From positions 1-29,647 of the IMG/VR virus record IMGVR_UViG_3300034104_001211: a stretch of DNA of 29,647 nt. The stretch is one strand, 5' to 3'. The translations under genes and the position numbers were made by a program. The stretch is from a virus. Numbering within the stretch: position 1 is the stretch's first letter; each line of letters opens with the position of its first letter. Positions 1-29,647 of this stretch are shown in pieces. The notes under the pieces were generated by a model. It saw nothing but the letters and a program-made list of their open reading frames with translations. It was not told the DNA's origin and made no database searches.

Positions 1-1
1 T

Positions 2-340
2 CGTGAAACATCTTCACTTACTGAAACTATTACTGCTAACGTACAAAACGGAACTATATTCTACCAACAAGAAGTTGTGGTAGTTTTAAACAAATTAGCT
101 GCAGCAACAAGAAACGAAATCTTGTTATTGGCTAAAAACAGATTAATGGCTATCGTTGAAGATATGAACGGAGCTTATTGGTTAATAGGTGCAAAAAATG
201 GTTTAGATATTACTTCTGGTAATTCTGCTACTGGTACTGCATCTGGCGACAGAAATGGCTACTCTTTAACATTCCAAGCAATGGAAGCTGATCCAATGTG
301 GTCTGTATCTGCTGCTACAATAGGAGCTATTACAAACTAA
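2..340 (+). CDS. Probable major tail tube protein, C-terminal part (5' end outside window)
   Basis: The reading frame is open from base 2 to a TAA at 338-340, giving the last 112 residues of a longer protein. A GTG at 77 is internal, not a start. The fragment is rich in beta-forming residues and contains LLAKNRLMAIVEDMNG, YWLIGAKNGLD and a late DRNGYSLTF segment. From memory this resembles the C-termini of tail tube proteins in Bacteroidota phages. It is followed directly by a strong terminator, as expected for an abundantly expressed virion gene. It does not look like the usual C-terminus of the capsid protein that begins at the right edge, so I treat it as a different gene. Capsid C-terminus is the alternative. 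The family call rests on pattern recall only. Confidence 0.5.
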   Translation, partial: RETSSLTETITANVQNGTIFYQQEVVVVLNKLAAATRNEILLLAKNRLMAIVEDMNGAYWLIGAKNGLDITSGNSATGTASGDRNGYSLTFQAMEADPMWSVSAATIGAITN

Positions 341-360
341 GGTTGTTCGTAGTTGTATAT

Positions 361-391
361 AAAAGAGGGGTGGTTTTTACCACTCCTTTTT
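361..391 (+). terminator. Intrinsic terminator after the tail-tube-like gene
   Basis: Bases 362-374 pair with 379-391 across a TTTT loop (375-378). The core GGGGTGGT/ACCACTCC contains one G-T wobble and the outer stem is A-T, so the trailing T-run (387-391) is also the end of the stem. It lies 21 nt after the stop of the preceding gene and 33 nt before the next ATG. It probably limits read-through from an abundant virion transcript into the portal genes. Confidence 0.8.
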
Positions 392-424
392 GTATTTTTA
401 GAGGTTTACCTATTTACATATAGA

Positions 425-778
425 ATGGTACTAAACGTTGACAATCCTACTAATTTTATCTTCACTCTAAATGAAAAAGAAACGAGTGCATGGGCTTATT
501 GGTATTTTCAGTTTACTAATGTGGTTACGAAGCAAGTAATAACTGTAGTAAAATTGAGAAGCACCGATTTAAGTCCTTATCCTAATAGATACAATGAATT
601 CCCTTATGCTTTTTTCAATGCCTTAACAATAGGGCAATGGAATTATTTAGTATTTGGCTCTAATTCTGCAGTAGCTACAACCGGTCAAGAGTTAGAAGTT
701 GGTTTAGTAAGAGTAATTGACAATGATACAGTATTTACAACTAACGAAACATTAAATACATATGTAGTTTATGGATAA
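425..778 (+). CDS. Hypothetical virion-associated protein
   Basis: This is a 118-residue protein. I chose the ATG at 425 because an upstream in-frame TTG at 353 would place the coding region through the terminator hairpin. The sequence is beta-rich and aromatic (SAWAYWYFQFTN, YNEFPYAFFNAL) with no membrane segment or signal peptide. It overlaps the portal gene by 8 nt, which suggests translational coupling and a part in virion assembly. I recognise no family. Its position between a tube-like gene and the portal makes a small structural or assembly protein likely, but the function is unknown. Confidence 0.7.
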   Translation: MVLNVDNPTNFIFTLNEKETSAWAYWYFQFTNVVTKQVITVVKLRSTDLSPYPNRYNEFPYAFFNALTIGQWNYLVFGSNSAVATTGQELEVGLVRVIDNDTVFTTNETLNTYVVYG

Positions 779-2531
779 TTTCAGTATATTAACATTTGCA
801 GAAGCAAGACAACCGGACTATAAAGAGAAAAAGGGAATAGGTTATTATGAGTATGGTCATTTAAACGACTATCCAGAATACTTATTAGAGCTTTATAAGA
901 AATCTGCAAAGCATCAAGCATTAATAAAAGGTAAGATAAATTATATCTGTGGCAATGGCTGGAAAGCTGGAGACGTTTACGGAGAGCTTTTTATTAAACA
1001 CGCAAACCAAGTAGAAACACTTGAGGAAGTAACTAAAAAGATAGTAACTGATAATGAGCTTTTTGGTGGCTTTTATCTTCAAGTTATTTGGTCAATGAAT
1101 GGAATGATCTCGGATATTTACCATGTAGATTATTCTAAAGTTAGAACTAACAAAGACAACACAGAGTTTTGGATTAAAGACAATTGGAAAGATAGACACG
1201 AAGAGGTTAAAGTATATCCGGCATTTAATCCCAACTTCCCTAAAGGAAGCCAAATCTTATTTGTAAAAGAATACAGAGCTGGTATTAGTATTTATCCTTT
1301 GCCATCTTATTTCGGTGGGTTGAATTATATTGAGAGTGATATTGAGGTAAGTAAGCACGTTTTAGGTAATGCACAAACTGGCTTTACTCCGAGCAAGTTA
1401 ATTACTTTACCAAACGGAGAGCCTAATCCAGAAGAGAAAAGAATTATTGAGCGTAAGTTTGAGAATAAGTTTACCGGTAGTGATGGCAAGAAATTCCTTT
1501 TGTCATTTGTAAACGATAGTGGCAGAAAGCCAATCATAGATGATTTAGGTGCGAGTGATTTGACTAAAGAAGATTTTGGTCATGTAGATGAGTTGATTAG
1601 AACTAACATTTATGTAGCACATCAAATTACAACTCCGGCTTTATTTGGTATTGCAGAGCCTGGTAAGTTAGGAAGCAGACAAGAAATGCGTGATGGATAT
1701 GAGATATTTAAAAACACTTATATCAATTATAAGCAAAGACAAATTGAGGCAGTTATTAATATGATAGGCAGCTACAGAGGTGTAAAAGAGCCGATGTATT
1801 TAATAGCAGTTGAGCCAATAGGTATTGAATTTGGAGAACAAACAATAGCTTCAGTAGCACCTAAAGAGTGGATATTAGATAAGTTAGGTATTGATATGAG
1901 TCAGTATCAAACACAACCTCAACAAATGAGTGACGAGTTTATATTTGAGGAGTTTGGCGAAGCTGCTTCTAACTTCCAAGTATTTAAAAAGAAAGCGAGA
2001 TTTGATGAATATACAGATTATGAATTATTTGCAACTATAAACCAAGTTAAAGCTGATATACTTGACTTAATAAGCAAGGATAAAAGAATAACTCCGGAAG
2101 TAATTGCAGATACTTTAAAGATTGATATTGATGTTGTAAATAGAAACATTGAGGACTTAATTAAAAGTGGTAGTTTAGCTCAAGGAACGGAGAACGGAGT
2201 TTTAATACATGAATTAACTGCTCCTTTAAAGGACTTAACTAAAATAGAGCCAGAAACAAAATCTTTTATGATTAGATACTCTTATGAGTGGAAAGATATA
2301 GTACCGGCTGGAGAAAGAAATACTGCTGCACATCCAAGTAGAGAGTTTTGCAAACGATTAATGTCTTTAGATAAATTCTATTCAAGAAGTGATATTGAGC
2401 AAATTAGTGCAAGATTAGGTTATTCAGTATGGGACAGAAAAGGTGGTTGGTGGACTATGCCAAGTGGCGAACATTCTCCAAGCTGCCGACACGAATGGAA
2501 AAGCAATATCGTAATGCGTAAAAACAAATAA
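771..2531 (+). CDS. Portal protein with C-terminal extension
   Basis: At 586 residues this has the size expected of a siphovirus portal, the dodecameric ring at the capsid vertex through which DNA enters and leaves. Residues about 1-400 have the portal pattern: an N-terminal clip/wing region, GKINYICGNGW near 55-65, and ITTPALFGI with GKLGSRQEM near 285-310. Residues about 425-480 look like a winged-helix segment (ITPEVIADTLKIDIDVVNRN). The last 70 residues carry HPSREFCKRL, GGWWTMP and a terminal CRHEW, like the metal-binding tail of Mu gpF-type minor head proteins. This suggests a portal fused to a head-morphogenesis-like tail. The gene lies directly before the connector gene, which supports the assignment. 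Confidence 0.8.
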   Translation: MDNFSILTFAEARQPDYKEKKGIGYYEYGHLNDYPEYLLELYKKSAKHQALIKGKINYICGNGWKAGDVYGELFIKHANQVETLEEVTKKIVTDNELFGGFYLQVIWSMNGMISDIYHVDYSKVRTNKDNTEFWIKDNWKDRHEEVKVYPAFNPNFPKGSQILFVKEYRAGISIYPLPSYFGGLNYIESDIEVSKHVLGNAQTGFTPSKLITLPNGEPNPEEKRIIERKFENKFTGSDGKKFLLSFVNDSGRKPIIDDLGASDLTKEDFGHVDELIRTNIYVAHQITTPALFGIAEPGKLGSRQEMRDGYEIFKNTYINYKQRQIEAVINMIGSYRGVKEPMYLIAVEPIGIEFGEQTIASVAPKEWILDKLGIDMSQYQTQPQQMSDEFIFEEFGEAASNFQVFKKKARFDEYTDYELFATINQVKADILDLISKDKRITPEVIADTLKIDIDVVNRNIEDLIKSGSLAQGTENGVLIHELTAPLKDLTKIEPETKSFMIRYSYEWKDIVPAGERNTAAHPSREFCKRLMSLDKFYSRSDIEQISARLGYSVWDRKGGWWTMPSGEHSPSCRHEWKSNIVMRKNK

Positions 2532-2533
2532 AA

Positions 2534-3127
2534 ATGAGCAAGAACATACTTATAATTAGTCCTAATTCAATTAAAGAGCGTAGTGGTTTAGCCGGTAACG
2601 TAGATGAGAAACTACTTTACCCAGAAATCAAAGCGAGTCAAGATATGTATATACATCCGGCTCTTGGTACTGCTCTTTATAATCGCATTCTTACCGGTAT
2701 TCAAGCTAATAACTTAACTCCTGGAGAGGTTACATTGATTAATGACTATATAGCAGACACTTTGGTTTATTATGTGTTAAGCGAATTGAGTGTAGAGTTA
2801 AATTATCAATTCTATACTAAAGGTGTGGTACAAAAAACTGGAGAGAATACAAATCAACCATCAATGCAAGATTTGTTAGATATTTCAGCAAGATACAAAA
2901 CAAGAGCAGAGTTCTACAAAGAGAGATTAATCAATTATTTAAAATACCAAGCTTCAATAGGTAACTTACCTTTGTATATTAATCCAGGAAGCACGATAGA
3001 AACGATACTACCGGACAATGATGCTTATACAAGCTCTATATTTTTAGATGATTGTTGCTACGATAGAAAAAGAACGTTTGAAGAGAAATATCAAGGAAAT
3101 ATTTATAGAAACTGCAACGATTGCTAA
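2534..3127 (+). CDS. Head-tail connector protein (DUF6712-like)
   Basis: This 197-residue protein starts 2 nt after the portal stop. Residues 1-50 (ISPNSIKERSGLAGNVDEKL, then YIHPALGTALY) match the pattern I associate with DUF6712 proteins of Bacteroidota phages, placed at the head-tail joint like HK97 gp6. The middle is helical (YIADTLVYYVLSELSVEL). The C-terminus is Cys-rich (DDCCYDRKR and CNDC at the end), which could bind metal or form crosslinks. The portal-connector-neck order supports an adaptor role. The family name is from memory and is not a database result. Confidence 0.65.
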   Translation: MSKNILIISPNSIKERSGLAGNVDEKLLYPEIKASQDMYIHPALGTALYNRILTGIQANNLTPGEVTLINDYIADTLVYYVLSELSVELNYQFYTKGVVQKTGENTNQPSMQDLLDISARYKTRAEFYKERLINYLKYQASIGNLPLYINPGSTIETILPDNDAYTSSIFLDDCCYDRKRTFEEKYQGNIYRNCNDC

Positions 3128-3246
3128 TGGCAAAAAATTATAACAACAAAAATGTTGAGAAGTTAAAAATCTTCTTGGCTAAAATTGAAAAAAATGACAC
3201 TAAACCAAGTAATACAAACAATAAGCTCGTTAGGGGAAAGTCATAA
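3127..3246 (+). CDS. Small hypothetical protein (39 aa)
   Basis: The ATG at 3127 shares its A with the TAA of the connector gene, and the ORF overlaps the first 53 nt of the next gene in another frame. The product is Lys/Asn-rich (MAKNYNNKNVEKLKIF) with no membrane segment. The start-stop overlap is the pattern seen between real neighbours in this genome, but the composition is close to random A-rich sequence. It may instead be a translated leader that couples the flanking genes. Weakly supported. Confidence 0.35.
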   Translation: MAKNYNNKNVEKLKIFLAKIEKNDTKPSNTNNKLVRGKS

Positions 3247-3613
3247 GCAAGTCAAAACAGTTTTTTTCGGAGACACGTTTGACTTTTTAGAGCAAGGGGA
3301 TAATAACTATCCGGCTATGTTTTTTAACATTGCTAATGGCTCTATAAGTGGCAATGTGATGACTTTTAATGTTGAGTTATTTACTTTGGATAAAACCTTA
3401 CAAGATCAAACCAATGTAGAAGATGTAAAAAGCGACTGCATTCAAATAGGTGGGGATATACTTTCAGCTTTAAAATACAATCAAGAAGTTCGTTTAGGCG
3501 ATGTATCTTTTGATGTGGTTGAGGAGCAAACTCCGGACTATTTAGGTGGGGCAAGATTTAGCTTTACTTTGGGTGTAGATTTTGTATATAACGAGTGTCA
3601 AATTCCTAATTAA
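3194..3613 (+). CDS. Neck / tail-terminator-like protein
   Basis: This 139-residue protein follows the connector gene, where long-tailed phages encode head-closure or tail-terminator proteins. I prefer the ATG at 3194 over the in-frame TTG at 3185. The N-terminus (TLNQVIQTISSLGESHKQVK) is an amphipathic helix followed by alternating beta strands (FFGDTFDFLEQGDNNYPAMF, VMTFNVELFTLD), the alpha-plus-beta layout of tail terminators such as lambda gpU. I infer the role from position and predicted fold. No diagnostic motif is visible. Confidence 0.5.
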   Translation: MTLNQVIQTISSLGESHKQVKTVFFGDTFDFLEQGDNNYPAMFFNIANGSISGNVMTFNVELFTLDKTLQDQTNVEDVKSDCIQIGGDILSALKYNQEVRLGDVSFDVVEEQTPDYLGGARFSFTLGVDFVYNECQIPN

Positions 3614-3629
3614 ACCTATTTAAAATAAA
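3614..3629 (+). repeat. 16-nt intergenic repeat, copy 1
   Basis: ACCTATTTAAAATAAA lies between a stop codon (3613) and the next ATG (3635). An identical 16-mer occurs at 20904-20919, also just upstream of a structural gene. It could be a phage-specific late control element or a chance match of AT-rich sequence. Confidence 0.4.
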
Positions 3630-3634
3630 AAGAA

Positions 3635-3892
3635 ATGACTTTATTAGAAAGAATAAGTGGTGCAAGTGGAAGTTATCTTGTATCTAATACATCTGCAAAT
3701 GTTAGAGAATTTGAAGCGTTTGTAGTTAATACCGATTGCGTAGTTTCATCTTTACTTTTAGATGGATCAAATGCAGTTTCTTCTATGGGCTTGAGTGGTA
3801 AAACCTTAACTACTGGAATGATTATTTTTGCTCCAAGTGGGAAAGCGTTTACGTCTATTACTTTAACCTCTGGAACAGTAATTTTATATTAA
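3635..3892 (+). CDS. Small beta-rich structural-type protein
   Basis: This 85-residue protein is low in charge and rich in Ser, Thr, Val and Leu. It alternates strand-forming stretches (FEAFVVNTDCVVSSLLLDG, GMIIFAPSGKAFTSITL), as in small virion proteins with a beta-barrel or jelly-roll fold. There is no signal peptide or convincing membrane helix. It is preceded by the 16-nt intergenic repeat and followed by a 1-nt TAATG overlap into the next small gene. Family unknown. A capsid or tail decoration role is possible but only inferred from its neighbours. Confidence 0.65.
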   Translation: MTLLERISGASGSYLVSNTSANVREFEAFVVNTDCVVSSLLLDGSNAVSSMGLSGKTLTTGMIIFAPSGKAFTSITLTSGTVILY

Positions 3893-4041
3893 TGATTACT
3901 TTAGCATTATTCAGTCGTAGTGGAGTTAAAAAATCTGCTTACAATTTGTATGTAATTCCTTTTATGTCAAGGATTGCAGCTGATAGTGGTTTTTTTGAGG
4001 GGCAAGATTGCTTGGTTTCTAAATTAAATGATTTATTATGA
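3892..4041 (+). CDS. Small protein (49 aa) coupled to the fibre gene
   Basis: The ATG shares a base with the preceding TAA, and the TGA overlaps the fibre ATG as ATGA, so the frame is locked between two genes. The sequence (MITLALFSRSGVKKSAYNLY at the start) ends with a segment containing RIAADSG, then E..DCLVSKL. I recall similar Y...R..ADSG..E...CL segments in short proteins next to fibre genes of Bacteroidota phages. No function is known. The tight coupling suggests co-synthesis with the fibre. Confidence 0.65.
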   Translation: MITLALFSRSGVKKSAYNLYVIPFMSRIAADSGFFEGQDCLVSKLNDLL

Positions 4042-5699
4042 GTTTATTAAACGATGCTTCACTTGTATTGATACCAAGTGGCTATAAAGAAGATAAGGTT
4101 TATTCTATAATTCCAAGTGATGGAAGTGGAGATTTAGATTTCGTAAGAGGAAGTGATGGCACTCGTATTAATAGTTTAGGTCAAGTTGAGAGAGTTTGTT
4201 GGAATTTAAATACTTATAGTGAAGATTTTGCAAATGCTGTTTGGGTTAAATATCAAGCGAGTGTTACTGGTAATGCAGCAACTGCTCCTAATGGCACAAA
4301 CACTGCTGATTTTTTATATGATAATTCAGCAAATGATGCTCATATTGCCTATCAAATTTTACCTTTACAAAAAGGAATAAATACTATATCAGTTTATGCT
4401 AAAGCGAATACATTAAGTCATATTAATTTGCAGTTTTATGATGGAACTGCTGGATATCAATCTAACGTATTTAATTTAGCTAATGGAACAACTTCCGGAG
4501 CTAATCAATCAATTGAAAATGTTGGCAATGGTTGGTATAGATGTAGTTTTTCTTATGATTTGCCTACAAGTGCAAATACTTATTGCTATGTATTTTTAAA
4601 TAATGGAAGTACTACTGGATATATTGGAACTGGTAAAGGTGTTTATATTTGGGGTTATCAAGCAAATTACGGAGCTTTAAAACCATACTTCCCTACTACA
4701 GACAGATTAAACGTACCGAGATTAACTTATGAAAATGGTTGTCCGAGTTTATTATTAGAGAAGCAGAGTACGAATTTAGCTACATATAGTGAGGAGCTAA
4801 ATAATGCAGCTTGGACTGGATTTAATTCTACTGTAACGGCTAATACAACTATTTCTCCAGATGGTACTCAAAATGCAGATACAGTTGTTTTTGGCTCAAG
4901 TGGTTATTTGTATCAAGAAGTAAGTATATCATCTTGGTCAAGTGTTACAATTTCTATATTTAGTAAAACAAATTCGCAATGTATTACTTTTGGTGGAGCA
5001 ACGCCATCTGGTACAGATACATTTACAACAATTGCATATGCGAATGGTTGGTATCGTCAAATTTTAACTCGTGTTTTTACTTCCTCTGCAACTGGTATAG
5101 TACAATTTTTACCTTTTGGCAATAATACAACTCTTTATCTTTGGGGAGCTCAAATAGAGCAAAGCTCTTACCCTACTTCATATATCCATACTACTTCTAC
5201 TTCTGTAACAAGATTAGCTGACTCTTGTTATAAAACTGGGATAAGTAGTTTAATTGGGCAATCCGAAGGTAGTATTTTTGTTGAGTGTATTGTAAAAGGG
5301 GATAGAGGTTTAGCAACTAATATTTTTAGTAATGAATTATATGCAGCAAATACTATTTCAACAACTACAATAAATTTTTCTGCTGGTATTTTAGGGGTTA
5401 AAACATTTTTTGGTAATGGTGGTTATGGAGGTGTAATTATAGAGGGTAGCAATTTTTCTGTAGGTCAAAGATTAAAAATTGGATATAGATACAAATCTGG
5501 AGATTTTGCTTTATATATAAACGGAGTACAAATAGGTACAGATAGTACTACTATGACTTTCAATGGTACTAAAACAGAAATTAGATTAGGAGAGCCAACT
5601 ACATATTATGGATATGGAGAGGCTATAAGTGTCGGACAATGCTTATTGTTTGAAAGAGGATTAACAAATACAGAATTAGCTCAACTAACAACATTATAA
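4038..5699 (+). CDS. Lectin-like fibre / receptor-binding protein
   Basis: This 553-residue protein has a conserved-looking attachment segment at residues 1-52 (LVLIPSGYKEDKVYS, FVRGSDGTRINS). Two carbohydrate-binding-module-like repeats follow. The first spans about 55-225, opening with NLNTYSED and closing with YIWGYQ and PTTDR. The second spans about 240-392, opening with NLATYSEE and closing with LYLWGAQIE and TRLAD. A C-terminal concanavalin-like beta domain (about 395-553) has LALYINGVQIG-type strands. This layout is typical of phage fibres that bind surface glycans. The gene lies between neck and lysis genes and is followed by a small conserved partner. Whether it sits on the tail or the head cannot be decided from sequence. 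Confidence 0.75.
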   Translation: MSLLNDASLVLIPSGYKEDKVYSIIPSDGSGDLDFVRGSDGTRINSLGQVERVCWNLNTYSEDFANAVWVKYQASVTGNAATAPNGTNTADFLYDNSANDAHIAYQILPLQKGINTISVYAKANTLSHINLQFYDGTAGYQSNVFNLANGTTSGANQSIENVGNGWYRCSFSYDLPTSANTYCYVFLNNGSTTGYIGTGKGVYIWGYQANYGALKPYFPTTDRLNVPRLTYENGCPSLLLEKQSTNLATYSEELNNAAWTGFNSTVTANTTISPDGTQNADTVVFGSSGYLYQEVSISSWSSVTISIFSKTNSQCITFGGATPSGTDTFTTIAYANGWYRQILTRVFTSSATGIVQFLPFGNNTTLYLWGAQIEQSSYPTSYIHTTSTSVTRLADSCYKTGISSLIGQSEGSIFVECIVKGDRGLATNIFSNELYAANTISTTTINFSAGILGVKTFFGNGGYGGVIIEGSNFSVGQRLKIGYRYKSGDFALYINGVQIGTDSTTMTFNGTKTEIRLGEPTTYYGYGEAISVGQCLLFERGLTNTELAQLTTL

Positions 5700-5700
5700 T

Positions 5701-6084
5701 ATGGTATTCGCAAAATATGAATTTACCCAAGCTCAATGGGATAAAATAAAAACAAAAATACAAGCTACTTCTACAGATTTAGAGGGTAACGGAACTACCT
5801 ACTTTACTGAAAACGTAGTAGAGTTAGGACAATTGGTTTTAACTCCGGCAGTTATTGAAGATATGCAAGTAATTGAAGAGGCTATCTTGTCGGATAAATA
5901 CTCTGTAGATATACTTTGGAAAGAAGAGCCATTAACAGATTTTAATCAATATGAAATATACCCAGACCCGTGTGGAGTGCATACTTTCGCTGGATTAGAG
6001 GGTTTATATGCAGAAAGATATTATACTAAATACCCAGAAAAAAGACCTTTAAATGATATTGGAGAACGAGCACCACAACAATAA
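5701..6084 (+). CDS. Fibre-associated hypothetical protein
   Basis: This 127-residue protein starts 1 nt after the fibre stop. It contains VDILWKEEPLTDFNQYEIYP followed by DPCGVHTFAGLEGLY. I recall this pair of motifs in short proteins encoded directly downstream of fibre genes in Bacteroidota phages. It has no membrane segment. A chaperone or accessory role for the fibre is a reasonable inference from this fixed neighbourhood, but no biochemical function is known to me. Its 3' end overlaps the next small membrane-protein gene by 32 nt. Confidence 0.7.
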   Translation: MVFAKYEFTQAQWDKIKTKIQATSTDLEGNGTTYFTENVVELGQLVLTPAVIEDMQVIEEAILSDKYSVDILWKEEPLTDFNQYEIYPDPCGVHTFAGLEGLYAERYYTKYPEKRPLNDIGERAPQQ

Positions 6085-6235
6085 TTTGCTTCTTGCATCT
6101 TCATTGTTTTTAAACATAGCTGCAAACTTAACGAAAAGTGATATTACATTCATACTCGGAGTGATAGTTTCTTTATTGGCTATTGCTAACTATATAATTC
6201 AAATAAGAAAGAATTTAAAAAATGCTAAAAGATAA
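6053..6235 (+). CDS. Small membrane protein, holin- or antiholin-like
   Basis: This 60-residue protein has one clear transmembrane segment (about residues 31-50, ITFILGVIVSLLAIANYIIQ) and a basic C-terminus (RKNLKNAKR). It overlaps the genes on both sides (32 nt and 14 nt) at the head of the lysis cassette. Together with the two-helix protein at 6222 it could form a holin/antiholin pair. Only topology and context support this. Confidence 0.6.
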   Translation: MILENEHHNNNLLLASSLFLNIAANLTKSDITFILGVIVSLLAIANYIIQIRKNLKNAKR

Positions 6236-6398
6236 AGATGGCAAATGGTCGCTTAAAAGAGTATTGGCACTTGTTGGAAGTTTATGCTTGTTCGGTAAGT
6301 TGTTTTCTCATGAGAGTTCTGCCATTATAGATGCTTGTTTAATGATAGTGCTCATCGGAATAGGTGGCTCGGTCGCTGAAAAGTTTAAAAAAGATTAA
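6222..6398 (+). CDS. Holin-like two-helix membrane protein
   Basis: This is a 58-residue ORF starting at ATG 6222 and ending with TAA 6396-6398, directly abutting the spanin ATG. It begins MLKDKDGKWSLKRVLAL, a pattern common in short holins of Bacteroidota phages as I recall. Two hydrophobic helices lie at about 12-28 and 34-52, with a charged C-terminus (EKFKKD). Holins open the inner membrane and release a signal-less endolysin, which the lysozyme two genes downstream needs. Size, topology and position all fit. Confidence 0.7.
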   Translation: MLKDKDGKWSLKRVLALVGSLCLFGKLFSHESSAIIDACLMIVLIGIGGSVAEKFKKD

Positions 6399-6854
6399 AT
6401 GAAATATATACTACTACTAACAATCATTTTATCCTCATGCTTAACTGAAAAAAAATCGGTTAAGCAGTTGGCTTTAATTCAAAATAAATTCCCTACTCTA
6501 ATAGCTCAAAATTGTGCTGATAAATTCCCTATTAAAGAGAGCGTAGAAATAAGAGAAGTTGTAACTTACGATACTATCAAAAGTGTAGATACCTTAATCA
6601 AAGATAGTATAATCAATAACGAGGTTATTCGCTTCGTTTATCTTCCAGGTAAGACAATAACTAAAACAATCAAAAAGGATAGCATTATAAGGCTTGAAAA
6701 TACTGCTAAACTATTTGTATTGGAAAGTAAATTAAAGGCTTCTAATGAGGCTCTAATTGTCGCTAATGACAAACTAAAGACACTAAAGAAATTATTGATT
6801 GCAATATTTTGGATTTCGGTTGTATTGGTAGTTCTTAAAAAAATTCTATGGTAA
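6399..6854 (+). CDS. Unimolecular spanin (u-spanin), lipoprotein with C-terminal membrane anchor
   Basis: This 151-residue protein has an N-terminal lipoprotein signal (MKYILLLTIILSSC, lipobox LSSC, lipidated Cys14) and a C-terminal transmembrane helix (about residues 130-149, LLIAIFWISVVLVVL). Between them is a periplasmic part with beta-forming sequence (about 45-95) and a coiled coil (about 98-128). One protein tethered to the outer membrane by lipid and to the inner membrane by a helix is the architecture of the phage T1 gp11 type u-spanin, which fuses the two membranes in the last step of lysis. It lies between a holin-like gene and a lysozyme and overlaps the latter by 7 nt. No separate Rz/Rz1 pair is visible. 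Confidence 0.8.
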   Translation: MKYILLLTIILSSCLTEKKSVKQLALIQNKFPTLIAQNCADKFPIKESVEIREVVTYDTIKSVDTLIKDSIINNEVIRFVYLPGKTITKTIKKDSIIRLENTAKLFVLESKLKASNEALIVANDKLKTLKKLLIAIFWISVVLVVLKKILW

Positions 6855-7291
6855 TATCTAACAAATTAAAAGAGTTAGTTAAGCATTTTGAGGGTTGTAA
6901 ATTGACTTCGTATGTATGTTCAGCTGGACACAATACTATTGGATATGGAAATACTTTTTATGAGAACGGAGTAAAGGTAAAGCCAGGAGATAAAATTACT
7001 CAACAAAGAGCAGAGGAGTTATTAGATGTTATCTTGATTAAATTTGTTCAGCAAACTAATGAGCTTATAAAATCAAATGTAAATCAAAATCAAAGAGATG
7101 CACTTACGGACTTTGCATATAATTGTGGAGTAGGTAATTTAAGAAGCTCAACATTGCTTAAGTTGGTTAATGCCAATCCAAACGATCCAGAAATAAGAAC
7201 ACAATTTATGCGTTGGAATAAAGGTGGTGGGAAGGTATTAAACGGACTTACACGAAGAAGAGAAGCCGAAGCTAACTTATACTTTTCATAA
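6848..7291 (+). CDS. GH24 endolysin (T4-type lysozyme)
   Basis: This 147-residue N-acetylmuramidase cleaves peptidoglycan glycan strands. The family's catalytic pattern Glu-8aa-Asp/Cys-5aa-Thr is present as Glu15, Cys24 and Thr30 (HFEG, then SYVCSAGHNTIGYG). Cys in place of the Asp of T4 lysozyme is an accepted family variant. Further GH24 marks are NQNQRDALTDFAYNCGVG and a C-terminal GLTRRREAEANLY. There is no signal peptide, so export depends on the holin-like proteins upstream. It closes the lysis cassette. Confidence 0.92.
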   Translation: MVISNKLKELVKHFEGCKLTSYVCSAGHNTIGYGNTFYENGVKVKPGDKITQQRAEELLDVILIKFVQQTNELIKSNVNQNQRDALTDFAYNCGVGNLRSSTLLKLVNANPNDPEIRTQFMRWNKGGGKVLNGLTRRREAEANLYFS

Positions 7292-7306
7292 CTAAATACA
7301 ACTACG

Positions 7307-8290
7307 ATGACAAAAAAACAAATCATTATTGAATTAAGGCAAGAGTTCCCAAATACTCCGGTTAGGCAATTCGCAAGGATAGTTTATAATAAAAATAAAC
7401 ATCTATTCAATGACTTGGCAAGTTGCTATAGTCAATGCAATAAGGCACTCGGTAAAGGTGGCGAAGCTACAAGAAAGAACAATAAAAATGCCGAGCCTTT
7501 AAATCCAGAAAATCCATACCAATTCCCTAAAAGCGAAGCAGTAGAGAATATACCTATTAAACTTCCTTTGGCTAATAACAATATTCTTGTTATATCCGAT
7601 ATTCATGTTCCTTACCATGATATCCAGGCTTTAACTTGTGCTTTCAATTATGGAAGAGATAAGAAAGTTAATACCATTGTAATAAATGGGGACTTAATTG
7701 ACTTCTATCAAATTAGTCGCTTCCTTAAAGATCCAAGAAAAAAGAGCTTGGCTTATGAGATTGACGTTTGTAAAAACTTCTTACAAGTATTAAGAGCTAC
7801 ATTCCCTACTCAAGATATATATTGGATGCTTGGCAACCATGACGTTCGCTTCAACCATTGGATGATGGCTAAAGCCCCAGAATTATTGGATATAGCTAAT
7901 GCTTCATTGGAGTCAATACTTGGCTTAAACGAGCTTAAAATACGCTTAATTGAGGACACTAAATTGGTTAAAGCTGGTAAGTTGTTTATTCATCATGGAC
8001 ACTTATTAATGAGAGGTGCTTTCAGTCCGGTAAATGCTGCTCGTGGAGCTTATGTAAAGGCAAAACAAAGTATCTTAATTGGGCACGTTCACAAAGTTAG
8101 CGAACATACAGAAACTAATTTAAGTGGGGATATTACTACAACTTGGAGTACCGGCTGCTTATGTGAGTTAAACCCAGATTATGTGCCATTTGCTAACAAT
8201 TACGCTCATGGGTTTGCTCATGTTATTGTAGATAAAGAGGGCAATTTTAAAGTAGAAAATAAAAGAATATTCAAAGGCGAAATACTTTAG
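7307..8290 (+). CDS. Calcineurin-like metallophosphoesterase
   Basis: This 327-residue protein has the complete dimetal phosphoesterase motif set: D98-I-H100, G128-D-x-x-D132, G176-N-H-D179, H230-G-H232 and G259-H-V-H262. Residues 1-85 precede the catalytic domain and look like a small helical domain plus a Lys/Asn-rich linker, possibly nucleic-acid binding. Such enzymes hydrolyse phosphomono- or diesters of nucleotides or nucleic acids. Phages use them in DNA processing or against nucleotide-based defence, but the substrate here is unknown. It sits between the lysis cassette and the early small-gene block. Confidence 0.85.
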   Translation: MTKKQIIIELRQEFPNTPVRQFARIVYNKNKHLFNDLASCYSQCNKALGKGGEATRKNNKNAEPLNPENPYQFPKSEAVENIPIKLPLANNNILVISDIHVPYHDIQALTCAFNYGRDKKVNTIVINGDLIDFYQISRFLKDPRKKSLAYEIDVCKNFLQVLRATFPTQDIYWMLGNHDVRFNHWMMAKAPELLDIANASLESILGLNELKIRLIEDTKLVKAGKLFIHHGHLLMRGAFSPVNAARGAYVKAKQSILIGHVHKVSEHTETNLSGDITTTWSTGCLCELNPDYVPFANNYAHGFAHVIVDKEGNFKVENKRIFKGEIL

Positions 8291-8292
8291 TC

Positions 8293-8526
8293 ATGGCTGA
8301 AGAATTAGAGGATCAAATCAACGAAGAAGAGGAAGTACAATGGGTAGTTGATGAAACTACTGCTTCCGAGTATATCAATACTTTCTGTTATGCACTAACA
8401 ACAATGGAAAGTTACAATGTTATGACTAAAGAAGATAGAGAAGTTATAGATAATATTAAAGCTAAATCATTAAGAATTGTAGAAAAGTTCGTAAATGAAA
8501 CATATTTTGAGCTTTTTGATGACTAA
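8293..8526 (+). CDS. Small acidic hypothetical protein
   Basis: This 77-residue protein starts 2 nt after the phosphoesterase stop. Its N-terminus is extremely acidic (EELEDQINEEEEVQWVVDE) and is followed by a helical segment (VIDNIKAKSLRIVEKFVNE). It has no membrane segment. It ends the transcription unit that precedes the early promoter. Strongly acidic small phage proteins are often DNA mimics or protein-protein adaptors, but nothing here proves that. No family recognised. Confidence 0.7.
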   Translation: MAEELEDQINEEEEVQWVVDETTASEYINTFCYALTTMESYNVMTKEDREVIDNIKAKSLRIVEKFVNETYFELFDD

Positions 8527-8553
8527 ATAAGTTATTAAAAATCAATAAGTTAT
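8526..8553 (+). repeat. Direct repeat upstream of early promoter
   Basis: AATAAGTTAT occurs at 8526-8535 and 8544-8553, start-to-start spacing 18 nt, in the gap before the promoter at 8581-8614. Both copies continue into A-runs. They could be operator half-sites for a regulator. In AT-rich DNA a chance pair is possible. Confidence 0.4.
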
Positions 8554-8580
8554 AAAAACTTTAAAAAATAATTGACAAAA

Positions 8581-8614
8581 TTTGTTAATTATTGAAATAT
8601 TTGTTTTATCTTTG
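8581..8614 (+). promoter_or_regulatory. Bacteroidota-type promoter (early block)
   Basis: The -33 element TTTG (8581-8584) and -7 element TATCTTTG (8607-8614, matching TAnnTTTG) are 22 nt apart, at the long end of the range for Bacteroidota housekeeping sigma. The -33 region AATTTGTTAATT closely resembles that of the promoter at 10266. A leader of about 35 nt with a short AGCA/TGCT hairpin precedes the ATG at 8654. Confidence 0.65.
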
Positions 8615-8653
8615 TTCTATCAAAGCAATGGTGCTGCGATTAAAAAAACAACT

Positions 8654-8797
8654 ATGAACAAATTAACTATCCTTTCAACATTCCTTTCAGTAGGTTTAAT
8701 TCAAAACGATTATGTATTGTATGGTTGCACTTTAGTTTGTGTTACTATTTTAGCATCATTATTCATTAACGCTTATAAAAACGAGGACAATGGATAA
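8654..8797 (+). CDS. Small membrane protein
   Basis: This 47-residue protein is the first gene after the promoter. The ATG at 8654 (context ACAACTATG) is preferred over the in-frame TTG at 8582, which lies inside the -33 region. It has a hydrophobic helix at about 19-40 (YVLYGCTLVCVTILASLFIN) and a weaker one at 4-15. It overlaps the next gene by 8 nt. Early phage membrane peptides can act in superinfection exclusion or host takeover. No family recognised. Confidence 0.6.
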   Translation: MNKLTILSTFLSVGLIQNDYVLYGCTLVCVTILASLFINAYKNEDNG

Positions 8798-9029
8798 TTT
8801 AACTAACTGGCTTGTAGAAACTAAACCAACTAATAAATATTTAGCTTGGTTGTTATTAACTCTTTTAAGAGATACAGACACTATCAATCCGATTCATAAA
8901 AAGTGGGTTTATAAAACTGCAATAGGTTATTTAAGATTGCCTAATAAACCTTACTCGGATAGAAACCATGATTGGTATCAAGATTGTATTAAATTAATAA
9001 ACGCTTATCGTAAATCTTTAAATAAATAA
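8790..9029 (+). CDS. Hypothetical early protein (79 aa)
   Basis: The ATG overlaps the end of the upstream membrane-protein gene by 8 nt. The protein is helical and tryptophan-rich (LTNWLVETKPTNKYLAWLLL, NHDWYQDCIKLINAY) and has a basic pI. No signal peptide; the LAWLLLTLL stretch is too short for a sure membrane segment. It belongs to the promoter-led early block of small genes. Function unknown. Confidence 0.65.
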   Translation: MDNLTNWLVETKPTNKYLAWLLLTLLRDTDTINPIHKKWVYKTAIGYLRLPNKPYSDRNHDWYQDCIKLINAYRKSLNK

Positions 9030-9032
9030 ATT

Positions 9033-9266
9033 ATGTCAAAAAGAGGAAGAAAACCACAAGATAAAGAAGTAGTCCAAGAGCTTTTTAATTTAAAATTCCC
9101 TTTAGTAAAAGAATTAATGGAGCTTGGATATCCCAGATATATTGCTTGTAAAAAATTGGGAATTTGTAGGCATTGGTTATATAATAATTCCAACAATGAA
9201 CAAAGAAGAATACTTGATGAAATATCTTTTAGTTTTTCAAATGGGCAATACCAAAAAGATTTATAA
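9033..9266 (+). CDS. Putative small DNA-binding protein
   Basis: This 77-residue protein has a basic N-terminus (MSKRGRKPQDK) resembling an AT-hook core. A helix-turn-helix-like stretch follows at about 28-55 (ELGYPRYIACKKLGICRHWL), spaced like a resolvase-type HTH. The C-terminus is polar. It starts 3 nt after the preceding stop in the early block. A DNA-binding or regulatory role is inferred from composition alone. I recognise no specific family. Confidence 0.6.
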   Translation: MSKRGRKPQDKEVVQELFNLKFPLVKELMELGYPRYIACKKLGICRHWLYNNSNNEQRRILDEISFSFSNGQYQKDL

Positions 9267-9283
9267 ATATTTAAACAACAACT

Positions 9284-9553
9284 ATGTACACTAAAGAACA
9301 ACTACACAAAGATTTATTAAAAGATTTAAGAGCTCATGACTATTCTTATATGTATAGCGAGTCGGAAGAGGTATGGTTAAAAGCAAAGCAAACAAGATTT
9401 GATATTCAATTCCGCATTCTTAACTTAGTTATAATGCACAACTATAACAGAGAGCACTTGCTTAACGAATGCTTGGGCTTATTTACTCCTCAATATTTAG
9501 AGGGGTTAGCACATAGAGAAATCAATAAATTTTTTAACATTTTAAACCAATAA
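9284..9553 (+). CDS. Hypothetical early protein (89 aa)
   Basis: It starts in the ACAACTATG context typical of this half of the genome. The protein is helical with many aromatic and charged residues (LRAHDYSYMYSESEEVWLKA, FDIQFRILNLVIMHNYN). No membrane segment, signal or known motif is visible. It lies in the small-gene block between two early promoters, where phages often keep host-takeover or counter-defence genes. Function unknown. Confidence 0.65.
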   Translation: MYTKEQLHKDLLKDLRAHDYSYMYSESEEVWLKAKQTRFDIQFRILNLVIMHNYNREHLLNECLGLFTPQYLEGLAHREINKFFNILNQ

Positions 9554-9555
9554 CT

Positions 9556-9771
9556 ATGCAACAAATTACCTACAAAGGCTTCCCAGTAACTTTTAGTGCT
9601 TACTATCAGCCGGAAGAAAAACAAACACTTGAGCATCCAGGTATTCAAGCTCATTATATTATTGAGGAATTAGCTATATTCGGTATTGATCCTTACGAAT
9701 TATTAGGGGATAGAAGATACAACTTGCTTATAGCTGAAATTAATGACCTTTTAATGAATGACAATGGATAG
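9556..9771 (+). CDS. Hypothetical early protein (71 aa)
   Basis: It starts 2 nt after the preceding stop in an ATAACTATG context. An N-terminal beta hairpin is likely (ITYKGFPVTFSAYYQPEEK), followed by acidic helices (YIIEELAIFGIDPYELLG, LIAEINDLLMND). The overall charge is acidic. No family recognised. The last codons overlap the start of the next gene. Confidence 0.6.
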   Translation: MQQITYKGFPVTFSAYYQPEEKQTLEHPGIQAHYIIEELAIFGIDPYELLGDRRYNLLIAEINDLLMNDNG

Positions 9772-9979
9772 AAGATTATCAAGATTAGAGGAAATAGCTA
9801 CAATATTTGAAGCATCTCTAAAATCGGAAGAAATAGACAATATGCTACATGATTTTTATGTAGATTTAAAACTAAAATGTAAACAAGAAAATATAAAACT
9901 ATCCATTTATTATGCAGACAACACCGAAGGAGTTAAAATTGAAGAATCACGAATTATTGAAATTGAAAGCTCAAATTAA
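9764..9979 (+). CDS. Hypothetical early protein (71 aa)
   Basis: Two in-frame ATGs, at 9758 and 9764, are possible. I chose 9764, which overlaps the preceding stop most compactly. The protein is acidic and helical (LSRLEEIATIFEASLKSEEI) with a later strand (IKLSIYYADNTEGVKI). Its 3' end overlaps the DnaA-domain gene by 68 nt in another frame, a long overlap for this genome. Function unknown. Confidence 0.55.
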   Translation: MDRRLSRLEEIATIFEASLKSEEIDNMLHDFYVDLKLKCKQENIKLSIYYADNTEGVKIEESRIIEIESSN

Positions 9980-10259
9980 AGAATTAAGAAACAATCTAAA
10001 GGCTAACAAGGACCAGGTTATAAAAACTGCAATCATGGGAGTTTGTAAGGACTATAAAATAAGCTACGAAGATATGATGAGTGGCAGCAGAAGAAGAACA
10101 GTAGTTTTGCCGAGAATGGTTTTAATGTATAAACTATATCAAACCGGCTTTACAATGACCGAAGTAGGTGCTATATTCAACCGAGATCATACAACTGTTT
10201 TGAATGCTATTAGGAAGATTGAAGCACAAAAAGATTTGTACGATGATATTATTTTATAA
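9912..10259 (+). CDS. DnaA domain IV-like DNA-binding protein
   Basis: This 115-residue protein has an N-terminal coiled coil (about 10-40, LKAQIKELRNNLKANKDQVI). Residues about 55-107 match the DNA-binding domain of bacterial DnaA: SGSRRRTVVLPRMVLMYKLY, then FTMTEVGAIFNRDHTTVLNA and IRKIE. The RDHTTV signature is the one that reads DnaA boxes. The AAA+ ATPase domain of DnaA (about 350 residues in all) is absent. It could recruit host replication proteins to the phage origin, or compete with host DnaA. It ends just before the promoter at 10266. Confidence 0.8.
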   Translation: MQTTPKELKLKNHELLKLKAQIKELRNNLKANKDQVIKTAIMGVCKDYKISYEDMMSGSRRRTVVLPRMVLMYKLYQTGFTMTEVGAIFNRDHTTVLNAIRKIEAQKDLYDDIIL

Positions 10260-10265
10260 ACAAAT

Positions 10266-10296
10266 TTTGTTAATTCAAAAACTTTACTTATTTTTG
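10266..10296 (+). promoter_or_regulatory. Bacteroidota-type promoter (recombination/replication block)
   Basis: TTTG (10266-10269) and TATTTTTG (10289-10296, matching TAnnTTTG) are separated by exactly 19 nt, the textbook Bacteroidota spacing. The -33 context TTTTGTTAATT is nearly identical to that of the promoter at 8581. A short leader with a possible TGGC/GCCA hairpin (10306-10309/10323-10326) leads to the ERF gene ATG at 10336. Confidence 0.8.
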
Positions 10297-10335
10297 TAAA
10301 ACTTCTGGCAGGAGTTATAAAAGCCAACTACAACT

Positions 10336-10875
10336 ATGAACAAATTATCAAAAATTCAGTTTGAACTGAAAGCCCCAAAAAACCAATTTAATAATTTTGG
10401 TAATTACAAGTACAGAAACTGCGAGGATATTCTTGAAGCAGTTAAGCCATTATTAGCTAAGCATGAATGTACTTTAACTTTGTCCGATGAAATAAAAGAA
10501 ATTGGTGGTATTATTTATGTAGAAGCTGAAGCACTATTAATTGATTTAGAAACTTCATCTTCATATAAAGTAACTGCATGTGCCGGTATTGATCCTAATA
10601 AAAGAGGAATGGATATTGCACAAAGTTTCGGAGCATCATCTTCTTACGCTCGTAAATATGCCTTAAATGGTTTATTCCTTATTGATGACACTAAAGATGC
10701 AGATGCTACTAATACTCATGGTAAAGATGAGCCAGTAGGTATTGATGCTGAATTAGTTAATAAACTTTCTAAATGTAAGGATATTACAGAATTGCAAATG
10801 CTATACTCTACAAAAGAAGATTGGAGTAATGCAGAAAAAACTTTATTTACTAATCGCAAAAAATCTTTAAAATAA
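10336..10875 (+). CDS. erf: ERF-family single-strand annealing protein
   Basis: This 179-residue recombinase of the ERF superfamily binds ssDNA and anneals complementary strands in phage recombination and concatemer formation. Its N-terminal half carries FGNYKYRNCEDILEAVKPLL. Residues about 96-122 carry the ERF hallmark SFGASSSYARKYALNGLF, followed by LIDDTKDAD. The C-terminal 50 residues are a variable helical tail. It is the first gene after the 10266 promoter and overlaps the exonuclease gene by one base, the usual annealase/exonuclease pairing. Confidence 0.9.
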   Translation: MNKLSKIQFELKAPKNQFNNFGNYKYRNCEDILEAVKPLLAKHECTLTLSDEIKEIGGIIYVEAEALLIDLETSSSYKVTACAGIDPNKRGMDIAQSFGASSSYARKYALNGLFLIDDTKDADATNTHGKDEPVGIDAELVNKLSKCKDITELQMLYSTKEDWSNAEKTLFTNRKKSLK

Positions 10876-11513
10876 TGTTTGAACAAGACAATTGGATGAA
10901 CAGTAGGCTTGGGAAGTTTACTGCTTCCGAAATAGGAAACTTACTTACTGAAAGTAAAAAGAAAGATGAGGTATTTGGTGCAACTGCTAAAACCTACATT
11001 CATAGAAAAATACACGAGATATTAAGTGGCGAAGTAAAATCTTTAGGCTCACTACCGAGCTTGGAATGGGGCAAATCTTTAGAGAACGAAGCTATATTAG
11101 TTTATGAAGCTCAAACCGGTTATAAAGTAGAAAACTTGGGTGGTGCTAATCCTAAATTCTTTGAATTTGGAGAAAGAGCCGGAGGAAGTCCAGATGGATT
11201 GATTGAAAGCGATAAAGGTCAAGGGGTATTAGAGGTTAAATGTCCATATACCGGAGAAACTATGATTGACTACCTATTATTTAATACCGGAGCTGATTTA
11301 CTTGCTTATAATAAGAACTACTATGCTCAAGTACAGTTTAACATGGTATGCACTAACACGAATTGGGCGAATTGGGTGGCTTACGATCCGAGAATAAATA
11401 TGCTTAAGATAGTGCATATTGATAGAGATAATGATTTCTGCGAGAAGCTAATTGAAAAGGTAGAACTTGCTACAATCTATGTAAATAACATTTTAAATGT
11501 AATCAATGGGTAA
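10875..11513 (+). CDS. YqaJ-like / lambda-type exonuclease
   Basis: This 212-residue PD-(D/E)xK nuclease degrades dsDNA ends to produce the 3' single strands used by the ERF protein. Key residues visible are Glu70 in EWGKSLENEA, Asp107 in GGSPDGLIE, and Glu120-x-Lys122 in VLEVKCPYTG. The later YYAQVQFNM motif is characteristic of the YqaJ family. Length matches the family. The start overlaps the ERF stop by one base (TAATG) and the end overlaps the next gene by 8 nt, so all three are probably co-translated. Confidence 0.88.
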   Translation: MFEQDNWMNSRLGKFTASEIGNLLTESKKKDEVFGATAKTYIHRKIHEILSGEVKSLGSLPSLEWGKSLENEAILVYEAQTGYKVENLGGANPKFFEFGERAGGSPDGLIESDKGQGVLEVKCPYTGETMIDYLLFNTGADLLAYNKNYYAQVQFNMVCTNTNWANWVAYDPRINMLKIVHIDRDNDFCEKLIEKVELATIYVNNILNVING

Positions 11514-11862
11514 CTATAAAATAACTCCTCCGGTCGGCACTTTGCACGTTTACGTTGATGGTAGATTAGTCAAAAGCAAAGTACATAATACAAGATACAA
11601 TCGCGAATGCTATGCAACTGGCATGATTGTTAAATATACAGATAGCATTATTGATTTTGTTTTTAACGATGGCATAAGAGAAATACATATGTTTACTTAT
11701 GATCCTAAAGCAGCCATAATAAAACGAGTACACGAAATACCAAGCTATTTTAAAGATGGCATTGAATATTTTGATGACGCTAAATTCTGCCAATGGTATA
11801 ATCTTGGAGATGCAATTCCTAATAAATTAATTTTACAACCAGCTTCACTTTCACTAAAATAA
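11506..11862 (+). CDS. Hypothetical protein (118 aa)
   Basis: It overlaps the exonuclease gene by 8 nt. The protein is beta-rich at the start (VGTLHVYVDGRLVKSK, DSIIDFVFNDGIREIHMF) and ends with a more hydrophobic segment. It has no membrane helix, signal or recognised motif. Its coupling to the recombination pair suggests a role in DNA metabolism, which is only context. Function unknown. Confidence 0.65.
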   Translation: MGNYKITPPVGTLHVYVDGRLVKSKVHNTRYNRECYATGMIVKYTDSIIDFVFNDGIREIHMFTYDPKAAIIKRVHEIPSYFKDGIEYFDDAKFCQWYNLGDAIPNKLILQPASLSLK

Positions 11863-11868
11863 ATAAAT

Positions 11869-11994
11869 ATGACACAAGAAATTAAAAAATGGATTACATC
11901 TTTATTATTAAAATGGGCATTTAATATTTGCCCAGAAGGGAAATTTAAAACTAAATTTGCTTTGTTTATTCAAAATGATATTATGAACCTTTAA
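11869..11994 (+). CDS. Small hypothetical protein (41 aa)
   Basis: ATG 11869 to TAA 11992-11994 encodes 41 residues (MTQEIKKWITSLLLKWAFNI at the start). The first half could form an amphipathic, membrane-surface helix. The second half is basic (KFKTKF). It fits exactly between its neighbours and fills an otherwise empty stretch. The A-rich context before the ATG is like that of other genes here. Weakly supported as a real gene. Confidence 0.45.
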   Translation: MTQEIKKWITSLLLKWAFNICPEGKFKTKFALFIQNDIMNL

Positions 11995-12007
11995 AAACAA
12001 ATGAACT

Positions 12008-12313
12008 ATGACACACTATGAAATCTCCGTAGCTAAAAAAGTAGCTAAATTTATCAAGTCAAATAAAAAGATTACTAACAATGATTTGAGAGCCTTAATG
12101 ATGCAAGAGCACTCTATTCACTTGAGCCAAATCCAAATGCGTAAAATTATAAACTATCTTCGTACAGAGGGGATAGTTAAAAACTTGGCAGCAGATTGGG
12201 AAGGATATTGGATAGAGAAAGACCAGCTTAAAGTAATGAAGTATATTAAATCTTTAGAATTGAGAGCAAAGTCAATAATGCAAGTAGCAACTAAAATGAG
12301 AAAAGCACTGTGA
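12008..12313 (+). CDS. Winged-helix-like protein
   Basis: This 101-residue basic protein starts in the GAACTATG context. Residues about 1-75 have the helix-helix-helix-wing pattern of a winged helix (KVAKFIKSNKKITNNDLRAL, IQMRKIINYLRTEGIV, then WEGYWIE). A C-terminal helix follows (SLELRAKSIMQVATKMRKAL). This suggests DNA binding, either as a regulator or in replication. The stop overlaps the GTG of the following small gene. No specific family recognised. Confidence 0.65.
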   Translation: MTHYEISVAKKVAKFIKSNKKITNNDLRALMMQEHSIHLSQIQMRKIINYLRTEGIVKNLAADWEGYWIEKDQLKVMKYIKSLELRAKSIMQVATKMRKAL

Positions 12314-12489
12314 AATATCAACTCTTAAAGGATATAAAAAGCAATAGAATGGTAGATAAAAAGGTTTTTAAGGTATATGGTGCTAAAAATGAGATAGTAG
12401 AATTAATAGCTGAACATGGAGAAGTTTATATCGTTCAAGGTAAAAAAGAAAGATTTTCTGTAAAAAAAGAATTTTTAAAGGAAATTTAG
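12310..12489 (+). CDS. Small hypothetical protein (59 aa, GTG start)
   Basis: The GTG at 12310 overlaps the preceding TGA as GTGA. A second possible start is ATG 12349 (46 residues). The protein is Lys-rich with a beta-type core (KVFKVYGAKNEIVELIAEHG, VYIVQGKKERFSV). It may be a small nucleic-acid-binding or toxin-like fold, but I recognise nothing specific. It ends 2 nt before the candidate -7 element of the structured leader. Confidence 0.55.
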   Translation: MKYQLLKDIKSNRMVDKKVFKVYGAKNEIVELIAEHGEVYIVQGKKERFSVKKEFLKEI

Positions 12490-12490
12490 T

Positions 12491-12498
12491 TATATTTG
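12491..12498 (+). promoter_or_regulatory. Candidate -7 element for the structured leader
   Basis: TATATTTG matches TAnnTTTG and lies just after a stop codon, at the start of the largest non-coding gap in the window. No TTTG is found 17-23 nt upstream, so the promoter is incomplete by the Bacteroidota consensus. It may need an activator, or the leader may be transcribed from 10266. Confidence 0.4.
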
Positions 12499-12514
12499 CT
12501 TGTTCATAGTTGAT

Positions 12515-12659
12515 TTACCGGTAGTGTAAAAGCTGCCGGTAATTTCTAAAGAACTAATAATTATATAAAAGGGAATATTTAAAAGTAAGGAGTTAAATAT
12601 TTTCTATTAGGTTTTATAAACCAGCCCTTGTATTCCTTACTACAAGGGTTTTTTATTTT
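12515..12659 (+). ncRNA. Structured untranslated leader with complementary hairpin loops
   Basis: Three hairpins fill the 170-nt gap before the replication gene. Hairpin 1: TTACCGGTAG (12515-12524) pairs with CTGCCGGTAA (12533-12542), one G-T, 8-nt loop. Hairpin 2: 12571-12582 pairs with 12593-12604 (9 Watson-Crick pairs, then two G-T and one G-C) with loop AAGTAAGGAG (12583-12592). Hairpin 3 is the terminator at 12625-12648 with loop TTCCTTAC (12633-12640). Loop 2 bases 12585-12591 are perfectly complementary to loop 3 bases 12634-12640, plus one G-T at 12592/12633, so the whole terminator loop can kiss loop 2. This looks like a regulated attenuator or a stand-alone small RNA of about 150 nt. 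Confidence 0.65.
12625..12654 (+). terminator. Intrinsic terminator abutting the replication gene start
   Basis: CCCTTGTA (12625-12632) and TACAAGGG (12641-12648) form a perfect 8-bp stem with an 8-nt loop, followed by six T's (12649-12654). The next ATG is at 12660, only 11 nt after the stem, so the hairpin can control both read-through and ribosome access. Confidence 0.85.
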
Positions 12660-13472
12660 ATGAAAAAAGATGCATTTTACTTCCCACATTTTGCTAACGC
12701 AAGACACGATAGGAAGATTAAACGAGTAACAAAAGAACTTGGAATAGAGGGTTATGGTATCTATTTTATGCTTCTTGAGGTATTAAGAGAGCAACAAGAT
12801 TTTAGATATCCTATTTCGGATATTGACCTACTTGCTGATGAATTTGGAACTTCACTTGCTAAAGTTGAGGTAGTACTTAAAAAGTATGATTTATTTCAAT
12901 TAGATGAGTGCAATAACTTCTTTTCTATTAAGCAAGTATTTTATTTACAACCTTATTTAGAGAAGTCAAATAATGCACGATTAGCTGCTCAAAAGAGATG
13001 GCAAGGAGTTAAAGATGCAAATGCAGATGCAAATGCATTGCAAGAGCATTGCCTTGGTAATGCAAGTAAAGTAAAGGAAAGTAAACTAAAGGAAACTAAA
13101 GAAAAGAAAAGTAAAATAGAATTTGCAGATAAATCTGCTAACTATGATTTAATGGTAGAAGTTTATTTTAATTTCTATGAAAGTTTATTTAACTTTAAAC
13201 CAACATTCCAGGCAATAGATGGCAAGATGATAAAAGAGATTGAGGCTAAAATTATAAATATCTGCAATCAAAAATCGCTTGTTATTACTGAAAAATTAGT
13301 GGTTGGCAGCTTTACAAAAGTTTTAGATTATGCTTCAAAAGACAAATGGTTAAAAGAAAACTTTTTACTTAAAAATATAAATTCACAATTCAACAAAATT
13401 ATCAACTATGGAACAAAACAAGAAGGACAAAGAATTGAGCTTGACGAAGAAACCGCAAAGTATTTCGGTTAA
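12660..13472 (+). CDS. Replisome organiser / DnaD-like replication initiation protein
   Basis: This 270-residue protein has residues 1-105 matching the Lin1244/Lin1753-type (DUF4373-like) winged helix of phage replication proteins: FYFPHFANARHDRKIKRV, LGIEGYGIYFMLLEVLREQ and the YFLQP-like end. A repetitive linker (about 118-152, DANADANA then KVKESKLKETKEKKSK) leads to a C-terminal helical domain (about 158-250). Such proteins bind the origin and recruit the helicase loader. The start lies directly behind a terminator hairpin, so expression is probably attenuated. The linker-coding DNA has origin-like repeats. Confidence 0.75.
   Translation: MKKDAFYFPHFANARHDRKIKRVTKELGIEGYGIYFMLLEVLREQQDFRYPISDIDLLADEFGTSLAKVEVVLKKYDLFQLDECNNFFSIKQVFYLQPYLEKSNNARLAAQKRWQGVKDANADANALQEHCLGNASKVKESKLKETKEKKSKIEFADKSANYDLMVEVYFNFYESLFNFKPTFQAIDGKMIKEIEAKIINICNQKSLVITEKLVVGSFTKVLDYASKDKWLKENFLLKNINSQFNKIINYGTKQEGQRIELDEETAKYFG
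13014..13138 (+). other. Candidate replication origin inside the initiator gene
   Basis: Two tandem 12-bp repeats GATGCAAATGCA (13014-13025 and 13026-13037) are followed by more TGCA/GCATTGC-type words to about 13065. Next comes a strongly purine-rich, AT-rich tract at about 13064-13120 built from AAAGGAAA/CTAAAGGAAACTAAAG units. A perfect inverted repeat GCAGAT-AA-ATCTGC closes it (13125-13138). Iterons, an asymmetric AT-rich tract and a palindrome within the initiator gene is the layout of the lambda origin in gene O. The alternative is simple linker-coding DNA. Confidence 0.45.
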
Positions 13473-13989
13473 TCATGCACCAGCTGACTTTAGTCATACA
13501 AAAACTTTAGTCCAATTATCAAAAGAATTAGGAGTAGAAAAGATTTATTCCGGAGTAGCTGCTCAATTAAGCAACTTTTTAAACTACATAGGTTGCGAAT
13601 GGAATAATGCTCAAAAGCAAGATGTTGTTGAGCTTATTTGCAATAACTATGCTAATTTAACTGCAGAGCAATGGAAGCTATTTTATGTTAAGGCTAAAAC
13701 CGGTACTTTTGGAGATATATACGGAAAATTAAGTCCAATTGCATTTATGAAATGGGTTAATACTTATGCAGCCGAGTGCGATTATGCAAACGAGCAGTTT
13801 AAGATACAAAAGGATAGACAAATAAATGAAGTAAGCGAAGAGATACCGGTTATAGACGGTTATTTTGATAAGCTAATAGAATGTATAAACCAAGTAGCAA
13901 ACAAGCCAGAAACAGACAATAAAACGCAAAGAATAGCAGAAAAACGAGCTGAATGGGAAAAAACTTTTTCTAATTACTTTAAAAAATAA
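13408..13989 (+). CDS. Replication-associated protein (possible helicase-loader type)
   Basis: This 193-residue protein overlaps the initiator gene by 65 nt and starts in the CAACTATG context. The N-terminal 30 residues are a disordered Lys/Ser linker. The helical core contains NLTAEQWKLFYVKAKTGTFG, then IYGKLSPIAFMKWVNTY, which I recall from a conserved protein (DUF6633-like) in Bacteroidota mobile elements. A charged C-terminal helix ends it. Placement directly after the initiator suggests helicase loading or another replication function. That is inference. Confidence 0.6.
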   Translation: MEQNKKDKELSLTKKPQSISVNHAPADFSHTKTLVQLSKELGVEKIYSGVAAQLSNFLNYIGCEWNNAQKQDVVELICNNYANLTAEQWKLFYVKAKTGTFGDIYGKLSPIAFMKWVNTYAAECDYANEQFKIQKDRQINEVSEEIPVIDGYFDKLIECINQVANKPETDNKTQRIAEKRAEWEKTFSNYFKK

Positions 13990-13998
13990 AAATCAACT

Positions 13999-14397
13999 AT
14001 GAAACAAACAAATTTATTCGGTGCTGAATTTGCACCTAAAGAAGAAGAACAAAAGTACTCTTCTAAAATTGAAGCTCCTATTTATGAGCCAAAGAATTTA
14101 AAACCACATATTTTTGAACTTGTAGATAAGTCAAAAACTCAAAGGTTAATTAGAGAAATAGATGCTTCTAATTTACCTATTGATGAAAAGTTATTTTTAA
14201 TTGATGCGGCAAAAAGGCATCTTGTATTTAATTATGAGAAAATAGCTGACTATTATGCACATTCAAGCAAAGAAATGCAACATTTCATGGAGCGATCTGC
14301 ACTCGTAATAATAGATTTTGATAAAGCGATACAGTATGGCTATGTTAAACTATGTGATGAAATTAAAAAACAATTTCTTGAGGAATATGGAGAATAA
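13999..14397 (+). CDS. Conserved phage protein coupled to the glycosyltransferase
   Basis: This 132-residue protein has a disordered N-terminus (to about residue 35) and a helical core: TQRLIREIDASNLPIDEKLF, AAKRHLVFNYEKIADYYAHS and SALVIIDFDKAIQYGYVKL. I recall the YEKIADYYAHSSKEMQ pattern in phage proteins encoded near DNA-modification genes, though its function is not known to me. The gene overlaps the glycosyltransferase start by 11 nt, implying coupled translation and perhaps a shared process. Confidence 0.6.
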   Translation: MKQTNLFGAEFAPKEEEQKYSSKIEAPIYEPKNLKPHIFELVDKSKTQRLIREIDASNLPIDEKLFLIDAAKRHLVFNYEKIADYYAHSSKEMQHFMERSALVIIDFDKAIQYGYVKLCDEIKKQFLEEYGE

Positions 14398-15238
14398 TTT
14401 TGCAGTGTTTATACTAACACATGGGAGGCCAGATAATGTAAAAACATTTAATACATTAAAAAAATGTGGTTATACTGGTAAGATTTATTTTATTGTAGAC
14501 AATGAAGATAAATCTATTGAAAAATATATATCTAATTTTGGAGAAGATAATGTTAAGGTATTTGATAAAAAAGAAATGGCTGATAGTATTGATGAGGGTA
14601 ATAACTTTGATAATAGAAAGGTTATTATTCATGCAAGAAATGCTTGTTTTAAAATAGCTAAAGAATTAGATATTAAATATTTTATACAATTTGATGATGA
14701 CTATACTTCTTTTGATTATAGATTATATATTAATGATGCAGCTAAAGTAGTCCCTATTAAGAATTTTGATAATTATATTGTAAAAATGATAGAGTATTAT
14801 AAAAGTTCTAATTTTAAATCAATAGCTTTAGCTCAAGGCGGTGATTTTATAGGTGGTTTAGACAATGGAAAAGGATTATATAGATTTAGTAAAAGAAAAT
14901 GTATGAATTCTTTTTTATGCTCTACAGATAGAGAATTTCAATTTGTAGGATCTATAAATGAAGATGTTAATACTTATACTTCATACGGTAGTAAAGGTTA
15001 TTTATTCTTAACTATTCCTTTTGTTTCACTTACTCAAACTGCAACTCAAAGTAATAAAGGTGGAATGACTGATGAATATGCCTTAACTGGAACTTATGTA
15101 AAATCTTTTCATTCTGTATTAATGCACCCGTCTGGAGTTAAAGTTTCTATGATGAATAGCAACCACCCAAGACTGCATCATCAAATTAAATGGATAAATA
15201 CAGTTCCTTGCATTTTAGATGATAAATATAAAAAATAA
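14387..15238 (+). CDS. TET-associated glycosyltransferase-like protein (TAGT/GREB1-type)
   Basis: This 283-residue protein starts at ATG 14387. An upstream in-frame ATG at 14318 would only add sequence overlapping the previous gene. It has a GT-A fold pattern: FAVFILTHGRPDNV (5-18), IYFIVDNED (33-41), NFDNRKVIIHARNACF (73-88) and a metal/nucleotide-sugar DDD motif at 103-105 (FIQFDDDYTSF). Late motifs include GSINEDVNTYT and NHPRLHHQIKW. This matches the TET-associated glycosyltransferases that add sugars to hydroxylated bases in phage DNA. No TET/JBP dioxygenase or hydroxymethylpyrimidine synthase is visible, so the acceptor is unknown. By eye the gene is more AT-rich than its neighbours, suggesting recent acquisition. 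Confidence 0.75.
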   Translation: MENNFAVFILTHGRPDNVKTFNTLKKCGYTGKIYFIVDNEDKSIEKYISNFGEDNVKVFDKKEMADSIDEGNNFDNRKVIIHARNACFKIAKELDIKYFIQFDDDYTSFDYRLYINDAAKVVPIKNFDNYIVKMIEYYKSSNFKSIALAQGGDFIGGLDNGKGLYRFSKRKCMNSFLCSTDREFQFVGSINEDVNTYTSYGSKGYLFLTIPFVSLTQTATQSNKGGMTDEYALTGTYVKSFHSVLMHPSGVKVSMMNSNHPRLHHQIKWINTVPCILDDKYKK

Positions 15239-15576
15239 TGAGTGAGCATAAACTTCAAGTAAATTGTATAAATTGGTTTAAACTTCAATATCCGAGAGAG
15301 CTTATATATAGTATCCCGAACGGAGGTTTTCGCCATTTTAGTACTGCTAAACGATTAAAAGCAGAGGGAGTAGTAAGTGGAATTCCAGATTTATTTATTC
15401 CTACTCCAATGGGCGAATATCATGGACTTTATATTGAAATGAAATACGGATATAATAAACCAAGCGAAGCTCAAAAGAAAATAATGGCTTATCTAACTAA
15501 TAAAGGCTACTTGTGTGCGGTATGCTGGAGTTTAGATGAATTTATGCAAACTATTAACAATTATTATAAATTGTGA
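15238..15576 (+). CDS. VRR-NUC domain nuclease
   Basis: This 112-residue protein is a minimal VRR-NUC (PD-(D/E)xK superfamily) nuclease: SIPNGGFRH, GVVSGIPDLFIP with Asp51, and GLYIEMKYG with Glu67 and Lys69, then PSEAQKKIMAYL. It is the size of stand-alone phage members, which cut branched or flapped DNA and may resolve replication intermediates. The ATG shares a base with the glycosyltransferase TAA. Confidence 0.88.
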   Translation: MSEHKLQVNCINWFKLQYPRELIYSIPNGGFRHFSTAKRLKAEGVVSGIPDLFIPTPMGEYHGLYIEMKYGYNKPSEAQKKIMAYLTNKGYLCAVCWSLDEFMQTINNYYKL

Positions 15577-15629
15577 ATAAAAAACCTAATAAAATAATTT
15601 AAATTAACAAAAATTCTTAATTTTACACT

Positions 15630-15974
15630 ATGGCAGCGAAAACAACAGATGCTTTTTACTTTGCAAAGGCTTTACTTTATGCTAAATTGAGTAGAGATTA
15701 CTTTGATTTTATAATTACAGAAACCGGAGCAACTTACGGAGCTAAACAAACTTTAAAAGGTTATACCGGTAGATTGGATTGGATTAATAGAGATTTGCTT
15801 ATGAAAATAACTCATGAAGATTTTAAAAAAATGTATGAGATTGATTTAGCAAATGCCGGAGCTATTGATAGTATGGCTAACAACTATGTAATTCTAAACG
15901 AAGAGAACAGAGCAAAACTTGAGGAATATTCCGAACAACTAATAAAAGAACAAAAAAATGTCAGCACTAATTAA
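15630..15974 (+). CDS. Hypothetical protein (114 aa)
   Basis: It follows a 53-nt AT-rich gap (15577-15629) in which I see no clear promoter (TAATTTTA at 15618 only partly fits the -7 motif). The start context is ACACTATG. The protein is helical and aromatic (DAFYFAKALLYAKLSRDYFD, then YTGRLDWINRDLLMKI). No motif recognised. Its end overlaps the SSB-like gene by 17 nt, suggesting a role in DNA replication or repair, by context only. Confidence 0.65.
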   Translation: MAAKTTDAFYFAKALLYAKLSRDYFDFIITETGATYGAKQTLKGYTGRLDWINRDLLMKITHEDFKKMYEIDLANAGAIDSMANNYVILNEENRAKLEEYSEQLIKEQKNVSTN

Positions 15975-16191
15975 TTTCAGCCTAAAACAAGAAGATGGTA
16001 CTTATAAGTACTATACTGCATCAATTAATGATGAATTAGATAAATATGGCAATAATGTTGCTATAAGTTTACAACAAACAAAAGAGCAAAGAGAAGCTAA
16101 AGAAAAAAGGGTTTATGTGGGCAATGGCAAGGTAGCTTGGACAAATGGCAAAATAGAGGTTGCAACTAAAAAAGAAGATTTACCTTTCTAA
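15958..16191 (+). CDS. Small SSB-like protein
   Basis: This 77-residue protein looks like a reduced OB fold: beta strands at 4-25 (LINFSLKQEDGTYKYYTASI), NNVAISLQQ, and RVYVGNGKVAW near 50-60. It ends in EDLPF, the acidic-hydrophobic tip by which bacterial SSBs (DDIPF) recruit replication and repair enzymes. It is far shorter than cellular SSB (about 110-180 residues). A ssDNA-binding role fits the neighbouring nuclease and recombination genes. The call rests on the tail and strand pattern. Confidence 0.6.
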   Translation: MSALINFSLKQEDGTYKYYTASINDELDKYGNNVAISLQQTKEQREAKEKRVYVGNGKVAWTNGKIEVATKKEDLPF

Positions 16192-16499
16192 TGAATAAGC
16201 AAGAACAACTACAATTTGCAAGAGATATATTCAAGGATATATTAGACCTTTTAGAAAGCAAAGGCGATGACTATGCAAATGAAGATAGATTAAGCAATTT
16301 TAAGGAAACTGGAATGTTATGTGGTACTACTGCATTCCAGGTTTGTCTTAATCAAATAGGAATTAAAATATCAAGAATTGTCAATTTAATTGGCAAAGAG
16401 GCAAGAAACGAGAGTATGAGAGATAGCTTACAAGACCTTATAACATATTCTTTAATTTTGTCAATGATCCACGAAGATGAGGCAGCAGATAATAACTGA
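16191..16499 (+). CDS. DUF1599 / MazG-like protein (nucleotide-modification associated)
   Basis: This 102-residue all-helical protein contains LLESKGDDYANEDRLSNFKE, then IKISRIVNLIGKEA and SLQDLITYSLILSMI. That order of KGxDY, NFK, KxxR and DLxxY matches the DUF1599/Nmad1 and MazG-like NTP-pyrophosphohydrolase families as I recall them. Such proteins occur in phages that alter their DNA bases or nucleotide pools. The ATG shares a base with the SSB-like stop. A few metal-binding acidic residues are present, but activity cannot be judged. Confidence 0.55.
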   Translation: MNKQEQLQFARDIFKDILDLLESKGDDYANEDRLSNFKETGMLCGTTAFQVCLNQIGIKISRIVNLIGKEARNESMRDSLQDLITYSLILSMIHEDEAADNN

Positions 16500-17115
16500 C
16501 CTTTATAATTCAAGAGAATTAAAAGACGTAATCTCTAAAATGCAGCCGGAGCATTTACGAGATGAATTGCTATCCGAAGTAATGTTAGTAGTATGTAATC
16601 TTCCAGAAGAGAGATTATTCCAAATGAATAATGATGGGTATCTCAAATTCTACGTTATTCGCACCATTTTAAACATGATTAAGTCCAATGACAGTACATT
16701 CCATAATAAATTTAGAAAAGTTTATGAGGAAGTACCTAATATAGTAGAAACTCCAAGTGATTTTGAGATAATGGAGGCAAAGTTTGAAAAGGTGGAGGAA
16801 TTTCACGATAAACTACCATTCTACGAGAACAACCTACTTAAATACTATTTAAAATATAATTGCAAGGCTAAAAAGTTAAGCAACGATACCGGCATACCGG
16901 TACGAAGTATTTATGAAACTATCTCTAAAATCAAAAGAAAAGCTAAAATGAGCGACTTATTTAACGAGAAAATCAAATTCACTATTGAGTGTGAAATAGA
17001 TGTTCCTAAAGAATGGGATATTGACCAAATACTTGATGAGCTGGATAAGGTATTTAAAAAGGTGCAAGAAAATAAAGAAAATAAATTTACCCCTATATGC
17101 TACAAAATATCATAG
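16477..17115 (+). CDS. Phage-encoded sigma factor-like protein
   Basis: This 212-residue protein has a sigma-70-like layout. A region-2-like helical part (about 1-90) contains HLRDELLSEVMLVVCNLPEE, then YLKFYVIRTILNMIKSND and FHNKFRKVYEE. A region-4-like helix-turn-helix lies near 128-155 (AKKLSNDTGIPVRSIYETIS, then KIKRKAK). A charged extension follows. Similar short sigma-like proteins occur in many Bacteroidota phages and are thought to direct host RNA polymerase to phage promoters. It is the last DNA-metabolism gene before the packaging and virion genes, fitting a middle/late switch. It overlaps the upstream gene by 23 nt. Confidence 0.7.
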   Translation: MRQQIITDLYNSRELKDVISKMQPEHLRDELLSEVMLVVCNLPEERLFQMNNDGYLKFYVIRTILNMIKSNDSTFHNKFRKVYEEVPNIVETPSDFEIMEAKFEKVEEFHDKLPFYENNLLKYYLKYNCKAKKLSNDTGIPVRSIYETISKIKRKAKMSDLFNEKIKFTIECEIDVPKEWDIDQILDELDKVFKKVQENKENKFTPICYKIS

Positions 17116-17330
17116 CAACTTTGATTGTAATGGTAGTATGGTTTGAAATCTACCAAGTCCCAAGCTGGAATAAGTATTTAAAAAAGAAGCCATTTGGTTG
17201 CGAATATTGTCTGCCGGTGTATGCTTATTTAATAATTTCACTTTTGCCTATTTATATTAAAGAGATTATTATAGGTGCATTCCTTTCAGTAATCTTATTT
17301 CAATTAATCATAAAATTTATAAGAAAATGA
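17097..17330 (+). CDS. Small membrane protein with CxxC motif
   Basis: This 77-residue protein has a hydrophobic N-terminal helix (about 2-18, IIATLIVMVVWFEIY) and one or two C-terminal helices (about 41-74). A short loop carries KKPFGCEYCLPVYAYL, with a CxxC pair that could bind metal or be redox active. I recall similar KPFxCxxCLPF loops in phage membrane proteins of unknown function. It overlaps the sigma-like gene by 19 nt and the next gene by 4 nt. Confidence 0.65.
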   Translation: MLQNIIATLIVMVVWFEIYQVPSWNKYLKKKPFGCEYCLPVYAYLIISLLPIYIKEIIIGAFLSVILFQLIIKFIRK

Positions 17331-17638
17331 CACAAGAAGAATTAGATTTTTTATTTGTTACCCAATTAGATAACTCAATCAGTATTCAGTATGAAGTATT
17401 GAGAAACCTAACTCAACCAGTATTTGAGCAGTATAAAGCAATCCATAATAAGTATATCTATGAAAGCAATGATAGAAACAACTGTGGAAGCTGCGTTTTT
17501 GAACTTGTAAACCGAGTATATAAATATGCAAATAAATATAAAGAAAGCCTTAAAGTCGCTCAACAACCGAGTGAAGCACATAATCAAGACAGTGCGAATG
17601 GTAAGAAATCTAAAAAGAAAATAGAGAGTGAAAAATAG
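17327..17638 (+). CDS. Hypothetical protein (103 aa)
   Basis: It overlaps the upstream membrane-protein gene by 4 nt (ATGA). Residues 1-70 are helical (EELDFLFVTQLDNSISIQYE, NNCGSCVFELVNRVYKYANK) with a CxxC. Residues 75-103 are a disordered Ser/Lys tail (NGKKSKKKIESEK). No family recognised. The basic tail may contact DNA. Confidence 0.65.
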   Translation: MTQEELDFLFVTQLDNSISIQYEVLRNLTQPVFEQYKAIHNKYIYESNDRNNCGSCVFELVNRVYKYANKYKESLKVAQQPSEAHNQDSANGKKSKKKIESEK

Positions 17639-17786
17639 TAGATTTGCAAAATATTTAAAAAAGTATAAAAACTCAATTTGTCCAATAAAATATTATATGG
17701 ATAAAAAAGGAGATTTTTATATAGAATTTAAAGAAAAAGATATTAAGCAATTATTTGATAAATATAAGATTTATGCCAATATATAA
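17628..17786 (+). CDS. Small basic hypothetical protein (52 aa, GTG start)
   Basis: GTG 17628 lies within the end of the previous gene, and the TAA at 17784-17786 overlaps the start of the HAD gene. The protein (KYLKKYKNSICPIKYYMDKK, then FYIEFKEKDIKQLFDKY) has alternating beta and helical character and a high Lys content. It fills an otherwise empty 116-nt stretch with overlaps on both sides, which favours a real gene. Function unknown. Confidence 0.5.
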   Translation: MKNSRFAKYLKKYKNSICPIKYYMDKKGDFYIEFKEKDIKQLFDKYKIYANI

Positions 17787-18201
17787 ATGTTCAAATGGTA
17801 AATACCGAATAGGTAACGGATCTTGTATTTATGACACGAAAGGTAAAGCGGAAAAGGTATATCGTGCAATCTTGGCTCAAGGAGAATTTGCAACTAAAAT
17901 AGTAAGTTTTGATTTTGATGATACTTTAAGTACTGCTAAAGGTCAAGAGAAAGCAAAGCAATTATTAGCAGAGAATTACCGAGTGTTAATTATTACTGCA
18001 AGACAAAGTAAGGATAGTAAAGAAGTTTATGATGTGGCTGATAAGTTAGGTATAAGAAGAAGTGATATTTACTTTACAAACGGAAAAAACAAGTGGGAAA
18101 CAGTTAAAAGATTAGGTGTTGCAATCCATTACGATAACAACCAGGAGCAAGTAGATTTAATAAACAAAATGACTAAAACAGAGGGTAAACTATTCAAATG
18201 A
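17773..18201 (+). CDS. HAD-family phosphatase with N-terminal Cys motif
   Basis: This 142-residue protein starts at ATG 17773. An in-frame TTG at 17755 is less likely. Residues 44-142 are a compact HAD phosphatase: nucleophile motif DFDDT (D47, D49, T51), motif II Thr75 in LIITARQ, a Lys in NGKNKWETVK and a late acidic motif in AIHYDNN. This cap-less form resembles polynucleotide 3'-phosphatases and 5'-nucleotidases. Residues 1-38 are a separate segment (MPIYKCSNGKYRIGNGSCIY, then KAEKVYRAIL) that I recall as a short N-terminal module in other phage proteins. It overlaps the ParB-like gene by 4 nt. Confidence 0.75.
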   Translation: MPIYKCSNGKYRIGNGSCIYDTKGKAEKVYRAILAQGEFATKIVSFDFDDTLSTAKGQEKAKQLLAENYRVLIITARQSKDSKEVYDVADKLGIRRSDIYFTNGKNKWETVKRLGVAIHYDNNQEQVDLINKMTKTEGKLFK

Positions 18202-18632
18202 TAAAATTATCAAGTTTAAAGCTCAATCCAGAAAATCCAAGAGTAGTAAGAAACGAGAATTTTAAGAAATTGGTTGAAAGCATAAGGACATTCCCTAAAA
18301 TGCTTGAGTTAAGACCTATAATTGTAGATGAAAATAACATAATAGTAGGTGGTAATCAAAGATATAGAGCTTTACTTGACTTAAATTACAAAGAAATAGA
18401 GGACGCTTGGGTTAAGAAAGCTACTGATTTTAATGCTAAAGAGCTAAAGGAGTTCTTAATTAGAGATAATATCAATGCTGGAGAGTGGGATTATGAGCAG
18501 TTAGCGAATGAATGGGACGCTATAGAGCTTCAAAATTGGGGACTTGATGTGCCTATTTGGAATGAAGATAAGGAAGAAGATAATACAAAAGGAACTGGAA
18601 CTATCTGCCCATCTTGTGGAGTGGAATTTTAA
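18198..18632 (+). CDS. ParB/Srx-fold nuclease-like protein
   Basis: This 144-residue protein contains the ParB N-terminal domain pattern: LSSLKLNPENPRV (4-16), NFKKLVESIRTFP (21-33), RPIIVDENNIIVGGNQRYRA (39-58) and later FLIRDNINAGEWDYEQLANE. GGNQRYRAL is the phosphate/nucleotide-binding loop (GGHRR in ParB). There is no HTH domain for plasmid partition. Stand-alone ParB-fold proteins in phages often accompany DNA modification or terminase modules. The end has a CPSC pair. The next genes are HNH and terminase. Confidence 0.78.
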   Translation: MIKLSSLKLNPENPRVVRNENFKKLVESIRTFPKMLELRPIIVDENNIIVGGNQRYRALLDLNYKEIEDAWVKKATDFNAKELKEFLIRDNINAGEWDYEQLANEWDAIELQNWGLDVPIWNEDKEEDNTKGTGTICPSCGVEF

Positions 18633-18633
18633 T

Positions 18634-18891
18634 ATGCAAAAACATACAAAACTATACCTTGATTACTTCGGATATGATACCGGATCATTCATACCTTGTG
18701 AAGTATGTGGCACAAAGGCTACTGATATTCACCATATTGATTGTAGGGGTATGGGTGGCACGAAAAAGGAAGATACCATAGAGAATTTACAAGCATTATG
18801 TAGAATTTGCCACATTCGCTACGGAGATAAAAAGAATTATAAGGACTTCTTAAAAGAAACACATAAAAAAGTAATAGAATATCATAAATAA
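18634..18891 (+). CDS. HNH endonuclease
   Basis: I chose ATG 18634, 85 residues; longer in-frame starts overlap the ParB-like gene by up to 89 nt. The HNH zinc-finger core is complete: CEVC (22-25), DIHHID (31-36) with catalytic His33/His34, Asn51 in IENLQALC, and CRICH (56-60). Small HNH enzymes next to terminase genes, such as HK97 gp74, stimulate cos cleavage or packaging. The position 850 nt before the large terminase fits that role. Confidence 0.87.
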   Translation: MQKHTKLYLDYFGYDTGSFIPCEVCGTKATDIHHIDCRGMGGTKKEDTIENLQALCRICHIRYGDKKNYKDFLKETHKKVIEYHK

Positions 18892-18893
18892 CT

Positions 18894-19082
18894 ATGGAAC
18901 AAACACCAGTAGAATTCTTACATTCATTCATGGAGCAAAATAGATACTTCATAGGTAATGATTTACTAATAGCATTCATAAAGGCTCAACAAATACATGA
19001 GCATCAAGTTAAAACTGCATACATTGAGAGTAATAGCTACCAATCTGCAGAGCAATACTTTAACGAAAAGTTTAATAGATAA
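18894..19082 (+). CDS. Small hypothetical protein (62 aa)
   Basis: It starts 2 nt after the HNH stop in an ATAACTATG context. The protein is helical (VEFLHSFMEQNRYFIGNDLL, then AFIKAQQIHEHQVKTAYIE) and ends SYQSAEQYFNEKFNR. I recall similar FMEQNxYFIGNDL proteins as short conserved genes between replication and packaging modules. No function known. Confidence 0.6.
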   Translation: MEQTPVEFLHSFMEQNRYFIGNDLLIAFIKAQQIHEHQVKTAYIESNSYQSAEQYFNEKFNR

Positions 19083-19102
19083 TTTAGAAACAAATAAGAG
19101 AA

Positions 19103-19492
19103 ATGGCTAACGAACAGAATTTAAGACCAGCTAAAAAAGGAGAGGTAAGAAATCCTAATGGCAGACCGAGAAAGTTTGTATCGGCTTTAAAAGAGCAAGG
19201 GTACAAAATGAGCGAGGTAAACGATGCTATCCAGGTGCTTATGTCTATGACTCTTGAAGAGTTAGCAGATACCTTTAAAAATCCAAATGCAACGATATTA
19301 GAAAAGACAGTAGCAAATGCTTTAAAGAAATCACTTGAGAAAGGCAGCTTATATTCTTTAGATACTTTAATGAGTAGGGTATATGGCAAACCTAAAGAAA
19401 CTGTAAGCCAAGAGGTAACTATTAATACTGTCAATGTTAAGGTAGTAGAAAGTGCAGTACCTTTAGCAAGTAGCGAAAATGAAATTAAATAA
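19103..19492 (+). CDS. Terminase small subunit-like protein
   Basis: This 129-residue protein has an N-terminal AKKGEVRNPNGRPRKFVSAL motif, which is the DUF5681-type DNA-binding start found before large terminases. A helical part follows (VNDAIQVLMSMTLEELADTF, ILEKTVANALKKSLEKGSLY) with DTLMSRVYGKPKE. The motif's GRPRK core resembles an AT-hook. Small terminases recognise the packaging site and feed DNA to the large subunit, whose gene begins 250 nt downstream after two tiny genes. Confidence 0.7.
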   Translation: MANEQNLRPAKKGEVRNPNGRPRKFVSALKEQGYKMSEVNDAIQVLMSMTLEELADTFKNPNATILEKTVANALKKSLEKGSLYSLDTLMSRVYGKPKETVSQEVTINTVNVKVVESAVPLASSENEIK

Positions 19493-19495
19493 ACT

Positions 19496-19591
19496 ATGGA
19501 AAACCTTATAATCGTGAGTTTAATGATGAATGTATTTTCTTTTTATGCAATTTACCTCCTTAAAAAAGAAGTTGATAAATTAAAACATTAA
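19496..19591 (+). CDS. Tiny membrane protein (31 aa)
   Basis: ATG 19496 (context AAACTATG) to TAA 19589-19591 encodes 31 residues with one membrane helix (about 3-22, NLIIVSLMMNVFSFYAIYLL) and a basic C-terminal tail. Start context and clean packing between genes support it. Function unknown. Confidence 0.5.
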   Translation: MENLIIVSLMMNVFSFYAIYLLKKEVDKLKH

Positions 19592-19600
19592 AAACAAAAT

Positions 19601-19741
19601 ATGGACAAGAAACAACGAGTTATTAAAGATGATATAGACAAAGTTAATACCTATCTAAATGAGGGTTGGTATATTGTCAGCATACACACAACAAATACTA
19701 CAACGATATTCTTACTTGAAAAGGATTTGACCTTAAAATAA
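19601..19741 (+). CDS. Small hypothetical protein (46 aa, DUF4177-like)
   Basis: ATG 19601 to TAA 19739-19741, whose last A is the A of the terminase ATG. The sequence (IDKVNTYLNEGWYIVSIHTT, then TIFLLEKD) has the helix-GW-strand-strand pattern of short DUF4177-like proteins. The TAATG junction suggests coupling to the large terminase gene. Function unknown. Confidence 0.55.
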   Translation: MDKKQRVIKDDIDKVNTYLNEGWYIVSIHTTNTTTIFLLEKDLTLK

Positions 19742-20886
19742 TGTTCACTACCGGAGTACTTTATAAAGCCAATTTAGATGCCAAAGAGGATATTATAGTT
19801 AATCAAGGGGGGACTTCTTCTGGTAAAACCTACTCTATTCTCCAGGTGCTATTTACTTTTGCAGTAAGTCAGCCTAATTTGGTTATAACTGTAGCCGGTC
19901 AAGATATACCTAACTTAAAAGCTGGTGCGTTAAGAGATGCTATCACTATTTGGAGCTCAAGCGAGGAATTAAAGCAATTAGTCAAGGAATATAACAAGTC
20001 GGATAGGATATTTACCTTTCAATCTGGAAGTATAATAGAGTTTAAGAGCTATGATGATGCTCAAGATGCCAAGAATGGTAAAAGGGACTACTTATTTATC
20101 AATGAGGCTAATGGGGTGCGTTATGATGTATTTAACGAGCTTTACATGCGTACTAAAGTCAAAACCTATATTGACTACAATCCAAATGAGGCTTTTTGGG
20201 TGCATGAGAAGCTATTAGGACAGCCAAATGTTAAATTAATTATATCCGACTACAGACACAATCCATTTATAGACAAGAAGTTAGTTGAAAAAATTGAAAA
20301 TCTTAAGGAAGTTGATCTTGAATTGTGGAAAGTATATGCCAGAGGAATGACTGGCAAGATAGAGGGGTTAGTATTTAGAAACTATACAAGATGTGCAAAT
20401 ATACCAAGTGAGGCTCAACTTATAGGTTATGGCTTGGACTTTGGGTTTACAAACGATCCAAGTGCGTGTGTTGGTGTTTGGAGGTATAATGGAGAGCTTT
20501 ATATTAAGGAGTTTGTCTATGAAAGACAATTGACAAATCCAATGTTAGCTGATAAGTTAAAAGAGCAAGGCATTACTTCGGTTATAGCAGATAGTTCCGA
20601 GCCTAAATCTATTCAAGAGTTATTTAATTGTGGTATCAATGCAAGTGGGGTTAAGAAAGGAGCTGACTCGGTAAGGGCTGGTTTAAACCTACTCAAAGGC
20701 TATAAAATGAATATTACAAACGATAGTACTAATCTTTTAAGAGAGTTAGCAAGTTACAAGTGGAAGCAAAAGAATGGCGAAATGCTGAATGAAGTTATAG
20801 GAATGAATGACCACGCAATTGATGCTTTAAGATATGTGGCACTTACTTACCTACAAGGTGGGTTTGGGCAATACTCCTTTTCGTAA
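19741..20886 (+). CDS. terL: Terminase large subunit
   Basis: This 381-residue packaging motor has an N-terminal ATPase with Walker A GGTSSGKT (23-30), an adenine/coupling region near VAGQDIPNLK, and Walker B YLFINE (117-122). The C-terminal RNase H-like nuclease has Asp233 in GLDFGFTNDP, Asp284 in VIADSSEP, and Asp357/Asp361 in NDHAIDALRY. Length is at the short end for the family (usually 400-550), of the PBSX/Terminase_3 kind. It follows the small subunit and opens the virion module. Confidence 0.93.
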   Translation: MFTTGVLYKANLDAKEDIIVNQGGTSSGKTYSILQVLFTFAVSQPNLVITVAGQDIPNLKAGALRDAITIWSSSEELKQLVKEYNKSDRIFTFQSGSIIEFKSYDDAQDAKNGKRDYLFINEANGVRYDVFNELYMRTKVKTYIDYNPNEAFWVHEKLLGQPNVKLIISDYRHNPFIDKKLVEKIENLKEVDLELWKVYARGMTGKIEGLVFRNYTRCANIPSEAQLIGYGLDFGFTNDPSACVGVWRYNGELYIKEFVYERQLTNPMLADKLKEQGITSVIADSSEPKSIQELFNCGINASGVKKGADSVRAGLNLLKGYKMNITNDSTNLLRELASYKWKQKNGEMLNEVIGMNDHAIDALRYVALTYLQGGFGQYSFS

Positions 20887-20903
20887 GGTACTTTCTATTT
20901 TTT

Positions 20904-20919
20904 ACCTATTTAAAATAAA
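20904..20919 (+). repeat. 16-nt intergenic repeat, copy 2
   Basis: ACCTATTTAAAATAAA is identical to 3614-3629. It lies between the terminase stop (20886) and the tail chaperone ATG (20936). Both copies are non-coding and sit 6-17 nt before a virion gene. Confidence 0.4.
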
Positions 20920-20935
20920 CTACAACAATTAATTT

Positions 20936-21589
20936 ATGAGCAAAATGGATTGGCACTCCGTGTCCGTATATCAGTTTCAACAATTGGAACAACTTAAAAC
21001 AGATGATAATTTTGAGGCTATCGTTAAGGTAGTAGCAATTCTATATAACTTGACTGAAAAGCAAGTAGATGCTATGCCCATGAACGAATTTAACAAAAAG
21101 TGCAAGGAGATTGAATTTATCTATAAAGAGCAATTACCGAGCAAAACTTGTAAATATATCAAAGCAAATGGCAATGTTTATCGTTTTATTCCAGATATAA
21201 GAGAAATAAGAGTAGGTGGGACTGGTAGATATATAACAACTAAATACTTTCAAAGGGACGTAGTACAGAACTTGCATAGGATTGCAGCTTCAATGGTAAT
21301 GCCACAAAAGAAAAGCTGGTTTGGATATAGGGATTTAAAATACCAAGACCAAGACCACGATATATATGCAGATGATTTATTGAGTGCATCAATCGTAGAG
21401 GTTTACGGAATGGTTGTTTTTTTTTGCAAAGTATATCTAAACTGGATGGACAATTCAAAGGACTATTTGGAGAGCCTATTGAAAGCAGCGAAGATGAGCC
21501 AATCCGAGTCCGAGAAAGTGGTAAACGATTTATGGACACTTATGGCTGGATCTATCAAGCAGCAATTGTTGCCGAACACGAAAGAGTAA
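20936..21589 (+). CDS. Tail assembly chaperone (G-like, zero-frame product)
   Basis: This 217-residue protein begins with the pattern of tail assembly chaperones: WHSVSVYQFQQLEQLKTDD, then AILYNLTEKQVDAMPMNEF. Such chaperones bind the tape measure protein and recruit tube subunits. After residue 163 the frame crosses a run of nine T's (21417-21425), where ribosomes can slip to -1. The zero-frame C-terminus (54 residues, YLESLLKAAKMSQSESEKVV) is helical. The arrangement mirrors lambda G and GT upstream of the tape measure gene, although here three tail genes intervene. Confidence 0.75.
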   Translation: MSKMDWHSVSVYQFQQLEQLKTDDNFEAIVKVVAILYNLTEKQVDAMPMNEFNKKCKEIEFIYKEQLPSKTCKYIKANGNVYRFIPDIREIRVGGTGRYITTKYFQRDVVQNLHRIAASMVMPQKKSWFGYRDLKYQDQDHDIYADDLLSASIVEVYGMVVFFCKVYLNWMDNSKDYLESLLKAAKMSQSESEKVVNDLWTLMAGSIKQQLLPNTKE

Positions 21590-21696
21590 AATTGGATGAG
21601 GTATACGATATGCCGGTACTTCAATTCTTAAATAATTTAGCATATTTGAAAGCGAAACAAGATTACGAGCAACAACAGATTAAAAATTTAAAATAA
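21376..21696 (+). CDS. -1 frameshift extension of the tail chaperone (T-like part)
   Basis: This frame is -1 relative to the chaperone and is open from 21376 to a TAA at 21694-21696. It has no ATG before 21532. Slippage on T-TTT-TTT at 21418-21424 would join residue 163 of the chaperone to 90 further residues (QSISKLDGQFKGLFGEPIES, RFMDTYGWIYQAAIVAEHER, LQFLNNLAYLKAKQDYEQQ), giving about 253 residues. The extension looks like real protein and ends directly before the next gene's ATG. About 165 nt are coded in both frames. A homopolymer sequencing error is the main alternative. Confidence 0.7.
   Translation, partial: FIECINRRGLRNGCFFLQSISKLDGQFKGLFGEPIESSEDEPIRVRESGKRFMDTYGWIYQAAIVAEHERVKLDEVYDMPVLQFLNNLAYLKAKQDYEQQQIKNLK
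21417..21425 (+). promoter_or_regulatory. Slippery run for programmed -1 frameshift
   Basis: Nine consecutive T's. In the zero frame the codons are GTT TTT TTT TGC, so tandem Phe codons can re-pair perfectly after a -1 slip. It lies at the point where the two overlapping chaperone frames must join. Confidence 0.65.
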
Positions 21697-22332
21697 ATGG
21701 CTTCAATATATTCATTTGGCGAAAGTAAAAAGGACTTCCTCACAACCGGTAAAATGGATGAGGTAGATACTTTATTAGCTACTTATGCCCAAATATTTAT
21801 TGAGTCAGCACAAAGAAACTTAAGAAGCCAAAAAAAGATAGTAACTGGGGAGCTTATGAATATGACTTTTGATGTCAAATTTATGGGCAAAGGATATGAG
21901 CTTACATTGGGATATCCTAAAGACAGTAAAGCTGCAGAATATTGGGACTATGTGAATAAGGGTGTTGCTGGATATGGTAAGCAAATAAGTGGGAGTCCTT
22001 ATAATTTTAAAAGCCCATTTGCAAATAAGAAAATGGCTGGGGCTATTCTTATGTGGATTAGGAGAAATTCAATTAGACCAACTGAAAAAAAGAAGCTATC
22101 TGGCTTAGAAAAGAAGAGAAAATCAATAAGAAAATTAGCTACTGAGGCTAATAGTGTTAAGCAATTAGCTTATGCAATATCAACTAAAATAAAACGAGAG
22201 GGTATTAAGCCATCTAAATACTTTGACAATGCTTTAAGGTTATTTAATTCAGCTAAATTTAAAAGTGATTTAGCAGAAGCAGTAGGCTTTGAGGTGCAAG
22301 TAGTAATTAAAAATTCATGGGAAAATAAATAA
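21697..22332 (+). CDS. Neck / tail-completion protein (HK97 gp10-like)
   Basis: This 211-residue basic protein has ALTLGYPKD-like strands (YELTLGYPKDSKAAEYWDYV), then VNKGVAGYGKQISGSPYNFK and GAILMWIRR. A Lys-rich helical middle leads to AYAISTKIKREGIKPSKYF. The pattern resembles gp10-type neck proteins of Bacteroidota phages. It starts directly at the end of the chaperone extension. Tail completion or head closure is likely. The call rests on pattern recall and location. Confidence 0.55.
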   Translation: MASIYSFGESKKDFLTTGKMDEVDTLLATYAQIFIESAQRNLRSQKKIVTGELMNMTFDVKFMGKGYELTLGYPKDSKAAEYWDYVNKGVAGYGKQISGSPYNFKSPFANKKMAGAILMWIRRNSIRPTEKKKLSGLEKKRKSIRKLATEANSVKQLAYAISTKIKREGIKPSKYFDNALRLFNSAKFKSDLAEAVGFEVQVVIKNSWENK

Positions 22333-22334
22333 AT

Positions 22335-23507
22335 ATGCCATCAATATTACAAGGAAATTACACAGTAGGGCAAATGAGGTCATTATACAGACCTTTAATT
22401 CATGCTTTTGGAGAGAATACAGTTACTCCTTTACCTTATTCTTATAACAGATTTATATTTGATATTTATATCAACGGAGTAATGGTTTTAAGAGAGTTTA
22501 AAGCTATTACTTTTGATGCTACAATCTATGCTTATATAGACGTATCTCCTATTATAAAAAACTACATTTCATCAACTATAAGCACTTCATACCCAGCGTT
22601 TATACAATATCAAGTTAAATGTGGGGTTGAGGACTTAAGTGGGAATATAACTACAAACGTAGCTACAGATACTTCAATAGCTTGGTATGGTTACCCATCG
22701 TTTAGTAATGACTCTTTATTAACTGATTTAGGGTTGGTTTCTTATGCTGGTGCAGCTCCTTTGTATTTAAGTACAAATAGGTATAGAGTAATTAATTCTT
22801 ATGGGAATTACTCGGTTTATGTTCCTATATTCAAATCTCAAACCTATGTAGGAGGTACAGTTAATTTTGGTACAATAGCAAGTCCAAGTACTTATACATT
22901 TAATGACTCTTTAAATGCTGTAGGTGTTTACAATGCTAAATTAACAAGCTCAATATTATTTGGAGATGCAAGTAAAGTATTATTTGATGTTGATGGCGAT
23001 GCTTTCAATAATGTACTTAATAATACTACAGTAAATGTAAACTTCAATTGCACAAAGAATAATCCAGTAATGATACACTTTCTAAACTCAATGGGTGGGT
23101 TTGAGAGCTTCTTATTCTCTGGCGTTAATCGTGTAAATACAAACATAGAGCGTAATGCTATAAATAAATTAGGATTAACTACTACTTTGACTGCAAGTGG
23201 TTTAGATAGAGGGGTAAATATTAGCCGAGTAGCTAATTCAATAATAGCAGAGGGCAAAGTCAACTACAATAACACAATGACTCATAAAATGAGGTTAATA
23301 AGCGACTATGTTAGCGAAACTGACTTTTTATGGTTAAGAGAATTACTTGCTTCTCCTTTAGTTTATGCTCAAATAGATAACAATACAACCATGATACCTG
23401 TTACAATTGAAACAAGCGATTGGGCAGAGAAAAAACAAGGGGCTGACAAGATATTCAATTTAGAAATAGATATACTTTTAGGAACACAATCAAGCCAATT
23501 AAGATAA
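22335..23507 (+). CDS. Tail / baseplate protein
   Basis: This 390-residue beta-rich protein has RPLIHAFGENTV and FDIYINGVMVLREFKA near the start, then YIDVSPIIKNYISS, a layout I recall in tail-tip proteins of Bacteroidota phages. The C-terminal third contains NVNFNCTKNNPVMIHFLNSM and LRELLASPLVYAQIDN. There is no membrane segment. The stop shares a base with the ATG of the next gene, so the two probably act together in the tail tip or adhesion device. The exact role is unknown. Confidence 0.65.
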   Translation: MPSILQGNYTVGQMRSLYRPLIHAFGENTVTPLPYSYNRFIFDIYINGVMVLREFKAITFDATIYAYIDVSPIIKNYISSTISTSYPAFIQYQVKCGVEDLSGNITTNVATDTSIAWYGYPSFSNDSLLTDLGLVSYAGAAPLYLSTNRYRVINSYGNYSVYVPIFKSQTYVGGTVNFGTIASPSTYTFNDSLNAVGVYNAKLTSSILFGDASKVLFDVDGDAFNNVLNNTTVNVNFNCTKNNPVMIHFLNSMGGFESFLFSGVNRVNTNIERNAINKLGLTTTLTASGLDRGVNISRVANSIIAEGKVNYNNTMTHKMRLISDYVSETDFLWLRELLASPLVYAQIDNNTTMIPVTIETSDWAEKKQGADKIFNLEIDILLGTQSSQLR

Positions 23508-25756
23508 TGGTTACACAAATATTTGTAGAGGGTTTTGAGTTAGATTTAACAGATGATATAGCTTGTGAATTAAGCTATGTTATAGATGATGTAAAGGACT
23601 TCGGAAGTAAGAATACGAGCTATTCAAAGACAATCGTAATACAAGGCACTCAAAGGAATAATAAGGTATTTAATCATATCTCCGAGCTTGGTAGATTTTT
23701 GGCTATTGAGAACTTAAATACTTCTGCTCCGAATGTAAATGAGAATTATACTGCAGCCATTGGAAGCAATTGCGTTATATTAGTAGATAATATTCAAATC
23801 TTTAAAGGCAAATTAAGAGTTTTAGAGGTTGTAAGATATGCTAATCATGTAGAATACGAGTGTGCAGTATTTGGTGAGTTAGGTGGCTTTTATTACGAGT
23901 TAAGCAAAGGCACAACAGATAGTATTTCAAATATTTCAAATGGCGTTAGCTTATTAGAAAATCTTGATTTTACAGATTTAAACCATGATTGGAATTATAC
24001 TAATATGGTTGCATCTTGGACAAATAGAAATACAAGTCCAGGCGTTGGGTACTTTTATCCTTTAATTGATTATGGGAAAGTAGCACAAACTTCAACAAGA
24101 AACCATTTTTATGATCAAGCATTAAGACCGGCAATATATGTAAAGGAATATATAGATAGAATATTCAGCTCGGTAGGCTATACTTATGACTGCTCATTCT
24201 TTGAGTCGGACTTTTTCAAGACCTTAATTATACCTAACAATGATGATAGATTAAAAGTACAAGTTTCTAATTTATTAGATTTAGGTAGTAATTATAGCAC
24301 TACATTTAGTTCTTCTCCTTATACATTATTATGGTATACTGGTAGCTTTAGAGATTTTAATTCAATAGGAAGTGGGCAATATCAATATGTAGGAGCTAAT
24401 CCGTTAGCAAACCTTAATTTTAATTTTGGTTTTGATATGCGATTTTCTCTTGGACCAGGCACTTATTCATTTGAGCTTTGGAAGAATGGTGCTTATCTAC
24501 AAACTTTAGATAGCTTCAATACGAGTGGATTTCCTACTGGTCCTAACTTTAATTTTAGATACCTTAAAAACATATCTACAACGCTATCAATAGCAGTAAA
24601 TGATATCTTTAAGGTTAATATTTTATATACTCCGTCTGGTGGTGGCAGTTTTAATGTAGGTTTGGACGTTTATATTAACTCTTGGACAATTGACTCTCCG
24701 GTTAAGGTATTAACTCAAGCATATATAGATGACACTATTGTAATGAAATATGCAGTACCTAAAAACATTAAAGTATCGGACTTCTTTACTTCAATACTTA
24801 AAATGTTTAATCTATATGTAATTGAGGACAAGTTTATTCCTAAAAGATTGATTATTACTCCATATATAGATTTTTATACAAATGAGGCTTTAGATTGGAC
24901 TGATAAAATAGATAGAAGTCAAGAGATTAGATTAAAGCCTATGGGCGAATTGAATGCAAGAGTATTTAATTTTAAATTCAAGAATGATGATGCTTACTGG
25001 AATAAAACCTATAAAGAGAAATATAACGAGGGTTATATGGACTTTACCTATGATAGTGAGTATGAATATGCTAAAGACAAGGAAGATTTAGAAGTTATTT
25101 TTGCAAGTACTGTAAACTATGCTCCGGTTGGTGAGCCTAAAATAGTACCGGCTTTATATAAAGAGGGCAACTTTGCAGATGAGAGTATTACTTCAAGTAA
25201 TATCCGTATCCTACAAACTAAAATGTTGACAGTTTCTCATTGGGATATTAGAGATAGCTCCGGTGGTAACTTACAAACCAATATACATCAATTCCCTTAT
25301 GCTGGTATGTGGGAGCACCCAACTGTTCCAGATAATGGCACTTACTTTCAATCGTTAGGCTGGGCATCTCCAAAAGAGATTTATTACACGATTACCGGCA
25401 CATCGGTAAACTATGGTTTATTCAATGCTTTCTGGAGTCCTTACTTTGCAGAAATTACTGATCCTAATAGTATTATCCTTACTGCTCACTTTTGGCTGAC
25501 AATGATGGATATTAGAACATTAGATTTCAGTAAAAACATACTTATAGATGGAACTATATGGAGAATAAACAAAATTGACAATTATAATCCTTTATTAAGC
25601 GTACCTACAAAAGTAGAGTTATTAAAAGTAATAGATAACACTTTTGACTACAATCAATATGTAGCTGGTTATAAAGATAGATTGAATTTGGCTGGTGCAT
25701 TCTACGAGGGCGAGGCTTGTTTGGTAAATAAAATAAATAATTTAGAACTTATATAA
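23507..25756 (+). CDS. Large tail / baseplate protein
   Basis: This 749-residue protein has an N-terminal domain (about 1-140) with IFVEGFELDLTDDIACELSY and KNTSYSKTIVIQGTQRN, typical of baseplate proteins in Bacteroidota phages as I recall. A DYGKV..RPAIYVKEYIDRIF segment follows near 180-220, then a long beta-rich middle and a DFSKNILIDGTIWRINKIDN motif near the end. It lies directly before the tape measure gene and shares a base with the upstream tail gene, so it is probably a tail-tip or hub component. No enzymatic motif seen. Confidence 0.65.
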   Translation: MVTQIFVEGFELDLTDDIACELSYVIDDVKDFGSKNTSYSKTIVIQGTQRNNKVFNHISELGRFLAIENLNTSAPNVNENYTAAIGSNCVILVDNIQIFKGKLRVLEVVRYANHVEYECAVFGELGGFYYELSKGTTDSISNISNGVSLLENLDFTDLNHDWNYTNMVASWTNRNTSPGVGYFYPLIDYGKVAQTSTRNHFYDQALRPAIYVKEYIDRIFSSVGYTYDCSFFESDFFKTLIIPNNDDRLKVQVSNLLDLGSNYSTTFSSSPYTLLWYTGSFRDFNSIGSGQYQYVGANPLANLNFNFGFDMRFSLGPGTYSFELWKNGAYLQTLDSFNTSGFPTGPNFNFRYLKNISTTLSIAVNDIFKVNILYTPSGGGSFNVGLDVYINSWTIDSPVKVLTQAYIDDTIVMKYAVPKNIKVSDFFTSILKMFNLYVIEDKFIPKRLIITPYIDFYTNEALDWTDKIDRSQEIRLKPMGELNARVFNFKFKNDDAYWNKTYKEKYNEGYMDFTYDSEYEYAKDKEDLEVIFASTVNYAPVGEPKIVPALYKEGNFADESITSSNIRILQTKMLTVSHWDIRDSSGGNLQTNIHQFPYAGMWEHPTVPDNGTYFQSLGWASPKEIYYTITGTSVNYGLFNAFWSPYFAEITDPNSIILTAHFWLTMMDIRTLDFSKNILIDGTIWRINKIDNYNPLLSVPTKVELLKVIDNTFDYNQYVAGYKDRLNLAGAFYEGEACLVNKINNLELI

Positions 25757-25757
25757 A

Positions 25758-27683
25758 ATGGCAGAAAATATAGTAGGAATAAAAATTGAGGTTGGTGGCA
25801 AAGAGCAAGTTGTTAGCTCAATGGGAGAACTTCGCAAGGTCTTAAAAGATTTGAAGTTTGAGCAATTATCACTATCGGAGCAATTTGGTGCAACTTCGGA
25901 ACAAGCTATCAATGCAGCTAAAAGAATAAAAGAATTAGAAGATAGAGTTAATCAAGCAAAAGAAGCTACAGACCAATTTGATCCTGGACAAAGATTTCAA
26001 GCATTTTCAACTGCAGCTTCACAATTAGCCGGAGCATTCGGTGCAGTTCAAGGGGCAATGGCTCTTGTTGGTATTGAAAGTGAAGATTTGCAAAAGCAAC
26101 TTGTAAAAATACAAGGTGCAATGGCATTATCTCAAGGGTTGAATCAAATAGCAGATTTAGGAAAATCTTTTGATCAATTAAAGATTACTGCAGTTAATAC
26201 TTTTAGAGTAATAAAAGCTGAAATTGGAGCTACTGGTATTGGAGCAGTAATATTAGGGATAAGTGCTGCAGTTGTTTTGCTTATTGAAAATTTTGATGAG
26301 CTTGGAGGCGTTACAGAAGATGTTACCAGAAAAAACAAAGCTTATGCAGACACTTTAGAAGAAACAAATACTGCAACAACAGATGCTATTAAAAATGTTA
26401 ATAAAGTAAAAATAGCATTTGATGAAGCAAAAACTGGAGTAATTACAAAGAAAGATGCTTTAAATATATATAATGAAACTTTAGGAGATGCTTTAGGGAA
26501 AACTAATAGTTTAGAAGTTGCAGAAAAGAACTTAAATAGCAAAGCTCAAGCATTTATAACTGCTACAATGCTAAAAGCTCAAGCAAATGCAATGTATGCT
26601 CAATCTGCTAAATTACAAGCTGAAGCTCTAACTGCTGGACAAAAAGATAATGTTTCTTGGTGGGAAAAAAGTTTAGCTGCAGTAAATAGCTTTTTTACAA
26701 ATGGTATTGTAACTTATAAAACTTCATTAGCATCTTATCAAGCCATTAACACTCAAGAGATTAGAGATGGTTTGAAAAAGCAAAGTGATATAGTACTTAA
26801 AGAGGCTGATAAATTAACAAACGAAGCTGAAAAAAAGCAAAAAGAAGCTGGTATAAAATTAGGTGTAAAGGCTGATGATAATACAGAAATTAAAAAAGAA
26901 AAAACAAAACAAGAAAAATTACAAGAATTATTAGATGAATATAAATTAAACAATAGAAGAAGAGATGCTGACCAATTAGTTGAGTTAGATAATCAATTAA
27001 AAGAAGAGATTGATGCAAATAAAAAAGCAAATGAGCAACAAGCTGCTGATGATGCAGCTGCAGCAACGGAGAGATTAAATATTCAAATAAGAACAGTAAA
27101 AATTCGTGAAGCATATAAGAAAAAAGAACACGATTTAGAAAAAGCAAGATTTGAAGAAAGTTTAAAATGGGCAACTACATATGCAGAATCAGCTAAAGGC
27201 TTATCCGATGCTTTATATGCTGCTAAATTAGAAGGTGTTGAAAAAGGAAGTAAGGAAGAGCAAGAGATATTAAAAAAGCAATTTGAAACTAACAAGAAAA
27301 TACAAATAGCTCAAACGATTATAAGTGGATTGAATGGTGTTGTAAATGCTTTAGCTGCAAAATCTGTACTTCCAGAGCCATTTGGGGCAATAGCAAGAGG
27401 CGTAAATGCTACTATGATAGGAGCTACAACTGCTGCAACTGTATCTAAAATTGCTCAACAACAATTCGGTGGTACTACCGGAAGCATGAGCGTATCTGGT
27501 GGAGCTGGTGGCAATGCACCTATGACTCCAAGCGTACCTATACAACAAACTGTAACTCAATTAAATCAAGGCACAATAAACGCACTAGGAAACCAAGCTA
27601 TAAAAGCATACGTTTTAGAAAGCGATGTAACAAATTCACAAAATAGAGTAACAAGAATACTTAATTCAAGTCGCTTTAAATAA
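25758..27683 (+). CDS. Tape measure protein
   Basis: This 641-residue protein has the hallmarks of a tail-length ruler: an N-terminal assembly segment (ELRKVLKDLKFEQLSLSEQF), long coiled coils (about 40-75 and 345-520, Lys/Glu/Gln rich), and hydrophobic stretches (about 155-178 GAVILGISAAVVLLIENF; 515-560 with GLNGVVNALAAK). A Gly-rich region (SMSVSGGAGGNAPMTP) precedes the C-terminus. By the usual 0.15 nm per residue, a tail near 95 nm is predicted. It starts 1 nt after the upstream tail gene. Confidence 0.85.
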   Translation: MAENIVGIKIEVGGKEQVVSSMGELRKVLKDLKFEQLSLSEQFGATSEQAINAAKRIKELEDRVNQAKEATDQFDPGQRFQAFSTAASQLAGAFGAVQGAMALVGIESEDLQKQLVKIQGAMALSQGLNQIADLGKSFDQLKITAVNTFRVIKAEIGATGIGAVILGISAAVVLLIENFDELGGVTEDVTRKNKAYADTLEETNTATTDAIKNVNKVKIAFDEAKTGVITKKDALNIYNETLGDALGKTNSLEVAEKNLNSKAQAFITATMLKAQANAMYAQSAKLQAEALTAGQKDNVSWWEKSLAAVNSFFTNGIVTYKTSLASYQAINTQEIRDGLKKQSDIVLKEADKLTNEAEKKQKEAGIKLGVKADDNTEIKKEKTKQEKLQELLDEYKLNNRRRDADQLVELDNQLKEEIDANKKANEQQAADDAAAATERLNIQIRTVKIREAYKKKEHDLEKARFEESLKWATTYAESAKGLSDALYAAKLEGVEKGSKEEQEILKKQFETNKKIQIAQTIISGLNGVVNALAAKSVLPEPFGAIARGVNATMIGATTAATVSKIAQQQFGGTTGSMSVSGGAGGNAPMTPSVPIQQTVTQLNQGTINALGNQAIKAYVLESDVTNSQNRVTRILNSSRFK

Positions 27684-27703
27684 CATTTAAACTATTTACT
27701 ATT

Positions 27704-28603
27704 ATGAAATATGACTCAAACATTCCATTCTATTACTTGGATATATCAGCCGACTTCTACGATGACAGTGAGGTGGACTTCATCGCACTCGTTGATAAAC
27801 CTGCAATTCAAAAGAATTTCTTAAAGTTTGCTGACTCATTTAGCGACTATCCGGAGAGTGTAAAGAATACTGCTCAAAAGGCTTTAGATTGGGCAGAGGA
27901 AAATGGTTGGGGGACTTGTGGCACTCCGGTAGGAAAAACAAGAGCTAATCAATTAGCAAGTGGAGAGCCAATCTCTTTAGATACTATACAAAGAATGTAC
28001 TCTTATTTAAGCAGACACAAAGTAGATTTAGAAAGTTCTAAAAGCTACGAAGATGGTTGTGGCAAATTAATGTATGATGCTTGGGGTGGCGAAGCTGCTT
28101 TGACTTGGGCAGAGAACAAACTAACAAGCGTTCAAAAAATGAAATTCTCAATCAATGAAGATGAGCAAATCGTTTCTGGTCCTTTAATGTTAAGTGATAC
28201 TCCAATTTATCGTTTTGATGCAAACGGAGAGTATTATGTGGTATTCAATGCAGCTACTATTCAAAAGATAGTACAAAAGTACTTCCAAAAGGGATATCAA
28301 GCAAACGTAAACTTAATGCACGATCCTACTCAAATCGTAGATGGCGTTACTTTATTTGAGAGCTTTATTACTTCAAAGAAAAGAGGCATACAACCAATGG
28401 TCGGATTTGAAGATGCACCAGAGGGTAGTTGGTTTGGTAGCTTCAAAGTAGATAATCCAGAAGTATGGGCTTCTATTAAAAACGGAGATTTTAAAGGTTT
28501 CTCGGTTGAGGGTTTATTTAAGTATAAAAGACCAGAAGAAATGAAAGCCGAGCAAATAAAAGCTCAAATTAAAAACTTACTTGACCAAGTTAAGTTGCAC
28601 TAA
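27704..28603 (+). CDS. Prohead serine protease (XkdF/S78-like) with inserted helical domain
   Basis: This 299-residue maturation protease cleaves scaffold and capsid proteins during head assembly. Protease-like strands occur at 9-42 (DFIALVDKPAIQKNFLKF) and 146-275, with His206 in NLMHDPTQ and nucleophile Ser267 in FKGFSVEG. Between them, at about 50-146, is a helical domain (QKALDWAEENGWGTCGTPVG, then DTIQRMYSYLSRHKVD and DAWGGEAALTWAENK) that I recall in other phage head-protease genes. It lies between the tape measure and scaffold genes. Confidence 0.8.
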   Translation: MKYDSNIPFYYLDISADFYDDSEVDFIALVDKPAIQKNFLKFADSFSDYPESVKNTAQKALDWAEENGWGTCGTPVGKTRANQLASGEPISLDTIQRMYSYLSRHKVDLESSKSYEDGCGKLMYDAWGGEAALTWAENKLTSVQKMKFSINEDEQIVSGPLMLSDTPIYRFDANGEYYVVFNAATIQKIVQKYFQKGYQANVNLMHDPTQIVDGVTLFESFITSKKRGIQPMVGFEDAPEGSWFGSFKVDNPEVWASIKNGDFKGFSVEGLFKYKRPEEMKAEQIKAQIKNLLDQVKLH

Positions 28604-28636
28604 AATTATTGTTCACTAATTAAAATAAAATATATC

Positions 28637-29203
28637 ATGCACCCAATTGATTTCGTAAACAAAGTAAAAGAGCTATTTAATGATGCTCCAATTGCTACAG
28701 AAAGTCAAGTTGAGTTTGTAGAGTACACATTAGAAGATGGTACTACAATCAACGTAGATAAGTATGAAGTAGGTGGTATTGTTACTTTAGCTGATGGAAC
28801 TTTTGCACCTATGGGAGAGCATATTTTAGCAGACAAAACCATTATTGTCTTAGATGAGAATGGTATGATTGTTGAAATTAAAACTCCAGAGGTAGAAGAA
28901 GAAATGCCGGAAGTAGATGCCGAGCAAGAATTAAAAGAAAAGATTGCTAAACTTGAAGAAGAATTAGCAGCTACTAAAGGTCAATTTGAAGAGCAATCTG
29001 CAAAATTGGTAAGCCAAGAGGAAAATGCTTTAGCAATGTACTCTAAATTTGAAGCAGCTATTAAAGATTTAGCTTCTGCAATTGAGGGTTTAGCTACAAC
29101 TGCAACTGCTGATCCAATTGATGCTCCAAGTGGCTTTCAAAAAATTGAAAAGAAAAACGAAAAAATCAATCGTTTTTTAGAAATGGCTAAAAAAGTAAAA
29201 TAA
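28637..29203 (+). CDS. Capsid scaffolding protein
   Basis: This 188-residue acidic protein has a small beta N-terminal domain (about 20-85, VEYTLEDGTTINVDKYEVGG, GGIVTLADGT). A long coiled coil follows (about 98-155, LKEKIAKLEEELAATKGQF) and a basic C-terminal tail (KKNEKINRFLEMAKKVK). Scaffolds use such coiled coils and a positively charged end to nucleate capsid assembly and are then removed by the prohead protease encoded just upstream. Location between protease and capsid genes is canonical. Confidence 0.8.
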   Translation: MHPIDFVNKVKELFNDAPIATESQVEFVEYTLEDGTTINVDKYEVGGIVTLADGTFAPMGEHILADKTIIVLDENGMIVEIKTPEVEEEMPEVDAEQELKEKIAKLEEELAATKGQFEEQSAKLVSQEENALAMYSKFEAAIKDLASAIEGLATTATADPIDAPSGFQKIEKKNEKINRFLEMAKKVK

Positions 29204-29230
29204 TCAAATAACAATTTAAAATTAAGAAAA

Positions 29231-29647
29231 ATGGCGTTTAACGTAAGTGCTTTATCAAACTACACTATTGAAAATCAAGATTTATTAGTGTCTGCTGCTG
29301 TATTAGGAGCAAAAACTGCTACTTTGATTAAAAATCAAGGTAACGTAATGGTAGGTGTAAAATCTGCTGAAAAAATTAACATCATGGATACTGATGCAGT
29401 ATTCCAAGCTGGTGGAACTTGTGGCTTCAATGCTTCTGGTACTACTACTTTCACTCAAAGAACTGTAACTATTGGTAAAATCAAAGTTAACGAAGCTCTT
29501 TGTATCAAATCTTTAGAAACTAAATATCTTCAAAAAGCTTTACCTGCAGGATCAATGTATACTGAAATGGTTTATGCTGAAGATTATTCTAACTTAAAAG
29601 CTGCTAAAATTGCTGCTCAATTAGAAACTGCTATCTGGCAAGGAGAT
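29231..29647 (+). CDS. Major capsid protein, N-terminal part (3' end outside window)
   Basis: The first 139 codons are present and the frame is still open at the right edge. The product starts MAFNVSALSNYTIENQDLLV and contains KSAEKINIMDTDAVFQAGG, TTTFTQRTVTIGKIKVNE and LKAAKIAAQLETAIWQGD. This matches the N-terminus of HK97-fold capsid proteins of Bacteroidota phages as I recall them. The usual size is over 300 residues, so more than half is missing. It follows the protease and scaffold genes in canonical order. Confidence 0.85.
   Translation, partial: MAFNVSALSNYTIENQDLLVSAAVLGAKTATLIKNQGNVMVGVKSAEKINIMDTDAVFQAGGTCGFNASGTTTFTQRTVTIGKIKVNEALCIKSLETKYLQKALPAGSMYTEMVYAEDYSNLKAAKIAAQLETAIWQGD

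Follow-up and report, generated by a model that had tools for sequence, protein, structure and literature searches.

The stretch of viral DNA analyzed here (the window, 29,647 nt) contains, directly upstream of the first gene of its replication operon, a gap of 170 nt (12490-12659) in which no ORF of at least 20 aa was found on the plus strand. An earlier note on this DNA had called it the largest non-coding gap in the window, which appears fair, as the rival gap at 19493-19740 looks larger on a 60-aa ORF list but contains small ORFs. The gap and the gene behind it comprise the following features:

12491..12498, plus strand: promoter-like box TATATTTG, read from the sequence and assigned by TAnnTTTG, which we take to be the consensus of the Bacteroidota -7-type promoter box
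12515..12542, plus strand: upstream GC-rich CCGG hairpin of 11 bp with the loop GTAAAA, from the fold
12570..12605, plus strand: kissing hairpin of 13 bp (stem 12570-12582 / 12593-12605) with the loop AAGTAAGGAG at 12583-12592, from the fold
12585..12592, plus strand: first kissing word GTAAGGAG, the complement of 12633-12640
12610..12622, plus strand: linker mini-hairpin GGTTTTATAAACC, from the fold
12623..12650, plus strand: predicted intrinsic-terminator hairpin of 10 bp (stem 12623-12632 / 12641-12650), from the fold
12633..12640, plus strand: terminator loop of 8 nt, TTCCTTAC, the second kissing word, from the fold and the relatives
12649..12654, plus strand: T-run (T6) of the terminator, read from the sequence
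12660..13472, plus strand: first gene of the replication operon (ATG at 12660), encoding a replication initiation protein with Lin1244_N (PF14297, E 2.9e-12; phrog_2562, E 6.8e-16)

From the box to the T-run the window RNA measures 156 nt, with the extra CCGG hairpin sitting between the box and the kissing hairpin. The minimum free energy of the leader is -46.6 kcal/mol as compared to -29.1 +/- 3.8 kcal/mol for dinucleotide shuffles (z -4.58), with 1 of 200 shuffles being as good, which bears out the structured leader proposed before. The GC-rich hairpin followed by a T-run that defines an intrinsic terminator was found in sequence and fold at 12623-12650 (10 bp plus T6), and likewise in the kiss-positive leaders of the other samples described below. 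The duplex between 12585-12592 and 12633-12640 consists of seven Watson-Crick pairs and one G-U, i.e., eight pairs with -8.8 kcal/mol, and involves every base of the terminator loop, as the note had described. The GC-rich upstream hairpin was also there, and the kissing hairpin exists as well, whereas the position given for its loop was one base off. A linear pairing of 10 nt, extending one pair into the terminator stem at both ends, is present in the window; the invasion of this stem that had been derived from it was rejected as a general mechanism, since the commonest families stop at 7-nt loops and complementarity ends at the loops in the 7/7 families.

The same kissing hairpin was found in the relatives of the window, the closest of which have kissing words differing at one position and on one side only; in L001, L005, and L007-L010 the terminator loop reads CTCCTTAC, by which the G-U of the window becomes G-C. 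The leader of the window itself neither passes the strict kissing filter nor the promoter-required scan used below, in the first case because the G-U lowers its score and in the second because the extra hairpin separates the box from the kissing hairpin. The case for the window leader as a kissing element is dependent on its relatives. The CCGG hairpin is an addition of the window's own leader family and occurs also in L001-L011 and in six contigs whose downstream leader is exchanged (L017, L022, L023, L025, L026, L048). In these six, a segment that begins roughly at the kissing hairpin and includes the N-terminal domain of Rep is replaced, and the CCGG hairpin and a nearly identical C-terminal half of Rep are kept; the exchanged N-domains are HTH_36 or another initiator type, both unrelated to that of the window. 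This joint exchange of leader and N-domain had suggested that the kissing leader is tied to one Rep family, an idea that was dropped as an exclusive link in view of the many first genes described below.

On the minus strand at 13990-14016, the window matches the box region 12491-12516 in reverse complement, with 89% identity across 26 nt, and a gene starts there at 13999. A small linker hairpin of the GGTT..AACC type is shared by the window (12610-12622), L147, L148, and L161, which otherwise belong to different leader families. The small protein encoded at 9912-10259 contains Bac_DnaA_C at residues 43-103 of 115 (E 6.8e-18), and genes annotated as DnaA protein are present in the Cellulophaga phages phi19:1 and phi10:1. 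A weak sigma-factor-like match (phrog_1740, E 0.0045) was obtained for 16477-17115, about 900 nt downstream of a VRR-NUC gene, and in P12024S a gene with Sigma-70 region 2 adjoins a VRR-NUC gene.

Loci of Rep homologues were collected in sets of 60, 80 (with much overlap), and 5 from viral contigs, together with one from a bacterial MAG. Window and relatives yielded 147 rep leaders, which reduced to 64 unique ones judged on their last 100 nt. The same layout was found with unrelated sequences before homologous rep genes in other phage contigs: in 37 of the 64 unique leaders, a script detected a complement of at least 6 nt between a loop and the terminator directly before the rep ATG. The strict kissing filter retained 34 of the 64, the window, L041, and L152 being lost, as compared to 16 of 1280 dinucleotide-shuffled leaders. 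The kissing layout is thus present beyond chance among related leaders. In the window and L001-L060, a redundant set of contigs scanned on both strands, 165 sites resembled a terminator; 34 of them were kiss-positive, and 29 of these lay directly before rep. Of the five positives elsewhere, one (L047) is a displaced leader and four (in L054 and L055) look like chance.

For the remaining 27 of the 64 unique leaders the script gave no kiss. Five of them turned out by eye to be missed or displaced copies, with the kissing pair located before rep in L025 and one gene further upstream in L047, L144, L150, and L165. The displaced leader of L047 precedes a gene with a T5orf172 domain, those of L144, L150, and L165 precede, as judged by eye, a gene resembling VRR-NUC, one resembling HNH, and a further small one. 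The other 22 unique leaders contained no kiss in the stretch before rep, with L034, L051, L058, and L155 alone having been read further upstream. The detector mis-assigned or missed the window (seven pairs only, shifted), L041, L152, L290, and L330. Before DUF1376-like rep genes, for which 80 loci of 559 relatives were kept in a sample overlapping the pattern sample, the script scored 37 of 43 unique leaders as positive (two of them mis-assigned) and three more were recognized by eye (L326, L332, L357), whereas no kiss was present in L315, L355, and L363. No kiss was found either upstream of the Rep homologue gene in Porphyromonas phage005b (L064), the human fecal scaffolds L063 and L282, and Enterococcus EF62phi (L283); L282 contains a single match at 3122, away from its Rep gene.

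One leader family was additionally sampled with loop-blind search patterns, in which the linker, the outer terminator stem, and the T-run were fixed and both loops were left free. These patterns gave 96 and 11 stretches, i.e., 107 leaders (71 unique), and in 105 of them, according to the script, two loops of exactly 7 nt are fully complementary to each other; L212 and L226, which make up the rest, carry, by eye, the same words on a 3-bp H1 stem. The words form five pairs, namely GTAGGAT/ATCCTAC (63 leaders), GTCGGAT/ATCCGAC (26), GTCAGAT/ATCTGAC (5), ATGCGAC/GTCGCAT (6), and the inverse GTCGCAT/ATGCGAC (5). A separate pattern with one loop pair yielded 30 stretches, 26 of which were judged to be leaders, L174, L180, L185, and L193 being chance matches without a terminator.

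Covariation was analyzed in an alignment (A4) of 42 of the 47 unique short leaders. L248 was left out due to an insertion and L268, L270, L271, and L273 since their loops align with a shift of two columns; the loops are complementary in each of these five leaders. Across the whole structure (P1, kiss, P2, P2b, P3), 99.5% of the 1008 cells were paired, these cells counting sequences and not independent events, and 13 of 24 pairs had changed on both sides. The covariation was 0.347 as compared to 0.111 for shuffles, a value that none of 500 shuffles reached and slid versions did not approach (at most 0.078); P2 adds little to it, as its columns were fixed by the search patterns, in contrast to the kiss, P1, and P3, which were free. 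For the kiss alone, 294 of 294 cells were canonical (13-46% paired in slid controls) and the covariation amounted to 0.257 vs. 0.071, again with none of 500 shuffles reaching it. Double changes were observed in three of the seven kissing pairs (28 cells); a lack of covariation between the loops, which the note had named as refuting, was thus not what the leaders showed, although the words of the window's closest relatives differ on one side only. For two of the five measures, the kiss by itself is no better than the shuffles (double-change pairs, 72/500; further pair types, 327/500), because few kissing pairs vary. The kissing pairs of A4 include no G-U, whereas P3 has many. Two Watson-Crick complementary hairpin loops kept by compensatory change, the mark of a kissing-loop interaction, are thus found across the leaders. 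A search of A4 for an antiterminator revealed no alternative helix that stands out: the conserved alternatives at columns 36-50 (six pairs) and 78-90 with the T-run (five pairs) show no double change, the one at 36-67 has four pairs and one double change, and further ones are shorter. Judged from this alignment, a classic two-state attenuator is not evident.

The loop words themselves are diverse. Among 28 loop pairs from different leader families, the longest Watson-Crick run of a loop with its own partner averages 7.0 (4 to 9), whereas the 756 mismatched combinations mostly give 2-3, with five combinations of related words reaching 7 or 8, and the best of 20,000 permutations of the pairs reaches a mean run of 4.25. 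As the 28 pairs were curated from leaders already having a complement, and as they are not all independent of each other in sequence (window and L001; the GTnnnAT group), this test addresses the specificity of pairing and not its discovery. Most 7/7 families pair a GTnnnAT loop with an ATnnnAC loop, either of which can come first; L017 and L047 are exceptions. Words also trade places between the two loops (L014/L016, window/L146), and identical words occur in phages with different genes. The AAGGAG in the first loop of the window, which the note had read as a Shine-Dalgarno-like word, was discarded in this role, since other families carry other words at this place (among them GTCGGAT, ATGCGAC, and GGGCAAT) and words can swap loops.

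The complete unit consists, in this order, of a promoter-like box, a 5′ hairpin (H1), a linker, the kissing terminator, and an ATG within about 8 nt. In the best-sampled family, TAnnTT[T/C]G ends 7-10 nt before the H1 loop in 69 of 69 unique upstream regions, as compared to a chance expectation of about 0.03 in the space searched, calculated from the window's own frequency. With the box at a set distance, the leader RNA probably begins at the 5′ hairpin. Modelled RNAs of 28 representative leaders of the same and other families are 86-126 nt long; a box was found in 23 of them, in 21 cases 0-9 nt before H1. The linker comprises 12-18 nt in 17 of the 28 leaders, and its extremes of 0 and 30 nt vary with how far the constrained fold extends H1. 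An ATG follows a few nt past the T-run in 105 of the 107 loop-blind leaders, while in the remaining two the retrieved sequence ends too early to show it. The first genes behind this one family encode Lin1244_N, weakly DUF1376-like (below the Pfam cut-off), N6_N4 methylase, or HNH proteins, or have no Pfam match. An upstream ORF of at least 40 aa is present in 101 of 107 cases and is, by eye, mostly either a small HTH-like gene or the end of a methylase-like gene. Judged by this range of genes, the leader is independent of the identity of the downstream gene, and a role specific to the rep gene is not supported. Taken as a whole, the reading of the earlier note is partly supported. One contig of 31.5 kb (IMGVR_UViG_3300042471_000049) contains two copies of the leader, L215 and L250.

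Twelve records of Bacteroidota phage isolates (498,424 bases, eight records partial) were scanned for the combination of promoter, H1, kiss, and apical stem. Five of the twelve were positive, as compared to none of the reversed sequences and one match in five block shuffles of all twelve:

Tenacibaculum phage JQ: leader near 36,055
Cellulophaga phi19:1: leader near 10,455
Polaribacter P12002S: leader near 33,790, minus strand
Flavobacterium phage 11b: leader near 33,729
Croceibacter P2559S: leader near 33,996

In the leader of JQ the word pair is 12 nt long and includes one G-U; the layout closely resembles that of phi19:1, whose word is different. With the promoter required, no match was obtained in phi10:1, Flavobacterium 1/32, 6H, P12024S, phi39:1, RAP44, and B40-8. 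Cellulophaga phi10:1 has the same leader as phi19:1 except that the box reads TATATTTA, its last base being different, and was counted without the promoter condition. Since the scan without this condition gave 24 matches vs. 22 in the reversed sequences and is hence not informative, only phi10:1 and the promoter-bearing matches were counted. A weak match in Flavobacterium phage 1/32 under looser thresholds disappeared under the final ones. In bacterial genome contigs one Rep locus was found (42-residue match), with no leader before it, and one exact leader pattern had no match in 395 genomes of the phylum of G001. INPHARED contained no DNA similar to the window region or to two other leaders. 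From these sequences, the leader looks widespread in phages of flavobacteria and their relatives (Bacteroidota). A gene of Pseudanabaena phage Pan5 (L365), labelled a cyanophage, is 67% identical to a first gene behind Bacteroidota-type leaders; no kissing leader was found in the stretch of Pan5 scanned, and its host label may deserve checking.

Comparison of the leaders establishes the layout, the kiss by compensatory change, the spacing of box and ATG, and the independence of the downstream gene. These features would best be explained by a cis-acting transcription attenuator shaped by the loop-loop kiss, to which we assign a probability of roughly 0.55. Transcription would start just upstream of the 5′ hairpin (in the window, of the hairpin pair), and the polymerase would pass a short linker before reaching an intrinsic terminator with an apical loop that is Watson-Crick complementary to the loop of the 5′ hairpin. 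The loops, typically 7 on 7 nt with all bases paired, would kiss, so that the terminator would fold within a pseudoknotted RNA, and the attenuator would set, or let another factor set, the entry of RNA polymerase into the replication operon. As the terminator stem is not disrupted by the kiss, the kiss would be expected to set how or when the terminator folds, without taking its place. Since no more than about 8 nt separate the T-run from the ATG in the sampled family, the first gene would be made only by read-through, which makes a cis-acting attenuator the most likely reading. We infer that the leader is transcribed, that transcripts end at the terminator, and that the kiss affects termination, which it might either help or hinder. 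Promoter box, T-run, and tight ATG spacing speak for an RNA rather than an origin.

Alternatively, the leader might be a stand-alone small phage RNA, about 85-160 nt in length and equipped with a promoter and a terminator of its own. The kiss would then provide a stable tertiary fold, and the target would lie elsewhere, be it a protein of the host, RNA polymerase, or some mRNA. The promoter box at a set distance (69/69), the 5′-terminal hairpin, and the terminator would fit such an RNA, as would its independence from both neighbors, first genes and upstream ORFs alike being different. We nevertheless consider this unlikely: in 105 of 107 leaders, irrespective of the gene, an ATG comes only a few nt after the T-run, which leaves hardly any space for a second promoter, and the first gene therefore seems dependent on read-through. 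Another possibility is that the kiss acts in trans, with terminated leaders pairing, as dimers or in an antisense mode, with nascent leaders of the same type, which would lower the replication genes as phage copies build up and would recognize superinfecting phages with the same loops. ColE1 RNA I/II, pT181, and phage c4 RNA are precedents for a kiss in trans. Each leader RNA holds both complementary loops with an exact 7-on-7 match, and the many distinct words, their swapping between loops (L014/L016, window/L146), their identity in phages with different genes, and the lack of G-U in the kissing pairs of A4 although P3 has many are all consistent with it. However, linkers of 12-18 nt (17 of 28 leaders) should permit pairing inside one molecule, which is also favored by concentration, no separate antisense element was noticed in the ORF listing, and plain structural drift could yield an equal diversity of words, so that we regard pairing in trans as rather improbable. 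More doubtful still is a specific form of it, in which the leader would be a copy-counting and compatibility RNA whose accumulated terminated copies kiss nascent ones in trans and close the replication operons of same-word co-infectors; if true, the loop words (28 curated pairs) would be phage incompatibility types that are exchangeable between unrelated replication modules.

The kiss might also be the architecture of a binding fold in a ligand- or protein-sensing leader, be it riboswitch-like or bound by Rep or a host factor. For this, the linker AACTTATT, which is common to the L013-, L014-, and L016-type leaders found via the rep gene, could be considered, although in A3 and A4 this stretch was fixed by the search pattern and proves nothing there; internal-loop bases outside the pattern are largely kept in A4 as well. 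As other leader families do not share these bases, and unrelated first genes suggest no common metabolite or metabolic gene, we think a sensing leader the least probable of these readings, by some way an outsider to the cis-acting attenuator.

At the gathering threshold, Rfam 15 gave no match in the window and none in 18 loci with other leaders; only weak matches were obtained (E 0.057 or worse, e.g., trpB with 25.8 bits vs. a gathering threshold of 59), with L210 behaving likewise. No description of such an element was found in the accessible parts of the open-licence PMC literature (including PMC2864571, PMC7357161, PMC3753616, and PMC8040213). The self-kissing terminator leader is therefore apparently an undescribed class of structured RNA. 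Closest in working would be ColE1 RNA I/II, the pT181 attenuators, phage c4 RNA, and phi29 pRNA, under none of which we file it. ColE1 RNA I and RNA II form kissing complexes of 7-nt loops in the control of replication, the pT181 attenuator stands before repC, and c4 RNA is a processed RNA that acts on a translation start. Like ColE1 RNA I/II, the leader has two fully complementary 7-nt loops capable of a loop-loop helix in a replication setting, with words varying in pairs, but both loops lie in one transcript, one of them capping its own terminator, and no antisense gene was noticed in the ORF listing. With pT181-type attenuators, in which a kissing hairpin and a terminator in the leader are combined with an antisense RNA partner and an antiterminator strand (PMC3753616), it shares hairpin, terminator, and position upstream of a replication gene; its partner is, in contrast, its own terminator loop, and A4 revealed no strong covarying antiterminator. 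The c4 antisense RNA of phages (RF01695, Table 1 of PMC2864571) is likewise a leader RNA of phages with complementarity to a segment of the transcript it belongs to and controls downstream genes, but it has a different anatomy, and the leader has no Rfam match at gathering. The phi29 pRNA is described as kissing between molecules (4 bp) in the packaging motor (PMC7357161); it is also a phage RNA with two complementary loops, whereas the kiss of the leader comprises 5-12 nt and stands before replication genes, a position that speaks against a pRNA-type role. Finally, crcB and pfl are structured 5′ leaders overlapping terminators, the crcB fold being expected to inhibit the terminator stem (PMC2864571); in our leader, by contrast, the kiss pairs with the terminator loop and the stem stays intact.

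For the biology of these phages, the leader appears to represent a widespread class of structured RNA heading the replication operons of Bacteroidota phages, on whose gene regulation little is known to our knowledge. It occurs in six named phage genomes, and for four of these the record gives the host species, so that its transcripts, their termination, and the effect of loop pairing are directly testable. The many distinct 7-nt words would offer a ready set for RNA circuit design, and a terminator with its loop locked by the 5′ end of the same RNA would represent a novel attenuator design.

What the first reader, a model, noticed from the sequence alone, without database searches (positions are those of the whole stretch)
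13999..15238. DNA-glycosyltransferase homologue without a visible base hydroxylase
The 14387 gene has the GT-A motifs of TET-associated glycosyltransferases, known to be linked to glycosylation of hydroxylated pyrimidines in phage DNA. No TET/JBP dioxygenase, dCMP/dUMP hydroxymethylase or other acceptor-making enzyme appears in the window. A translationally coupled conserved protein (13999), a DUF1599/MazG-like protein (16191) and a ParB-fold protein (18198) lie nearby and could be parts of an unrecognised hypermodification or anti-restriction pathway.
Basis: partly seen in the sequence, partly recalled or inferred. Interest (0 to 1): 0.66.

Follow-up and report, generated by a model that had tools for sequence, protein, structure and literature searches.

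The report
Glycosyltransferase–partner cassette in phage modification slot
This phage carries a two-gene unit, a sugar-transferring enzyme plus an uncharacterised small partner protein, found in phages of bacteria and archaea and in about a quarter of E. coli genomes, which sits where its closest relatives keep DNA-modifying enzymes and therefore probably attaches sugars to phage DNA without any recognisable enzyme to prepare the DNA first.

Summary
ORF 14387-15238 is a TAGT-family GT-A glycosyltransferase (PF20691, E=1e-30) with an intact active site. It overlaps ORF 13999-14397 by 11 nt. No TET/JBP, thymidylate-synthase/hydroxymethylase or other acceptor-making enzyme is recognisable. The window lacks only about 0.77 kb of a circular ~30.4-kb genome (capsid gene), so this is nearly a whole-genome statement.

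The 13999 protein is a previously unnamed ~105-aa domain bound to TAGT: 277/277 occurrences have a TAGT nearby, 270 within 150 bp, and genes usually overlap. It is standalone or fused behind a ParB N-terminal domain. The pair occurs in Bacteroidota, Clostridia, Lactobacillus, Nocardia, Vibrio, an archaeal virus and the E. coli Rac prophage (ynaK). The other two genes (16191, 18198) are backbone genes, kept in relatives without TAGT.

Best functional evidence: 16 near-identical relatives carry, in the same slot, a C5 DNA methyltransferase (8), an N4/N6 methyltransferase (1), a dCMP-hydroxymethylase-like set (2) or nothing (5). The pair is most likely a DNA-glycosylation, anti-restriction cassette working with its partner protein, not with a phage hydroxylase. 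The acceptor and sugar are unknown. DNA as target is inferred, not shown.

The parts
13999..14397 (+). Partner protein: standalone ~105-aa domain of unknown function (consensus Y-T-x-K-I-x-x-P-x-Y-E-P ... A-A-x-R-H-x-V-F-x-Y-x-x-I-A-x-Y-Y-A-H-A ... M-E-x-S-A-L-V-I-I-D), obligate neighbour of TAGT; C-terminal domain of ParB-like proteins in other phages
   Evidence: BLASTP 42-52% to the C-terminal parts of ParB-like proteins of Salmonella phage SPF_0923, Lactobacillus phage jlb1 and archaeal virus HHTV-2; tblastn in phages: all 28 records hit are also TAGT records; 277/277 loci have TAGT nearby; AF2 small helical core; no Pfam family at cut-off, NCBIfam, PADLOC or PDB family
14387..15238 (+). 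TAGT glycosyltransferase (GT-A fold, PF20691), intact catalytic motifs D103-D105, D193, H264/H265
   Evidence: Pfam 1e-30, invariant columns, AF2 pLDDT 91 and GT-A matches in PDB
13990..15237 (+). Exchange slot between the 13408 gene and the VRR-NUC gene: holds partner+TAGT here; C5-MTase, N4/N6-MTase, dCMP-hydroxymethylase-like set or nothing in 16 near-identical relatives; GC 27.1% against 31-33% of flanks
13408..13989 (+). Upstream flank gene (93-97% aa identity in relatives), anchor of the slot
15238..15576 (+). Downstream flank gene, VRR-NUC nuclease (PF08774, 1.2e-8), anchor of the slot

Best explanation
13999 and 14387 form one mobile cassette: a two-protein glycosyltransferase that modifies the phage's own DNA so that host restriction enzymes do not cut it. 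TAGT transfers a sugar from a nucleotide-sugar taken from the host pool. The partner protein is its dedicated subunit, most likely binding TAGT and presenting the DNA substrate; in many other phages it also carries a ParB N-terminal (DNA-binding-type) adapter. No phage-made hydroxylated base is used, so the acceptor is either a canonical base, modified directly, or a group generated by the partner itself. Shown: enzyme family and intact active site, obligate and coupled gene pair, absence of recognised acceptor-making enzymes, the pair occupying a slot otherwise filled by DNA-modifying enzymes. Inferred: DNA as target, anti-restriction role, physical complex, direct modification.
For: (1) Slot replacement: in 16 contigs with flanks 90-95% identical in DNA, the slot holds a C5-cytosine MTase (8), N4/N6 MTase (1), a thymidylate-synthase-family enzyme with the Asp typical of dCMP hydroxymethylases plus MazG and dCMP deaminase (2), or nothing (5); the two cassette genes are the only window genes of the surveyed 9-kb backbone absent from all these relatives. 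(2) Obligate pairing: 270/277 within 150 bp, the rest within 2.5 kb; overlap in 258/271. (3) Partner distances track TAGT distances (r=0.53, permutation maximum 0.20), ParB distances do not (r=0.08), although ParB and partner share a gene. (4) ParB-N fused to the partner in 107 loci; ParB-N is likewise fused to DNA MTases in relatives (L307) and in the PADLOC MTase_II model. (5) Same pair in viruses of archaea, Gram-positive and Gram-negative bacteria, arguing against a cell-envelope acceptor. (6) Sugar-nucleotide genes next to TAGT in some prophages: UDP-galactopyranose mutase, NAD-dependent sugar epimerase/dehydratase family. (7) A PF20691 member, T6 beta-glucosyl-HMC-alpha-GT, acts on DNA (PMC13216743; Pfam match).
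Against: No biochemical or nucleoside data were found for any phage with this pair. T6 TAGT is very distant (profile of this subfamily scores it below zero bits), so its substrate cannot be carried over. The human relative GREB1 is reported to O-GlcNAcylate a protein (cited in PMC10908778). The partner shows no recognisable catalytic or DNA-binding fold. PF12851 had no positive control, so a divergent dioxygenase could be missed.
Confidence: 0.55

Rival explanations
1. Conventional hypermodification: TAGT glycosylates a hydroxylated pyrimidine, but the hydroxyl-making enzyme is host-encoded, supplied by a divergent phage dioxygenase not recognised by profiles, or is the partner protein acting as a new kind of hydroxylase.
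For: All characterised DNA glycosyltransferases known to me need a hydroxylated base; T6 TAGT sits next to dCMP hydroxymethylase; two close relatives of the window phage carry a dCMP-hydroxymethylase-like enzyme in the very same slot. Partner has near-invariant R73, H74, E98, D106.
Against: No PF00303 in 48 of 49 cassette records, no PF12851 hit, including complete ~30-65 kb phages of several host phyla; partner H74 and the second His are lost in the Porphyromonas homologue, and its predicted fold is a small helical domain with no oxygenase match.
Confidence: 0.2
2. The pair glycosylates a protein or RNA (for example a phage or host DNA-processing protein, or a restriction/defence protein) rather than DNA.
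For: GREB1, the family's animal relative, is reported as a protein O-GlcNAc transferase (PMC10908778 citing Shin 2021); closest solved folds include hydroxylysine galactosyltransferase and peptide glycosyltransferases; a dedicated partner could be acceptor or adaptor.
Against: Slot alternatives are all DNA-base or nucleotide-modifying enzymes; ParB-N fusions.
Confidence: 0.17
3. The unit is not for modification of phage DNA but for superinfection exclusion or host-envelope change (serotype-conversion-like glycosyltransferase).
For: Prophage location in many genomes and neighbouring trkG in Rac-type prophages; sugar-nucleotide genes nearby in some loci.
Against: No lipid-carrier or membrane partner genes recognised beside it; one family across archaeal, Gram-positive and Gram-negative viruses with unrelated envelopes; Lactobacillus phage c5 and Vibrio T4-like phages carry it; replacement by DNA methyltransferases.
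Confidence: 0.05

Closest known systems
T6 beta-glucosyl-HMC-alpha-glucosyltransferase (TAGT of T-even phages)
   Same: Pfam PF20691 (3.7e-9), GT-A fold (PMC13216743), phage-encoded, directly downstream of and overlapping its functional partner gene
   Different: Its partner is dCMP hydroxymethylase, with alpha-GT elsewhere; no 13999-type domain in the T6 stretch searched; sequence so distant that the window subfamily profile does not detect it
TET/JBP-linked TAGT pathways (Iyer et al. 2013, from memory; paper not held)
   Same: Same Pfam family name and predicted chemistry
   Different: No TET/JBP found in any cassette record searched (without positive control); a different obligate neighbour
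Solitary phage TAGTs noted in the NAR 2026 T4 glucosyltransferase paper (PMC13216743)
   Same: That paper counts 288 of 753 phage genomes with TAGT but no alpha/beta-GT and calls them potential novel transferases
   Different: It does not mention ParB in its text; no partner domain, slot exchange or Rac prophage appears in the passages read
ParB N-terminal/DNA methyltransferase fusions of phages (PHROG 498, PADLOC MTase_II)
   Same: ParB-N adapter joined to a DNA-modification enzyme, near terminase genes
   Different: Here ParB-N is joined to the partner domain and the enzyme is a glycosyltransferase; the window version has no ParB fused
E. coli Rac prophage gene ynaK and the neighbouring 'GREB1-related protein'
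   Same: Same cassette: ParB-N + partner domain, with TAGT directly downstream
   Different: K-12 keeps only the first ~87 residues of ynaK and no TAGT; no description of its function was found

Membership tests
PF20691 TAGT glycosyltransferases | Full-length match above the curated cut-off | tested here: met
   107.7 bits against 27.5, positions 1-205/205
PF20691 TAGT glycosyltransferases | GT-A fold with DxD, acidic catalytic base and C-terminal His | tested here: met
   DDD 103-105, D193, H264/H265 conserved; AF2 pLDDT 91, GT-A matches
PF20691 TAGT glycosyltransferases | Transfers sugar to a DNA base | not testable with these tools
   needs biochemistry/LC-MS
TET/JBP-linked base hypermodification pathway | TET/JBP dioxygenase in the same genome | tested here: not met
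   no Pfam dioxygenase among window ORFs; no PF12851 in 49 cassette records (control genomes silent); ~0.77 kb missing is capsid region
T-even type cytosine glucosylation (T6 beta-glucosyl-HMC-alpha-GT) | dCMP hydroxymethylase and a first glucosyltransferase in the genome | tested here: not met
   PF00303 absent; no AGT/BGT family among Pfam hits of window ORFs
T-even type cytosine glucosylation (T6 beta-glucosyl-HMC-alpha-GT) | Close sequence kinship with T6 TAGT | tested here: not met
   subfamily profile A4 scores T6 TAGT at -1.6 bits
ParB-like partition protein (PHROG 620) | 13999 corresponds to the C-terminal domain of this family | tested here: met
   PHROG 620 positions 148-215, 42-52% identity to C-terminal parts
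ParB-like partition protein (PHROG 620) | ParB N-terminal domain in the same protein | tested here: not met
   13999 has only 132 aa without ParB-N; as in 168 of 275 loci
DUF1599 / nucleotide modification associated domain 1 (16191) | Score above curated cut-off | tested here: not met
   19 bits against 25; gene also present in relatives without TAGT

The most novel reading that the evidence does not exclude
The partner+TAGT pair glycosylates a canonical DNA base directly, with no prior hydroxylation: a new chemistry of DNA modification, widespread in tailed viruses of bacteria and archaea and resident in many E. coli as part of the Rac prophage.
Probability: 0.3. Interest if true: 0.9.

Novelty: new variant of a known kind. 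Interest (0 to 1): 0.7.

Why it matters
Hundreds of phages carry TAGT glycosyltransferases whose function is unknown (PMC13216743). This work ties one large subfamily to an obligate, unnamed partner domain, shows that it behaves as an exchangeable DNA-modification cassette, and finds it in laboratory-tractable hosts: the E. coli Rac prophage and Lactobacillus phages that differ by its presence. If DNA is the target, either direct base glycosylation or a new way of making a hydroxylated base must exist, and both can be tested with two cloned genes.

Tried and rejected
Four-gene pathway (13999, TAGT, 16191, 18198): rejected, because 16191 and 18198 persist in relatives without the cassette. A split ParB gene (18198 as the detached N-terminal half of the fused ParB): considered because 13999 and 18198 match the two halves of PHROG 620; rejected for this window because 18198 is 97-99% identical in relatives with no partner gene. 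Hydroxylase in the missing segment: rejected by synteny. Fold recognition of the partner: no meaningful Foldseek or VIA-align match, no convincing PDB sequence relative (coiled/armadillo matches are chance-level). Unbiased sampling of TAGT in 395 Bacteroidota and 398 genomes of a second phylum gave too few hits to estimate how many TAGTs lack the partner; one distant TAGT (L290) had an upstream ParB with another C-terminal domain. PF12851 scan over 49 records had no ringing control. Literature searches found no paper joining ParB and TAGT and no DNA-modification report for HHTV-2 in the one paper read for it. No plasmid carries the TAGT at E<1e-5. Two regions pulled only for their terminase flanks were not used. 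Ascertainment: most loci were found through the pair's own profiles, so 277/277 says that the domain does not occur without TAGT among domain-containing loci, not that every TAGT has the domain.

Full report
WHAT IS THERE. The window is an IMG/VR virus record of 29,647 bases. ORF 14387-15238 encodes a 283-aa TAGT glycosyltransferase (PF20691, 1e-30; PHROG 842, 3e-66). AlphaFold2 from 90 related sequences gives a confident GT-A model (pLDDT 91, pTM 0.90), whose best PDB matches are GT-A glycosyltransferases such as ColGalT1/LH3, TarP, TarS, SunS and AvpGT. The metal-binding DDD (103-105), the acidic residue D193 in NED, and H264/H265 are invariant or nearly so. It starts inside the end of ORF 13999-14397, overlapping by 11 nt.

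THE GENOME IS NEARLY COMPLETE. The ORF at 29231-29647 is the start of a gene that the contig cuts, and 2-340 is the end of another. In relatives L278-L281 both lie in this order in one stretch, 755-785 bp apart (54-74% aa identity). The window is thus a circularly permuted genome lacking about 0.77 kb of capsid-region sequence. That this gap holds no hydroxylase is an inference from synteny, but a strong one. Pfam scans of the predicted genes found no dioxygenase or hydroxymethylase and PF00303 is absent.

THE 13999 PROTEIN IS A DEDICATED TAGT PARTNER. No Pfam family at cut-off, NCBIfam, PADLOC or PDB family covers it. It matches the C-terminal ~100 residues of ParB-like proteins encoded directly upstream of TAGT in Salmonella/E. 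coli phages, Lactobacillus phages, Nocardia phage NTR1 and the archaeal virus HHTV-2 (42-52% identity). In Vibrio T4-like phages it stands alone before TAGT, as here. All 28 phage records with the domain are also TAGT records. A profile found it in 277 ORFs of fetched loci; 270 have TAGT within 150 bp downstream on the same strand and the other seven have it within 2.5 kb. The genes overlap in 258 of 271 cases, median 11 nt. In 107 of 275 loci an N-terminal ParB domain is fused to it; in the rest it is standalone. Pairwise distances of partner and TAGT correlate (r=0.53 over 123 non-redundant loci; permutation maximum 0.20). In the 69 ParB-fused loci ParB distances do not follow TAGT (r=0.08), although ParB lies in the same polypeptide as the partner. 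So the partner and TAGT are the unit, and ParB is an exchangeable adapter. Co-inheritance of adjacent genes alone would also give a correlation, so the contrast with ParB is the informative part. The predicted structure is a small helical core (residues 36-100, pLDDT above 90) with a conserved N-terminal peptide and a conserved C-terminal SALVIID segment of lower confidence. Conserved but poorly folded segments would fit binding to a partner such as TAGT; this is inference.

SLOT REPLACEMENT. Contigs with both flanking genes (13408-like upstream; VRR-NUC downstream, 84-97% aa identity; DNA identity about 90-95%) show what the same place holds in close relatives. Of 16: a C5-cytosine DNA methyltransferase in 8, an N4/N6 DNA methyltransferase in 1, a thymidylate-synthase-family protein with MazG, dCMP deaminase and a 107-aa protein in 2, and only 8 bp in 5 (Pfam). 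The thymidylate-synthase-like protein has LPFDIA in place of LPFNIA, the Asn-to-Asp change of dCMP hydroxymethylases; T6 hydroxymethylase shows the same Asp. Over the surveyed backbone 10336-19492 the two cassette genes are the only window genes missing from every relative, while most others are 85-100% identical. Cassette G+C is 27.1% against 31-33% next to it. PF20691 is absent from all 15 whole records of these relatives searched. All filled slots thus hold DNA-base or nucleotide-modifying enzymes. This is the best evidence that the cassette modifies DNA, probably against restriction. It is contextual, not biochemical.

16191 and 18198 are backbone genes: 16191 is present at 75-100% identity and 18198 at 97-99% in relatives without the cassette. 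In L306, L307, L309 and L312 the 18198 position holds a ParB of 55-56% identity; in L307, whose sequence was read, this ParB is fused to an N4/N6-type methyltransferase, so that position is a second modification-related exchange site.

SPREAD. Genome hits include Bacteroidota, Clostridia, Veillonella, Desulfovibrio, Spirochaetes, Kiritimatiellae and Enterobacteriaceae. In E. coli the pair belongs to Rac-type prophages: 1,592 of 5,426 complete genomes match part and 900 match at least 80% of a 1,751-bp query. The genes are annotated ynaK (ParB/Srx N-terminal) and 'GREB1-related protein' or hypothetical. K-12 MG1655 retains only the first ~87 residues of ynaK. In L. delbrueckii phages the cassette is complete in c5, present in PMBT4, fused by deletion in LL-Ku, shortened in Ld17 and reduced to remnants in Ld25A and Ld3: accessory, as expected of an anti-restriction gene.

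SUGAR AND ACCEPTOR. Next to TAGT in some prophages lie UDP-galactopyranose mutase (L236, L257), an NAD-dependent sugar epimerase/dehydratase-family gene (L242), another glycosyltransferase (L101) and, in about ten loci, a radical SAM enzyme; two or three TAGTs in tandem occur. The added sugar probably differs between phages. The acceptor remains unknown. TET_JBP was not found in 49 cassette records (no positive control) and thymidylate-synthase/hydroxymethylase in only one, a 196-kb Vibrio phage. By contrast T6 TAGT lies against dCMP hydroxymethylase and has no partner domain in the stretch searched.

COMPARISON WITH WHAT IS KNOWN. T6 TAGT adds a second glucose to glucosyl-hmC, and 288 of 753 phage genomes have TAGT without alpha- or beta-GT, function open (PMC13216743). 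The window TAGT is a member of PF20691 but not of the T6 type or of the TET-linked pathway. I found no publication describing the partner domain or the pairing. The original family paper (Iyer et al. 2013) is not in the library, so it may mention ParB neighbours.

VERDICT. Observation confirmed. Interpretation partly supported: a coupled two-gene cassette, not a four-gene pathway. Most likely function is DNA glycosylation against restriction (0.55), with direct modification of an unhydroxylated base as the most novel open reading (0.3).

Noticed in passing
window 18198-18632; L306, L307, L309, L312: The standalone ParB-N protein is replaced at the same backbone position in some close relatives by a ParB of 55-56% identity; in L307 it is fused to an N4/N6-type DNA methyltransferase, suggesting a second DNA-modification exchange site.
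   Followed up: partly
L300:3536-5008 and L304 (same slot as the window cassette): Thymidylate-synthase-family protein with LPFDIA (dCMP-hydroxymethylase-like Asp), MazG and dCMP deaminase, with no TAGT: possibly an unglycosylated hmC system in a small phage.
   Followed up: partly
E. coli Rac prophage: L379 (K-12), L380 (ATCC 8739), L250 (E69): ynaK and the neighbouring 'GREB1-related protein' are this cassette; about 29% of complete E. coli genomes carry all or part of it, and K-12 has only a ynaK remnant.
   Followed up: partly
L086, L248, L251, L259, L260, L261, L265, L267, L268, L157 (downstream of TAGT): Radical SAM enzymes follow one or two TAGTs, mostly in Clostridia prophages or gut phages; the L086 protein matches MoaA-type, tungsten-cofactor-maturase and viperin models only weakly. 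Role unknown.
   Followed up: partly
L236, L257, L242: UDP-galactopyranose mutase or an NAD-dependent sugar epimerase/dehydratase-family gene beside TAGT; L236 has three TAGTs in tandem, suggesting furanose or multi-sugar decoration.
   Followed up: no
L091 (Lactobacillus phage LL-Ku), L398, L399, L400: Deletions in the Cequinquevirus group fuse ParB-N to TAGT or remove the cassette, giving a natural with/without comparison for virion DNA analysis.
   Followed up: partly
L290 (Bacteroidota genome): A distant TAGT is preceded by a ParB-like gene with an unrelated C-terminal domain, hinting that ParB-TAGT coupling arose more than once.
   Followed up: partly
PHROG 842 annotation: The name 'beta-glucosyl-HMC-alpha-glucosyltransferase' is carried over to this subfamily although the T6 enzyme is not detectably similar to its profile.
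   Followed up: yes
window 1-340 and 29231-29647: The window is a circularly permuted, nearly complete genome cut inside the capsid region.
   Followed up: yes
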